Shown piece after piece: positions 1-64,000 of a stretch of 64,000 nt of DNA. Position 1 is the stretch's first letter; every line of letters starts with the position of its first letter. The position numbers and the translations under genes are program-made. This DNA comes from Craspedostauros australis (Eukaryota; Bacillariophyta; Bacillariophyceae; Mastogloiales; Achnanthaceae), in assembly GCA_026770025.1 (NCBI GenBank), contig JAMXDE010000010.1, forward strand, positions 1,178,001 through 1,242,000, given 5' to 3'. The notes below the pieces were generated by a model, which was not told where the DNA came from, searched no databases, and saw nothing but the letters and a program-made list of their open reading frames with translations.

Positions 1-1141
1 TGGGGATGAAGAAGATGGCTGCGATTCGGCCTTCTCGGGTTTGGGGTGCGAAGTCGCCAAATCCGATAGTCGATGCCGTGATGAGGCCGTAGTAGATGGA
101 ATCCATGACAGACCAGCCCTCTAGCAGACCAATGATGGTGCCACCACCCGCAACGACGATCAAAGATGATCCGACGAGGCGGATGGCCTTGCGGATGCTT
201 GCGAAAGGCCTGGGCTTCGATAATGCATCGTCATCGTCACCGCAATCGTCACCGATGACGTTGCTGACTTTCATTTGCCCGACACCACTTTCGCTTGCTC
301 CTGTACCTTGCGCCATCTCAGAAAGGACATCCTCCACCTCATGCGAATCGCCACCGTTGGTCGTATCATGCTTGAATGCTTTCGTGATGTCCGGCATCTT
401 TTCGTACAATCCCAGGATGCGCTTTCGTCCCTGTTGTTTGGCAACCTTCAGAGCGTCATTCTCAATCTCATTCAGCTTGGAACCAATCGCCGCCACGGCC
501 GCACCCAGCAAGGCGATGCCGGCGAATCCAAACCCGCACGTGAAGATCTTGGACAGCCAGGACGAGGACGGCCATACATCGCCATACCCCACCGTTGAGA
601 AGCAGACACAAGTGAAGTACAGGGCATCCACGACGGACCAGGACTCCAGCACCCGGTGGTACGCGATGACGCCGACGATCATGTAGAGCACCAGCCCAAC
701 GAGGCCTTCCTTGAATTGCATCGAAGCGGCATTATCTTCAGCGTCGGTTGTCGGTAGACTGCCATCGGCATTTGCACGTGCCAGAATGACGCGGCGCAGA
801 TCCGGAAATGGGATGGTCACTACGTAGGCCGTGTTGAAGAGGAACCGCCGCAGCAAACGTCTTCCGAAACGCCAACCTTTCGAGGCCAATCTGGAAGGGG
901 CGGATCCTGGTTCTGAATCATCGTTTGCAGCGGCTCGGTGCACGAGCGGAGCGGCCATCCGCGTGAGGAAGTCATCATCGTGATGATGTTCTGCCGGTGC
1001 GTCCAATCGCTGCGGGAACAGTGGGCTGCGTACAATCGCTCCATGCGAGCTCAGCGGAGTTTGGAATGCCGAAGATGGCACCGCAGCAAGGAGAGTGAGG
1101 AATGCGAGCTGTAGATATAAATGAACGGTATGTCCCATCAT
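1..1141 (-). CDS. Two-pore domain K+ channel with plastid-type presequence (3' end cut by window)
   Basis: The frame is open from an ATG at 1141 down to the left edge (380 codons), with no stop and no intron needed. Two K+ selectivity filters are in frame: TVGYGD at about residue 183 and TIGFGD at about residue 358. Each is flanked by hydrophobic helices (for example GLVGLVLYMIVGVIAY before the first and IALLGAAVAAIG after it). This is the 2-pore, 4-TM layout of TPK/TWIK channels, which carry K+ leak currents. The N-terminus is a signal peptide (YLQLAFLTLLAAVPSSAF) ending in SSAF-QTP, a variant of the diatom plastid motif ASAF-AP, so a plastid or thylakoid location is inferred. The C-terminus, where plant TPKs carry EF-hands, lies outside the window. 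It is divergent from the next gene, with 417 bp between them. Confidence 0.88.
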   Translation of the reverse strand, partial: MMGHTVHLYLQLAFLTLLAAVPSSAFQTPLSSHGAIVRSPLFPQRLDAPAEHHHDDDFLTRMAAPLVHRAAANDDSEPGSAPSRLASKGWRFGRRLLRRFLFNTAYVVTIPFPDLRRVILARANADGSLPTTDAEDNAASMQFKEGLVGLVLYMIVGVIAYHRVLESWSVVDALYFTCVCFSTVGYGDVWPSSSWLSKIFTCGFGFAGIALLGAAVAAIGSKLNEIENDALKVAKQQGRKRILGLYEKMPDITKAFKHDTTNGGDSHEVEDVLSEMAQGTGASESGVGQMKVSNVIGDDCGDDDDALSKPRPFASIRKAIRLVGSSLIVVAGGGTIIGLLEGWSVMDSIYYGLITASTIGFGDFAPQTREGRIAAIFFIP

Positions 1142-1558
1142 GTATACTTGGTCATCATCGACTTTGGATTTATTGGTTGTTCTGTTGGCTGATGTGTTGA
1201 TTGATTGGCGATCCGCGGATGCCATCGGTGTCAACAATACCATGTGGTAGTTGCGACAAACATATGAAAACATATTATGTTGAAAACATTACCTTGATAA
1301 TCATAAATCCGTATCAAGGCAACATATTTATTAATTAACGCAACCCCCAAATCCAAACAACCTCCAATCTGCCGCCAGATCTTGTGGTTCGAAGCCGTTC
1401 CTCCATTCATTCTCCCCACGCCGCACAGTCAAGGAACAATCAACGTCGAGTAGATCGTAGGTCGCACATAGTTCACACATGCAAGCACGAGCAATGGATC
1501 AATAACACTTCCAACAAAACACGCCGCTGCATTAGGACTCACATTTACAATTAGGACC
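1142..1558. other. Divergent intergenic region
   Basis: This separates the K+ channel (-) from the oxygenase-like gene (+). It is AT-richer around 1260-1340 and must hold both promoters. I see no clear TATA element, repeat or RNA gene. Confidence 0.5.
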
Positions 1559-3004
1559 ATGGCAGAAGAGATCGAGCTGAACTTTCGTCTGGATCGCGAA
1601 GGCAGGACAGCTCTCGGCTGCGAGACCGCGAGTACGAATACAAGTACAGCTGCCGATGACAAATCCAAACCAGCACCAACACTGAAATACGAACCCAAGA
1701 CTGTGCTCACGGAATTAGCACTCGATAAATACTCGCACGATGATGCCGATGGTCAACCATCACTCATGGACGACCTCCTGTTCGATGCAGAGATCGCCGA
1801 TTCTGGCCTGATGCCGAGGACGTTCTGGATGTCGGCAAATCCACAATCCAAGCCACGATTTACTATGGAACGGTACGCGCTGGATGTCTTCCATCACCAC
1901 GTACCGAAGGGTTGTCTCTACGATCCAGACAAGTCAGGTGCCGAATGGTGGGTGCAGATCCGACCCTCGCCGGAAAAGATCGGCCGGTACGCTATGCATG
2001 CTTCAGGCGATAACGATACGAACAAGACTGATGGTAATGATGCTGCTGCGGACAAGGACATCGCGAAGACAGGCATATCGTTTCATTGGGACAAAGACGA
2101 GGACCTTCGTCTGCTCACCGGCGGCACGCTCTATATCCACCCTCATCTCAGCACCGTCACGTATTTGACCGATCTTGGCTGTCCCACAGTTGCGATGAAC
2201 TGCAGGGTCAACAACTTCACGGGAGATTGGATCCCACCCTCACATGCCAAGAGCTGTTGGAGTTGGCCGAAACGGGGCAAGCATCTGTCATTCGATGGTC
2301 GGTACTTGCATGCCGCGCTGCCCGATGTTATGAAACCAAAGCAATTTGAGCATCAATGTGCTTTCGTTCCATCCGTGGATGCCTTGCACGACAAAAAGAT
2401 GAAGCGACGGCATCGCCGCGTTACCTTCTTGGTCAACATCTGGCTCAATTATATCCCCTACGATGTCAAACCGTTCCCGCATCTCATGGTCACCAAGATG
2501 AGCGGCCACGAACAAGGCGCAGCGAAGCGGCTGGGGTTTGTGGATGCCTTGAATCCAGCAGACGATGCCGAAATCCCCGTTCATGGCAAACCAACAACCG
2601 TCGAGATGCCAGCGGATCAATCGATGGAGGCAGATGATGATACTGCAAATCAGACAAGTAGTCGCACATGGCCAATGGGGGATTCCAACTCGTCGGAATT
2701 CATTCGAATGTGCATACCCATCCAAACAATCCAGGGAGGTTCCGGAAGGGGCGCCGACGTCCAGGTGAATTGGCAGGCACCAACGGATGATACTTTCCAT
2801 CTCTTCAAACAGGAGGCTGGCCAAAAGAGATCGGCCGCAGAATCATCGGAGGAGAATGGCGATACGGGTACTGTGGACACTGCACCTCCTCCTGCTGGTG
2901 ATCCTATTGTTTCAACCAACAATGCAACTTCTGACAGCACAAAAGGCAATGCCACCCAGGATAAGGACCAAGAGGCAAGCAACAAGAAACAAAGACAAAT
3001 GTGA
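1559..3004 (+). CDS. 2OG-Fe(II) oxygenase-like protein (function unknown)
   Basis: A single-exon frame of 481 residues starting at an ATG (context GGACCATGG). The middle part has H-W-D at residues 176-178 (ISFHWDKDEDL) and a distal His at residue 251 in SFDGRYLHAALPD. That gives the HxD...H metal triad of the double-stranded beta-helix 2-oxoglutarate/Fe(II) oxygenases, with a beta-rich stretch between (GGTLYIHPHLSTVTYLTD). The distal Arg that would bind 2OG cannot be assigned by eye. The N-terminal 60 and C-terminal 120 residues are polar and probably disordered. No signal peptide or membrane segment is seen, so a soluble cytosolic or nuclear protein is likely. The substrate is unknown. It converges on the small gene at 3094-3555. 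Confidence 0.72.
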   Translation: MAEEIELNFRLDREGRTALGCETASTNTSTAADDKSKPAPTLKYEPKTVLTELALDKYSHDDADGQPSLMDDLLFDAEIADSGLMPRTFWMSANPQSKPRFTMERYALDVFHHHVPKGCLYDPDKSGAEWWVQIRPSPEKIGRYAMHASGDNDTNKTDGNDAAADKDIAKTGISFHWDKDEDLRLLTGGTLYIHPHLSTVTYLTDLGCPTVAMNCRVNNFTGDWIPPSHAKSCWSWPKRGKHLSFDGRYLHAALPDVMKPKQFEHQCAFVPSVDALHDKKMKRRHRRVTFLVNIWLNYIPYDVKPFPHLMVTKMSGHEQGAAKRLGFVDALNPADDAEIPVHGKPTTVEMPADQSMEADDDTANQTSSRTWPMGDSNSSEFIRMCIPIQTIQGGSGRGADVQVNWQAPTDDTFHLFKQEAGQKRSAAESSEENGDTGTVDTAPPPAGDPIVSTNNATSDSTKGNATQDKDQEASNKKQRQM

Positions 3005-3093
3005 CTAGACTCTAGATATTAGCTACAGCATATAAAGGCTATGATGATCTAGTCTCGACTGGCTATCTAGCGGTATTGAGAATAGCGTTGCAG

Positions 3094-3555
3094 CTATGGC
3101 TTCCTCGCAGCTTGCGACGATCGAAAGAGGCTGTACAGGACCGAGATTCCGCATACAGCCGTCTCGATGATCATGGCGTTGCCGTCTTTCGACAGAATTG
3201 CTAGTGATGGGTCCAAGACTGCCATTGCAATGTTCGTGATCAAGAATGCCGAGGCTGCCACAGCTCCTGGGACCCATTCCTCGGCCGTGATGATCCGCTG
3301 CTTGATGCTGATTGCTGCCAATGCCGACAGCAACAGAAATGTCGTGGAAAACATCACGTCATGGCCGATCACGGACCCGCTCAGAAAAACCAAGCCAAAG
3401 GCATCGTCGTTGTATGCATCCGTCGTCTCGTCGTCGATCGGATTCTTCTCGAACAACGTCATCAGCGATGGCGCTGCCCGTGGATCCACGGCGTAGTGTG
3501 CAACATGCCGTGCACCGGAATGCGCCACAAAGGCGACGATGCTGTCTCGAAGCAT
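3094..3555 (-). CDS. Small multi-span membrane protein, hypothetical
   Basis: A 153-residue frame with an ATG start at 3555. It has three hydrophobic stretches typical of membrane helices: DVMFSTTFLLLSALAAI, GAVAASAFLITNIAMAVL and AMIIETAVCGISVLYSLF, with short charged linkers and a basic C-terminus (SSQAARKP). I do not recognise a family. Its stop lies 89 bp from the convergent stop of the upstream gene. Other frames overlap it, but only this one shows an amphipathic/hydrophobic protein pattern. It could also be the last exon of a longer gene. Confidence 0.5.
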   Translation of the reverse strand: MLRDSIVAFVAHSGARHVAHYAVDPRAAPSLMTLFEKNPIDDETTDAYNDDAFGLVFLSGSVIGHDVMFSTTFLLLSALAAISIKQRIITAEEWVPGAVAASAFLITNIAMAVLDPSLAILSKDGNAMIIETAVCGISVLYSLFRSSQAARKP

Positions 3556-3903
3556 GGGTCAATCGTCTTGTTTGAATCGGAATACGGGGAGTGGGAGCGG
3601 GAGGAGTTCCACACGTGCGTCATGGTTGGTCGAGAATCGGACGGAAGTCAAGATCAATTCTTCGCTTCGCAACGCTTCACACCTCTAACTTTGTGATACT
3701 ACAGGGATGCACAAATTTCAGGATGATGGACTCCTGATCATCTGATAACCTGCGAGTATTGAATAGTAGGGCAGGGAAGGTATTCTAACGAATCGGCAGT
3801 CATCAAGCATCCCAAGTATTGCACGCGTTGTAAGCATCCGAGTGGAAGAAAGCTGGACTCTAGGCACGTCCCTACCCGAATCGCATCGCTATGTTATGAC
3901 AAG
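3556..3903. other. Intergenic region
   Basis: This lies between two minus-strand genes and would carry the promoter of the small membrane protein and the terminator region of the TTI1-like gene. No feature is recognised. Confidence 0.4.
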
Positions 3904-6900
3904 TTATGGCTCCGGCATGTCGTTCAAGAGATCCAACAACTTGCATGCTGCAGTTGCCAGCCGATCGTCTCTGCTCGTAGCACCGTTCGAGGCACACGGT
4001 TGTTGCGATGTCAACTGCGATGTTGGACTTCTATCCAAGTTCTCCACCTTCGCCGTCTGGACCATCTGCACCTTCGTATTGTCTTCCATCTCCATCCGCA
4101 CAACGTGGAATGGAGAGGGTGGCAAACCACGACCGCTGAGATGAAACAACGGCCGGAGGAGGCAGCTGCTGTCCAGCTCCAACATACGCTTCAGAATGTC
4201 AAATGCGATCTCCGCAAGCTTTGGTTGCTGATCGGCGCCCAGGAATGGAAACAATAAATGGCTTGCATGCGCAATCAAATCGACCAATCCTTCTCCGCAT
4301 CCATTCGCACAAAAGACGCCGTGCATGCTTTGCAGAATGGAGGTGATGAGATTCAGCTCGGAGTCCTCCATCGCCGTCGTACTTTTCCGTGCCTCGGACG
4401 GCCGTGTTCGTTCGCCCTTGCCGACCATCGACAGGACATTGTGAGATGGAATCGTTGGAGGCGTTGCCTCGTCCTCAATCCCGCCCACATTGGCGATGCG
4501 ATCTATCATCTGTCCCAGCAACTTGGCCATGACCGGCCACACATCGGTGCGGAATCTTCTCACGAAGAATTCACCACTACTCTGGGCGAAGAATCCGATC
4601 AGCTCGAAGAGCCTGGCGAGAAACCATCGGCGGGATGGAATGTCATCGACATCCGTTGAGGAAGATGTCGCGATGATGGATGTCATGAATCCCTTGGCAA
4701 ATGCAGTAGATCCATGCAACAAAACCGTGTCCGACGTTGTGACGAATCGTGCCCGGAATGTGTGCCAAACATCCGCGACCTGTCGGAGGATTGAGTTTTG
4801 CAACGGCGTGTATCCCTCACCGCTGCCTTCCTTCTCCTTGTCGTATTGAATCTGTTTGGCGCCGATCAAGGCGAGGAACCGGAATGCAGTGATCAGGACG
4901 TTGGTGCTTGAAATCTGGACCTTCAACGTTGGCATGGAGAGGCAGTATCCGGCCCTTGCAATGATCGTTGTCAACACATCTACGGCCTGCTGTAAGGTAT
5001 CGGCATCGACCTTCGGCTCGGGCAGGGAATCAGATAAATTGCTGCTGGTGTTGCTGCTGATGCTGAGATGATTTCCATTACCATCATCTGTGTTTTGTGC
5101 GTTGTCAGTGTCGAACACTTCAATTTGAGGATCGATGAGAAATGGATCCAGGAGTTTCTTCCATTCTTTTCTTGGCATCTCCGATGTTGCAGCTGCTGAT
5201 GCCTTCGTAGTCCCATCGTCGTACGAGAACGATTTTTCCAAATCCGGAGAGCGGTAGGAACGATGGATGAACTTGACAATGTCTTCGACCGCGTCAACAA
5301 AGATCCGGACAGTGTCGTACGACAATTCGTTGCGTGCCATCAACGGATCGACATGCTCGATGAGCACGGACGAAAAATCCACGAGACGCGTGACATAGTG
5401 ATCCCATCCGGATGCTTCAAAATTGCTCGACGCCATAGAGGTCACCAAAAGAGATCGTGTCGTCAAAAGGATAGCATTGAGGCCTTCCTCTTGCGAGCGC
5501 CGTCCGTCGCTTCCGAACAACGACGAGGCGCTGATTTGTTGCTTCAGATGGCTCAGAATGTTGTCGAATCGATTCACAATGAAGTCGGCAATAGACGCAT
5601 GGCCCGACGCTGCGCATATTGCTTCACTGCTCGTGATCGCAACTGCCCGAATCGATGGAGGGTTGCAGGATGCAGCTTTTGCCAGTATCAAATATTGCAA
5701 TGGCAGGACATTGCACACGTGGATGGGTTCATACCTGCTTCCTCCGTCGCTTTCTTGTTGCTGTGGTTGTTGCTTCTGTTCTTCCTCCTCTCCAAAACAG
5801 CAAATGGTCTCACACAAATGGATCAGCTGTTGCATCAACGAAATGTTTGCGTCCATGATCGCCGGCGACACAGAGGCAGATGTCAGTTGTGTTGGATTGT
5901 GGGAGACATCTGGGGTCACTTGTATCGAGTTGAATGGAATCGTCCATATGTCCAATCCCACGAGCACCGGCATGATGGACGGGATCAATGCCTTCAACAT
6001 CTTCCGCCGTCTTGCACTCTTCTTGCTGCTACCATCGTTGGTTTGACCGTTGTTGCTGTTGCAATTGCCGCCGGTGGTGCGTTCGTTTGCTGTCGTGGGA
6101 TGGGCCTGATCTTCCGTCGCGAATGCACCCAAAAGAAGATGCCGGGCTACGCACAGATATCCAATAATACCTTCGATCCATGCAACCTGCGACGTGCCAT
6201 GAAAGTTGTCTGGATGCTGCTGCCTCCGCTGTGCATATTCTGAGCAGAAGTCAGCGATGCATGCGTCCACCACGATTGCAGCCAACTTGACGCCCAGCGC
6301 TTTGCCGTACGCACGCAACATCGCTGACAGCTGAGAGGAACATGCGTCATCCAATTTCCGAAAGCCTTGGTGTAAGTTGTACCTTCCGTGGATTCGCACC
6401 TCTTGACGCAAAGTGTTTTCATCCAACGCATTCACGGTCTCCAGGTTGGGGATTGCTATCCGGACGAGCGACTTGATGGTGGCATTGGAGGATGCGATGG
6501 TCTTGAATTTCTTTTGTGCTGTGCCTGTCACATATACAAGGTACGATGAAAGCGTCACGAGCTGAGCGTGCACGTCTCCGAGCCTCCCTCTTTCGATACT
6601 GGTCGGCAGTCCCGAGATCTGGTCATAGATCCTTGTTGCAAGCCGCTCGCTTTCCTGCCTATCCAGCGATGATTGATACGCGAGGAAGACGCCCAAAGCT
6701 GATTGCGCAACTTCTGCCACAGTGTCCTTCGTGAGCATCAGCGAGGTTTCGATCAAGAGATCGAAAAGGGTCGACTCTTTCCACACCATCCTTGTCGTGA
6801 GTAGGACGTAGTTGATTACTTGGAGAGTCTGCAAACGTACCGGGACGGCTCGGCAAGTGGCGCTCGTCACGACGATATGCCTCAGCGGGCTCACGACGAA

Positions 6901-8123
6901 CGAATTGATCCTTGTGACGAAATCAGTTCCTTCGCCTTCACCGTCGGTCTCATTCCGAACGTTGGAGTTGCTGTTACGTTTGACCGCCAATCTGCTGAGG
7001 GCATTCAGTTGCCGTTCCCACGATGAGCTCATCGATGCGGTTGTTGGATATGCGTCATCTATCGGTTGGCGCATTGATGACTCAAATAGCAGAATGATGA
7101 TCTCTAGGGTATCTGCATGCAGATCGCCTATCTCTTTCGTCACCGTGAGCTGTTGGCATGCCTTGATCAAGCGATATTGCGCTGTGAATACGCCTGGAAA
7201 TATTTGCTGCCAAAATGTGCGGGCTTGTTGTTTGATCTGGAGCAAGCACTTCAAACACCGTATCGCCTCGGAGTTCAACTGAACACTCAGCTTGCGTCTT
7301 TGTTGTTGTAGTTTCTGTTGCTGCTCCTGTTGATCACCTGCGTCCTTTGAGATGATGGAGGAGCATACGTCAACTAATCGAATCATAATGGAGTCCTCGA
7401 ATTCCTTTTGTTCGGCATCGCCGTTGATTTGGGGGTGGATTGAGGTATCATCGGTGCCGGTTCGAAGAGCAACCATGGACGACGACGCAACTGCTCGCAG
7501 CACAGCGCACAATGCCGTTGTCCCGCGGTTGAGCGATGCACCTTCATCTTGCCGCCGTTGCTGTTGTTGCCGATGATTTGATTGCGCTTGTGCATCTGTC
7601 CGATTGTGTCCGGGCTTGCCACTCGCTGGGTGCTCCATCAACCAATCTGATAGTATCAACGTCAAGGAGGTTTGCAACTTGAGGCACTGTTCCTTCGATA
7701 ACGGCTTGTTGGAGCCTTTGTCATTTGTGGTCTTCTTAGTCGCGTGCTGCGAAGATCCGCACAGCGATATGAATGCGTTGATCGCATTTGAAGTTGCCTC
7801 CACGACGTCCAGAGCCTTGCTGGACCGCACGACTTCTCTGTGCGATGGCTTCGATTTGTTGGATGGCAACACCAAGTGAGGCCATGCTGAATGCACGATC
7901 ATCAATATTGCGTTCAACGGGAGGCAGACGATCGGGGACATGACGACCAAGTCAGCCACGATGGTTCCATTGTGGTGGCCGTTGGATGCAAGATCGATGG
8001 ACGCAAATGCGCCATTCAGCGTTTTCAGACATGCCTTCACCGAGTCCAACAACTCATGCAGAGTGTTTTCCGATCTTTCGTCCTGGATTGTGTTGCGATC
8101 CTCCGGTGGGGGCCGCGAAGTGG

Positions 8124-8154
<31 letters not shown>

Positions 8155-8280
8155 AATTCCAGTCCGGGCGCTCTGGAAGACCTGGGTCTCCACGTGAATT
8201 TTGAGTTTGGAGACAGCCTGCAGCAACTGCCGCAGCACCAGATCCAATGGCACCGTAACCTCATTGTGTTGGGCAGCCAT
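3904..8280 (-). CDS. TTI1: TELO2-interacting protein 1 (TTI1)-like HEAT-repeat protein
   Basis: A single-exon frame of 1,458 residues from the ATG at 8280. The frame is open further upstream, but only through a GTG. It is mostly helical and HEAT-like. The C-terminal part matches the TTI1 pattern: a LFELIGFFAQSSGEFFVRRFRTDVWP block and then PKLAEIAFDILKRMLELDSS, corresponding by eye to the GDFLRSRFCKDVLP and [20 protein letters not shown] regions of human TTI1. TTI1 acts with TELO2 and TTI2 (the TTT complex) to assemble and stabilise PIKK kinases such as mTOR, ATM and ATR. It is longer than the animal protein (about 1,090 aa) because of low-complexity inserts, including a Q10 tract near residue 40 and Q/N-rich loops. 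It ends in TAA. Confidence 0.75.
8127..8153. repeat. (GTT)n trinucleotide microsatellite coding for polyGln
   Basis: About nine tandem GTT units on the plus strand, read as CAA (Gln) codons in the TTI1-like gene. A length-polymorphic locus is likely. Confidence 0.9.
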
Positions 8281-8638
8281 TTGATCCTTTGCAACAAGAT
8301 GCGCGGAAATATGGAGATGAAGGGCGATGGGATGGATTTCGCAACACAGCAATGGTCTTGATCGTGTGGGGTATGCGATGTATCGTACCCGCACTCGTAC
8401 CGTCACGCTGCCTGTTTCGAAAGTTGTGTTTCGGTTTTGGCGCGAACTGGGAGCTGTGTGTAAAATTACAATTAATAGCTGTATTAATAGAAGATTATTC
8501 CTTGATTTTATAATTTCTCCTTTACACGCAAGTACTCGTCAACATGAATCTAGAGAGGGGTTGCCTCATCTCAGTCTGATCTCTTCGCTCCGCTCGAGCT
8601 GCCATCATTGTGGCGAGTCTTCTCCCCCTGTATACAGT
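8281..8638. other. Intergenic region
   Basis: The upstream region of the TTI1-like gene, holding an AT-rich block at about 8460-8520. The NAD kinase stop is at 8639. No other feature is recognised. Confidence 0.4.
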
Positions 8639-10773
8639 CTACAACGGCTTCTGCCTCGTCCTGCCGTTGAAGTTGAAGCTGCGTTTCAGACTTTCCAGCC
8701 AATCAGAGGAGTGATCTCCCTTGTTGATGGTGGGGACGGGGTATCGGCTCATCTGAATGTGGACGCTGTCACCGCGTTCCAGCTCCTGCCGATTCTTGCC
8801 ATCAAATGCAACTGATGCATGCGTGCGGGCATCTTCTGGGACGTAGCAGCGCAAGACGACATGGTCAGGGAAGATCATCGATCGGAAGCTCAGGACGTGG
8901 GGACAGATGGGCGTCACGAGAATGCTGGGCACCGCAGGATGGACGACGGATCCTCCTGCTGCCATGCTGTACGCGGTCGATCCAGTTGGTCTGCACAAAA
9001 AGAAATGTGGTGGGTAGGGCGTGGAGTGCGTGCGGAAAATAGAGGATGGGTTTGGATCATAGAGAACCAGTTTGAAAAGGGTGCGGGGAAGAATGCATGG
9101 AAGATTATGGAGTTGTGGGCAAAAGTGAGTTGAGGCAGAAGCGAGACGATGCCTTTGCATGCACTCAGCCATACGTGTCGTGTCAACCAATACATGTACT
9201 CCAATAGGATCACTCACGTAGCAAAGATGATCCCGTCGGCCTGCACCGTCGTCAGGTGGGCATCGTCGCAGAAGCATTCCAGCGCTGCCAGATACGGGCT
9301 GCTGCCACGATCGATGGCAACCTCATTCAGGACGCTGTAGCGAGCCCGGACGACACCTTCTCGACTGACGACGCGGCAATCCAACCGCATGCGGATGGAA
9401 AGGCAGATGGATTCTCCCCAGCCGAATTTAAAGTTCGGCGAGCCGCTGATGGTGGACGGTGGCTGGACGAGGGGTTCGTACGGGTAGGTGTCCATGTTGG
9501 GTGGGAACATATCCGGAGCTTCGGTGGTCAATGCGTACGCATCGCCATCGTTGGCCGGGACGACGCCCAACGCGATGCGGATGGCGTCGACCATCTCATC
9601 CTTGGTGAATGGTGTGAGGAATCCCAAGCTGCCACCGGCGATGGAAATTATGGGCGGGACGGCGCACTGGAACATCATACTGGCGTACAGCAGCAGACCA
9701 TCGCCACCGATGGTGCAGATGAGATCCGGGAAACGATCGATATCTTCAACCAAGCACGAATCAGAGTTGATCTCATCGTACAGGTTGAGGTAACTGCCCT
9801 TCGTGGTTGCCTGCGCATCGCTCAGCATGATGTTCTCCGGCGGTTCAAACAGGTGTATCAGCTCATTGTCCACCCCGTGATAATGTTTGAGCTTCGCGCA
9901 CAGGTCCGGTGCGAGCAGAACCTCGACGTTGTCATCCGTTAATTCGCGCACCGCATCGGCCGCCACCTCCATGAGGTGCTCATCATCCTTCTTGACAAGC
10001 ATCAGCACGGATGGCATGGTCGGCGCGCTCGTGTCGCACGAGGTTTCCTCAACGTTGACGACGACTGGTGCGTGCGTGCGCTTCTTGTCCCAGGCGTAAG
10101 CGACTTGACCCGTGGCGGGTCCATTCAGCACGATCTGGTTGTGTCTTCCCGCCACGCGCTCTCTCGTCGAGTCCTTGCAAAAATCGGGCGTGCACCACAT
10201 GAGGTCCATTCGCCGCTTCTTTGGCTTGGACTTTGAAGATGGTGATGACGATTGGGAGGATGCTTTCGATTTGTCTCTTGTTGCTGCTGCCGTTGCTGGT
10301 CCGTTGGTGGTACCTGATCCATTCACACCAATATCCTCATCTTCATCCGTTGCCACCGATGATGAAGATCCGCCCGATGAGTCATTGAGCTCTTTCGCCT
10401 CGACTGATTTCGCCAGCGGCTCTTTCGTTGCTGTGGACGCCAGGGAAGGACTCTGTTGTGGTTCCGTGGCATCTTCTCCCTTTGCACTGCCAGTGTCACT
10501 ATCGCCGTTGAGATCGGTGATCCCGTTTACACTGTTGACCCCATTGACTTCGCTTGCTCCGTGCACTCCATTCGCATCGTCGACGCCGTTGACACCGTTG
10601 ATGCTGTTCAGAGGAAAGGATGCCCGTCTGAGCTGTGGCAGCTGTTGGCTTGAAATGCTGGTGCCGACATGGGCGTTTGGCTGGAAGGCAGTCACCAGCA
10701 CATTCGCGCAGCACCAAAGACCAAGCAGCGGAGCTGATCTGGGAATTCTCATTCTCGCCGTCGTCATTGTCAT
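8639..10773 (-). CDS. NAD kinase, plastid-type presequence, two exons
   Basis: Exon 1 is 10773-9218 and exon 2 is 8990-8639, with a 227-bp GT(GAGT)-AG intron between them. The splice rebuilds the NAD kinase signature ATPTGSTAYS across the junction, and the product has 635 residues. Other hallmarks are CTIGGDGLLLYAS at about residue 355 (GGDG, NAD/ATP binding) and SLGFLTPF. It phosphorylates NAD+ to NADP+. The start is the first ATG. The N-terminus (MRIPRSAPLLGLWCCANVLVTAF-QP) is a signal peptide ending in VTAF, an ASAF-like plastid motif, so the product is inferred to supply plastid NADP for photosynthesis. A low-complexity linker with repeated NGVNG/NGVDD units follows the presequence. It ends in TAG. 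Confidence 0.93.
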
Positions 10774-11384
10774 CGTGTCCGAGGGGCAATGAATGAGCAC
10801 AACACGTGTGGAAACAAAGAGTGGTCAAACTGAGGCTGACCCTGCGCCTGGCAAATCGATCGATACTGGAGACGGCAGAGTAGCGAGGGTGCTCGTACGA
10901 CGGGTATGTTATGATCGTTTACTCTGTTCTACTCTACTCTGTTGTAGCGTGAGTTTGTGAATACGGTGATAAGTACTTTGTTCTCCTCGTTCTCTTACGT
11001 ATGAGTTCTTCCGGAACCGTGGTTGCCGGATGCACGGAATCTCCAGCCACGATCCTCCTCACTGTTCGTGACGAATGTTGGTTGGTGCGCGATGACAGTG
11101 GTGACAATTTGATTCATCCGTTGCGCTGTTGTCTTTGGTTGCTTCGATCACGTTCGCGACTGGGGCGGCACAAGAATGACCTTGGCTACAACGCCTTATC
11201 TAGAGCGAGAAACAATCAGAGAGACTGTTGGAATGATTTCGGTGCAGAGTCCTATCCCGATGCTCTCTTCTGTCCAGCAAGTCTCTTGAAATTCGCTTCT
11301 TTGAGGATGTTGGACTAGAGGGAGGTGCTGCAGCTGCCATGATGACAAGGAGCAGCTGCATCCGAAGATGAGAACAACGCTGTG
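10774..11384. other. Intergenic region upstream of NAD kinase
   Basis: This reaches to the left TA of the mobile element. Short open frames here have no coding character. It holds the NAD kinase promoter; no motif stands out apart from short tactct repeats near 10919-10940. Confidence 0.4.
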
Positions 11385-11386
11385 TA

Positions 11387-11439
11387 CGAGGTGCAAATCG
11401 TAGTTGATGCACTCACGATAACACTAGTTGTGGAGTTTT
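11387..11439 (+). repeat. Left terminal inverted repeat
   Basis: It begins CGAGGTGCAAATCGTAGTTG just after TA (11385-11386). It matches the reverse complement of 20190-20242 with four mismatches. Confidence 0.93.
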
Positions 11440-12969
11440 GTTGAGTTTTGTGGGCAATGACTCGTGTTAAAGTAGACTAAAATAGAGCACATCCAACACC
11501 ATCCAAATTACTGCTTATGATGTTATATCTCAACACCAAACCATTTAAAATTAAAACTAGACAGTTCATTCGGATGCTTGGATATCGTTTATTCTGAATA
11601 CCAAAGTTAAATTTGTATGAACTTTATTTTTAATGTCGTTTTGGCTTGCTGTCAGTCAGGTGGTGGGTGCAAAAAAGTCTCGATGGCACCATGCTGCCCT
11701 ACCTTCAGCACCCATGATCATCATTATCATCCCTGGAATTTTCACAATCTGCGCACCACATTAGCTCCAGATACCCCCCATCTATCCACTCCATGAAGAT
11801 CCTGCGCAGATAGGCTCATCTCATACTCCAAAGTCTCCCTGCACTGAAACGCAGAAATTTCGAACATCCGATTCCAACACAGATGCCGTTCGTATTTGGA
11901 TCCGTATCTTGTCGGTACGATCCTTGCAGCTCCTCCACATGCCCCTCATGCGTTCTCACATTCTCAGGTGACACACTGATGTGTTCAGAATGGGTGGGGC
12001 GCTCATACCTCCAAAGGTACACCTCCATGTGATGATGTCATCATGCTGTTTTTCCGACACCCAAAAATATCCCTTTCGTGTGCATCCCAGGCTGAAGCCT
12101 CTTCCAGACCATATATGTGCAGGATACTTCGACATGGCCATCTTGAGTTGATTCCGAACACATCTTGAGTGGGTGGCTTGGCGATCTGGGTGACTTGTGA
12201 ATGGCACCCATCACCAGCGAAGTCACCTGATGTGTCCGCCGCCACCCACCAAAAAATTCTTGCCCTCCACTTGTTTCTTGCGGAGGGCGCCTTCCAGGCC
12301 ACCCCCGACCCTAAAACTTCGTGTGCATTTTCATCGTATCCTCTTGGATGCATCTTGTCCCTCAATAGTCGTTGGGTGGGCCTGTACATTCCAGGCAGAG
12401 ACCATATCCAACGAGCAGATGTTCCTCCGAATCGTGTCGTGTGCGAGTGGGCCTGCCTCAGCCCCAAATCAACCAAGATGGCACCCCCCTCTTGCTCATT
12501 CACCAAACTTTACATGGCAGTTCCGCCTATGCCCTCAGATCTTGCACTGGACCGCTGGTTGTCACAGTGCCGATGATGCCGTTCGGCGGCGCTTGAGGAG
12601 TTTTGTTGTGTTTCTCCATTGTCGTGTTGTTGTGTTGTGTTTGGTGTTCTCAAACAGTTTTTGCTGTTGGGGGCCATGGAGATTAACCACAATTCTGCCG
12701 AATGTGCCAACCAATGAGAACACTTTTCGAGTCCCGAATTGCACCTCCATTCCACAACACCAAAACTATCCTCACAAAGTGGACAACGGAAACACTGCAC
12801 ATCTGGGACGAGCTGCTGTTGATTCTCTGCTGCTTGTAGTTATTGCTTGTACAACAATGTAGAATGACTGTGACCCTCCACATTGGAGAGAGTGGACGAT
12901 ACGATGCACCTTGTGACCATCCAATGTTGCCCATGCCCCCTGTGATGCGCCGCGCCGTGCTGTGCGTTG
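11440..12969. other. Left interior of the element, no confident gene
   Basis: Sequence between the left repeat and the transposase. Frames of 70-220 codons on both strands lack ATG starts and recognisable domains. The only protein-like signal is the Cys/His-rich stretch at about 12690-12830 on the minus strand. The AT-rich part at 11470-11640 adjoins the repeat. Confidence 0.4.
12510..12830 (-). pseudogene. Possible zinc-finger remnant
   Basis: A minus-strand open stretch with no ATG that reads VQCFRCPLCEDSF followed by WRCNSGLEKCSHWLAH. This is a CxxC pair, then C-x6-C and H-x3-H, a plausible zinc-binding module. A TAA lies just upstream in frame, so it is either an internal exon or a decayed gene. 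It overlaps nothing else convincing and sits inside the element. Transposon-borne zinc fingers are common, but the family is not recognised. Confidence 0.25.
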
Positions 12970-15654
12970 ATGGCTGGTGATGCGATGCGCTGTCTCGCTG
13001 TCCTCGTGTGCCTGGTGTGCGTCGCGACGCGTCTTTCAACTCAACTGCAGCCTCCATCAACACAATACACATCATCCTCCATTCACTGCAGTCTGCACCT
13101 TGCAAGCATGTTGTGCGCTGGTGATTGTGTGAAGGTGGCACCTCACACGGACTCAAATGACAAGATCCGTGACCTGGGCGTATGTCCTGTTGAGCTTGCA
13201 GTGAAACAGACCACGGATGGCGCTACAGTCAAACGCGATGGGCCTCTTGCATCAGGAGAGGTGGCAATGGTCATGGTGACCCCAGTGATGGGGCAGAGCC
13301 GAATGTATGTTGTTCGTGAGGATCTGTGCACACCACACAGCCTTGTTACCTTCGCACGGACTCGCACTGCTGGTGGCCTTGCTAAGCCTTCCCTCCTTTC
13401 TCCCCAACATGACTCCGTCGCTGCTGCGCGTGTCAACAACAAGGCTGAGCCCCCCACACCATCCCCAACTACCACGGAATCGCAAGAAGCCAAAATCACA
13501 GCTTTTCTCGAGGTCTCGCGGCGTCAGAAAGCAACAGCAATCGCCCAGCTCACAAAGCAGATGAAGAAAGGTGCAAAAACAAAAGGATGGTTGCGAAAGG
13601 ATGGAGGCCATAGTATTGCTAAGCCTGGTAATCCTAGCAAACGCCTTGACAAAGAAGACAATCGGAACTACACTGTTCTCTATTTCAATTTGGGCGGGAT
13701 TCCAGCACATGCAGAGTTGATCGCCCATGCATGGGGTATCAACCGCACCACAGCGGGACGCAACATTGTGAAATTCCAAACAGAGACGCTCAAATGCAAG
13801 AAGCGAAGCGACACAGGCAGCAGCATCTTCACCTACCCCACCAAACAACGACATCACTTCACGCAGCGTGCAGCCTTTGCAAAACAACTACGTCTTAAAC
13901 ATCCAGACCAACAGTTCAAGAACAACGAAATCGCTTCTGCCTATGCCTCTGCTTCGCCTCAAGAGCTGGCATCCGCAAAAGTGCTGTCTGAGTTGTGGTT
14001 GGAACGTGGTCCCTTCCTGCAATTTGAGCACCAGGATGTGTTGCGATGGTGCAATGGCGCACTCTTGTGGGATGGAATTGCTTGGAAACTGGCAGGCAGC
14101 GGAAACCCGCAAGTCGTTGGTCCGAAGTGTATCCGCAAATTCGTCATGGGATTGGAAGGCAGTGAGTACCGTTCTACAACAATACTCCCTCTGATCAATG
14201 GCACCACTACAGCAAAGCGCGACATCTGGGCTAAGGACTTCTGTGTGTTCTGGGAATCGGCTCAGCTCTTCAAGAAAGTGCAGGTTGTCCTTGTCCACAT
14301 GGACGAAAAGTGGTTCTACTCCATTGTCGCTCGCAAGCATCTGAAACATGTGCCCCAGATGGGAGTTAAGCCTGTGAAGCAGACTGTGCATCACAAGTGT
14401 CACATTGACAAGACCATGGCAATTGCATCAACAGCATTTGCCCCAACAAACAACCGCATTGAGAAAGGAGGAAAGGCGTATCGGGTGAACTTCGAACGTG
14501 TTGGGCGCATGGTCCCAGCGCAGAAGAATACGTACAAGCGAACTTGGGTCTCGCCAACCAAGTACAAGCACCTTCCTGATCCCACGAAAATCTCTCAGGA
14601 GAAGGGTAAACTGTACTTCCAAGCACTGGAGATCACAGGCAGCAAGGAATCAGTTGGTGCGCCTGATAAGACCAAGCCAAAATACAGCCTCAAGACATTC
14701 TTCTGCGAAAAAGAAATCCCTGCACTGGATTCGCTCGCCAACAAAATCAAGGCCGAAACGGGCAAGAACGTGGTGATTCGGTACCAGATAGATGGCGCAG
14801 GGCCACACAGAGACACGTAACTACTCAGGTTCATCAACGAGGAGTTCGACAGTCGTGGATGGCATCTACGATTGCAACCATCAAATTCTCCCATCACGAA
14901 TGTGAAAGACGATGCGATATTCCCAGCGATGTCAAAGCACGTGTCAGCATACGAAGGTACGCACCATGGAAGCCGATTGCTTACCACTGACGCATTGTCG
15001 GATGCTTGTGGAACCTGTTGGGAGCAATTTGGGCTGGACAAGGTGGCATGTGCGTATGTTTGCCACCATCAGATTGCCTACGCAATTTGTGCTGCGAAAG
15101 GAGGTGACGAATTTGTGACAGAGAACAAGGGACTGAGCATGAACGTGCGGAAACAAACGTTCACTGAATTTGACAAGATCGGCAACAAGATCGGCGTTAC
15201 TGTGTCTCACACGGACTTCGCGTTGGAGGAGGATGAGGCAACCAACGATACTGCCAAGAAACCAGCTGCAACAGGCAACAAAGGCAAATCAGCTGGCTTC
15301 AAATTCGCCAAGCCCAACATCAAAGGTATGTACGATGATGTGCTCAAGGTGATGGCTGTCAGTGGTCTGCAATGTCTTAAAACGAACCTGCCAACAACCA
15401 GCAGCCTCATTCCGTTGCTGGCGAAGCAAATCGTTGTGACAACCAGAGCCAATGAGGAGGCTGAGCAACAGAAGAAAGATGAGAAGAGAAAGAAGCAACC
15501 CAGCAAGAGCAAAGCCGACATCATTGAGCCTCGCAACAACAACAGCAAAGCCGAAGCAGCACCCACCATGAATACAGTCAAAGTGGCCTGTCTGGCTGGC
15601 AAGACCGAGCATCACAGCAAAGCAGAGGAGGATACCAATACAGCAGAGATGTAA
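12970..15654 (+). pseudogene. Tc1/mariner-like DD(~39)D transposase with one in-frame stop
   Basis: One reading frame of 895 codons from ATG 12970 to TAA 15654, broken only by TAA at 14818-14820. The catalytic motifs are in order: VHMDEKWF (first Asp, codon 14302), YQIDGAGPH (second Asp, codon 14791), then after the stop QPSNSPITNVKD (third Asp, codon 14908). The last two Asp are 39 codons apart, as in plant-type mariner DD39D enzymes, whose matching motif is SPDLNVLD. A helix-turn-helix-like segment (IAHAWGINRTTAGRNIV) lies near residue 255. The N-terminal 200 residues are extra and unrecognised, and the C-terminus is lysine-rich. No frameshift is seen, so the stop looks recent. The stop separates two catalytic residues, so the product would be inactive without readthrough. 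Confidence 0.85.
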
Positions 15655-15655
15655 C

Positions 15656-15668
15656 TGCAAATCGTAGT
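15656..15668 (+). repeat. 13-nt copy of the TIR core
   Basis: TGCAAATCGTAGT is identical to positions 6-18 of the terminal repeat and lies in the same orientation as the left repeat, directly after the transposase stop. It could be an internal transposase-binding site or chance. Confidence 0.4.
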
Positions 15669-15864
15669 AGTAGTAGTATATGTTATAGGCACACCTGTGA
15701 TTGGAGTGCCTATGTGCGCATCGTCTGCTTGATGGCATGGAGGATTGTGATGTGATGTGTGGTGTGGTGTGTGATGTTTGTTTTGTGTGTTGTGATGAGT
15801 GATGTGATGAGTGGTGTGATTTTTGTGACGCAGACCGATATTTTTGTGTCGTGAATGGTGCGCA

Positions 15865-15960
15865 TTGTGGAGCCATCGTGTTGTGCAGCCATCGCGTCGT
15901 GGAGCCATCGCGTCGTGGAGCCATCGCGTCGTGGAGCCATCGCGTCGTGGAGCCATCGCG
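15865..15960 (+). repeat. 16-bp minisatellite, six copies
   Basis: Six tandem units of TCGTGGAGCCATCGCG. The last four are identical and the first two are slightly diverged. Confidence 0.95.
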
Positions 15961-16426
15961 TTGTGTCGTGCCGCTCTGATCGGAAAATTCCAGCCGAACC
16001 ACACAGAAAATACGCTCCAAGGCCCCAATTGCGTCGATCGGAGCGCCAGCACAATCGGTGTGTGTTGCACAAACCAATCGAATGGCAAAGGCTTCTCTTT
16101 GTTGGTACCGCACTCGTACATCTGTACCACATCGTACCATGCCAGTACTCCACTTCCTTTTCATCACACATGTGCAACCCTCACGATCTTTGCTGCCATC
16201 AAGTCCACGCGTCTGTACTCGTCACTGGAGCACCAACGATGCATCCTCTGATCATTCATCTCTGCTCATGCTCTGCCGACAGTACTGCCACTAGCACAAT
16301 CGTCATGTATTGGCGGAGCAGAGTAGAATAGAGCAGAGCGCAACAAATACACACCACGCAATGCTCATATGCTTTACTATGCTATGTTGTGATGTGCTAG
16401 TGCAGCTTCTATAATATGTTACATAC

Positions 16427-19400
16427 TCATACACTAAGAGCACAGTCCACTACTCCATGTACTGCTTCGGGCTTGCTAGATGGAGCAGATTGGACTTCCT
16501 CTCTTCGGGGTGCGTCGCCATTGGACGCCTCTTCGTTGATTGTCACGTCCTCCTTGCCATCATGTTCGCATTCGTTCCGATTGGCCTCCTGTCCTGTTTG
16601 TGTTGATTGGATGCTTTGCTCCTTCGCTGCAGAAGGGTCCATCTCTTCACTGCCATCGTGTGTTGACGAAGACCCCATTACCTGACTGGGATCATCTTGT
16701 GCTGAACATGATCGAGTCTTTGCGCTGGTCTCATCTTGCGGAGTGGGCACCACAGATGCAGATGCTGTCTCCAAAATTTTGGTTGTTTGTGAAGACTTGT
16801 TGGTGCTGGCATCAGCTTCTTTCGTTTGTGCGTTGTCTCTTGCACGTCCCATGGTGCTGAGAACCCCAATGGTGGCCAACGATGCAACAGCCAAGGCCAA
16901 TAGCTGTGATGAGGTGATGTCCACCTTCTGTTGACCTTTGCTCTCCTCAGACACCACTGTGCCTTGTTTTGCCTGTGAGTTTGTGGCTGTGGCCGTCGCA
17001 GATTGGGCCGGGTTGTCCACGACTTCATAGGGATCCATCTTGTGGCACACAATGACATCGCCGCTCTCACCGTCGTACACTTCGAAGCTCGTGCTGTCGT
17101 AGTTCACAAGGTCGATGACTGGTGCTGCACCAGCTGGGTTGGTGGTAGACTTGTCGGTGCCAATGCTCTGTGCCGAATCGCGTGATGCAGGGGCGTCGTC
17201 TCTGCCACCAGTCCATGGATCCTTGTACGAATGCTTCTCCTCCATGGAGTTGCTGATAACGATGACACTATCGGAATGACTCTGCGATGGTCGATTCTGC
17301 TGGTGATCATCATTACCCTTGTTGTCACCGGAGCCGTGGTCATCTTTGTCATCGAGCACAATGATCTCTTCGACATTTCGCGAGCGGGAGGCGCTCTCTG
17401 CTGGAGGTTGTTGCTCGATGGAATAATTCCCAGGTGACGCACCACCCTGGCTTCCGTGGTTGGTGACATCAATTGGGTCATGTCCAGTAGGAGCATCACC
17501 AACAGCATTGTCGCAATCCTTTTCTGCATTCATCAACGACTTGGTCATGATCCCTGCGCCAACCCCAAGGACAACTGCTGCACCTGCAGCTACTCCAGTC
17601 GAGGCGTTCTTGGTGACATCGTCCAATGACGACTTCTCTGAGCTGACCGACTTGTGGGATGAGTTACACTCGATGTGACCAGTCGAAACAGTTGCTGATG
17701 CTTCTTGAGCGGCGTCAGCAACATCGTTTGTTGAGACCGCAGACGCGTTGTCGGTGCAGCTACTATCGACAGGATTCGAGTTGGCGCTTGCGCTCGTCAC
17801 CACGCTGACTGCAGGGCTGCTGTCAGCTGTGACTTTGGCTGTGGTCGTGGTTTTGCCTGCAGCTGCCACAGATGCCGCCGTAACAACTGCTGCGGCCACG
17901 CCAATAGCTGCAGTGGTTGTCAATGCGTTGGTGTCATCATCCTTGTTGCTGTTGTCATCTTTCCCGAAGCCGCGATCGCTCTGCGTTGTGGATGGGCTCG
18001 ATTGGTCTTGGTGCCCGATCAGTGCCCCAACCTCTTCCAAGTCAGAGTCCAACAGGCTGTTCAAGACGGACTCATTGAACGATGAAGGGCGTTCATTTTC
18101 CGCAGAGCTGGAAGACAACTTCCTGGTGGAAGCTGCACCAGATCTCACCGACCGTTCATTCTCGGAGACGGTGAATTCGGAGGCTGTGGATTGACTGCTG
18201 TTCGTTCCTCATGCAGGCATGAGAACGCCCATGCCCTGGACGACTGGGATGTCATTGGATGAACGTGCGGTTTCCACGAGGTGGCCGACTATCACTGGGT
18301 TGGCTGCACCGGCGATCAGGTCTTGCTTTTCAGATCCCGGTTGACACGCGTCCTTGCTGGCAGATTTGTCCTTGTTGCTGGTTTCGTATGAACTACCAGC
18401 AGCCAGTTCAGCCGCAGCAAGGTCCATGATGTCTTTGAGAGGAGCCGGAGGAGGCCTGCTTGTCTCTGTGAGAGGTTCGATGCCTTCTCTCTGCATCTGC
18501 GAGCGAATCATTGCTGCAATCTTTGCCTCGTAGTCGGATGATGTCGAAGAAGAGAGGTCGACGGCACAGACCTCACCATTCTTGACACCTTCGGAACGAT
18601 TCGTGTAGACATCGCTGGATGCCAGGCTGGATGTTCCACTTGCACTGCTCTCTGCCGACGGACGTGGCTGCTTGCTGCCACTGGCGTTCTGCATTGTTTC
18701 CGTTGCTGTTCCACCAACGGATGATGATGTGTCTCATGTGTTGGAAGATGATGCAGCTGCTGCTGCCACGGCCCCAGAAATGAAATGACCGTCGCTGGTG
18801 CTGCCAATGGAACGGTTGGAGCGTGACTCTCCGTTCGAGTACGTCGAATCGTCGTAGTATACCGATCCGCTTGACAACGTGTTGTTGCACCATGTAGACC
18901 TGTGTGACAAGCTGGCTCCTGTGATCACGCTTGGTTGGCGGTGTTGGTGGAATTGTTGCGTGCTGGACGAGTCTGATTCGTTGAAGCGGACCGACTTTTG
19001 CGATCCTTCATCTATGACCAAAACGGCCCGCACTTCAATGTTGTCGGTCTGTTCTCCGCTGTCGGTAGCTTGCGTCATGGTCACAGGTGGGGGTTCGGCA
19101 TTTCGTGCCAATTTCTTGGCCTGCTGTTGATCGTTCGACTGCTGGTCAGCCTCAGACCCAGAAGACAAGGATGCGGAACACGCTGTTTGTGCCGGTTGCC
19201 GCTTATTTGGAGCAAGCACACGGTTCGCAACGTATGCTCCCGCTGGAAGATCGATGCCTGTTGCAGAGGCTGTTGGCGACGCGATTCGGACCTGCATCAT
19301 GCTGTTGTCGCGTCACTGGTTGGAGACGCGATCCGTGACGTCCATGGATGTGGCCTGACCATCATGATTGCTGTGAATGCTTGAGATGGTGCTCTTTTTG

Positions 19401-20029
19401 GTTCTGGCGCTTGCATTCTTGCTTTGTCCAATCCTGGATGGTGATTCCTTGCCAAGTGAATTGTTGTAGAACGTTGGCATCGACTGAGAGGCAGCAATTG
19501 CACCAAAGGCTGCCACCGCCTGCTTACCACGCATCTTTCCGACCGAAGTAGGTGCAGGGATGACAGATACCGAACCTTCCACCTCTTTCCTGGACTGTGC
19601 CACAATGGCAGGGTTGCTTCAGGCTTGGTTCTCTTCGACTTGGACGGAGCTCGACGCCACCGAGCATGCGCTGGCTGTGCCATGTTGAGTGGAGGGTGTG
19701 GACTTGACTGATGTGGTTCCGCTGCCTGCCGTCGTGGTATTGCGTTGGTCGACGGATGTTGCGGTTGACGTTGGTGCTTTGAGCACAGTGGGGGTGGTCT
19801 CCGGTTGAGCGTCCGTAGTTTCCCCACCCTTCTCTGGCTTGGATGCATCATTGCCGGCAGCCTTTCTTCCAAACATCGTCCCGACAAATCCCAACGTCGC
19901 CAACACAAGGCCCAGTTTGGCCCCTTGCTTGCGCTGCTGCTGCGATGGCAAAGATGACACCGTAGCATCATGTGTGCTCGTTGTTACAGATGAGGTGATT
20001 GCAGACTTGGCAGTCGAAGCTGAAGCCAT
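16427..20029 (-). CDS. Long Ser/Thr/Ala-rich frame interrupted by four in-frame UGAs (cargo of the element)
   Basis: From ATG 20029 a single minus-strand frame runs to TGA 16427-16429 (about 1,200 codons; the frame is open to 20122). The only interruptions are TGA at 19619-19621, 19313-19315, 18734-18736 and 18209-18211. There is no TAA or TAG, no frameshift, and the composition (Ser, Thr, Ala, Asp, Gln) is the same on both sides of each UGA. I do not recognise a family. Visible features are four Ala/Gly-rich hydrophobic stretches of about 20 residues (near 19865-19921, 17850-17915, 17535-17605 and 16847-16925) and KSVRF, a PP1-docking-like motif, at 18983-18997. The product could be a multi-selenocysteine or readthrough protein, a pseudogene with recent nonsense changes, or several short genes. 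The start lies about 160 bp inside the right TIR. Confidence 0.45.
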
Positions 20030-20133
20030 CGTTTGCGTCGCAGAGATAGTGGTCGGCTGCTCCCCTGGTGACGTGGAATCCGTTCCCTGTGACGTAGAAG
20101 ACAGATCAGCAAGAGCAAACACGAAATAACTTT

Positions 20134-20145
20134 AAATATTATATC
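20134..20145 (-). promoter_or_regulatory. TATA-like element
   Basis: The minus strand reads ATATAATATTTA about 105 bp before ATG 20029, between the right TIR and the UGA-interrupted frame. It is the only obvious AT-rich core-promoter candidate there. Confidence 0.3.
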
Positions 20146-20189
20146 GCCGTTTCTCTCAAAAGCAAGCAAACCAGTGGCAACAAGGGGCC

Positions 20190-20242
20190 AAAACTCCACA
20201 AGTAGTGTTATCGTTGGTGTATCAACTACGATTTGCACCTCG
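20190..20242 (-). repeat. Right terminal inverted repeat
   Basis: The inverted partner of 11387-11439 (49/53 identical), followed outside by TA at 20243-20244. Confidence 0.93.
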
Positions 20243-20456
20243 TACGAGAACGAGCAGCCAGGTGGCGAAGAAAAGAGAGTTTGGAAGTCGCGTGGCATGT
20301 TGCATCGGGTCGAAGGACTGGTTAGGACGGAATGGAATGTACGTACGATACATCTGCGGTGGAGCACGTCATCTGATATTTGTGATGCAGACGTCAAGCA
20401 TGGAAACAAGGCCATCCACGATCCCTGGGAACGACCGTATCCCTCATATCTCATAA

Positions 20457-20789
20457 TCATAGCAATACATCAGCCAAATTGGCACTCGTCTCTTGCTTCT
20501 GTCTGTTGTCCCATCTGAACCCCGTGAAGGAGACAAGCAGGACGACAGAAGCGAAGATCCATGTGCCCATCCATCCAGCGTCGATGCTGAACCAGTAAGC
20601 GTCCCAACCTATAGGGACCTGATCCAACGGTGGCGCTGGATCCCATCCGCACAAAAGCAAGAAGCAAGAAACTGACCGTTGCGCAGAAGCACGATCTTTT
20701 CCGAAGAAGAGATCGACTTCTGGCACCGCGTGAGCCTTTCTTCCCACAATTACGCAGACGGAGACCTCTCGAGTGTCAGTTTGAATCAT
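20457..20789 (-). CDS. Possible small single-span membrane protein
   Basis: A 110-codon frame with an ATG at 20789 and stop TGA. The C-terminal half reads like protein: PIGWDAYWFSIDAGWMG, then a hydrophobic helix TWIFASVVLLVSFTGF, and a polar tail. The N-terminal half is less convincing. A GTCAGT donor-like site and CAG acceptors lie inside (about 20605-20680), and the ATG-initiated frame starting at 21013 ends at a GTACGT donor-like site near 20910. The real gene may therefore have two or three exons. Family not recognised. Confidence 0.3.
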   Translation of the reverse strand: MIQTDTREVSVCVIVGRKAHAVPEVDLFFGKDRASAQRSVSCFLLLCGWDPAPPLDQVPIGWDAYWFSIDAGWMGTWIFASVVLLVSFTGFRWDNRQKQETSANLADVLL

Positions 20790-21773
20790 AGGGAACGGCG
20801 TTCATTTGATGGTGCATGATATGGCGTCTCCATTTTGTATTTCCGCGGCACATGGAATTCAACGCAAGAAATGCGTATTGTCCTTGTCGTCGTTTGATCA
20901 TCGCGCAAGTACGTACCTTTACTCGTAGGTGTCTCATTCAGCGTGCCAGTTGCTGTGGAGCTTCTGGGTTGACAAGAGGCGGAGCTTGGGTTGTTCGGTT
21001 TCGTCATGGCCATAATGACGGTGCGAAGAGAACGGTGTCGTCACAGGCCATCCTCTTCCTCTTCCTGTTGCTGTTGTTGCTCGCGGCTTGACGAAGCGCG
21101 CCAGGCGACCTGCTCCATTCATCCTGCATGAAGCATGTTCGGTGCATTTCAATGTGATACCATCGTCCCTGTTGCGATCAAGGTCATGGTCGAGCTCTTC
21201 TTGGTGTGTCCATGATCTGCGATTGTGATGGACCTCTTCGCGATCCTTCATGATTGTGGGAATTGCGAGTGTCGCGATGGTCGTTGTTTGGGATCTTTCT
21301 GTTTTGGATTTTGCTGTTGCTTTGTGTGGTGTCGTCCGTCCGTCGTCGGTATTTTACAGTTTGACCGAAACGCCAACATGAAACACAACAACAACGACCA
21401 TCGCTCTCCAACGACCGCCCTGGTTCGACATCTTCCAAGTGACAATCGAATGACGTGCAGAAGTACATCGAGCATGATACGAGCTCTCCAGAGAAGAAGC
21501 ATTACTGACAGCAGCAACAATAGTCGAGGCACAAACACAGGCATAGATACAGGCATAGTCGTCATCGGAACATACAAAGAGAGCGAAGGCGACAGAAGCG
21601 AGCAAGACAAGTAGAGCAACACAGAGTGGCAAAGAGTGACAAAGAGCGACAAAGAGCGACCCAACTGAAACCATCAATCAGCTGCTACTCATACGTCCGA
21701 CCACCAAGGCACATACTCATCACCATTCATAGTCACAGCCACATTCACATTCACAACCGCACGAGAATACACT
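20790..21773. other. Region upstream of RPB7
   Basis: It may contain 5' exons of the small minus-strand gene (an ATG at 21013 begins a frame ending at a donor-like GTACGT). The rest is the RPB7 promoter and leader, with CA/GA-rich low-complexity sequence at 21610-21770. No other feature is supported. Confidence 0.35.
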
Positions 21774-22319
21774 ATGTTCTACGTCAACACGCTGGAGCAC
21801 GAGATCGTGCTGCAGCCCGTGCACTTCGGTCCGAAGCTCAAGACCACCATCGTGCGATTGCTGAAGGAAGAGGTGGAGGGATTGGCGCTGGCCAATTACG
21901 GATACGTCGTCAATGTCATTGAGGTTCCCGAAAATCAGATCAAATCCGGCATCATCGAGTACGACTCCGGCGATGTCGTCTTCACCGTCAAGTACACGGC
22001 GTTGCTGTTACGGCCGTTCATCAACGAGGTGCTGGATGCCACGGTGTCGCAGTGCAACCCGCTGGGCTTCTTCGCCTTCGTGGGTCCGTTGCGCATCTTC
22101 GTGTCGAAGCATTCCATGCCGGAGGATATGTTCAACGGCTTTGATGGCGACAAGGATGCGTGGATCAGCGACGACAAGGAGGTGGTGATAAATTCAGGCT
22201 GCGGCGTGCGGTTGAAGATCAAGGGACGGACGGTGGAGCAGGGCAATATCACAGCGATCGGGACGATCAAGGACAACTATCTGGGACTGATCGATGATGG
22301 GGAGCAGGGAGATCAGTAG
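21774..22319 (+). CDS. RPB7: RNA polymerase II subunit RPB7
   Basis: A single-exon frame of 181 residues, close to the usual 171-177 of the family. The N-terminal RNP-like domain (FYVNTLEHEIVLQPVHFGPKL) is followed by an OB/S1 domain containing FVGPLRIFVSKHSMP, which is highly conserved in RPB7. RPB7 forms the stalk of Pol II with RPB4, contacts nascent RNA and helps initiation. The ATG at 21774 is the first in frame and gives the canonical N-terminus. The C-terminus GLIDDGEQGDQ is slightly longer than in animals. It ends in TAG. Confidence 0.96.
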   Translation: MFYVNTLEHEIVLQPVHFGPKLKTTIVRLLKEEVEGLALANYGYVVNVIEVPENQIKSGIIEYDSGDVVFTVKYTALLLRPFINEVLDATVSQCNPLGFFAFVGPLRIFVSKHSMPEDMFNGFDGDKDAWISDDKEVVINSGCGVRLKIKGRTVEQGNITAIGTIKDNYLGLIDDGEQGDQ

Positions 22320-23167
22320 CGATTGCATCCTGGTGGCAGAGATTGTGACTGTGGCGAGAAGCCGCATCAGCGCAATGCTATTTTGGAATGCAAGAGCAAG
22401 CATGCCGACGAGAATGTGGTGACGATTGGAGTGCTCAGAGACACGAAGGCATGGCATTGCACAGGAGCGTGCGTCGCGTTGCTTCCACTGTGCCACGTGT
22501 ACATACCATACAAACCATGAACTGGCATCCCGATCGCTTGTCAAAATTCCAGGATGGAGAGAGGGTCGCCGCAAGCAAAAGGCAAGGAAGATGATCTCAA
22601 TTCTGCAACACTCCATGACAACACGGTGTAACAGCACCATAGTCGAGCTTGCGCAGCACTCATTCTCGTCATACCATGCGCGACCAATACGCAGAATACA
22701 ATATTGGTATGGTGTGTTTGCAACACGCATTGACGACCAAAAGAGGAGGTAGAGGAGCAAGACGCATTCACATGATGCCAACCCAACTCAAACCAACACA
22801 CGTCACATCGAGGCAAAAGCAAATCGGACCATCCCGACGGAACTCCATAAACTGCGCAAAGCATGAATCTTTACTCCAACAATCATACCCATCCTCGCGA
22901 CCACCATCGTACTCGTATGTACATAATGTTGAGGAGTATGGTACTCGTATGTGATTCTTCCAGTTTCACCGTTCAGTGAAGATAGCGTTATTGTTCTCAT
23001 TAGTTGTAGGAAGCGTGCTCGAATGGAGTGCGTGCGTGTGCGAGTGTGTGGAGTTGAACCATTTCTGTTGTGCGTGTGCCTTGAAACTCTCGTTCCGTTG
23101 CTGACCGCCAAAAACAAGACCACGGACGCTACTCGCACCGAGTGTTCACCATACGTACGTATATGTT
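22320..23167. other. Convergent intergenic region
   Basis: This lies between the 3' ends of RPB7 (+) and FKBP (-). Minus-strand frames here overlap the RPB7 coding end and look like shadows. No RNA gene or repeat is recognised. Confidence 0.4.
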
Positions 23168-23938
23168 CTAAGCGCCAACCTTGAAGAGCTCAACCTCGAA
23201 CTTGAGGGTGGCGCCTGGTGGGATAGTCTCACCACTTCCAGCTTCGCCGTAGGCCAAGTCGGATGGGATGACGAGGGTCGCCTTGCCGCCCTCCTTCATG
23301 AGCTGCAGTCCCTCCTGCCATCCCTTGATGACTCCACCGAGCGGGAAGGTGATGGTCTGGCCTCTGTCGACGGAGGAATCGAAGACGGTTCCATCGGTCA
23401 AGGTTCCGTGGTAGTGCACCTCTACGTTGTCCTGCAGGGTTGGGGACTTGCCCTCACCCTCGGTCATGGAGTAGTACACGATCCCGGAGTCGGTCTTGAT
23501 GGCATCGTCGTTGCAGTCGAGGAAGTTCTGGATGAAGTCTTCGCCGTCCTTCTTGACTCGCTCGACGATCTTGCTGGTGCGTTCCTGCAGGATCTTGTTG
23601 AGCTCCTGTCCGTACTGCGTGAGGACGACGCGTGGCTCCTGGATGTTGGTGCCGCGCAGGTTCTCGCAGAAGGCCTCGAGCACGACCTCGAGCTCGTCCT
23701 CCTCCAGCAGGGTCTTGAAGTTTCCCTGTCCGCCGACCTGCATGGCGAGGTTGGTTCCGAGGGCGTAGAACGGCATCTTGTCGTCGCCGTGCGGCATGGG
23801 GCCGTCGCCGCTCTCCGACATGAATCGGGCGGTCACGGCGCGTGGCAGGACGCTGCGGGTGGCCATCAGCGAGGTGAAGGCACCGACCTGGCGGGAGGCG
23901 GCCATCAGAGTCATCATAGAGGTCATGGTGAATCGCAT
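23168..23938 (-). CDS. FKBP-type peptidyl-prolyl isomerase, Mip-like, plastid-type presequence
   Basis: A 256-residue frame from ATG 23938 to TAG. The C-terminal half is a complete FKBP domain: [52 protein letters not shown] and [14 protein letters not shown]. The N-terminal half resembles the helical dimerisation domain of bacterial Mip/FkpA proteins ([21 protein letters not shown]). It catalyses proline cis-trans isomerisation in protein folding. The start was chosen because [23 protein letters not shown] forms a short signal peptide ending in VGAF, an ASAF-like plastid motif, followed by a basic transit-like stretch (LPRAVTARF). Longer upstream extension is possible but lacks protein character. 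Confidence 0.92.
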
Positions 23939-25118
23939 CCTATTGATATATCGTACTGAAGTGATTGGTTGGTTTGAGGGTGGGCGGGTTGTTCCTATCC
24001 GGTGTTGCGGATTGTGATTGTGGCTGCGAGTTGCCCAAGGAGGAAGAGGAAGGCGACGGTGGGGGATGGCTGGTGTCAATCGGCACCACCTGTCGGAGGT
24101 GGAACGAGAACCTCCATCGTCACACGAGTTTCCACGCACGGGAGTTCTCGTGTTGATGGGTGTCTGTTTGACGACTGGAAATCGAATCTATCGCGTGTCG
24201 AAAGATCGATCCGATTCGGGCGGTTCGTGTGGTCCCAAGAAAAGGATTCGATGACATGGTCCAACTGGTCATGGACTCGGTGGCTGGTCAGACGGCTTCT
24301 CCTCGTTTGCGTCAAACACGCTTCGTGTTGAGGATGGTTTATGTATGTATACAAGCATTAATATAACTTATGTGACACCAGGACATCGGTTAGCATGGTC
24401 CCAATGAGGGCTGTTGCGATCACTGTTGGATGTCTCACACACGTATGAAAAGGCGATTGTGTATCGCAGTCGTGTCGCAGCATGTCACACCATCGCTGAT
24501 CCCATCACTCATTTTTTACTTGTGGTGTTGTGTTGGAGGCGATAATACGCACAGCTGCGTGTGAGCGGTTGGTTGGAGCGGAACGAGCGAACGAAGAAAC
24601 GACCGAACGAACCTGCAATACCATTATACGACTACAATCAGCAGTCTCTTCGACGACAACGACAACGACGGTGTTGGAGGTTGATTGAACACAGAGCGAG
24701 AAAAGGAAAAGGAGGAAAGAACGAAAGGACGTGAGGTGGAACGAGGTTGTTCGTTGCGATCATCCAATAATTTCCAACTCTTGTGTGAGGCAGGTCCAAA
24801 AGTTTTGTGATCAACCACATCGCACCAATCCCTGTCGTTTCCTCCGTCAAGACGCAGGCTTACAAGATCCAACGAGAAGAAGACGACTGCGACGGCCACC
24901 GATCGTCACGTCGCATTGGTTCCACGAGTTGTAAACAAGGTCTTGCGAGTGGTTGCAACAGAAGAGCAAAATCTTTCCCAATCCGACACAAGAATTCGTC
25001 GATCCACAAGTTTGGCGGAGGGTGTAAATTTGTGAGAAACGCATAAAAAATCTGTTGAGGACTATCTCGTTGGGTCGGCCACCGTGAACGGCACTCTTTG
25101 CGACATCCTGCACGAATC
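23939..25118. other. Divergent intergenic region
   Basis: The promoter region shared by FKBP (-) and the long armadillo protein (+). It is 1.2 kb with short open frames on both strands and none convincing. No repeat or RNA gene is recognised. Confidence 0.4.
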
Positions 25119-28100
25119 ATGGCGTCGGGCCTGAGCACCAGCCTCTCGGTCGACACAGAGCAGGCGGTGAAGCATGCAACGGAAACGAACGCAAACCTCG
25201 CCTCCAACATGATGGACCGGTCAGATGCCGTGAGCGAAGGTGGGTGCAGCGCAGGATCCTCATTTGTTTCCGCAGCCCAATATTCGTCGATCTCCCTACC
25301 GAGCGTAACCAACAGCAGACGTTCGCGTGTGATGGATGACAGCAAGGTGAGGCTCATGTCGGAGGAGGAGATCAGCTCACTGGTGCACAACGCGCTTCGC
25401 AGAGCCCGCCAGGCATCAACCACAGGCGTCAGTCCCCGGCTGCATCGTCGCAGAGCGGACGGCCTCAACAACACCGACGGCACCCTCGCATCAAGCCCCC
25501 GAACCACGGTGGCAAAGTCCAAGATCCCTGGACTGTCATCATCAGCGTCATTATTCTCGCCGCTGTCATCGCGTCCACCGCCCTCACCTCACTCCATGGG
25601 ACAGGGTGCAAGCAGCGTCGCCAGCACAGCCTCACCAACGGCAATACCAGCGTTCACAACGCCAGGTAAATCAAGTGCAACTCCAGCCATCGCGGCATCA
25701 ACATCAGCATCAACGTCCGCATCAACAGCAACGTCAACGTCAACAAACGCGCCAGCAACAGACACAATGGCAGGAAAGGGATTCTTCGCGGGTGGCTCCC
25801 TCGTGCGGGCAGGTGTCCGGCCCAATACGGTCGCAGCCGCTGTGGCAGCCATGGAATCTTCACGCGCACGTGCCGGTGCAGCCAAGGGCCCGGGCGATGT
25901 CACCGACGACGCCTCGTCTCAGGCCGCCTTGGACACCCTGCTGGCCCCCAGCTCCTCCTCTTCGTCCGATGGCAGCGACGCTCCAGACGAGCAGCAGGAG
26001 ATCGTCACGACCAGCAGCACCATGAGGAGCGACCTGGACTTCCAAGTCAGCGTCGACCTCGAGGACGATCCACCCGGCATCTCCAACACGTTCAGCATCG
26101 CGAGCGTCAATTCCGGCGACGCCGTCGTGCGACGCGTCGAACGCGAGATCGCGGCAGCGCGCGAAGCTGCCGAGAAGGAGCAGAGCACCAAAGATGAAGC
26201 GGCGCCGCAAGCATCGTCAGACGATGGCGCAAACAGTCCTCCGTCTTCCTCCGTCATTGACAAGGACATGCAGCTCATGCTCAGCGTGTCGGCAGCAGAC
26301 GATGGGACTCCATCCGCAGTGGACGAACCCGCAGCAACCGAGACCACGCTCGATGCCGCATCGCCGGCTGATGAGCAGGCACAACCCAGCGTCAAAGAAA
26401 CCGAGGCCTCGGATGATTCCAACGCAAGCACCAAGGACGGTGCCGACACCGAGGCTGGTCTCAAAACCACACCCACCAGAACGAGCGGCGATGGGGAGGT
26501 TGATGACCTGGAAGCAGCCATGGGCGAGATCGGTGATGAGTTCGGTGCTGACGATGAAGATGGTCGCACTGGCAAGGTTGGGACCAGTGGTGCGAAGCGA
26601 GCTCCGAAAGCGGCAAGTAAGGGTAAGCGTGCTGATAACGCAAATGCCAATACGGATGTCGATGCTGCAGGCATCACCGAAATATCTGCAGAACAGACCC
26701 AAACCTTCGATGAGATCGATAACTCGCCGACCGATGAAATGAATGAATCATCACCAGATGAGGAGCCAGCTGCCATGGTCGGTGAAGAACCTGACATCTC
26801 CATTTCCAGCAACACTTTGTCCAGCAGGCTGCCTCCAAGGACACCTAGCGTGGCGGACAGGGCACGTAACCTTGGCCTCGTTGCTGACAGCGCCGGCGTC
26901 AGTCCCAGCAGCAGCAACGACAAATCCAGCGACGATATCGATGCTGACGACAACGATGACACACGCAGTCAGACCTCGAGCGCATCCAAGAATGTCCTGC
27001 GCGGCATCTCCATGTTCGAAACAAAGTCCAAGCTCACGGCGGCCAGGAAGCCATTCCAAGCCGCAGCACCCTCCCTGGCCACGGAGACGCCTCCCTCCAC
27101 GAAGAAACCATCGTCCAAGCGCAGCGTGTCCTCGCTTGCTGCACTATGGAGCACCAAGCTGACGACTCCAAAATCAGGTTCTCCATCGACCAGCTCGCGC
27201 AAGCTCAATGCGAGTCGTTGGAATCCACCCAAGAACAACAGCGTGCCCAGCAAGTACCGTCAGACCGGCATCCCTGTCATGGCAGCGAAGAAGGCAGCGA
27301 CGCCCGACACAGGGGCCTCCAGTGAAGAGAAGAAGGATGACAGCGATCCAGTCATTCCTGCGTCCGCTGGGAAGCCACGTCAGGCCTCCACCACAACCAC
27401 AACCTCCAAGACCAACGAAGATGCTGATGCTTCTGATGCCACTATCGATACTACTACGACTGCTGCTGATGCTTCCAAAATCATCAACCTCACGGAAGTC
27501 GATGCCGCTGCAGCAACAGGACCTCATGACGAGGTTGACGTGAGTTCAGCAGGTCGTGAAACCCCACCCGTTGGAGGTCCCGATCGTCCGATCCAGCTCG
27601 AAGCCAATCCACAGATCATTGATGTGGAAGCTATTGCAGCAGCATCCAAGCAACGTGACCAGAAAGAGGAAGACGTGGTTCCGAGCGCTGTCAGCAACAA
27701 CGACATGGATGGGTCGCAGCAATTCACCGGCAGCAAAAACACTCAAACGCGCTTCAGCTTCTTCGATGCCACTTCGGTAGGAGACATCACAGGCATCGTA
27801 GAACAGACCATGAACGACTCGTCTCAATCCGAGAAGGAGGAGCCGGAGGAACCCTCCGACACCGAACTCAGCACTGTGTCAGAGGATGTGGACGCAACGC
27901 CCGTCCAGAGCGGCCCGACTACTTCACAATCCACTGTAGTGGCATCGCTGCGTTCTCGATTCGAGGTCGAAGAGGAGAAGAAGGAGGACGATCACTTTGG
28001 ACCCTCAAGCAGTGACTCTGCTTCATCATGGGCAAAGAAGGAGGACAGCCATTTTGGACCCTCAAGCAGTGACTCCGCTTCGTCATCGGCGAAGGAGGAG

Positions 28101-30863
28101 GAGGAGGACGAACACTTTGGAGCCTCAAGTAGCGACTCTGCTTCATCGTTGGCGAATGAGGAGAAAGAGGACGACGACCAGATTGGACCCTCAAGTAGCG
28201 ACTCCGCTTCATCATTGGCGAAGGAGGAGAAAGAGGACGACGAGGACAGCCAACTTGGACCCTCACGTCCATCATGGGCGAAGAAGGAGGGTAACCAACT
28301 TGGACCCTCACGTCCATCATGGGCCAAGAAAGAAGACAACCAACTTGGACCCTCACGCAGCGACTCCACTCCATCATTGGAAAAGAAGGAAGACAACCAA
28401 CTTGGTCCCTCAAGCAGTAACTCCGCTTCATCATTGGCGAAGGACGAGGACGAGGACAACCAAATTGGACCCTCACGTCCATCATGGGCGAAGAAGGAGG
28501 GCAGCCAACTCGTGTCCTCAAAGAGCAACTCCGCTCCATCATGGGCGAAGAAAGAGGGCAGCCAACTTGGACCCTCGCGTCCATCATGGGCGAAGAAAGA
28601 GGACGATAACTTTGGACCCTCACGTACCAAATCCGCTCCGTCATGGGCGAAGAAGGAGGACAACCAAGTTGGACCTTCAAGCCGCGACTCCGCTCCATCA
28701 TGGGCGAAGAAGCAGTTACGAAGTGCAGACACGCCGGCACCAGAACGTGAGATTCCAATGGACGAACGCACCACCGAAGCGGTCGGAGGTGATGATGACA
28801 TCTTCTCCGGCATCAGCGATGACGAAAGTTCCGAAGCCAAGGTGTCGGTTGTTGCAGGAAGCAGCAAATCAAGCGCAGACAGTGAAGAGTCCGCACAGCC
28901 ACAAGAGCAGGAACAGGCAAAGGACGATCCTCCTGCAGTTGTAAAGCAAGCATCCGAACAGGAGCAAGCGCCACCACCGCCGCCGCCACCACCACCGCCC
29001 CGCACCGAAACAAGCAAGCCAGAAGAGGTCCTGGATGACATCAAGAGCATCAGGGATGTAGGTACCAAAGTCCAGTCACCTGTTGCCGCTGCTACTGAGA
29101 CGGAGACGGAAACGCCAACTGAGACAGCACCAGAAGCTGCACAGCCAAGCGACCCATCCGGTGCGCAAAACTCTGTTGACCCGCCATCCGAGCCATCGGC
29201 AGAGACTTCGACAGAGGCCAAAGACAACAGCGATAGCATTCCACCAACTTCTGGAGTCACGAAGGAGACGCCGCCTCTGTCCCCATCTCGCAAGATGCGG
29301 CCTCATTCGAACAACCGAGACAGCGGGCGTGGCAAGTCGAAAGCCTCACCCAGCAAGTCATCGAAATCATCGGGACGCCCAAAGAAGGTGCGCTTCCGGC
29401 AACGGTACCCCGTACCGCCGCTGCTGAAGACGACGCGCCCTTCGCAGGAGATCATCCGAAAGCATGAACTTCCAGACCCTGAGTTCACCCTCCACCTGGC
29501 GAAGCCCAAGGCTGACCTAAAGCACCTCATGGATGCCATCCACGGTGATTCCATCACGCGCCGTTCCAACGCATGCGGTGCATTGATGGTCCTCACCACC
29601 AAGGCCAAGAACAAGCTCACGTTGGTTCGCACGGCCGGCTTCCTCGATGCCCTCGTCTTCGCCATCAACGCCAACCTCTGCCAGGAGGATTTCGACATCG
29701 CGCTGGATGCCAGATCCAGAGCCGTGCTCAGCGTTCTGAACGTCTCGGAACCAAAAGACAATCGCGGAATCGTTCTCATGCACGAGGGCCTCACCGAGTG
29801 TCTCCTGAAGTGCATCATGGAGGACCGAGGCGAGGCACGCTCAGCCGCGTGCTCCGTCTTCGCCATGATCGCCAAGACGCCAGCATGTCGTGGACCCATG
29901 GGTCGCGCCAAGGGCGTCATTGATGTCTTGGCCCGCATCCTGAGCGACGAGAACTTCAATTTCCGCCAATACATCGAAGTGAACGGGAACGTCGATGTCG
30001 ACGTCGAGGCATTCTTCTCGGACGATGAAGATTCCGAAGACGAAGATGGCAGTCAGTTGTCGAAATCGTACTCATCCAATTCATCATCATCTTCCTCGTC
30101 GTCGGAGAACTTCTCAGCACGATCCATCGCCGAAGTGAACAGCATGCCGGCCGTGCAGCGGGTGGATTCCATCAGGCAGTCCAAGATGGCGCAAACGGAA
30201 GAGATGGCCAAGCGCGGTCGTCTCAGCGCCTGCGCCGCTATGCTCCACCTCTCCAAGCACTGCAGCGTCTCCACCATCCTGACCCGCAGCGACGTGCTGA
30301 TCGCAACGCTGGTCCACGTGTCGAAGGAATACGACAACCCAATGCACACCAAGTGCCTCGAGACCATCTGCAACCTCACGCGCTTCCCCTCCAACAACGG
30401 ACGTCTCGCACGCTTCCCAGGCCTCGTCGACGCCCTCGTGAAGGGCGGCAGGGTTAAGATCCAGGCCGACCGTGCATGGTCGTTGCGTTCGTTGCAAAAC
30501 CTCTCTTCCGATGCAGCAGGCAAGACCGTGCTTGCCAACGCCACCGTCCTCAACCTCCTTAGCGTCAGCGCGATGCGCAATCAGAGCGTCGAAAAGTTCG
30601 CGGCCGTGGCGACCTTGTACAACCTCACGACCGAGCCAGGTGCCGTCGTCCCGTTGACCAACACGAAGAACGTCGTCGCCACGCTGGTCCACGTCGCCCA
30701 CAACCAGGAGACTGAATCTGACATTCGTCTCATGGCCTGCGACGCGTTGGCCACCTTGGGCCTTTGGCTGCAGACGTTGGCCGGTGCAGGATCTGTCCCA
30801 GAAGAAGTTCAGCAGGTCCCACTGCCATCTTACGTCTCCGCTGGATGGAAGCGATGGGATTAG
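25119..30863 (+). CDS. Long disordered protein with C-terminal armadillo repeats
   Basis: A single exon of 1,914 residues starting at ATG 25119. Residues 1 to about 1,430 are low-complexity, rich in Ser, Ala, Asp and Glu, with a P10 tract near residue 1290 and a 13-copy repeat at about residues 955-1200. The C-terminal part (about 1,450-1,900) is a helical armadillo/HEAT fold: HLMDAIHGDSITRRSNACGALMVLT, CLETICNLTRFPSNNGRLARFPGLVDALV, AWSLRSLQNLSSDAAGKTVL and LMACDALATLGLWLQ. The same blocks occur in the convergent gene at 31530-34676, so the two are paralogues. Armadillo domains bind other proteins; the partner is unknown. No signal peptide or membrane segment is seen. Confidence 0.88.
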   Translation: MASGLSTSLSVDTEQAVKHATETNANLASNMMDRSDAVSEGGCSAGSSFVSAAQYSSISLPSVTNSRRSRVMDDSKVRLMSEEEISSLVHNALRRARQASTTGVSPRLHRRRADGLNNTDGTLASSPRTTVAKSKIPGLSSSASLFSPLSSRPPPSPHSMGQGASSVASTASPTAIPAFTTPGKSSATPAIAASTSASTSASTATSTSTNAPATDTMAGKGFFAGGSLVRAGVRPNTVAAAVAAMESSRARAGAAKGPGDVTDDASSQAALDTLLAPSSSSSSDGSDAPDEQQEIVTTSSTMRSDLDFQVSVDLEDDPPGISNTFSIASVNSGDAVVRRVEREIAAAREAAEKEQSTKDEAAPQASSDDGANSPPSSSVIDKDMQLMLSVSAADDGTPSAVDEPAATETTLDAASPADEQAQPSVKETEASDDSNASTKDGADTEAGLKTTPTRTSGDGEVDDLEAAMGEIGDEFGADDEDGRTGKVGTSGAKRAPKAASKGKRADNANANTDVDAAGITEISAEQTQTFDEIDNSPTDEMNESSPDEEPAAMVGEEPDISISSNTLSSRLPPRTPSVADRARNLGLVADSAGVSPSSSNDKSSDDIDADDNDDTRSQTSSASKNVLRGISMFETKSKLTAARKPFQAAAPSLATETPPSTKKPSSKRSVSSLAALWSTKLTTPKSGSPSTSSRKLNASRWNPPKNNSVPSKYRQTGIPVMAAKKAATPDTGASSEEKKDDSDPVIPASAGKPRQASTTTTTSKTNEDADASDATIDTTTTAADASKIINLTEVDAAAATGPHDEVDVSSAGRETPPVGGPDRPIQLEANPQIIDVEAIAAASKQRDQKEEDVVPSAVSNNDMDGSQQFTGSKNTQTRFSFFDATSVGDITGIVEQTMNDSSQSEKEEPEEPSDTELSTVSEDVDATPVQSGPTTSQSTVVASLRSRFEVEEEKKEDDHFGPSSSDSASSWAKKEDSHFGPSSSDSASSSAKEEEEDEHFGASSSDSASSLANEEKEDDDQIGPSSSDSASSLAKEEKEDDEDSQLGPSRPSWAKKEGNQLGPSRPSWAKKEDNQLGPSRSDSTPSLEKKEDNQLGPSSSNSASSLAKDEDEDNQIGPSRPSWAKKEGSQLVSSKSNSAPSWAKKEGSQLGPSRPSWAKKEDDNFGPSRTKSAPSWAKKEDNQVGPSSRDSAPSWAKKQLRSADTPAPEREIPMDERTTEAVGGDDDIFSGISDDESSEAKVSVVAGSSKSSADSEESAQPQEQEQAKDDPPAVVKQASEQEQAPPPPPPPPPPRTETSKPEEVLDDIKSIRDVGTKVQSPVAAATETETETPTETAPEAAQPSDPSGAQNSVDPPSEPSAETSTEAKDNSDSIPPTSGVTKETPPLSPSRKMRPHSNNRDSGRGKSKASPSKSSKSSGRPKKVRFRQRYPVPPLLKTTRPSQEIIRKHELPDPEFTLHLAKPKADLKHLMDAIHGDSITRRSNACGALMVLTTKAKNKLTLVRTAGFLDALVFAINANLCQEDFDIALDARSRAVLSVLNVSEPKDNRGIVLMHEGLTECLLKCIMEDRGEARSAACSVFAMIAKTPACRGPMGRAKGVIDVLARILSDENFNFRQYIEVNGNVDVDVEAFFSDDEDSEDEDGSQLSKSYSSNSSSSSSSSENFSARSIAEVNSMPAVQRVDSIRQSKMAQTEEMAKRGRLSACAAMLHLSKHCSVSTILTRSDVLIATLVHVSKEYDNPMHTKCLETICNLTRFPSNNGRLARFPGLVDALVKGGRVKIQADRAWSLRSLQNLSSDAAGKTVLANATVLNLLSVSAMRNQSVEKFAAVATLYNLTTEPGAVVPLTNTKNVVATLVHVAHNQETESDIRLMACDALATLGLWLQTLAGAGSVPEEVQQVPLPSYVSAGWKRWD
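27994..28716 (+). repeat. 13 tandem copies of a 15-24-residue coding repeat
   Basis: Units read (Q/H)(L/F/I)GPS-R-PSWAKKE-(D/G)(N/S) in a short form and GPSSSDSASS-(W/L)AK-E(n) in a long form. Short and long forms are interspersed. All lie in frame inside the long armadillo protein. Confidence 0.92.
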
Positions 30864-31529
30864 ACAGAAGCCCGGCCCTCCCAAAGGTGCATTGGTGGTA
30901 CATGGTGCATGATACATGGTGCATGATACATGGTACATGGTGCACAAGATGGCATGGGATGGCATGAGTTATTCCAGAGCGAAGGACGGAATTGCCTCCA
31001 AATCAAAGAGCGGTGCACAAGTGCAGCACTGAGGTGCTGCCACAAGCACTCAAGTTAGCTCCACCTACAAGGTATATCTGTGTGTAATAAATAATAACCG
31101 AAACAAGTAAAATCCAAATACGATACGATCCATAAACATAACACGACATAACATAACATAGCTCTCAAACCTGACAACAACACTGATGACATTTACGTAG
31201 TTTCCCGAGATGAAGAATTCTTCACAAGTCCTCTTCCTCAGCACTACTTGTAGCGCATGTGGATGCACGACACTGTCGATTCATACCAATACGTGTCAGT
31301 TAGTTTGCTTCTTGTTCGGACGACAATCATCTTCTATCTTCATCCACAGCGCAGCACACAGAAGTCCGCAAGAAAAAAATGCGTTGCACCATCGAAACCT
31401 ACTCGATGTACATGAAGCTCTTGCTCATGGTGTCATCAACTTGATCAAATATGAGTTAAGTTAGTTGCTCTACATTTACTACTACTCTCTCTCTCTCTCT
31501 CTGGAAGGAGAGTTATGCTACTGTTCCGG
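30864..31529. other. Convergent intergenic region with short repeats
   Basis: This lies between the two armadillo paralogues. It holds a 14-bp tandem repeat (TACATGGTGCATGA-type) at 30899-30945 and a (CT)n run at about 31485-31502. No gene is supported. Confidence 0.6.
30899..30945 (+). repeat. 14-bp short tandem repeat
   Basis: About three units of TACATGGTGCATGA, the last diverged, just past the stop of the long armadillo gene. Confidence 0.85.
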
Positions 31530-34500
31530 TTACTCCCATTGCTCGTATGTGATGATGTTGAGGGTCGGGACGAAGAGATCCTTCGACGGCGTCACGTTGG
31601 TCTTCATGGCCTCGATGCGCTGTCCGCTCGTGGCGATGGATCGGAACCAATGGCTGAGCGTGGCCAGAGCGTCGCAGCCCAGGTACTGCATCATCTCGGT
31701 GATGCTGTCGTCACTGGCATGCGCGATCTGCATGAGGGTGGCGAAGCATTCCGGCGTGTTGGTCATGGGGATGAGGTTGGCGGGTTCATCCGTGAGGTTC
31801 TTGAGGGCGTGGATCGCGGCCAGACGTTCCTCGGGATCCAGCGATTGACGAGCTCTCACGCACAGAGCTGTCAGGAGGTTGGGGATGACGGCGAGCTCCT
31901 GTCGGCACGGCTTGTCCTGCGTGAGATTCTGCAGGGCGAAGCAGGCGTACTTGCGGCTGTCATCCGAGTTGGAGAAGGTGGCGTTGACGAAGACCGGGAC
32001 GACGCTCTTGAGATTGAACACGATCTCCTTGGAATTGGCACGGTGCCGCGTGAGATGCGCGAGGAGACGGATGGCGAGGGTGTGGGAGTCGCCGCCATGG
32101 AGCTTGGAGATCTGGACCAGCGCCTCGACAAGGCAGAGGTGTCGCGTGAGGTGGTACGCGTTGTCCTTCTCCTTGACGAGGTGGCTCAGCAGGGCGAAGA
32201 CGTTGGTGCGTGCACCACGGAGAAAGACGTTGGGGTCGTTTTCATAACGCTTGACCATGTCGCGGATGGTTTCGTCCACGCCGCCCTGCTCGGAGAAGGA
32301 GAGGGCCTTGTCCATCTCGCTGTCGCTGTCACTGTCGCTGGCCTTGCTTTCGGCGTAGGTTGACATCATGGAAAGCGTGGCGCTGGGGCTGTCCTTCTCT
32401 TGGTCTCCGTACGTATCGGACGACAGCAGGGTGCTTTCATCGTCGCTCCAAGTGGACGATTGACCGTGACTAGTGGCCCTGGCCCTGCCGGAAGCACCGC
32501 GTCTGTGATTGCGGTCGACGATCATGATGTCACGACGCGGCGGCTGGATGACGCAAGTGATGGCCTTGATGAGACCCGGCACCTGCACCATGAGCAAACG
32601 GTTGTCGACGGTCTTGGCGAGGTAGGCCAGCACGGCGCACGATCCGCGGCACGATTCCTGGTCGTCGTTCTCGATGGTGCCCACGAGCGCCGGAACGAGG
32701 CCTGGGGAATGGAACAGCGGCAGTCGGTTCTCCTTGGGCGTGGAGAGGTTGAGGAGGGAGGCGATGGCACGCTTGCGGGCCTCGACGTACTCGTTGCGCG
32801 TGGGCTTGTCGGTCTCGGGGATCTCGAGGTCGTCGTTGAGGACCGACGTGAGGGCCGGCAGGACGCCCACCGTCCAGCAGATGGAGATGCGCTTCTGCGC
32901 CTTGGCGGTGAGGACCTGCAAGGCTCCGCAGGCGTTCTTGCGGCGCACCATGTAGCCACGTGTCAATTTGCCATCCTCCGGCGACGCGATGGCAGCGAGC
33001 AAGTCTGTGAGCGTCTTGGAGGGATCCTTCATCTTCATGGCCATGGCCTCGACGCGCTGCTCCGTCGTGGTGCTGATGAGCGGCTTCTCGATGGGACCTC
33101 TGGGAGCGGCATGCTGGTTGCGCACCGTGGACATGGCGGAGGTGCCGATGGTGAGGCTGCTGCGCACGCTGTAGGCGTCGTCATCGTCCGATCTCTTGGG
33201 TGGCTGGAAGGCGCTGAGGGGCTCGGTGTGCATCGTGGTGTGAGAATCCGACGCAAACAGGTCCCCGTTGCCGGAGACGTTGGCACGTGGTGTCGTGCGC
33301 ACGGACTGGCCGTCCCCGGCCATGCTGTTGGCAGCGCTGCCTCCGACTGCCGTCTTGCTCCTGGAGTTGAGGAGCGAGAGCACGGCGGCCGTGGCGTTGT
33401 GGTGGAAGACCTCGCTGCGATTGAGGATGCTGGGCACGCTGACCTCGCTCGCGGCCTTTTCGGAATGCTCCGCCTCGGCCTCCCTTTGTTCGGCCGTCGG
33501 CTGGTGGTAGCGCCGGTTGGTGGACGTGCCCACGGAGAACTCGTCCTTCGCCTTTTGTCGCAGGGCATCCAGCTCGCTGATGGGGGCCTCGACCACTGCC
33601 GGCTCGTGGTCATCCAGCACAGCGGAGGAGGCCTGGCTGGCTTCGGCATCGTCGACCGGAACCCTCCCGACGAGCTTCGCAGCGGCTCCGCCGGGAGTGC
33701 GCTGCCTGTTGCCTCTGAGCCTTCGCAGAGATCGCAACGCGGTGGATGAAGCCATCGTCGTGGATGTCACGGCACTTCCGCTGGCGGAGACGACGCTGGC
33801 GTTGGGGCTGCCAATCACGCTCCCATTGGCGTTGGCGTTGCTATTGGTATCGTCGCCATTGTTGTTCATGTTGTTGCCATATGTGCTGCCGTAGGTGCTG
33901 CCAGTCTGGCTTGCTGTTGCTGGTGCAATTGCGGCACCATCAGCATCATTCTTTTCCTCGTTTTCATTGGGCTGATCCCCATCGGTGGATGGCTGCGGCG
34001 AGGTGGGCATCTGAGGCTTCCAGATGGAGCTGGCCTTCGTACGATCCGGCGCCAAGGACCGGGTCTCGAAATCCTCGACTTTGCCAAAGCTGCCTGCGGT
34101 CGGCGAGCTCCCATCCAGAGACATGCCGCTGCTCCGTCGATTGGCCAAAAGACGATTGGCAACGCGTGATGTCTTCGATAGATTCGATTGCGACGAGGAC
34201 ACCCCGGGTTCTTCCGCGATGTCGGGCACCATGGATCGTAGCGCTGCGTCGCCGCTGTTGCTGGCGTTGACGCGCAACGATGCAAATCGCGACAGCAGAA
34301 CATCGCTCGCGGCCGCAACCCTGGCCGTCTCGGAGGCTGCACCTCCGAACGCGCTGGAGGCAATGTCCGACACTTCCTCCTGCTCCTTCAGGTTGGTGCT
34401 CTTGATCATCATGGGCGGCAAGCTCGAGACGGTTTCGGTTGCCGTGTCATAGTCGTCCTCATCCTCATCGTCTATCTGACGCGGAACATCGTTCTTCTGA

Positions 34501-34676
34501 TCATCCTCATTCATGTTGCCGGTGTCGTTGTTGCCGATATCCTTGTTGCTGGTTTCAGTTGTCTGCTTTAATGGACCACCACCAGCAGCTCCGTCATCGA
34601 CCTTGGCATCCACAGGGTCGTCGCTCTTCGTCGCTTCCTCCTTGCTGTTGCTGCCGTTCTCTGAGTCGGTGTTCAT
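31530..34676 (-). CDS. Armadillo-repeat protein, paralogue of the convergent gene
   Basis: A single exon of 1,048 residues from ATG 34676 to TAA. Residues 1 to about 530 are polar and low-complexity. The C-terminal half is an armadillo domain starting near DPSKTLTDLLAAI and RGYMVRRKNACGALQVLTAKAQKR, with AIASLLNLSTPKENRLPL, YACFALQNLTQDKPCRQEL and CDALATLSHWFRSIA. Block-by-block similarity to 25119-30863 (RRSNACGALMVLTTKAK; CDALATLGLWLQTLA) shows a common origin, and both end shortly after the last repeat in an aromatic-acidic residue pair. It is half as long and lacks the 13-copy repeat. Probably a soluble scaffold; partner unknown. Confidence 0.88.
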   Translation of the reverse strand: MNTDSENGSNSKEEATKSDDPVDAKVDDGAAGGGPLKQTTETSNKDIGNNDTGNMNEDDQKNDVPRQIDDEDEDDYDTATETVSSLPPMMIKSTNLKEQEEVSDIASSAFGGAASETARVAAASDVLLSRFASLRVNASNSGDAALRSMVPDIAEEPGVSSSQSNLSKTSRVANRLLANRRSSGMSLDGSSPTAGSFGKVEDFETRSLAPDRTKASSIWKPQMPTSPQPSTDGDQPNENEEKNDADGAAIAPATASQTGSTYGSTYGNNMNNNGDDTNSNANANGSVIGSPNASVVSASGSAVTSTTMASSTALRSLRRLRGNRQRTPGGAAAKLVGRVPVDDAEASQASSAVLDDHEPAVVEAPISELDALRQKAKDEFSVGTSTNRRYHQPTAEQREAEAEHSEKAASEVSVPSILNRSEVFHHNATAAVLSLLNSRSKTAVGGSAANSMAGDGQSVRTTPRANVSGNGDLFASDSHTTMHTEPLSAFQPPKRSDDDDAYSVRSSLTIGTSAMSTVRNQHAAPRGPIEKPLISTTTEQRVEAMAMKMKDPSKTLTDLLAAIASPEDGKLTRGYMVRRKNACGALQVLTAKAQKRISICWTVGVLPALTSVLNDDLEIPETDKPTRNEYVEARKRAIASLLNLSTPKENRLPLFHSPGLVPALVGTIENDDQESCRGSCAVLAYLAKTVDNRLLMVQVPGLIKAITCVIQPPRRDIMIVDRNHRRGASGRARATSHGQSSTWSDDESTLLSSDTYGDQEKDSPSATLSMMSTYAESKASDSDSDSEMDKALSFSEQGGVDETIRDMVKRYENDPNVFLRGARTNVFALLSHLVKEKDNAYHLTRHLCLVEALVQISKLHGGDSHTLAIRLLAHLTRHRANSKEIVFNLKSVVPVFVNATFSNSDDSRKYACFALQNLTQDKPCRQELAVIPNLLTALCVRARQSLDPEERLAAIHALKNLTDEPANLIPMTNTPECFATLMQIAHASDDSITEMMQYLGCDALATLSHWFRSIATSGQRIEAMKTNVTPSKDLFVPTLNIITYEQWE

Positions 34677-35516
34677 GATGACAACAGTTGATCGCTTGCC
34701 CTGAATCTCACTCCCGTGGACCAGTCAATCGATCGATCTTCTGACTTTTCGATGATCAACCCTGCACACTTTTGCACTCCAACAGAGTCGTGCGAACAAT
34801 CGTATTGTAACTCTGACTTTGGTCTTTCTGACCCTTGCTCACTTGTTCACTCTTACGACCCTCTTTGTTGTCTCTTGGAACAAGTCTGTTCAGTTCAGTT
34901 CGATTGAACTGGATTGGATTGGATTGGATGGAACTGCGTGTGGCTGACCCAAAATGGTCCAACAATCGCGATGGCGACGTCGCCCAAACTTTTGACGAAT
35001 GATCCCAACAGACATCAACCTCGCCTATTTCCCTTCGCTCGTGTAAACCCATTATTTTGTTCCTTGTGGCGATGTTTTGGCGAGGGTCGGCCGTCTCGCT
35101 ATCCTCCATCATTGGCACACGAACACGATTCGATCTCGTTTCCGCGATATTTCGTTCGCATGGATCGACACTATCAGGTCGTCGTAGTCGATAAATGACT
35201 CGCACGAACACAACCCACAACCCCAAGATTCGCAAAAAGACATCACCACAGAACTGCCCAAAGACAGCTCGTGTTTTTTCGTCTGCTTCTGCGAAGATAC
35301 GCTGCACCATGGCGACCACAACAACGGTTCTGTTTGGGATCGTCGGAAAGCAACATCCATCACATCAACACAGCGGAGAGGAGACAACCGAGGGATGGAT
35401 TCTCGTTCATGGACGACATCCTGGATGAGAATGTACCGATAACGCGGCGTGATCTGCTCTCCTCTATACACAATACACGTATCAACACGTACCAACACGC
35501 ATCAACACGCATCGAC
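34677..35516. other. Divergent intergenic region
   Basis: The promoter region between the armadillo gene (-) and the Integrator-like gene (+). It contains a GGATT-rich run near 34906-34930. An in-frame ATG at 35409 could extend the next gene by 36 residues. Confidence 0.4.
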
Positions 35517-38500
35517 ATGCCTTCCGAACGCAAGAGCGAGATCGGGGAGGGCAGCGAGGCCACAGCCACCACATCCAGCCTGACGCTGCACGACTACTTG
35601 TCGCTGGGTGAGGTGCATCGTGGCTTGCAGGACTCCAACCACAAGGAGTCGGAGGAGATACAGAGGCTTCCATACCTCCTTCGACTCCTGTCCGCGACGC
35701 GATCGCACGACAGCGCCACGAACGAGAACACGCACGACGGCAAGCAGCTGCTGCGGGACACTGTGGAGTCGTTGGAACAGGTCGCGGCGACGCATTCCGA
35801 GGCCGAAGCCGTGGAGGTGGTGGCATGTTACCTGGCGCCGCACGTCACGAAGAGGATATCTCGGTTACCGCGCGTCAAAGGCAAGACCAGCAAGGACAGC
35901 GCCGTTTGGTACGCATCGCAGCTCAAGGATGCTGCCAAGAATCCCGTATCGTCATCGAAGGACGCCTCGAAGGGCAAGAGCAAGCGGCAGAGGTTGGAGC
36001 AGGACGGTGGTGGCGGTGGTAGTGGTGGTGGTGGTAGTGGTGGCAGCCATGGCAAGGTTCAGTCGCATTCTACGGACGCAGGAAAGCAACCGTCGGCGGG
36101 GTCCAACGCAGGAGACAACGACCATGGCGACTACAACGATAACGACAATGATCATGACAATGACGATGATTACGACGCATCATCGACGGGTGGTGAAAGC
36201 GATGGCGAGAATCAAGATTCGACCAACGCCGACGAGAAGGGTGCCGGATCACAAGCGGACAAAGGCAAGAGCCGCGCTCAAAAGGCATCCGCCAAGCGCA
36301 AGAGGCGTCGCTCAGAGTCCAGGACGGACAGCGGCGAAGCACAGGATTCCAAGGAGTCCATCGTCATCAAGACGCTGTCGGACCTGGCGAGCTTGGTGGC
36401 CAGTGCTCTCGCAAACGCAGACTCGATCAGCGCCCACAAGGATGGATCGTACTCGATCACGATGGAGGACTCCGTGCTTGCTGAATCATCCTCGGCTGAT
36501 GCGGGCGACGGCACGGATGCTGCGTTCACCATTTCTTCGCTTCTGCATCATGCGCCCATCTTGCGGTCACGACACGTCGCTGTACGTTGCACAATCCTTC
36601 GCCAACAGAAGAATCTACTTGATGAGTGCGGTCTCGCGCGTGAACGACTGCTCATGTTATCGATATTTCATTCTGGGATTTTGAAGGAGGAGTCAATCTC
36701 TGTGGTTCACGTGTGTGTCATATGCCATGTGCCATCCAGACTCTCACCGACCAATTTCTATTCTATTCAACGTCATCTCGTTGGATCATTCTTCCCAAAT
36801 GCCTCCCCTCTCTCGCCGTTTCTCACCATATGTACATGCATCCGAAAAGATGGCGTTGTGCCGCACAGAGCTGCCTCAGATAGACCAGCTGCTCATGCAG
36901 ATCGTCTCCAATTCGCCCATTTCTATCAGTGGCATCATCTGCGGGTGCTTGGATGCGCATGCGCAGGCCAAACGTCTTCATGAAACAACGATCATGACCA
37001 CCTCCAGCAACGCTCTGCGAACTATTGCCTCATTGTCGCCAACCGCCTGTTCCATGGTCCAGAATGCCGTCAACCAAACGAACGGGCGCGCCCTCCTTGC
37101 CCTGAGGCTGGAACTCTCCGCCATGAATGGCAATGCTGTCAATGTCGCAACCGCAGCCATTCACAATCTATCCAACCGTCACGACGGACAGCCCAGCAAT
37201 GCGGTTGAATCAAACGATCCGTCGCCACCTGACAATCCCGAGGATCAGGATCAAGCTGTGTCAACAACTGACACCAGTGAACCGTCCATTCACAAAACAC
37301 TCAGCGACAGCTCAGCTCTCGTCAAGTCCCTTCTCGCGTTGCTGCTGCAGGCGATTGCCGATGGCGTCGGGGATGGAGCGGAGATCAAAGCATCGCGCGG
37401 CGAGTTGTCGCTCCTGCTTCGAGGGTTTGGGTTGTTGCTGGTGCACGTGGGGAGCCAGCCGCTGCACGCACACAGCAGCAGCAGCAGCAACAACCGTGCG
37501 AATTACGCACCACCAATGGTTGGAATCGACTTCCTTCTCAAATTCCAAGGAATCATCGCCCACTTGACCAAATTGAACTGCGAGGCGACGCGGCTCATCG
37601 AGTTGGTGCTTGCTTGTGCCTCTCTCGCCTTTGCCGCCACCTTCTCAGCGGATTTGAAAACCAGCACCGAGAACGCCACGAGGATCATGGATGATGCATT
37701 GCAGCAACTTCACACCAAATCGCGAGCATTGTGGATGCATTCAACTGGTGCACGATTTCTCTATTTCGGCCTGTTCCACACCAAGTACCCAGACATCAGC
37801 TTACTGGTTTTCAGGCGGTTGGTGAAAATACTGATCCCCCAACACAACGTCAGCAACACAGACGCGATGTTCGAATTATGGAAATCTGATTTCCCATCGC
37901 TGCGTCAAAATGTTGAGCAAGCAGGGCAAGATGATACCGACGGAAGTCTCCATGACTGTCTCGCATTGCAGCTGTCAATTGCACGGCGGGAACTCGAACA
38001 GCCTGCGAATGGGCAAACAGAGATGCATCAGCGTGTCTCCCCCGTGCTGAAGCATCTTCTATCATCTGCCATGACCATCGACATGTCACAAGCCGAAAAG
38101 GAATGGTTCCAACCAACGTTCGGCAGAGAAGTCACATCCTTCACTATTGAGGCAACCAACGCCCTGTTCAACGAAGAAGCGACCAAGGTCCCCATGGTGC
38201 TTCCGTTGGATGTGGACACCTACTGGTATCACATGAATCCCTGCCAAGCCAAATCAGCCACGACGAAGGCAATGCAGATCGAGACATGCCATGCGTTGTT
38301 GCAGCTGCTCCATGCACTGCTGGTCCTTCGCAACCAACCGCGCTCACCATTCGCCATCGAACCTCACATGCTTCCCATCAACAGCATCGTGAACGCGTGC
38401 AAGTCGTTGCGAGGTTGCGACGAATGGGCAATCCTCGCTGACGAAGTCTTAGGCCTCCTCGCGTCTATCTGTCCACATTCGGTGCAGCAGTATGATCGGT

Positions 38501-39609
38501 GGGAGCTCCTGACGCAGCAGACGTACTTTGATGCTGCTGCTGAGCTCCCGGGGGAGTTGTTGACGGCCAAGCATCTCGCATCAGCACTCAAGACTTCGCT
38601 GTCGGATGATCACGCCAGTGATATTTCCGATTCGCAACTTGAATGCATGTTCCTGAGATGCCGCATGGCTCAATCCGATCAGGCCGTGTGCGAAGCGCTC
38701 GCGAAAGTCTTCTTGGAGTACCCGCGATCGTCTCTGCGTCACTACTCGTACTCGTTGCTGGTGAAAGATCCCATCGTGCTGCTCAAATGCTCCACCCGTA
38801 TTTGGCGCCGATCCGGATTGCGCAGGCTGTGCGTGAGGGTGCTCATGATGCTCTGCGAAACGAACGAGACGCTGACGCTGCAAAAGTCGCCTTCACTCAC
38901 GATCGCGCAGGAAATGATCGCCGCCAGGGATGACTTGCTGGTCCGGTGCCTGATCATCCTTCTCAGCGTTCCGCGTGACGATGGGCCTCCTATTCGATGC
39001 TCCCTGACACAGAGCTTCATCCGATCGAAGATTGCGCAAAGACCCGGCATCGTGGCGGTCCTCGTCAAACAGGGGATGCAAGAAGACTGCGTGGATTGGA
39101 TCGTCGCGCACGTGCCGGAATCAATGCATGATCATCACGACCTAAGGATGCTGCTGTCGGATCAGAGCTCCTTGACGCCCGTTGAGAAGTTGGTTGCTGG
39201 AGATGCGGTGATGCGGATCGCCGTCGCTCACGGCGATGCCGATGACAAAGAGTCTGGCGCGCTGTGCTACGCCGCACTGTCGCAGCTGATCCAGTGCTTC
39301 TTCCTCATCCTGGGTCCCATCGGCGTACCAGTCAACGCTCTGATTCGCGACGAAGGCGAGGATGTCACCCAAATCGCTCGCAAGGCAGCATTCCGAATCC
39401 TCCGTGCACTCCTCAAGGTGAGAGGTCCCCGCAAGCAGTTTCGCGCCGAGTGTGGCGGGCTCCTCAACAGGCTCTCGACGATGTGCAAGAGCGAGAACTT
39501 GTCCATGGGTCTTGGCGGTGCAGTGGCGGGAAGGCGCAAGATGCTCATCCGAGATCTGCACGAGGCGATCAGCCGGGCGGCATCCGCGTTGGGCCTCGTG
39601 CTTGCCTGA
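35517..39609 (+). CDS. INTS2: Integrator complex subunit 2 (INTS2)-like protein, two exons
   Basis: Exon 1 is 35517-36581 and exon 2 is 36850-39609, with a 268-bp GT(ACGT)-AG intron in phase 0. The product has 1,274 residues (animal INTS2 is about 1,200). After the junction the frame reads MALCRTELPQIDQLLMQIVSNSP, then ALRTIASLSPTACSMVQNAV. By eye these match the INTS2 segments around 'LCILQAELPSLLPIV' and 'ALRFLCKMNPSQALKVRGMVVE'. The rest is helical and HEAT-like. A long charged insert (polyGly, polyAsp/Asn, then basic KRKRRRSES) interrupts the N-terminal part at about residues 155-270. Integrator cleaves and terminates nascent Pol II transcripts in the nucleus. An alternative start is ATG 35409. 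Confidence 0.55.
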
Positions 39610-40062
39610 TCCGTGATACTCGTACGCATGATAGAACATTTTGCGAGCACTCGGCCATGGCCTCTTCGACCATATAACCTCTCGTGATGTATGGTAGACT
39701 TGTGTCTAAGAGTTCAGTATGATATCTACGAGTAGTTATGCCGTGTGCTTCTACTCCTATGCACTTTCGGTTTCCGCCATCATGTGTCCGCAGTCGTATT
39801 TGCCCAAGGGATGGGATAGCAGTGCGCAGCCGCTCTGTAGCGAGCATTCCAGATCTCGATCGTTCGTGTTGCATGGAGCTATTCAATGACTTCGAGCAAC
39901 ATGATAATGATTGAAGCAGACACGGCAGAACTATTGAAACGAAACGCAAAAGTACTAGCGAGATGTTGGAACCCGTATCCTTTCTCTCTGTCTCTCTACT
40001 CGTCTCTTGTTCCGTAGTGGTAGTGGCAGTGAGTAGTAAAGTACTCTGGAGAGGAGAGGAGA
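39610..40062. other. Convergent intergenic region
   Basis: This lies between the 3' ends of the INTS2-like gene and the chromatin gene. No repeat, RNA gene or convincing frame is seen. Confidence 0.45.
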
Positions 40063-43000
40063 CTACTTCATGTCGACAGTTCCGTACATGATGGCTCGGT
40101 CCAAGATTCGGACACGCAGCGCGATTGCGGACACCGATGCTTCATCCAAAGCCTTCCAGTGGCTTGGCAGACAGTTCTGAACGTGGCCAATGATGGGCTT
40201 GATCCAGTCTTCCGAGATGACGTCCTCAAGCAGCACGACGCATCTCATGAGGCTCCAAGCACCGTTTGCGTCTTGCACCTCCTTCCTCCACTTGACGGCA
40301 ATGTCTTCACGCCATTCTCCAGTCGGTGAGATGTCCACCGATCCGATGGGCAACGCTGCCTCAATGGCGAGAATGGCCGCCTTCATTGTGGCGAGGATCT
40401 TCTGCTCGGGTGTGGCATTGCCTTCGACGCGAGCAATCCGAGCGAAGTTTGGCAGAGGCGCTTTGCCACGTGCCCGAACACGAGCGCGCAGGTACTTCCT
40501 GGCCTCCATCTGTGAGAGCTCGGGTGGCAGTCCGTCGCGGGACGCCTTCCTCTCCTTCATCATCTCGGCTTGTACCTGCAAGTTGTTCTCGTTGGGTTCC
40601 ACCAATCGAGTACCGTTGACCCATTCATCAAACCGGCTGCTCCACCCTTCGTACCGCACACGGTACCGAATGTTCTTGGTGGAATCTTCCTCCTTCGCCA
40701 CCCCGATGACCGTAGCGTTCCACAGCATCTCGCCGCAGGTGGACTCCACCAGCACTTGCTCGTTCTCTTCGAACAGCTCATCCTCCTCCTCTTCTTCCTC
40801 TTCCTCCTCATTCTCGTCTTCTTCATCGCCTTCCTCTTCTTCTTCCTGCTCCTCATCACCATCACCATCATTCTCGCCGTCACCGTCATCGCCACCGGAA
40901 TCCGCGTCCATTGCATCAGTCGATTTCGCCTCAGAAGGAGCGACGGCGCCTTCGATTTCCATCGCGATATCCTCGCTGTGCGTAAGCAACGCCTTCGTGT
41001 CGTACTTGCGCTTAAGCAGCTTAGTTGACCAAGTCCCGTCGCGGATCAACTGGTACGATGGCCTGTACAACCTTTTCAGCTCGTCCACCAACGGGTCATG
41101 CCCGAGCGCGATCATGACGCTGGCGATGGATTCGGGATCCGAATACTTGTGCCATTCGTTGCATCTCTTGCCGTCGTCGTTCTCGATGCAAACAAAAAGC
41201 GAATCTGGGTCGGAGTTGAACTTCCAGTATGATCGATCCAACGCATCCCGACCGATCTCCAGCGTCCGCGCGCACAATTTGGCCGCGTCCTGTTCTGCGC
41301 GCTCGGCGCTACGTCGCTGATGTTGCTGAATGAGCTTGATCTTTCTGGCATTGTGACAGGCGATGGCACAACACTCGTGACCCGACAGAGACCCGGTGAC
41401 AAACGGGAGGTTGGCTTCGTACCGAAAAAGAAGCTCATCTTGGAACCCGTTCGAATTTCGCGGGACGAACTGAAGACTTTCGCCCTCCTTGATCTGCTCG
41501 AACAGCTCGTCGTCCTTCTCGTCGCAGAAGAGATCGCCGTCAATCCGGATGGAAAGCTTCAAGATCTTCTTCCTCCGCTTGTTGGAGAACGACACCTGAC
41601 CCTCGATTTCCTTCGAAATGTCGGCGACCAGGTTGGTCCGTCTTGACCTCGAGGAGAACACGACGAGTTCGTCCCATTCCTTTTGGTTGGGGACGCGAAC
41701 GAGGTTCGATCCCAGGGCCGTATCTGACAGACCGCAAAAGTCGCATGTCGTACCTCTGCACCGGGACGACGCAAAGCTCAATCCGACGTGCTTTGATGCC
41801 AACGATGATTCCACGACCTGCGACACCGTGTCCTGTTCGAACGATGCCACCGTGGATCGCAGTTGGTTCTTGATGCAGAAGGCTGAGAATCCATCCTCGC
41901 GAGCCTTTTGCCGCTTGGACTTTTCTTTCAGCGCTGCTGTTCGAACTGCTCGACGTTCATCCTCTTCGCTCATCTTCGTTTCTGCTTGCACATGCGCAAT
42001 CCCGCCCTTTTCGGTGGCCTTTTCGTAGTACGTACTGTCGACCACTTCGACCGCGTTCTCGGACAGTGTCATTGTGGGACCATTCTCCGCAGTTGAAGTT
42101 GGAGGCTTCTTCTCATCCTTCGTTTCGGGCTCTGCAACAGCGCCCTTGGGGATGCTCTTTCTGCGTTCCTGCTGTGGCTTCTCGCCCTTGCCTGGTTTTC
42201 CGCTATCCCCATTTACAGCATCAATATCCATCTTGTCTCCGGATGGGCTGCTGCTGTTGCTGCTGCTGTCAGTGGCATCGTCTGCGGATTCCTTCTTTTC
42301 CCCCTCGTTCGCTGCTTCGTCCGATGTTTTGCCGTCAGAAGATTTTGTCTCTTCCTCTTTCTTCACTTCCTCGGCCTCATCGGCGAATTCTTCACCAGGG
42401 ATCGGCGACACGATACTGGCAATGTCGATCGTTTTCGATTGGCTGGCGTTCCACTTTGATAGCTTTTCAGCAGACGCGCTTTCCATCTCCGTGGCAATGT
42501 TCTGAATGACGTCGCTCGATGAGCACTTCATCGCGAGCAGGATGAGCAAGCGGATCCATTCCGACGCGTGCATCTCCGTGGGGTTGACGAGAAGAAGGGT
42601 GCTGGCTGCGGCGATCGAGTCTCGGAAGACCGAGCTCGTCAGCGCGACTTGGGCGGCAGCGTCCGACACCTTGGGATTGAGGATATGTGGGACCAGACCG
42701 CTTCGTAGGCCGCGATCCACCCCGACACCGTACCCGCTGCTCTCTGCCACAGCTTCCAGGCATTGGATTGGAGGGACGGGTTTGCCAGACTTTTGAAGCA
42801 TCTCGTCGATACGTTTCACGGGCCAAAACTCGGTCACGTTGCACTGCGTCGCTTCGACTTCGTAGAGAAGAGATGGGGTTCCGCTTCCGGATTCTTGGTA
42901 ATGCAAGAAGCAGCGCTTGATACAGAAGTCATTCTTGACATCCTCTTCATCGTCTTTCTTGATTGCCAGTCCGACCCGAGGATCCAGGTCACCCCACCAC

Positions 43001-46000
43001 CGTCCTTGCACGCAGCGCGGGCAATGCCAGTCACCCTGCGGGATATCTTCCAACGGTGGATCCAGTCTCTGGACATTGAAGTTGCCTTCGCAGCCATCAC
43101 AGAGAAGGACGGTGGACTCGAGATCGCTTTCGTGCGGCTCGACGCACAGGTCATCATCCAGTTGATCCATCTGCACTCGCGAGGAGTCCGGCGCGAGTAC
43201 CCAATCCAGCAGAAGACGTTCGAAGATTCGAACCATCTCACCACCTGCGCTGATGATCATCGGACCGGCATTGGCGTACGTGTGGCAGTTGGCTTCGATG
43301 AGACGTATGTTGCGGCCAAATTCCAGCACCACATTTTCCACGAAACGGTGCTTCTCATCCTCAGAGTCGAACAGCTCGGCTTCCTTCGCTGCCTTCTTGA
43401 GCTGGACGCCGACCTCGCGCATGCACATGGGTCTCAGCAACATGTCGTAGTAGCCCGGATTGCTCTGCGGGTCCACGGGGTAGATGAACGGTTCGGCTGC
43501 CACTGTCTGGCACAACGATCGCAGCACGGCCATGCAACGGCGAATAAGTTCGGGCGCGGTTGGGATGTCCTCGCAAAAATCGTCGTACTCGGTGGACTTT
43601 CCGATTTTCTTGGGTCCCGCGTCCTTGGGGTCTACATCGGGCTTCGTGACATCCATTGCATCGTCAGGTTTGTCGTCGTCGTCGTCGTCGTCGGTGGCTG
43701 ACGTACTCTCCTTTGATTCCGATTCTGATTTTCCCTTCTCGTCGCCAGTGTTTTCAGCTTTCATTTCCTTCTTCTCCGTGCCTGGCTCTGTCTCCGTAGT
43801 ATCCATGTTCTTCTTCTTCTTCTTGTCCTTTCCTTTCGCTTTTTCTGCGGTATAGTCCTCGATGTCAGCGCTGCCGCCATTAGCGGTCTCCGTCACGTCC
43901 TCCATCTTCACATCTCCATCCTTGTCTTTGTTCGCCGATTTGCTATCATCCTTCTTCTCTTCCCCATTGATCTCGCCTTCCTTGCTCTTGGCTTCGTCGC
44001 TGTTCTTCTTCCCATTGCCTGACTTGTGCTGCTGATCCGCTTCGTCGTCATCGTCGTCGTCATCGTCGATGTCCTCGCCTGCCTCCCTGAGCTCCTGTCG
44101 CTTCATCTCTGCTTTCAGCTTCAGCGCGTCGGCCATGTAGTTTTCACGGACGCGCTTGAACTCCTTGAATGACCTGCCCGTGAGGACAAGGGACTGCAAC
44201 TGTCCCATCCGGTACCTGTGATGACCCTTGGGCGAATCGACTTCGATCTCTTCGTTGGGGGATGTCTTGGCATTGTCCAGATCGATGACCGAACCGATCG
44301 TCTTTCTGGAATAGACCTCGCCAGTGGCATTGTCGAGCAGCTTGAGTATCCGTGCTTTCGATGACTTCGCAACGGATGCTTCGGAACCGCTCGCTCCTTC
44401 CAACGACTTCAGTATGTTCTTGACTTCTTTGATGTAAGCAGCGTTTTTTTCGCTGGAGTCGCTGAGGTCGCTGACTTGTTGAAGTCTCTGTAACGACGAC
44501 TTCAGCAGTCGTTTCAGAGCAGCAGTGCTTCTGCCGATTTTTGGAAGCCTGGCATGGTGCAGGTAGAACGTCCAATCGCATGGATTGCACGACGGAGCCG
44601 AAGGCGTGCGAAGCACCACGGTGATGGCCATGTTGTATGATTTGTTGTCCCCGTTCTCAGCCGTGCAAGCACCGCCGTCCCCTGGCTTCTTTGGTCCTTC
44701 TCTTGCTTCTGCTTCTGTTTCCGCTGCTGTTTGTTTCGCTTTCTTGGCTTGCTCCTTCGCGTCTTCCTTCGCTGCTTCTTTTTGCTTGTCGTTTGCAGCA
44801 TCTTTTTGTTCCTTGTCTTCCTTATCATCGATGTTTTTGTGCTTCTCTTGCAGCTGATGTTGTTGCTCTTCCCCGAGTGCCTGCCGGAGGACGGCGACCG
44901 AGAATTCTTCGACCCTTCGTATTCTTCGCGCCTCCTTGGAATTGGGATGGCCCGCACTTCTGTACCCACGTAGCAAATGCGCCTGCTCCTGCCTGGTGTA
45001 GCCCAGCTCTCCGAGGGCATCGGCAAGGAAGGCGAGGCGCGCAATCTCCTGCCATGTGTTCTCGTCAACAGGAAGTAGCATCTCGGCCTGAGATGGCTTG
45101 TCTTGCGTATCCTCTTCTTCTTCCTCCTCCGCATCATCCTCGTCCCCTTCCTTCTTCTTGGCTCCATCGACTTCGTTGAAAAATGCCGCGCCAAATTCTT
45201 TTTGCAATGCCGGACTGAGAGCGATGAGGCTGGCAAAGAGCGTCCTCGTCACTCCCGACGCGAGCGGTCTGCACAAAGCGACGGCAAGATCTGTTGCGCA
45301 TGAAATTGCCTTCGTCTTGGACATTGCCGACGACTTGTCATCAACACCGCTGAGGACGTCCAGCATGGACTGGAGGGAATCGAGGCTGGGCAACGCGGAG
45401 ATGTATTCACGTTCCTTGAAGAAGTTCCCGAACGTCGTGATGAGATCCCAAATTCGTAAGATGTCCTCGTTGTAAGTCTTGGAGAGTGGCGGTAGATCCC
45501 CAGCGAAGGATGGACCTCGTGACTTGATCTTCAATTCAGATGTGTTGTAGCCAGCCATGAGCTCTGCGGACTTTCGCCGTCGATTGAATTCCTTGGAGAG
45601 ACTCTTTGCCAGCAGCGCCACGACCTTCTCACGTTGGAAACACGCCTCGCGAAACAGACGTTCATCGACTTGCACCTTGAGCCTGTGCATGCGCTCCTCA
45701 GCTCGTGCTCGCTTCTTCTGATCCTCTTCCTCCATGCGCTGCCGCTTGCGTTCGTCGCGCTCGTTTTCTCGTCGTTTGCGCTTTAGTTCGCGTTCGCGTT
45801 CTTGGTCCGCCTTCGCCTTGGCCTCCTTGATGGCCTTGAGCTGACGTTCACGCTCCCGTTCCTGCTTCAGCTTGGCCTCGTGGATGAAGGTGCGATTGAC
45901 TGCCGCTGCGCCACTTATCCTCGCGGCCTGGAACACGTACGTTCCGCAATACTCGCTACCAGGGAGACCTTCCACAAGCGCATCCACATCCTCGTGGAAA

Positions 46001-48199
46001 AACGTGTCGTTGCGTTCCAGCAGATCGGTCGCAGCAACAACCTTCCTCTTGTTGCCCGTGCTTCCCATCTTCGTTTTCTCCTTGCGAACAGCAATCCCCA
46101 GCCATGTGGTTTGGTGTGATCTACTGACATCCGAATCGATGAATGGGTTGCACAGGTACGGGCTGACGAGGCTTTGTCGTTTCGCCGCAAGGCCTAACGT
46201 CACTTCCCGACCCGCACACTCGAGCTCACGAAGCTCGGCTTTCAGTTTCTCCACCTGCTCTCTCAGTGCCTTCTCCTTGGACGCGTCAGAACCATTCTCT
46301 CCCTTTCCGGCATCTCCCGAACCATCCTCCGTTGACTTGACGGATGAATTGTCGTCTGCTTGGAAGGACTTTCGGCGGCCACGTTCGCGGTTCAAGTGGA
46401 ATGCATCCACCTTGTCCTTGGCATCGGCAAGGCTTTGGGCTCGCGACGCTTGCAAAGCATCCATGGCCATTGACACCATGACATCGTCCACGAGTCCCAG
46501 ATACAGGAGCATGTTGCTCCACGCCTGTATGGGCGTGCCGCCAATCACGGACGTCACCTTCTTGCCATTTAGCTGCTGTAATCGGACGCTGCCGTGTTCA
46601 TCCGTCTCATCCCCGGCGCCTATCGCGACACGCATGCATGGGGTTGAACGAAACGCAAGGTGGGGTCCGACATTTTCCAGCAGGGTAAGGCATGGCAAAG
46701 CATGGTAGATCACAGCAGAGAAGGGAGGCGTTAGTTGCGCTTATGCGTGCAGGTGCACAAAGTGCATACGTGGATGCGAAATAGGAGCAGGCTGGCGGAG
46801 CACGCGTGGCGAATGAAAATAGCGCATTTCAAAGGGAAGCAACCAAGCAAGCAGAAATGATATCGATGCGGAACAAATGCAAGATGCTACAGCACAGGAG
46901 TATCATACTCGAAGCAGTATGTGCGGATATGGTACAAGCACGCAGAATAGTAAACTCACCTGGCATTACCAAGCTGATGTCCGGATCGGGCAAAGTCGCT
47001 TGCTCTTGCGATCCGTCGTCGTACTGGATGACGATCTGCATGGATTTGGCAGTGGCGCTGCTGCTCTTTTTCTTGTCGCTGTCGGAAGTTTTGAGGATGG
47101 AGACGATCGCGCCATAAAAGTATTGATCCTTCTCGAATCGCGTCTTGACTCTCATTCCGACAGTTGGCAGTCGCTTCGATGGTTTGCTGGATGATGCTGC
47201 TGCTGATGATGACGACGACGTTGGTGTGGGAGCCAGCGCGACGGTGTCCACGGTTCCCGCGGTCATGATGGGTGATGAATCCACGAAGGGATTGTACGGG
47301 AATTCCACGCTATCCTCGCTGGCGTCCACGCCAGGTCCCCACATGATTCGGAAGATCGGACCGGTCGGTATGTTCGGTGCCTTGTCCCCGAATATCGTCT
47401 TGTTGGACTGGCTGATGCGGGTGCCGTCCAGGATGGTGCATCGCACCTTGATGTTGCGGCCATGCGCCGGACAGAATTCTATCCGGTCGCAGGAAAAGCC
47501 GACGGGGTAAAGCGCGTTGGAGGTTGAGAACTTGGCTTTATCGTCTGGCTCTAGCTGCAGCTGTCCCATGGATCGCACTTTGAAGGTGTCTTTGATGTTG
47601 AGCGGTAGGCGAGTCACCTTTTGCGTGAGTGCCTGCCGCGCTTTGACAGCGGATTCCACACGACCCTTCGACACGCGGATGAAGTGCATGTCTGTCCCGC
47701 TTGAAGTGGCTGAGGCCGGCTTTGGCTTCTTTTTGACAGCCTTTTTCTTCGCCTTGAATGTGCTGCTGCCTGATTTTGAAGATGATGATGAGGAAGCCGC
47801 GGATGATTTGGACACAGTTCCGTTGGACCGTGGCATATCAGCTTTGGCGGACGCCGTTTTCTTCGACTTTTTGGCAGGTCCGGATTTGGAGGATGACGCA
47901 ACTGAATTGGCCATTGCGTCGTCCTCGTCCTCGTCATCAATCGCTTCCGCAACACTGACAACATCTTCTGCATCGTCGTCGTCGTCGTCGTCGCCGGTAC
48001 TGTCTATTCCGCCTATGCTGTGACCATTGGCAATTTCAATATCATCATCCTCATCCCCGTCGTCGTCCACCACAGTGGCCACGACGTCGGCAATATCAGC
48101 AACGTCTGCTTCGCTCATCGCACTGTCGTCGGCGTCAGAATCCATCGGTTCCGAAACGACCTCCATGATATCACCATCGTCTCCTGCGATACTGGGCAT
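40063..48199 (-). CDS. 2,598-residue chromatin reader: FYRN, Tudor-like, DDT, bromodomain, PHD and chromo-barrel
   Basis: Exon 1 is 48199-46960 and exon 2 is 46619-40063, with a 340-bp intron (donor GTGAGT, acceptor ATAG) that keeps the frame. Domains in order: acidic N-terminus; FYRN (ALYPVGFSCDRIEF, about 215-280); Tudor-like (VGMRVKTRFEKDQYFYGAIVS, about 345-412); a GGTPIQAW block resembling FYRC (about 440); coiled coil (about 650-720); DDT-like (EDILRIWDLITTFGNFF, about 805); WHIM-like (about 935); bromodomain-like (about 1435-1555, with YPVDPQSNPGYYDMLLRPM and NCHTYANAG); PHD finger (VLLCDGCEGNFN...GDWHCPRC, about 1585-1620); a second WHIM-like block (GRDALDRSYWKF, about 2210); chromo-barrel (YRVRYEGWSSRFDEWV, about 2400). 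This is a reader/scaffold of a chromatin-remodelling or histone-modifying complex, and it lacks a visible enzyme domain. Confidence 0.85.
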
Positions 48200-50108
48200 T
48201 ATGTGTATGCGGCGTGTAGTATATTCAATGCAGCGCAGTGCAGTGCAGTGCAGTCCTCTCTGCGATCAACCAGACAGACTGGAACGGATGCCTTGGATTT
48301 CAGTTGTGCGAATGTACAGTATGGATGACACCTTTCGTTCCAAGTTCCAAAATTGTATTAGATAATATGTAGAAGCACAGAGTATGGTCGCGGAGCGGCA
48401 GGATAGGAATGGAGATCGTATTGGGTGCGGGTGAGCAAAGTGTTTGATTGGCGAGTCGGACAGGGGGGCGATAGAACGGAACGAGCGGACTTGCATGCTT
48501 AATCTGGTAGAGTAGAGCAATTCCTAGGCGGTCCATGCGGTTTCACAATACAGTCCCATCATGATGTGGTTTCGGATTCAGATTGCTGCTGGATATAGGC
48601 TGAGACCACCCAATAGGGATAGGTATGCGCTTATATCCATTAAATGATGAGATGGAGGAAGAAGATGCGGCGGCGGAAAGTTTAGGGTGGACTCTACTCT
48701 GCGGATTGTGTGTAGAGCGGTCGTACCACAGAGTATATAGCATGGTAGAATAACAAAAACGGGTTCATTCATTTTGCTTGCGCGCGGACTACGGTTCATC
48801 GTCGTCGCAGCCCACTTGTGATTGTGGATAATGAGGAGAACCTACCGTGGTTGTTTGGAGTGTGGACCTTATCGCGCGGCGCTTACTTGCTGGGTAGTTG
48901 GATCAGGTGTTGTTCTGGTTGTTCGCTATGGCGTTGTGTCGTGTCGTCTTCAATGCCCGATGGATTGTTTGCCTACTTGCATTCCCGCTGTATCGCATGC
49001 ACGAGTATCACAGACGACTGCGGGTTCCTTCGTGCAACGCAGAGTGTGTACCTGTGGGAGGAGTACGAATGGTAAAATGTGACCGTGCCAATGCAGTGCC
49101 TTGGTGCTCGCAGAATCATCCGATGGGCTTCACGCTGAGGATTGGTAGAGCAATGGTGGCAATGGTGTTGCGGTCGCTGCCGTTGGAACGGGTGTTGGCT
49201 GGTCGCTTTTGGATTTTGCGGGACGCTGTCTGAACCGCGCGGAAATTGATGGAAGTTGCCGCTTCTGCTGTCGCTGTCCCCGCCATCCGGCGGCTGCGAT
49301 TGGAAGGCAGATCGAGGATGGTGGCGTCGACGTCAACCACGACAACCGCAGCAACAGCCACGGGAACAACAACAACCACCGCAACAACCACCACAACAAC
49401 AACAACCACCACAACAACCACAACAAACAGCACACACAGAGGTGGTCCCATGATCAAACAGGTTCGACTCGTCAAAAGGAGAAGAACCTCAATCTCGCAC
49501 CAACCAGCACCAACCAGCACCAACCACCTCCTGCAGACGCACACAGACACACACAGAGACAGAGATAACACCACTGGGTGACCGTTGCAACGAGGCGATA
49601 CGGATTTCAGGCAATTTTAGGGTGATTTATCTCAGTATCTACCTACGGCGTATCACCTCACGGACAGCTTTATACCTCCAATGCGCGAAATTGAAACCGT
49701 CATTGGATTTTGCTTGACCCTAGCTGCTCGAAACGGATTCAATTGGACGTCATTCCGATGTTCGCTTTAGTCGTTTTGGTCAAAACGGTCGAAGATCCCT
49801 TTTGTTGCTCGCATGAATCACAACCAGCCAACCACAACCACTCCTCACTTTTCTGTGCCGGTTTGGGGCATCACCAACCAACCTTCTTCTCCCTCTCCCT
49901 GGCTCTCTGTCCGCACGGAGCATCTCCAACTCCCCAGCATCGTCCCTTCGGCATTGATCCAGGAGCAATCGTGCGGAGAGAAGCAGGTGGTGCTTGCACA
50001 TCAGATCAGATCAGAGCCAAGGACAGCAGAATACGAGTAGAGTCCTACAAGTACGCTCCACTCGCAAGCCGAAGACATACCATACTCTCAAGAGAGCAGA
50101 GGAGTACG
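48200..50108. other. Divergent intergenic region with CAA/CAG-like microsatellite
   Basis: The promoter region of the chromatin gene and of PRPF6. A (CAA)n/(ACC)n-rich low-complexity stretch lies at about 49335-49430. It creates a polyvaline frame on the minus strand that I do not accept as a gene. Nothing else is recognised in 1.9 kb. Confidence 0.5.
49335..49430 (+). repeat. Imperfect CAA/ACC trinucleotide tract
   Basis: Interrupted runs of CAACAA and ACCACC units upstream of PRPF6. Confidence 0.85.
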
Positions 50109-53015
50109 ATGTCATTCCGAGGCACAGGCAAGCGACCGCCCAAGGGGTACGTCCCCGGCTTGGGCCGTGGCGCGGCAGGGTTCACGACGCAATCCGATCT
50201 TGGAAGCATGATGCCAGCGGCGGGTGCCGCGGGCGGCTCGCAAGGTGGCAGCCGTGCGGCCGAGGCCAGGGCCGCCAAGATGCAAGCGCAGAAGATGCAG
50301 AATCAGGGACCTGCTGGCGCCGCGCCCAAGGGATACGTGGCAGGTGCTGGTCGCGGTGCCAGCTCCTTCGGAGGTGGTGGAATCGAAGCCCTCAACAGCG
50401 TGCAGCAACGTCGTGCGGCCGGCGATAATCGGGACAGCGCTCCAGCGGCCACGACGGTGACGAGCGCCGCGCCGGGACAGTACGACGATGACGACAACGA
50501 AGCCGACATGGTGTGGGCGGCCGTCGATGAACGAATGAGCAAGAAGAGGAAGCGTCAGCAGGAGGCCGGTGCCACGAGCAGCGAGGACGCTGGGAAGGAT
50601 GCCAGAGCGAAGATCGGCGCCCAGTTCCGAGAGCTCAAGGAAGGCCTGTCGAGCGTCACCGAAGATCAGTGGGCCAGCATCCCGGACGTCGGCGATTACA
50701 GCCTGCGGTACAAGCAGAAGCAAAAGGAGGACGTCTTCACGCCTCTCAGCGATACCATCCTGGAGCAGCGCTCCAGCATCAATCTCGACGCTTCGTCCGG
50801 CGCCCTCAAGTCGGTCTCGTCCACCGCAGCCGCCTCCGAGGCCGTTACCAACATGTCCGGTTTGGGTGCGGCGCGTGAGACGGTGCTGGGAATGAGCCTC
50901 GATAAGATGTCAGATACCATGGGCGGCCAGACCGTCGTGGATCCGCAGGGGTACCTCACCAGCCTCTCTAGCTCCAAAATCGCCAGCACGGCGGAGGTCG
51001 GCGACATCAACAAGGCCAGGCTGTTGCTCAAGTCCGTGCGTGACACAAATCCAAAGCATGCACCGGGTTGGATCGCATCGGCGCGTGTCGAGGAGGCTGC
51101 CGGGAAGACGCTGCAGGCGAGGAAGGTCATACAGCAGGGTTGCAACGTGTGTCCCGACAGCGAGGATGTGTGGCTGGAGGCCGCGCGATTGCATCCGCAG
51201 GAGGTGGCAAAGTCCATCCTCGCCACAGGAGCGCGCAGAATCCCAACTTCCGTCAAGATCTTCCTCAAGGCTGCCGATCTGGAAAGCAACGAGACGTCCA
51301 AGAAGGCCGTGTTACGCAAGGCGCTGGAGGCCAATCCAACCTCCATCACGCTGTGGAAAGCAGCCATCGATCTTGAGGATGCCGAGAATGCCAAAATATT
51401 GCTGTCGGTTGCCGTCGACAAGGTGCCCCATTCCGTCGAGATGTGGTTGGCGCTCGCCCGTCTCGAAAGCTACGAGAACGCGCGCAAGGTGCTCAACAAG
51501 GCACGCCGTGCCTTGCCTGGCGATCGAGCAGTTTGGATCGCCGCGGCCAAGCTCGAGGAATCTCAGAATCACAACGACATGGTCGACAAGGTGGTGGACA
51601 GAGCCATGCAGTCCCTTGCCAAGCGTGACACTGTGGTCACCAGGGCGCAGTGGCTGCAAGAAGCAGAGGCGGCGGAGTCGTCGGGCGCACCCATCACGAG
51701 CGGTGCTATCGTCAAGCATTCCATCGGCATGGGCGTGGAAGAGGAAGATCGTTTCCGCACGTGGGCCGACGATGCCAAGGCGTCGCTGTCGCGCGGGGCG
51801 ATCGTCACGGCTCGGGCCATCCTGACGCACGCGCTGAGCATACTGCCACGCAAGCATTCGCTGTGGATGCAGGCCGTCGATCTGGAACGTAAGCACGGCA
51901 CGGCGGAGACCCTCGATGACATCCTGGCAGCCGCCAGCGAACGATTGCCAAGCATCGAGATCTTCTGGCTGCTGCGCGCCAAGGAGCAATGGGTCAACGG
52001 CAACGTCGACAAGGCGAGAGATATTCTGACGAAGGCCTTCGCCGTCAATCCCAATTCTGAGTCTGTCTGGCTCGCGGCCGCCAAGCTGGAGTGGGAGACC
52101 GGCGAGACAGAACGCGCCAGGGTGCTGCTATCCCGTGCCAGAGATCACGCGCCAACCAACCGCGTGTACATGAAGTCTGCCCTGTTGGAACGCGAGAACA
52201 AGAAATTCAAGGCCGCGCTGAAGCTCATCCATCAGGGGATCTCGGAGTATCCCAAATTCCCGAAGCTCTACATGATGGGTGCGCAGATCTGGTCGGAGGA
52301 CATGCCCAAGGACAAGAAGAGCCTGGAGCATGCCCGCAAGATACTCGAGGTCGGCCTGCAGGAATGTCCCAAGAATCATGTTCTGTGGATCCTGACCAGC
52401 AAACTGGAAGCAAAGGCGCACACGTTCGATTCCCGCAACAATGGCAGCAGCAAGGCCGGAACGAGCGTCACCAAGGCACGGTCGTTGCTGGAGCTCGCTC
52501 GATTGAAGAATTCCAAGGTCCCCGAGCTGTGGTTGGAGGCCGTCCGATTGGAACGGCGCACCGGCAATTCGAAGCTCGCCGAATCCGTCATGGCACGAGC
52601 CCTGCAGGAGTGCCCCAAGGCAGGAATCCTCCTGGCCGAGAACATCGCCATGGCACCGCGCGTGGAGCAGAAATCCAAATCCGTCGACGCCATCAAACGC
52701 AGCCCCGAGGATCCGCTCGTCATCACGGCCGTGGCGTCGCTGTTCGTCACGGAACGCAAGTACTCCAAGGCGCGCAAGTGGTTCGAACGTGCCGTGACGC
52801 TCAATCCCGACCTCGGAGATGCCTGGGCGCGGTACTACAACTTCGAGCGCGACAACGGCAGCGACGATCAGGTTGAGGCAGTGAAGACGCGATGTGCTGC
52901 GGCGGAACCCAAGCACGGTGAGGTCTGGGCGAGCACTATGAAGCAGATGAAGAACCGACAGAAATCCATGGCGGAAGGTTTGGAGCTCGTGGCCAAGACC
53001 ATGCGGGAAGCGTGA
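50109..53015 (+). CDS. PRPF6: Pre-mRNA-processing factor 6 (U5 snRNP, PRPF6/Prp6)
   Basis: A single exon of 968 residues (human PRPF6 has 941). ATG 50109 is chosen because the product then begins with the PRP1 N-terminal domain (KRPPKGYVPGLGRGAAGF, again GYVAGAGRGASSF near residue 80). The remainder is a long array of HAT/TPR repeats, for example AKILLSVAVDKVPHSVEMWLAL, ARDILTKAFAVNPNSESVWLA and KARKWFERAVTLNPDLGDAWA. PRPF6 bridges U5 and U4/U6 snRNPs in the tri-snRNP in the nucleus. The frame stays open upstream to 49710 but has no protein pattern there. It ends in TGA. Confidence 0.95.
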   Translation: MSFRGTGKRPPKGYVPGLGRGAAGFTTQSDLGSMMPAAGAAGGSQGGSRAAEARAAKMQAQKMQNQGPAGAAPKGYVAGAGRGASSFGGGGIEALNSVQQRRAAGDNRDSAPAATTVTSAAPGQYDDDDNEADMVWAAVDERMSKKRKRQQEAGATSSEDAGKDARAKIGAQFRELKEGLSSVTEDQWASIPDVGDYSLRYKQKQKEDVFTPLSDTILEQRSSINLDASSGALKSVSSTAAASEAVTNMSGLGAARETVLGMSLDKMSDTMGGQTVVDPQGYLTSLSSSKIASTAEVGDINKARLLLKSVRDTNPKHAPGWIASARVEEAAGKTLQARKVIQQGCNVCPDSEDVWLEAARLHPQEVAKSILATGARRIPTSVKIFLKAADLESNETSKKAVLRKALEANPTSITLWKAAIDLEDAENAKILLSVAVDKVPHSVEMWLALARLESYENARKVLNKARRALPGDRAVWIAAAKLEESQNHNDMVDKVVDRAMQSLAKRDTVVTRAQWLQEAEAAESSGAPITSGAIVKHSIGMGVEEEDRFRTWADDAKASLSRGAIVTARAILTHALSILPRKHSLWMQAVDLERKHGTAETLDDILAAASERLPSIEIFWLLRAKEQWVNGNVDKARDILTKAFAVNPNSESVWLAAAKLEWETGETERARVLLSRARDHAPTNRVYMKSALLERENKKFKAALKLIHQGISEYPKFPKLYMMGAQIWSEDMPKDKKSLEHARKILEVGLQECPKNHVLWILTSKLEAKAHTFDSRNNGSSKAGTSVTKARSLLELARLKNSKVPELWLEAVRLERRTGNSKLAESVMARALQECPKAGILLAENIAMAPRVEQKSKSVDAIKRSPEDPLVITAVASLFVTERKYSKARKWFERAVTLNPDLGDAWARYYNFERDNGSDDQVEAVKTRCAAAEPKHGEVWASTMKQMKNRQKSMAEGLELVAKTMREA

Positions 53016-53312
53016 TGTGTGTTGTATGTGGGCTTGGTGCGGATAAAGGCGCACAAGACCAGCATTGTTGTGGAACATTCTGCTCGTACGTACTCTAGCA
53101 CACTTTTTCTAGAATTTACAGCGTGACCATGGCACATGTGTGGAGCATTTGCACAAGGATCCGCACGGATCGCAGCACGAGTACGTAAGATGGCACTCCC
53201 ATCTAGTATACTCGTACCAGGACTGTTCCACGAGCATGCTAAAGCGCAACACCCTAATCTGAAGATGCTGTACTATCCACTCGTTCCATGAAGGCTTGCA
53301 GACCTGCATTCT

Positions 53313-54761
53313 TCAAGCCACCGACACCTTGGATCCCAACGGTAGTCGCGTCGAAGTCTGCTGAGCGGTCCTGCTGTCAATGTCATTGTCCTTCAACGTC
53401 TGCATCTCCGTGCTGGAGGCATCGTCCATTGATTCGGAATTACCGTCCTCCAGCTTCTTGCGACGTTGCTTGATGTCTTCCCATTCCACGCGCAGGAGGT
53501 TCCATATGGCACGGCGAAAGACCTCGAGGAATTGCGTGGTGAGGAGGAAGTTGTTGTGTTGGTTGACGAAAATGCCGGCGTACTTGAGCAACCAGCTGAA
53601 TCGCAGGACCGTGTCGGAACACAGGATGAGCAAGGACAGCATGAAGCCGAACCGCAGGCGCGGGCGCATGAGGACCTGCTGCCATGAAGGCGCCGTCACG
53701 GCGGGCGAGTCCAGTGGCAGCGCACCTCCCGTGCAGGCCACCTGGACCAAGGCCGTGGGGCTTTGCAGCATGCCCCAATCCATGACGATGTCCCAGTACA
53801 AAGCGTAGGAGGCGTTGACGACAAGGAGGATGATGAGGTAGTTGTTGAGGGTGTTTGCGCGAGCCGGATCCAAGGTCTGCTGGTAGGCCGAGAAGCAGAT
53901 GGGGAAGATGCTGGTGCAGTACTTCCACGTGTTGGCAAGGTGCTGGTACCGCTTGGGATCGTTCTTTATCCGACCGACTGTGAACATGATGAGGCATTGC
54001 CGCGCCCGGATGCAGTAGGGAATTGCTGCGAACGCGGACGGGATGAGGATGTTGTGTGCCGCTGGCGGAACCGGATCCGGGTAATGAGATGCCATGTGAA
54101 TGAGCATGCCCCAATCGAAGAAGACCTTGGAGAGGGAGCACATGCCATCAGCGTAGAATACATCGATGAAGGGGATGGGACGCGGTCCCTTGGGATCGGA
54201 GGAAAAGCAGGAGCAGCGCGGGTTGACGAGCTCGTACGAGCGCCTGAGGACGACCATGGCCGCTCGGCGAAGCCAACGGTTGGCCGGCACCGGCAGGATG
54301 ATGTAGACGAGCACGACGGCGTAGAATGTGAAGACGGCGCCGATCGATCCACGTCCGAACCGGTCAATCCAGATGTTGGTCGTGACGTGCAGGATGAAGA
54401 GCAGGAGCGCCGAGAAGAGGATGAGCCTCTTCCACGTGATGGCTCCCCACGATCGTTCATCTTGCGCTGCCTCGGCCGCAGGGAACTCGTCATCGTCGTC
54501 ATCTGCGACCTCCTTGTCCGACCCTGAACCGGTGGTGGAATGTTCCATCCTTTGCAGCAGCTGCTGCTTGAGCTCCTGCTTCTCCTTCATGAGGTCGTAG
54601 TTGAGCACGTAGCAGTAGTTGATCCTGAAGAGGCGGAAGAAGAAGATGTTCATCCCCCAAAGGCCGATGCTGACGATGAGCACCGTCGGCGATCTCAGCA
54701 TCGCCTGGGCTGGGCCCCGGCCCTCCCCGAATATCGGCCCGACCTCCTGCGTGGAAGACAT
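53313..54761 (-). CDS. EXS-domain membrane protein (ERD1/XPR1/SYG1 family)
   Basis: A single exon of 482 residues from ATG 54761. The first membrane helix (PTVLIVSIGLWGMNIFFFRLF) is followed by NYCYVLN and several more helices, including LILFSALLLFILHVTTNIW and IGAVFTFYAVVLVYIILPV. The EXS region contains IPFIDVFYADGMCSLSKVFFDWGML, then HLANTWKYCTSIFP, NASYALYWDIVMDWGML and VFRRAIWNLLRVEWE, all hallmarks of the family. There is no N-terminal SPX domain, so it resembles Golgi Erd1-type proteins rather than the XPR1/PHO1 phosphate exporters. A role in Golgi phosphate recycling or protein retention is inferred from Erd1. An acidic cytosolic loop (DDDDDEF) lies near residue 90. Confidence 0.88.
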   Translation of the reverse strand: MSSTQEVGPIFGEGRGPAQAMLRSPTVLIVSIGLWGMNIFFFRLFRINYCYVLNYDLMKEKQELKQQLLQRMEHSTTGSGSDKEVADDDDDEFPAAEAAQDERSWGAITWKRLILFSALLLFILHVTTNIWIDRFGRGSIGAVFTFYAVVLVYIILPVPANRWLRRAAMVVLRRSYELVNPRCSCFSSDPKGPRPIPFIDVFYADGMCSLSKVFFDWGMLIHMASHYPDPVPPAAHNILIPSAFAAIPYCIRARQCLIMFTVGRIKNDPKRYQHLANTWKYCTSIFPICFSAYQQTLDPARANTLNNYLIILLVVNASYALYWDIVMDWGMLQSPTALVQVACTGGALPLDSPAVTAPSWQQVLMRPRLRFGFMLSLLILCSDTVLRFSWLLKYAGIFVNQHNNFLLTTQFLEVFRRAIWNLLRVEWEDIKQRRKKLEDGNSESMDDASSTEMQTLKDNDIDSRTAQQTSTRLPLGSKVSVA

Positions 54762-56020
54762 GGTGGTGGGTGACCAATGGAACGAGCTACGACTGTGGCG
54801 TGCGGGTATGTAGGTGGTAGGTCATCAATGACCGTCTCCCAACTTCCCAGCTCTTTCGTCTTCTAGAGTATGTATCGGTACGAGTATCCCAATCACAACT
54901 TCAGTCCATCCGAAGCTTGGGGTCAGATGCTCTTGATGGTGATGCCAATGGTGATGTCTGGCAGAGTTCTGTGCCTCTATCGTTGTTGACGATGATGATG
55001 CGTTTGCCGATGATGGCGGTTGGTCTTTTTCCGCACACAGTCTCGATCCGTTTGGTTGGTCGATTGGTCGGTTGGTCGGTTGGGTGGAATGGAGGCAATG
55101 ACGAAAAGACCAACAAAGACCCACAACGCACAACGCACAAGAAGAAGAAGAAGAAGCAGCGAACGACAAAAGTCGAGCGAATTTCTGATCTGTATCACGA
55201 GTGTACGGGACTTGAAACATAGTTAGTCGTTCTGCTCAGTGCATGAAATAATATACCAGTTCTATGGTGTCTCGGGGAAATTAATTGCAAGTACAGTGAA
55301 TGGGGTCCACAAGGGTACAAAAGAAACGGCATTCATACTTAACCTTGGAAGGGAACGTGAAGAACGAGACAGAATAAAGTGTTCAGCCGTCTGCAATAAG
55401 AAACACCGGGACAGGAACAAAAAATAGTAGCAAAGTCATGGACAGCGAGTCAACCGCGAGCATACTGCCTCTCTGCGTCCCATCGTCGCTTTTCGCGTGT
55501 GGTTGATTGTTTCCTTGATTTCTTGCTTGCTTGTTTACTTGTGTGGTGTTGGAGTGCGCTGTGCCTCTCTCGCCGCTGCCTGGCGCGATCGCTCTCTTGA
55601 TGCCAACACAGGAAGCAGTCTCTCCCCCCTCGTCCTGTTGGTGTGTCTCTGTTTGTATCTGCCTCCTCTCTCTCTCTCTCTTTCTCTCTCGCACTGTTCC
55701 AACAACGACGGCACAAATCAGACCGAAGCGAACGAGAAATACAATCCATCCCCAACCATCTTCGTTTTCGCCTCCATCCACCTTCATCTCCGTTCATCTC
55801 CTCTCCTCTGCGTTGCACTGCTCTGGTTGATTCCACCTGGATCTATTGAACCCGTTGCATTAGGCTTTGCGAGCATCCCTCCATCTGCTGCGATAATCAA
55901 TCCGAGACCGAGTATTGTTTGCGGTACGGACCAAGATCGAAACCTCGCCTGAACTCTCGCTCCAGTCCCAACCCCAGCTTCAACTCCCAGCTCCAACTCC
56001 CAGTCGAAATCGAAGCCAAC
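54762..56020. other. Divergent intergenic region
   Basis: The promoter region of the EXS gene (-) and the Sec14/DUF6824 gene (+). It has a (CT)n-rich run at about 55660-55695 and an AT-richer part at 55220-55440. No gene is supported. Confidence 0.45.
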
Positions 56021-58386
56021 ATGAAGCGAAAGATAGTGAATGGCGTTCAGAGCGCAAGCAGCGGCGCTTCCGTGGTGTCGACCGACGAAGCTGGATCGGC
56101 AAGAGCTAATGCGAGCACCAGCGCGAACGGGAGCAAGAGCAAAGGCAAGAACGACCAATCCAGGGCGGATTACGTTCCGGACGAGTTCGTGCAGGCCTGC
56201 TTTTCCAACGTCTTGGGAGGCTGCATCGGGGGCAACGACCGCAAGATGGCGCGAGGTCAGACCTTCTGGATGAACGACAGCGATGGCGGCAGTTCTTCCT
56301 CCAGAGGCGGTGCGTCCAACGAGACGGACGAGACAACGCACAAGGCGGACGTCGCGCTGGCCCAGGAGCTCAACCAGCTCTCCGTCAGCGAGCGACAGGA
56401 TGTCTACGAGGACGTGCACGGCATCTCGAATCGTTGCAAGGACGAGACGCCCGAATTGCTGCGCACCTCCATGCGGGGCGTGGAGACGGAGCTGCGCAAG
56501 GTGCCCACCACGGACGAGCGGAAGAAGGTCTACATCAAGGCCCTTTTCATCCGCCCCAGCTACTTCAAGTCGCACCTCTTCATCCTGCCCTTCCTGCGCG
56601 CCAACGAGTTCGATACCAAGCTCACAGCGCAGAGGATCCTCGACCATCTGCTCTTCCGCCATGAGCTCATGGGCTGGGACGGAGTCGTCGCCACCTACCT
56701 GCGCTACGATGAGCATCTCACGCCAGGAGCCAAGCGTTACGTGCAGACGGGCCGTCTCCAGATTCTGCCCAAGCCTGATCGATCCGGACGCCCCATCATC
56801 CTCGCCTTCCCGAAGGTCCAGGCGCCCAACTACGACTACGTCGACGGCATCCTCGGTTACTGGTGGTTCTTCGACGCCATGCGCCAGCTCTTTGACACGC
56901 GCAAAGGCATCGTCATGGTGCTCTACGATTCCGGCATCCGCTTCCGTTCGGCGCAGCAAGAGGAGCTCGTCAAGAAGTACTACTTCAATGTTGATGGTCT
57001 CAAGGCCGCCACGCGCTTCCTGGCCAGCACGGCAATCTACATCTCCGCCTTTCACTGCTGTTTCGACAATCCCAAGCTGGCTGTCCCCATGGCGACCTTC
57101 CAGGCCGTCATCGGTCGGCGCGGTCGTGTGCGGTACCGCAACCATTGCGGTAAGTACTGCGCCTATCGCTGCTGCTGCTGCTATTGCTTCTGCTGCATTG
57201 TAACATACCCTTTCATCTCATTGCTCACTTGACTCGCCAATCCTTTCCCATCGCAATCCCTTCATTGTTCTCTGCCAATACATGTGCGCACATTACACAT
57301 CATGCAGCCTCGCCGATGGAAAGCATGTACACGCTCATGACGTTCGGCCTCGATATGAAGAACTTCCCGGTTGACGATGACGGCAACGTTCTGTTGGACA
57401 ACTTCCTCAAGTGGCTGGACCAACGTCGTCAGTCCGAAGCGGCGGAGCGTGAGTCCGACTCTCGCATCATCGAGCTGTCCGCGGAAGAAGTCCTGGCCAG
57501 CAAGAGCAAAAAGAAGGCCAAGAAGCAAACCGCGAAACCAGAACCTGCGCGCATCTGCCGCTACCCCAAGGCCAGAGACGTGCTGCTGGGCCGCGGACGG
57601 CCATTCCAGGAGCATCCCGGCAATCAAGAGCTCGCGGTCATCGTCGACGGGTACTGGGGCGCCTACCAGGAGTGCAACTGGAAGGAGAAGATGGAGCTCA
57701 CCATCCAGATCGTGGAGCAGGTCAAGGGCAATGGCTTCCGATTCCTCAGAAAGCACGAACGACCTGCCGACGAGGAGGAGGGATTCCATTGGATCGAAGT
57801 CAACGACTCGAAGGCACGCGAGAAAGTCAGCCACGCATTCCGCAACAACACCGTCCAGCGCAAGGATGCCAAGAGCAAGGACGCTAAACGCTTGCCCACG
57901 ATGCAATCTCCAGATGCGTCGCTGAATGATGAAATGGATCAGTTATCCCCACTGCCACAACAGCAGCAGCAGTCTCGCCAAATGAATGAGGCAGCAAATA
58001 TCATCCCCACGCTGTCACCATCACAATCAGGTCGTGTCACGCCCGTCATGTTGCAGTCGCCCTCCATCCAAACTGCCGAGGCACAAACACAGCATTTCAT
58101 GGCAACGACCAGAGGGAAGAATGCTGCAGAAATTTCGCCGCCGTTGTCACCCACACGAGGATCATCGCCGTCATGTTCTTCGCAGAATCTTTCCACGACG
58201 AACGTGATCCTTGAAGATCAGGTGCAGACGATTTCGTACATGGATCAGGTGAATCTGAACCTGAACTCTGTCGACCTCATGACACCGAACGCATTCGCGA
58301 TGACGACACGTCCCGATCCTCGCATGAGCATCGTGTCAGTGCAGGATTTGGATGCGTTGGATATCCTCAACGACGACGTTGAGTAA
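56021..58386 (+). CDS. Sec14-like (CRAL-TRIO) module fused to DUF6824 domain, two exons
   Basis: Exon 1 is 56021-57149 and exon 2 is 57308-58386, with a 158-bp GTAAGT-CAG intron. The join gives an uninterrupted 735-residue product. Residues about 115-375 follow the pattern of diatom CRAL-TRIO-like proteins: ELNQLSVSERQDVYEDVHG, SHLFILPFLRANEFDTKLTAQRILDHLLFR, RSGRPIILAFP and GIVMVLYDSG. Residues about 460-545 are the DUF6824 domain (RDVLLGRGRPFQEHPGNQEL, then REKVSHAFRN). The tail is Q/S-rich. Sec14-like folds bind lipids; DUF6824 is abundant in diatoms and of unknown or proposed DNA-related function. Combined, they suggest a lipid-responsive regulator, which is inference only. Confidence 0.85.
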
Positions 58387-58802
58387 AGCGGTTGGGCAAA
58401 CCTCCCTCTATCTGTACGCATGGGCAGGCAGCATACACGATAGACTGCTCTGTCCACTACACTCTCATCGCTACTCATATCTCAATACAATATACTGCAA
58501 TACTATAGGCGGCATACTCGTACATACATACATGCATACACCAATAATACTCGCACAACGATTGTGACAACAGTACAGTACTCCGCTCTAAACCTGCGCT
58601 TGACGCCGTGCACATCGTTTCGTTTGGTCTGACCACCACGTTGACGCATCAGCTCGTCACACAAACCGTTTGTCATCAATGTATCTGCCCTACGAGAACT
58701 CTACTCAAGTGCAAGCCCTGTTCACCGGCTATTTCTATTGTGCACGCACCAGGGTAGCACATTCATGTAGGTACCGCCGTGCCAAAAAAAAAAACAGATC
58801 GC
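58387..58802. other. Convergent intergenic region
   Basis: This lies between the 3' ends of the DUF6824 gene and VPS33. There is an A10 run near 58785-58795. No RNA gene or frame is recognised. Confidence 0.4.
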
Positions 58803-61162
58803 TCATCCTAGCGACTGCAACAGCGTGCTGCCGTTGATGATCTTCGTCGTGACGGTGACAATGTGATACGGAAACGTTGGATGGCGCGACAGGAACCGCA
58901 ACGCCGAGATCTCCATGTAGGACACGCCGCCCAAGTACATGACGATCATGGTCGGTTTCTTGGAGCTCGTGCTGACTACGCTCTTGGCAAAACTGCGCAG
59001 GTTGCCCACGGCGCCGCGCTTCATGGAGGTGCCCAGATCTTCCGGCGGCATGTGCTGCGTGATATCGATCAGACGGCCCTGCAACTCCTTGACTACCTCA
59101 TCCTTGCCGAACCAACCGCGGATGGCGGTTTGCACGAGGCGCACTGTCAGCGGTGCGTATCCGCTGCTAACGTAGGCAATGTCGTCTGGTTCAACGGTGT
59201 CCACCTCGGCGTTGATGAGGGTGAGCGATTTGCGCAGCGTGTTGAAGGAGCTGGAGGTGTCGACCCAGATGGTCTCACGTCGTCGGATCAGCCCCACCTT
59301 TTCAAGGTCGTTGAGGACGAACATGAATTCGTACCCGTACACCTGGACGATCTGGTTGCGGATGGTGTCGTAGCGACCGGATTTGATGCCGCCCGCGCAC
59401 AACGACTGCAGGCAGAGTAACCGCAGGACTTGGTAGGGGTTGCATTGCGCCGCGATCCAATCCTCCAGTATGTCGTAGCAGGTTTCTCCTTCGATCATGG
59501 ATCTCTCCGTCTGCCACTGCTCGCGGAACGACGGTTCCTCGGTGTGCTCCTTGACCAGTTCGGCCAGGTGGATGTGGTTGGTGAGGCTGCGCAAATTCTG
59601 AGTGAAGATTGGGATCTGCTTGACGAACTGGTGGATCTCGGTGAGGTCCTTCTTGGTTTCCTTGTTGGTGAAGTTGGCATGCGATTCCCGCAGCGCCAAC
59701 GCCTGGCTCTGGAGGAAGGAGCCGAACTTCTCTACGTGCTGGTCCCTCACTTCGGCGTAGAGGGAGTCGCTGCCCGTGACGCTGAGCATGATGGTGTTTT
59801 CTTCCGGCCTTCGCTTCTCTTCGTGCTTGGTCTCCTCGTCCTCTGGGTTGATGGTATGCAGTGTTGTTTGAATGAAACTTTGAGAGAGCATTTGCGATTC
59901 ATTTTGGATGACAGTGACATGCGGTTGTGTAAAGGGAAGATGTGAACCGATGGTCAGTACTCGTACTTGCTTGCCTTCCTGCAGTCAATGGAGTTTGCGA
60001 CTCACAAGGCAACACTGTCTGGAAGTAGAATCCACAACGGCGATGGCAACAATAACGGCGACGGCAACAATAACGATAACAGACGCAGATGCAGTTGCAC
60101 TCACCCACAATCAATTCCAACCACCTCATCCAACAGGCCTTCGTAAGTGAGCGGCGACACCATCGGCGTGACCATGTCCACCTTTCGATCGATCATCATC
60201 ATGACGGCGACGTCCCCGTCCTTGACCGGACCGCTGCGTTCCGCATCCATCTCATCTTCCGATGCCAAGTGCTCGTCCACCGATTGGTTCATGAATTTGC
60301 GCAGAACCTCTTCGGACAGATTCCCGATGGATTGAATGCGCTGCACTTTGCCGACGACGTCTTGCAGTTTCAATATGGAACGGGCGATGACGGAAATGAG
60401 CGTGGACGGTGTGCCCTCCACCTCATCCTTGAGCGCGGCGTCGTATTCCATGCTGATGACGTCGGTTTCGATGGGGAAGAGATCCAGCTGCAGACTCGTG
60501 ATGGTGACGTTGGGTGCAGACGTGAGGCCCATGTCGGACAGCATCTTGACGACGAGCGCCGTGGTCTGCGGAATGTAGACGATGCGATGATGGGCCTGCT
60601 TCTTCCACACGCGGATCTTGTTGGCCACGATCTGCGTCTGGTGGATATCCCAGGGGCGCAGGAAGTAGGTGACGACGTCGATGTGATCCTTCTCATCGCC
60701 CACCTCCTCCAAGGACACTTCGGCACCCTCCATCGTCGCGCGCGTGTTGGTCTTGATGCTGCGCGAGGACGTGGCCATGTGGGCGGTCGACAGCAAGCGC
60801 GTGCCCGCGATGATGCCCTGCAAGGCCTTGGGCAGCGGGAAGTAGGTGTGCGGATCCCAGTTCTTCTTCTTGTTGCTGCCCTTGAAGGTGCGCGTGTGCG
60901 GGTCGTTCAAGACCTGCCGCATGATCAGCGTGCGCAGGGAGTCGCCGCCGAACATCAGCAGCTGGCGGAAGTTGCGTCCGCTGCCTGCGGGGTTGGACTG
61001 CAGCAGCGTGAAGAGCTCCTCCTGGTTGTCCAGTCGCAGTGCCGCGGGCAGGCTTGGCAGCGGGTTGGAGGGGGTGGGCGGTGGGAGGATCACGTCGGCA
61101 TCAGAAAAGGCGGGCCGTTGCTGCGTTGATGCGGCAGACGCTGCTGCGGCCATCGTCGCCAT
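58803..61162 (-). CDS. VPS33: VPS33, Sec1/Munc18-family subunit of HOPS/CORVET, two exons
   Basis: Exon 1 runs from ATG 61162 to about 60109 and exon 2 from about 59959 to stop TAG/TGA at 58803, giving about 736 residues (animal VPS33 is about 600). Exon 1 ends in MMMIDRKVDMVTPMVSPLTYEGLLDEVVGI. Exon 2 has EIHQFVKQIPIFTQNLRSL, QVLRLLCLQSLCAGGIKSG, VYGYEFMFVLNDLEKVGL, DIAYVSSGYAPLTVRL and MYLGGVSYMEISALRFL, matching VPS33 in order. It chaperones SNARE assembly at late endosomes and the vacuole. The strongest-looking donor (GGTGAGTG at 60104) breaks the frame with the available acceptors. The donor at 60108 (GTGGGT) with the AG at 59961-59960 keeps it, so the exact junction is uncertain. Confidence 0.88.
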
Positions 61163-61689
61163 GCTTTCGGTCCTGTTGTCGCGTTATCTACGGTGTTATC
61201 TGCGGCAATAGCTGCGGTGATAGCCGGGAGTGGCAATGCCAATGGAAGTGAGGGAAGAAGAGACGCGGCTGTCGACTGTGAGCACCTCGTGTGAATGGTA
61301 TTAGTGGTGGTATCTTCCTTGAATGTTGTTGGTTCGTTGTGTCGTGCTTCGCCCTTCGTTTGTTGCGAGGCGCGCGAAAAACGAGGACGAGAAAGGCGAA
61401 AACGACACAAAACCAAAAAACGAATGATTTTTCGGAGGATCTCCGATTCAACTGATCACGAATCCAAACGAAGGCAATGTTGAATGCACGGAAGCACACC
61501 GAGAGACCAAGCGGAGACACGCACGTCCACACCGATCGTGAAAGCAGCTACTCTATTTCCAACAATCTATGCGCACATACATGTAGTACACTCATGATCG
61601 TGGGTTCTTCCTTTGAGATCGTGCGATATAATTATCGAGAGTATAATGCCTTGCAATCATACTGGATTTATCTTGTCGACTGTCTCTCT
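61163..61689. other. Intergenic region upstream of VPS33
   Basis: The VPS33 promoter and the 3' region of the TMEM70-like gene. Nothing else is recognised. Confidence 0.4.
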
Positions 61690-62712
61690 CTAGAACAAAT
61701 CATCGTCCTTCACCGCTGTCTTCGACGACGTCGGTATGCCTTCGTTGGTGCCTCCTGATTGCTTGTTCTCCTCGATGGTTCCCTTCGGATACAGCAGCTG
61801 TTGACGCAGCTTGTCGTCCAGCATCTCCGGATGCGCGTACAGCACCACGTCCTTCGCGACAAAGTTGGCAAACGGACGCGTGCCCTTGTACGGCGTGATG
61901 TCTGTTGCTGGATCAAACACCACCTCCTTCTTCCACCCAAACACGCTGCGGGTCGTCGCCTTGATCATGTAGTGGTTGCACGAATTTGCTTTGGCTGTGG
62001 CCGCGGCATCATCATCGTCAGCAGCTGCAGCACTGCGACTGTCTGCTGATACCAACGGCTCCACATCGTCGGCGGACACCTTGGTCGACGTCATCGGCAT
62101 CCCCTCGACATTGACCTTCCCATCATCATCATCGCTCTCGTCCTCTCCTTTCCCATCATAATGGCATTGCCGCACGGGAATCTCCTCCATATTCAGGATA
62201 TAAGGACCGAAGACGAAGTGCAACGCGCAGGTCGATCCCGTCGCACCCACGAACGCCACGCTGCCCATGCCCACTTGCTTGGCGCTGGGTAGGTCTCCGT
62301 TCTTCAACGCCATCGCGATGGGAAGACCGACGATGCTCACCACGCACGATGTGATGCTGACGATCTTCAATCGCGTGATCAGATCGCCAATGCGGCTTTG
62401 GTAGATGATGGGCCAATCGAATGGCGGCGGTGGTACCTCTTCTTCTGTTGTCACCGATGCAGCGTCGTCCTTGATTTCGGCGTCGTTGCTGTCGGTTGGA
62501 GCGTCCTTGGCGAGGTCATCAGCCTCAGTCGCCTTGCTGGAAGCCTCCGTCGTGCTGGCGCGCCAACATTGGACATGGTGGACAGCGTTGGCTGGCTGCG
62601 AGAATAGGCCAGACTGCGCACTCTTCGGGATGCTTGGACATCGTCCAATGGAGCGTACCGCCACACGGCTCGATCTGGCCAAGGTGATCAATCTGCCTCC
62701 AAACGTCAACAT
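61690..62712 (-). CDS. TMEM70-like mitochondrial inner-membrane protein
   Basis: A single exon of 340 residues from ATG 62712. The N-terminus is basic and Ser/Arg-rich (RLITLARSSRVAVRSIGR) without acids, as in a mitochondrial presequence. Two adjacent membrane helices follow: LKIVSITSCVVSIVGLPIAMAL and GMGSVAFVGATGSTCALHFVFGPYIL. After an acidic insert (about 180-240) the C-terminal part CNHYMIKATTRSVFGWKKEVVF...FANFVAKDVVLYAHPEML resembles the matrix domain of TMEM70/TMEM186/TMEM223 proteins. TMEM70 helps assemble the c-ring of ATP synthase and complex I. The assignment rests on topology and pattern, so another member of this family is possible. Confidence 0.62.
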   Translation of the reverse strand: MLTFGGRLITLARSSRVAVRSIGRCPSIPKSAQSGLFSQPANAVHHVQCWRASTTEASSKATEADDLAKDAPTDSNDAEIKDDAASVTTEEEVPPPPFDWPIIYQSRIGDLITRLKIVSITSCVVSIVGLPIAMALKNGDLPSAKQVGMGSVAFVGATGSTCALHFVFGPYILNMEEIPVRQCHYDGKGEDESDDDDGKVNVEGMPMTSTKVSADDVEPLVSADSRSAAAADDDDAAATAKANSCNHYMIKATTRSVFGWKKEVVFDPATDITPYKGTRPFANFVAKDVVLYAHPEMLDDKLRQQLLYPKGTIEENKQSGGTNEGIPTSSKTAVKDDDLF

Positions 62713-63173
62713 GATGGTGATTTTGTGTGGTTGCGGTGGTCGATGCCAACCACGACGGAGCTTCTTGGTGAGTTTGTTCGAGATGGATCAGAAATCGTGA
62801 AGCTAATCAATACGAGCTAATTTGGATCGGAACTTTGCACCACTTTTTCACGTCAAAAATGCGTTCGTAATTTGCCATTATTCTATTTAGATAGGCTAGG
62901 CAAGGCATTGTACGGCCTAGAGCATAGATCGTCGACTTCATGAACTCGGATAACAGCATTTGGACTTCATGGATTGCGCTGTATCTCCAACAATTGTACT
63001 CGCACATCAGAAGCTTGCTGGAGGAGTATCGACGTGTGTTATCACTCTAAACCTCCACGTCGGTGGATGAAATTGCAACACCCCCGTCATGGGCAATGTG
63101 GCTGATGGTGCTTCCTTCATCCATTCGAACATCCCATCCATCCAACCAACGAAGAAGATGAGAAGATTCCGCC
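62713..63173. other. Intergenic region
   Basis: The promoter of the TMEM70-like gene and the 3' flank of the phosphatase. No feature is recognised. Confidence 0.4.
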
Positions 63174-64000
63174 CTATAGCTCTGCCTCGTCGTGTGCGCT
63201 TTCAGTACTGTCTTCACTGTGGCTGGCCGTCTTGGTATGCCGGCTTTTCATCACTTCGACATTGCCATCTTCATCAATACGAACGATCTGTCCCTGACAT
63301 GTTGGTTCCATGGCCCTGCAAACGGAGTTTCCCTCCCCGTATTCGTACTCGCCGTGGCAATATTCGTTCCCATTCGCGCGGAACCAACGGCTCAGAGATG
63401 AGTCCAGCGCCAAGAATTGACCGCCGCACAAGATCTGAACATCGTCGTTGGGCGTGTGGCCCACGGCCAATTTGGAAACTCCCAATTCGGACAGCAGTTT
63501 CCGCAAGGTTTGGCAATCCCCCTCCGGCGGATGGTTGCCACGATACGTGACCAAATCGTATGTGACCTGACCCACCAGATCATCCTGGAACGCCCGCATT
63601 TTCGTTTGATGGAGGCTGGAAGCAATGTTTGCTGCGGCATCCGACTTCGAGGACATCACTTGCTCCACGACATTCGTCACGACTTCCATTGGACGGATGC
63701 CGCCATGCGCGAATACGGTGTTGCGTTCGACGTGCAGGATGGGACGCTGCTCCAACCAATCGCCCAATTCGGTGCCCGATCGGAAGGATGCTATGTAGTT
63801 GGATTGGTATGCTGCGAGTCGCTCCGCAACGACAGCACGAAGCTCGGGATCCGGAATGAATTCGAGGATGGACCTTTTGCCGGTTTCTGGATGCAACGTG
63901 GGTGTCATGATGTACGCGTTGTGATGATTCCGTGCGTACGCTTGCATCGTGGCGTTGAAGACGGCCTCGAGGACCATGCGGTCGGCGGAATCCGTGTCGT
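63174..64000 (-). CDS. Shewanella-like (Shelph/SLP) protein phosphatase, N-terminus cut by window
   Basis: The frame stays open from stop 63174 to the right edge (275 codons visible; the first visible ATG at 63977 is probably internal). It shows the C-terminal half of a calcineurin-like metallophosphatase: GDWLEQRPILHVERNTVFAHGGI (metal-binding His in the HGG motif), VTYRGNHPPEGDCQTL and VSKLAVGHTPNDDVQILCGGQFLALD (GHTP motif). The arrangement 'RPxxxxxxxxxFAHGG ... YRG ... VGHTP ... CGG' is that of the Shewanella-like Ser/Thr or Tyr phosphatases of plants, algae and protists. The N-terminal GDxHG and GDxxDRG motifs would lie beyond the edge. The tail is polar and acidic. Confidence 0.82.
   Translation of the reverse strand, partial: DTDSADRMVLEAVFNATMQAYARNHHNAYIMTPTLHPETGKRSILEFIPDPELRAVVAERLAAYQSNYIASFRSGTELGDWLEQRPILHVERNTVFAHGGIRPMEVVTNVVEQVMSSKSDAAANIASSLHQTKMRAFQDDLVGQVTYDLVTYRGNHPPEGDCQTLRKLLSELGVSKLAVGHTPNDDVQILCGGQFLALDSSLSRWFRANGNEYCHGEYEYGEGNSVCRAMEPTCQGQIVRIDEDGNVEVMKSRHTKTASHSEDSTESAHDEAEL

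Follow-up and report, generated by a model that had tools for sequence, protein, structure and literature searches.

The window, a 64,000-nucleotide stretch of the genome of Craspedostauros australis (C8:1178001-1242000; genome of 74.8 Mb in 90 contigs), contains an 8.86-kb element that is very likely an inactive member of a multicopy, recently active diatom family of DD38D Tc1/mariner transposons, which has serially captured host DNA. We propose that a chassis of some 4.8 kb, made up of the left subterminal region, the transposase, and the right subterminal region, spread by cut-and-paste at TA sites, presumably moved by its own transposase, and that host genomic DNA was copied in several times between the transposase and the right end, possibly by template switching while the excision gap was being repaired. 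The captures would have comprised an N-acetylglutamate synthase (NAGS) gene; an isoaspartate methyltransferase (PCMT) segment inside NAGS; a gene for a PT-rich, Cys-rich protein (cargo D) inside PCMT; and, in a different line, the piece of a host gene (gene A) that the window holds. Later recombination may have exchanged cargo segments between elements.

Ends and boundaries of the window element

The 8.86-kb element (length including both TA) is real. An inverted-repeat search found terminal arms of 57 nt that are complementary at 53 of 57 positions and separated by 8,748 nt, with a runner-up inverted pair in the 12-kb region of 34 nt at 71%. These arms recur in the genome and bear out the 53-bp repeats (49 of 53 identical) of an earlier sequence-only reading of the window. 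The TA that it had placed beside each repeat was found as well, since G-TA-CGAGG is read at both ends of the window copy.

11385..20244, + strand: whole element, TA to TA, delimited by its ends, inverted arms, paired-end reading, and length
11384..11440, + strand: left terminal inverted repeat (arm as found, including one base outside the TA)
20189..20245, - strand: right terminal inverted repeat (arm as found)
11413..13003, no strand: left chassis, 87% DNA identity to a cargo-free element (L053 versus the window)
20069..20214, no strand: right chassis, 86%, common to the cargo-free element

Across the whole genome, the left end (101-base query) gave at least 40 scored matches among 179 candidates, and the right-end pattern (at most 3 mismatches) gave 126 matches, with 0 in the reversed control. 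Given this copy number and the empty control, we ruled out a chance pairing of the repeats. In all 14 elements with both ends read, the boundaries share TA and nothing else, no longer direct duplication is seen, and the displayed flanks differ. Left-end homology likewise begins at TA in loci L001, L003, and L004; L002 has TG at that position.

Tc1/mariner elements duplicate their TA target on insertion; an empty site that would show this here was not found in searches of the element's own genome. The joined window flanks, searched against that genome, returned only the window's own two flanks and no insert-free allele. Four copies (L005 to L008, on C60, C82, C66, and C41) share flanks up to about 1.4 kb at about 95% because they sit within a larger repeat, inside which these mariner copies seem to travel; in the C66 copy, the flank is interrupted by some 770 bp. 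The repeat occurs at 7 places, and neither of the 2 fetched is an unfilled copy that can be tied to a filled one: one has a truncated mariner end, and the other is uninterrupted and 84% similar, with a continuation that matches nothing else.

Transposase of the window copy and of the family

The sequence-only reading had described a DD(~39)D transposase frame. The catalytic triad is present, with 38 residues between the second and third Asp, but the frame is closed by a TAA that precedes the third Asp codon, and the window copy, judged by its reading frame, is inactive.

13108..15654, + strand: Tc1/mariner-type transposase, broken in the window copy
14302..14304, + strand: first catalytic Asp codon (MDEKWF)
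14791..14793, + strand: second catalytic Asp codon (QxDxAGPH)
14818..14820, + strand: premature TAA between the second and third Asp
14908..14910, + strand: third catalytic Asp codon (SPxTNxxD)

The three residues (D399, D562, and D601) are invariant in all 10 aligned rows, and the first two also in the 7 rows of a further alignment. The resulting DD38D spacing lies within the roughly 34 to 41 residues that separate the last two residues of Tc1/mariner DDE/D triads. Among the 30 best-scoring loci, 26 keep the frame from the start to the conserved C terminus (the exceptions are L009, L010, L014, and L028). In 23 of the 30 fetched loci, the query-aligned frame has a TGA at either codon 13 or codon 23; its programmed recoding was rejected because the TGA precedes the start at a conserved ML(R/C)AGDC.

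The predicted structure of the transposase (low confidence) has an RNase-H-like fold of the mariner kind and is nearest to Mos1. None of the 10 transposase rows scored above the cut-off of a curated transposase model; HTH_Tnp_Tc3_2 matched one of them below its cut-off (E = 0.0037), and NCBIfam gave no match. A sequence search of the PDB with one transposase returned nothing, and a profile search returned one chance-like match (E = 0.24). Six homologues were found, one of them named as from Fragilariopsis cylindrus, and no relative on a viral contig was confirmed among 12 pattern matches.

The genome also has 88 matches to the silicon transporter family PF03842, spread over many contigs, and in 28 of the best 32 the greater part of the model is matched with no stop; none of 14 control genomes has a match above the cut-off. 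The number of matches seems unusually large. These matches and the F. cylindrus homologue very probably reflect a diatom host.

Family size and cargo types

At least 71 transposase loci were scored among 199 candidates in the whole genome. Pairing of these 71 with the listed right ends (100 of 126 covered) and cargo places assigned 38 to D, 9 to PCMT, 7 to NAGS, and 3 to gene A; 9 were bare (right end within 2.5 kb of the transposase and no listed cargo), and 5 were unresolved. The right parts of 3 of the 9 bare loci were fetched, and all three are cargo-free. In four D, PCMT, or NAGS pairings, the right end is 13.7 to 18.8 kb away. Left unpaired were 22 listed cargo places, which have no listed transposase close by, and 38 of the 100 right ends on the list.

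Including both TA, one cargo-free element measures 4.77 kb, and 12 cargo elements other than the window copy measure 8.83, 7.83, 7.70, 9.62, 9.18, 9.32, 8.87, 8.83, 9.61, 9.65, 9.59, and 9.58 kb. C61:6042-15599 and C75:10260-19831, on small contigs, have the same layout of two D cargo copies and a transposase and are perhaps two alleles of one place. Elements with the gene A cargo and two TA-bounded ends 8.8 to 9.3 kb apart were found on C12, C14, C17, and C23, the kind of copies by which the sequence-only reading had proposed to check its suggestion of a cargo-carrying mariner lineage. That suggestion is supported and can be refined: the cargo is captured host DNA, its type varies among elements, and apparently cargo-free elements exist.

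Captured host genes and their candidate donors

A candidate donor locus in the same genome was located for each of the four cargo types, and no chassis DNA was found at any of the four donors (E = 1e-3). The cargo stretches are about 2.4 to 3.7 kb long, and all four types read inward from the right end, antiparallel to the transposase. In the window, the cargo region is as follows.

15848..15965, no strand: 16-bp minisatellite, with a similar unit found again near capture junctions
16066..16425, - strand: remnant of the 3' end region of the host NAGS locus, 83% to donor L044
16465..20070, - strand: fragment captured from host gene A, 91% identical to donor locus L054 on C24

The large extra frame of the window is, by its match to the donor, a captured fragment of a host gene of which an open copy exists elsewhere. 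The gene A donor is part of a 5037-aa open frame and has no Pfam family. The impression of a single large frame did not hold up, as the cargo consists of several minus-strand frames, with 4 in-frame stops relative to the donor frame. Whole or in pieces, it recurs at ten further places besides the donor, at 84 to 96% DNA identity by piece.

The NAGS cargo matches AA_kinase (E = 1.2e-8) and GNAT (E = 5.2e-7), and its donor (L044, also on C24) exceeds the cut-offs of NF003641 and TIGR01890; the donor also has a frame of 891 aa that reaches beyond the captured part. PF01135 matches PCMT in the element (E = 1.2e-8) and in its donor on C2 (E = 2.7e-17), and the PCMT segment is fused in frame to the NAGS N terminus in eight copies (307-aa frame). 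The D donor on C13 combines PT repeats (PF04886, E = 1.1e-9) with Cys-rich repeats. Of the 420 candidates in a search with this cargo, 143 were scored. They comprise the donor, 45 other copies with at least 73% identity, of which 32 reach at least 97%, and 97 places at 42 to 51% to the Cys-rich part. The latter form a large family, perhaps of surface proteins. The 7992 candidates scored for homologues of the PT/Cys-rich gene yielded 75 proteins; because coverage, where given, is 3 to 16% of the query and most rows have the PT repeat domain, we claim no relative of the Cys-rich part.

Order of capture

The order of the captures can be read from donor segments (in donor coordinates) that are nested in the elements. 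NAGS 366-2735 is present in the C72 and C38 elements, with ends within a few bases of each other. In the C43 element, PCMT 342-3261 lies between NAGS 2734-2086 and NAGS 774-406, and NAGS 775-2085 is absent around it, so that the later cargo replaces the earlier. PT/Cys-rich 3326-144 occurs in the C20 and C40 elements with identical boundaries, flanked by NAGS 2734-2086 (shortened in C20), PCMT 342-620, and NAGS 500-366. Elements of the window type have NAGS 2735-2382 followed by gene A. Therefore, NAGS was captured before PCMT and PCMT before PT/Cys-rich, and gene A entered a NAGS-bearing line.

The captured DNA extends about 400 bp past the NAGS stop and lies on both sides of the PT/Cys-rich frame. 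Since flanks beyond the coding frames were captured, the source was genomic DNA, and retro-copied cargo is ruled out. Cargo-free and cargo elements diverge close to copies of a unit that resembles the 16-bp minisatellite. Some of the 7 junctions drawn are sharp with a few common letters, and two have 36 to 40 bp without a match to either donor.

Possible exchange of cargo between elements

The last 790 columns of the transposase gene were used for a tree with 20 rows, among them 5 of the 18 burst loci but not L049. Two separate groups of this tree each contain both NAGS-bearing and D-bearing elements, and its starred branches require D and NAGS each to have changed at least 2 times. Given that D elements lost most of NAGS yet have their D junctions in common, the simplest reading, with few rows behind it, would be that cargo was exchanged between elements.

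Selection on the cargo and alternative explanations

We compared dN/dS with a neutral null in which the observed changes were placed at random (150 draws). The NAGS copies in elements have dN/dS of 0.34 to 0.45 and the transposase 0.35 to 0.43, with a neutral expectation near 0.7. Draws at or below the observed value numbered 0, 1, 0, 0, 0, and 0 of 150 for transposase pairs; for NAGS, they numbered 0, 0, and 0 in host-element pairs and 2, 1, and 1 in element-element pairs. NAGS therefore resembles the transposase, and these values point to earlier constraint on the NAGS cargo. Gene A (5, 4, and 10 of 150) and D (16, 0, and 24, the 0 being host-C20) are mostly nearer the null, though not all freely; any pair that includes the host, for whichever cargo, reflects constraint on the host gene as well. 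Such constraint, the lack of in-frame stops in the aligned codons of three NAGS copies, and the in-frame fusion of PCMT to NAGS would be expected if the cargo were functional and under selection, with element-borne NAGS, and perhaps the PCMT fusion, benefiting the element or its host. We consider this unlikely. In each of the three NAGS copies examined (from 7 NAGS loci paired with a transposase), a 14-bp deletion close to the 5' end breaks the frame and a 1-bp indel follows later, at two different places among the copies, so that none of the three now encodes full-length NAGS. The A and D copies examined have stops, and D multiplied in a burst (the 32 copies at 97% or more) though the one burst copy read, on C20, has frame breaks. 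An exchangeable cargo platform in a eukaryotic nucleus, with one orientation, one site, its own transposase kept, recombinational exchange of cargo, and NAGS selected while mobile, is improbable too, if marginally less so; were it true, a transposon would have carried and spread a working metabolic gene.

Under simple nesting, each cargo would have entered the mariner as a transposable element of its own. Nesting does seem to happen, given that an unresolved C2 element with a NAGS vestige (L082, C2:3608450-3615950; C2:3616695) contains a DDE_Tnp_4 transposase frame that probably belongs to a nested transposon, and that the transposase and cargo are 11.8 to 13.8 kb apart in three pairings. L082 has further frames beside DDE_Tnp_4, and one of 264 aa may be another cargo. 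As an account of the four cargo types, nesting is very improbable: all four match loci of the same genome that are free of chassis DNA, no terminal repeats or target duplications were seen at the 7 junctions drawn, and a plain insertion would not replace earlier cargo. We give least credence to the donor loci being element-derived copies that settled in the host. The C13 locus is indeed 91.5% identical to the C40 cargo, and the 97 other places reach only 42 to 51% to the C20 cargo query, but the NAGS and gene A donor frames outreach their captured parts, and the donors are contiguous and without chassis, while elements join several donors. Serial capture of host DNA is the reading that we prefer.

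Comparison with known systems

Gene capture by cut-and-paste transposons is known mainly from non-autonomous elements. Here, cargo-free, full-cargo, and nested stages, candidate donors, and a very recent burst occur in one genome, and the order, junctions, and fate of captures are therefore readable. Mariner-type elements of 8 to 10 kb with captured genes can still multiply, and this diatom is a place for testing whether captured genes stay useful. The telomere-bearing elements of ciliates are reportedly Tc1/mariner transposons of a protist that carry extra frames; they are not known to show nested capture of host genes.

Non-TIR MULEs with Kaonashi ULP1 genes are likewise a DNA transposon family bearing a transduplicated host domain gene, but they belong to a different superfamily, and one captured domain is named (PMC13317346). 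Turmoil-1 of C. elegans is a transposase-bearing DNA transposon with two transduplicated coding sequences; it differs in being a Harbinger element with its cargo within long terminal repeats and one complete copy (PMC2572040). The closest precedents are Pack-Mariner elements and mariners of algal viruses with exchanged 3' cargo. The latter resemble the diatom family in a shared 5' transposase part, TA, and differing 3' cargo proteins (endonuclease, methyltransferase, or Fanzor), but they are single-copy in virus genomes, whereas the diatom family is nuclear and multicopy, with cargo matched to host loci (PMC3627910). The word mariner is absent from the main text of a review on how plant transposons capture genes (PMC13317346) and from the searched text of a review of giant transposons (PMC6431247). 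Tc1-mariner elements of another diatom, Amphora acutiuscula, are the subject of a thesis cited in PMC7017206. In the literature searched, largely open-access journal papers, we found no account of diatom mariners that bear a transposase and have captured host genes serially. Elements that serially captured identified host genes while keeping their own transposase appear to be new.

Pack-Mariner elements, of the Pack-TYPE class of rice and maize, resemble the diatom family in their mariner ends, captured host gene fragments, and several loci per element, and are defined as non-autonomous (PMC8903248). As in Pack-TYPE elements, donor matching places host gene fragments between the terminal inverted repeats, but 26 of the 30 fetched loci keep a transposase frame beside the cargo. 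In contrast to Pack-Mariner, the diatom elements hold cargo stretches of about 2.4 to 3.7 kb next to a transposase, which many copies keep intact, and have later captures nested within earlier ones.
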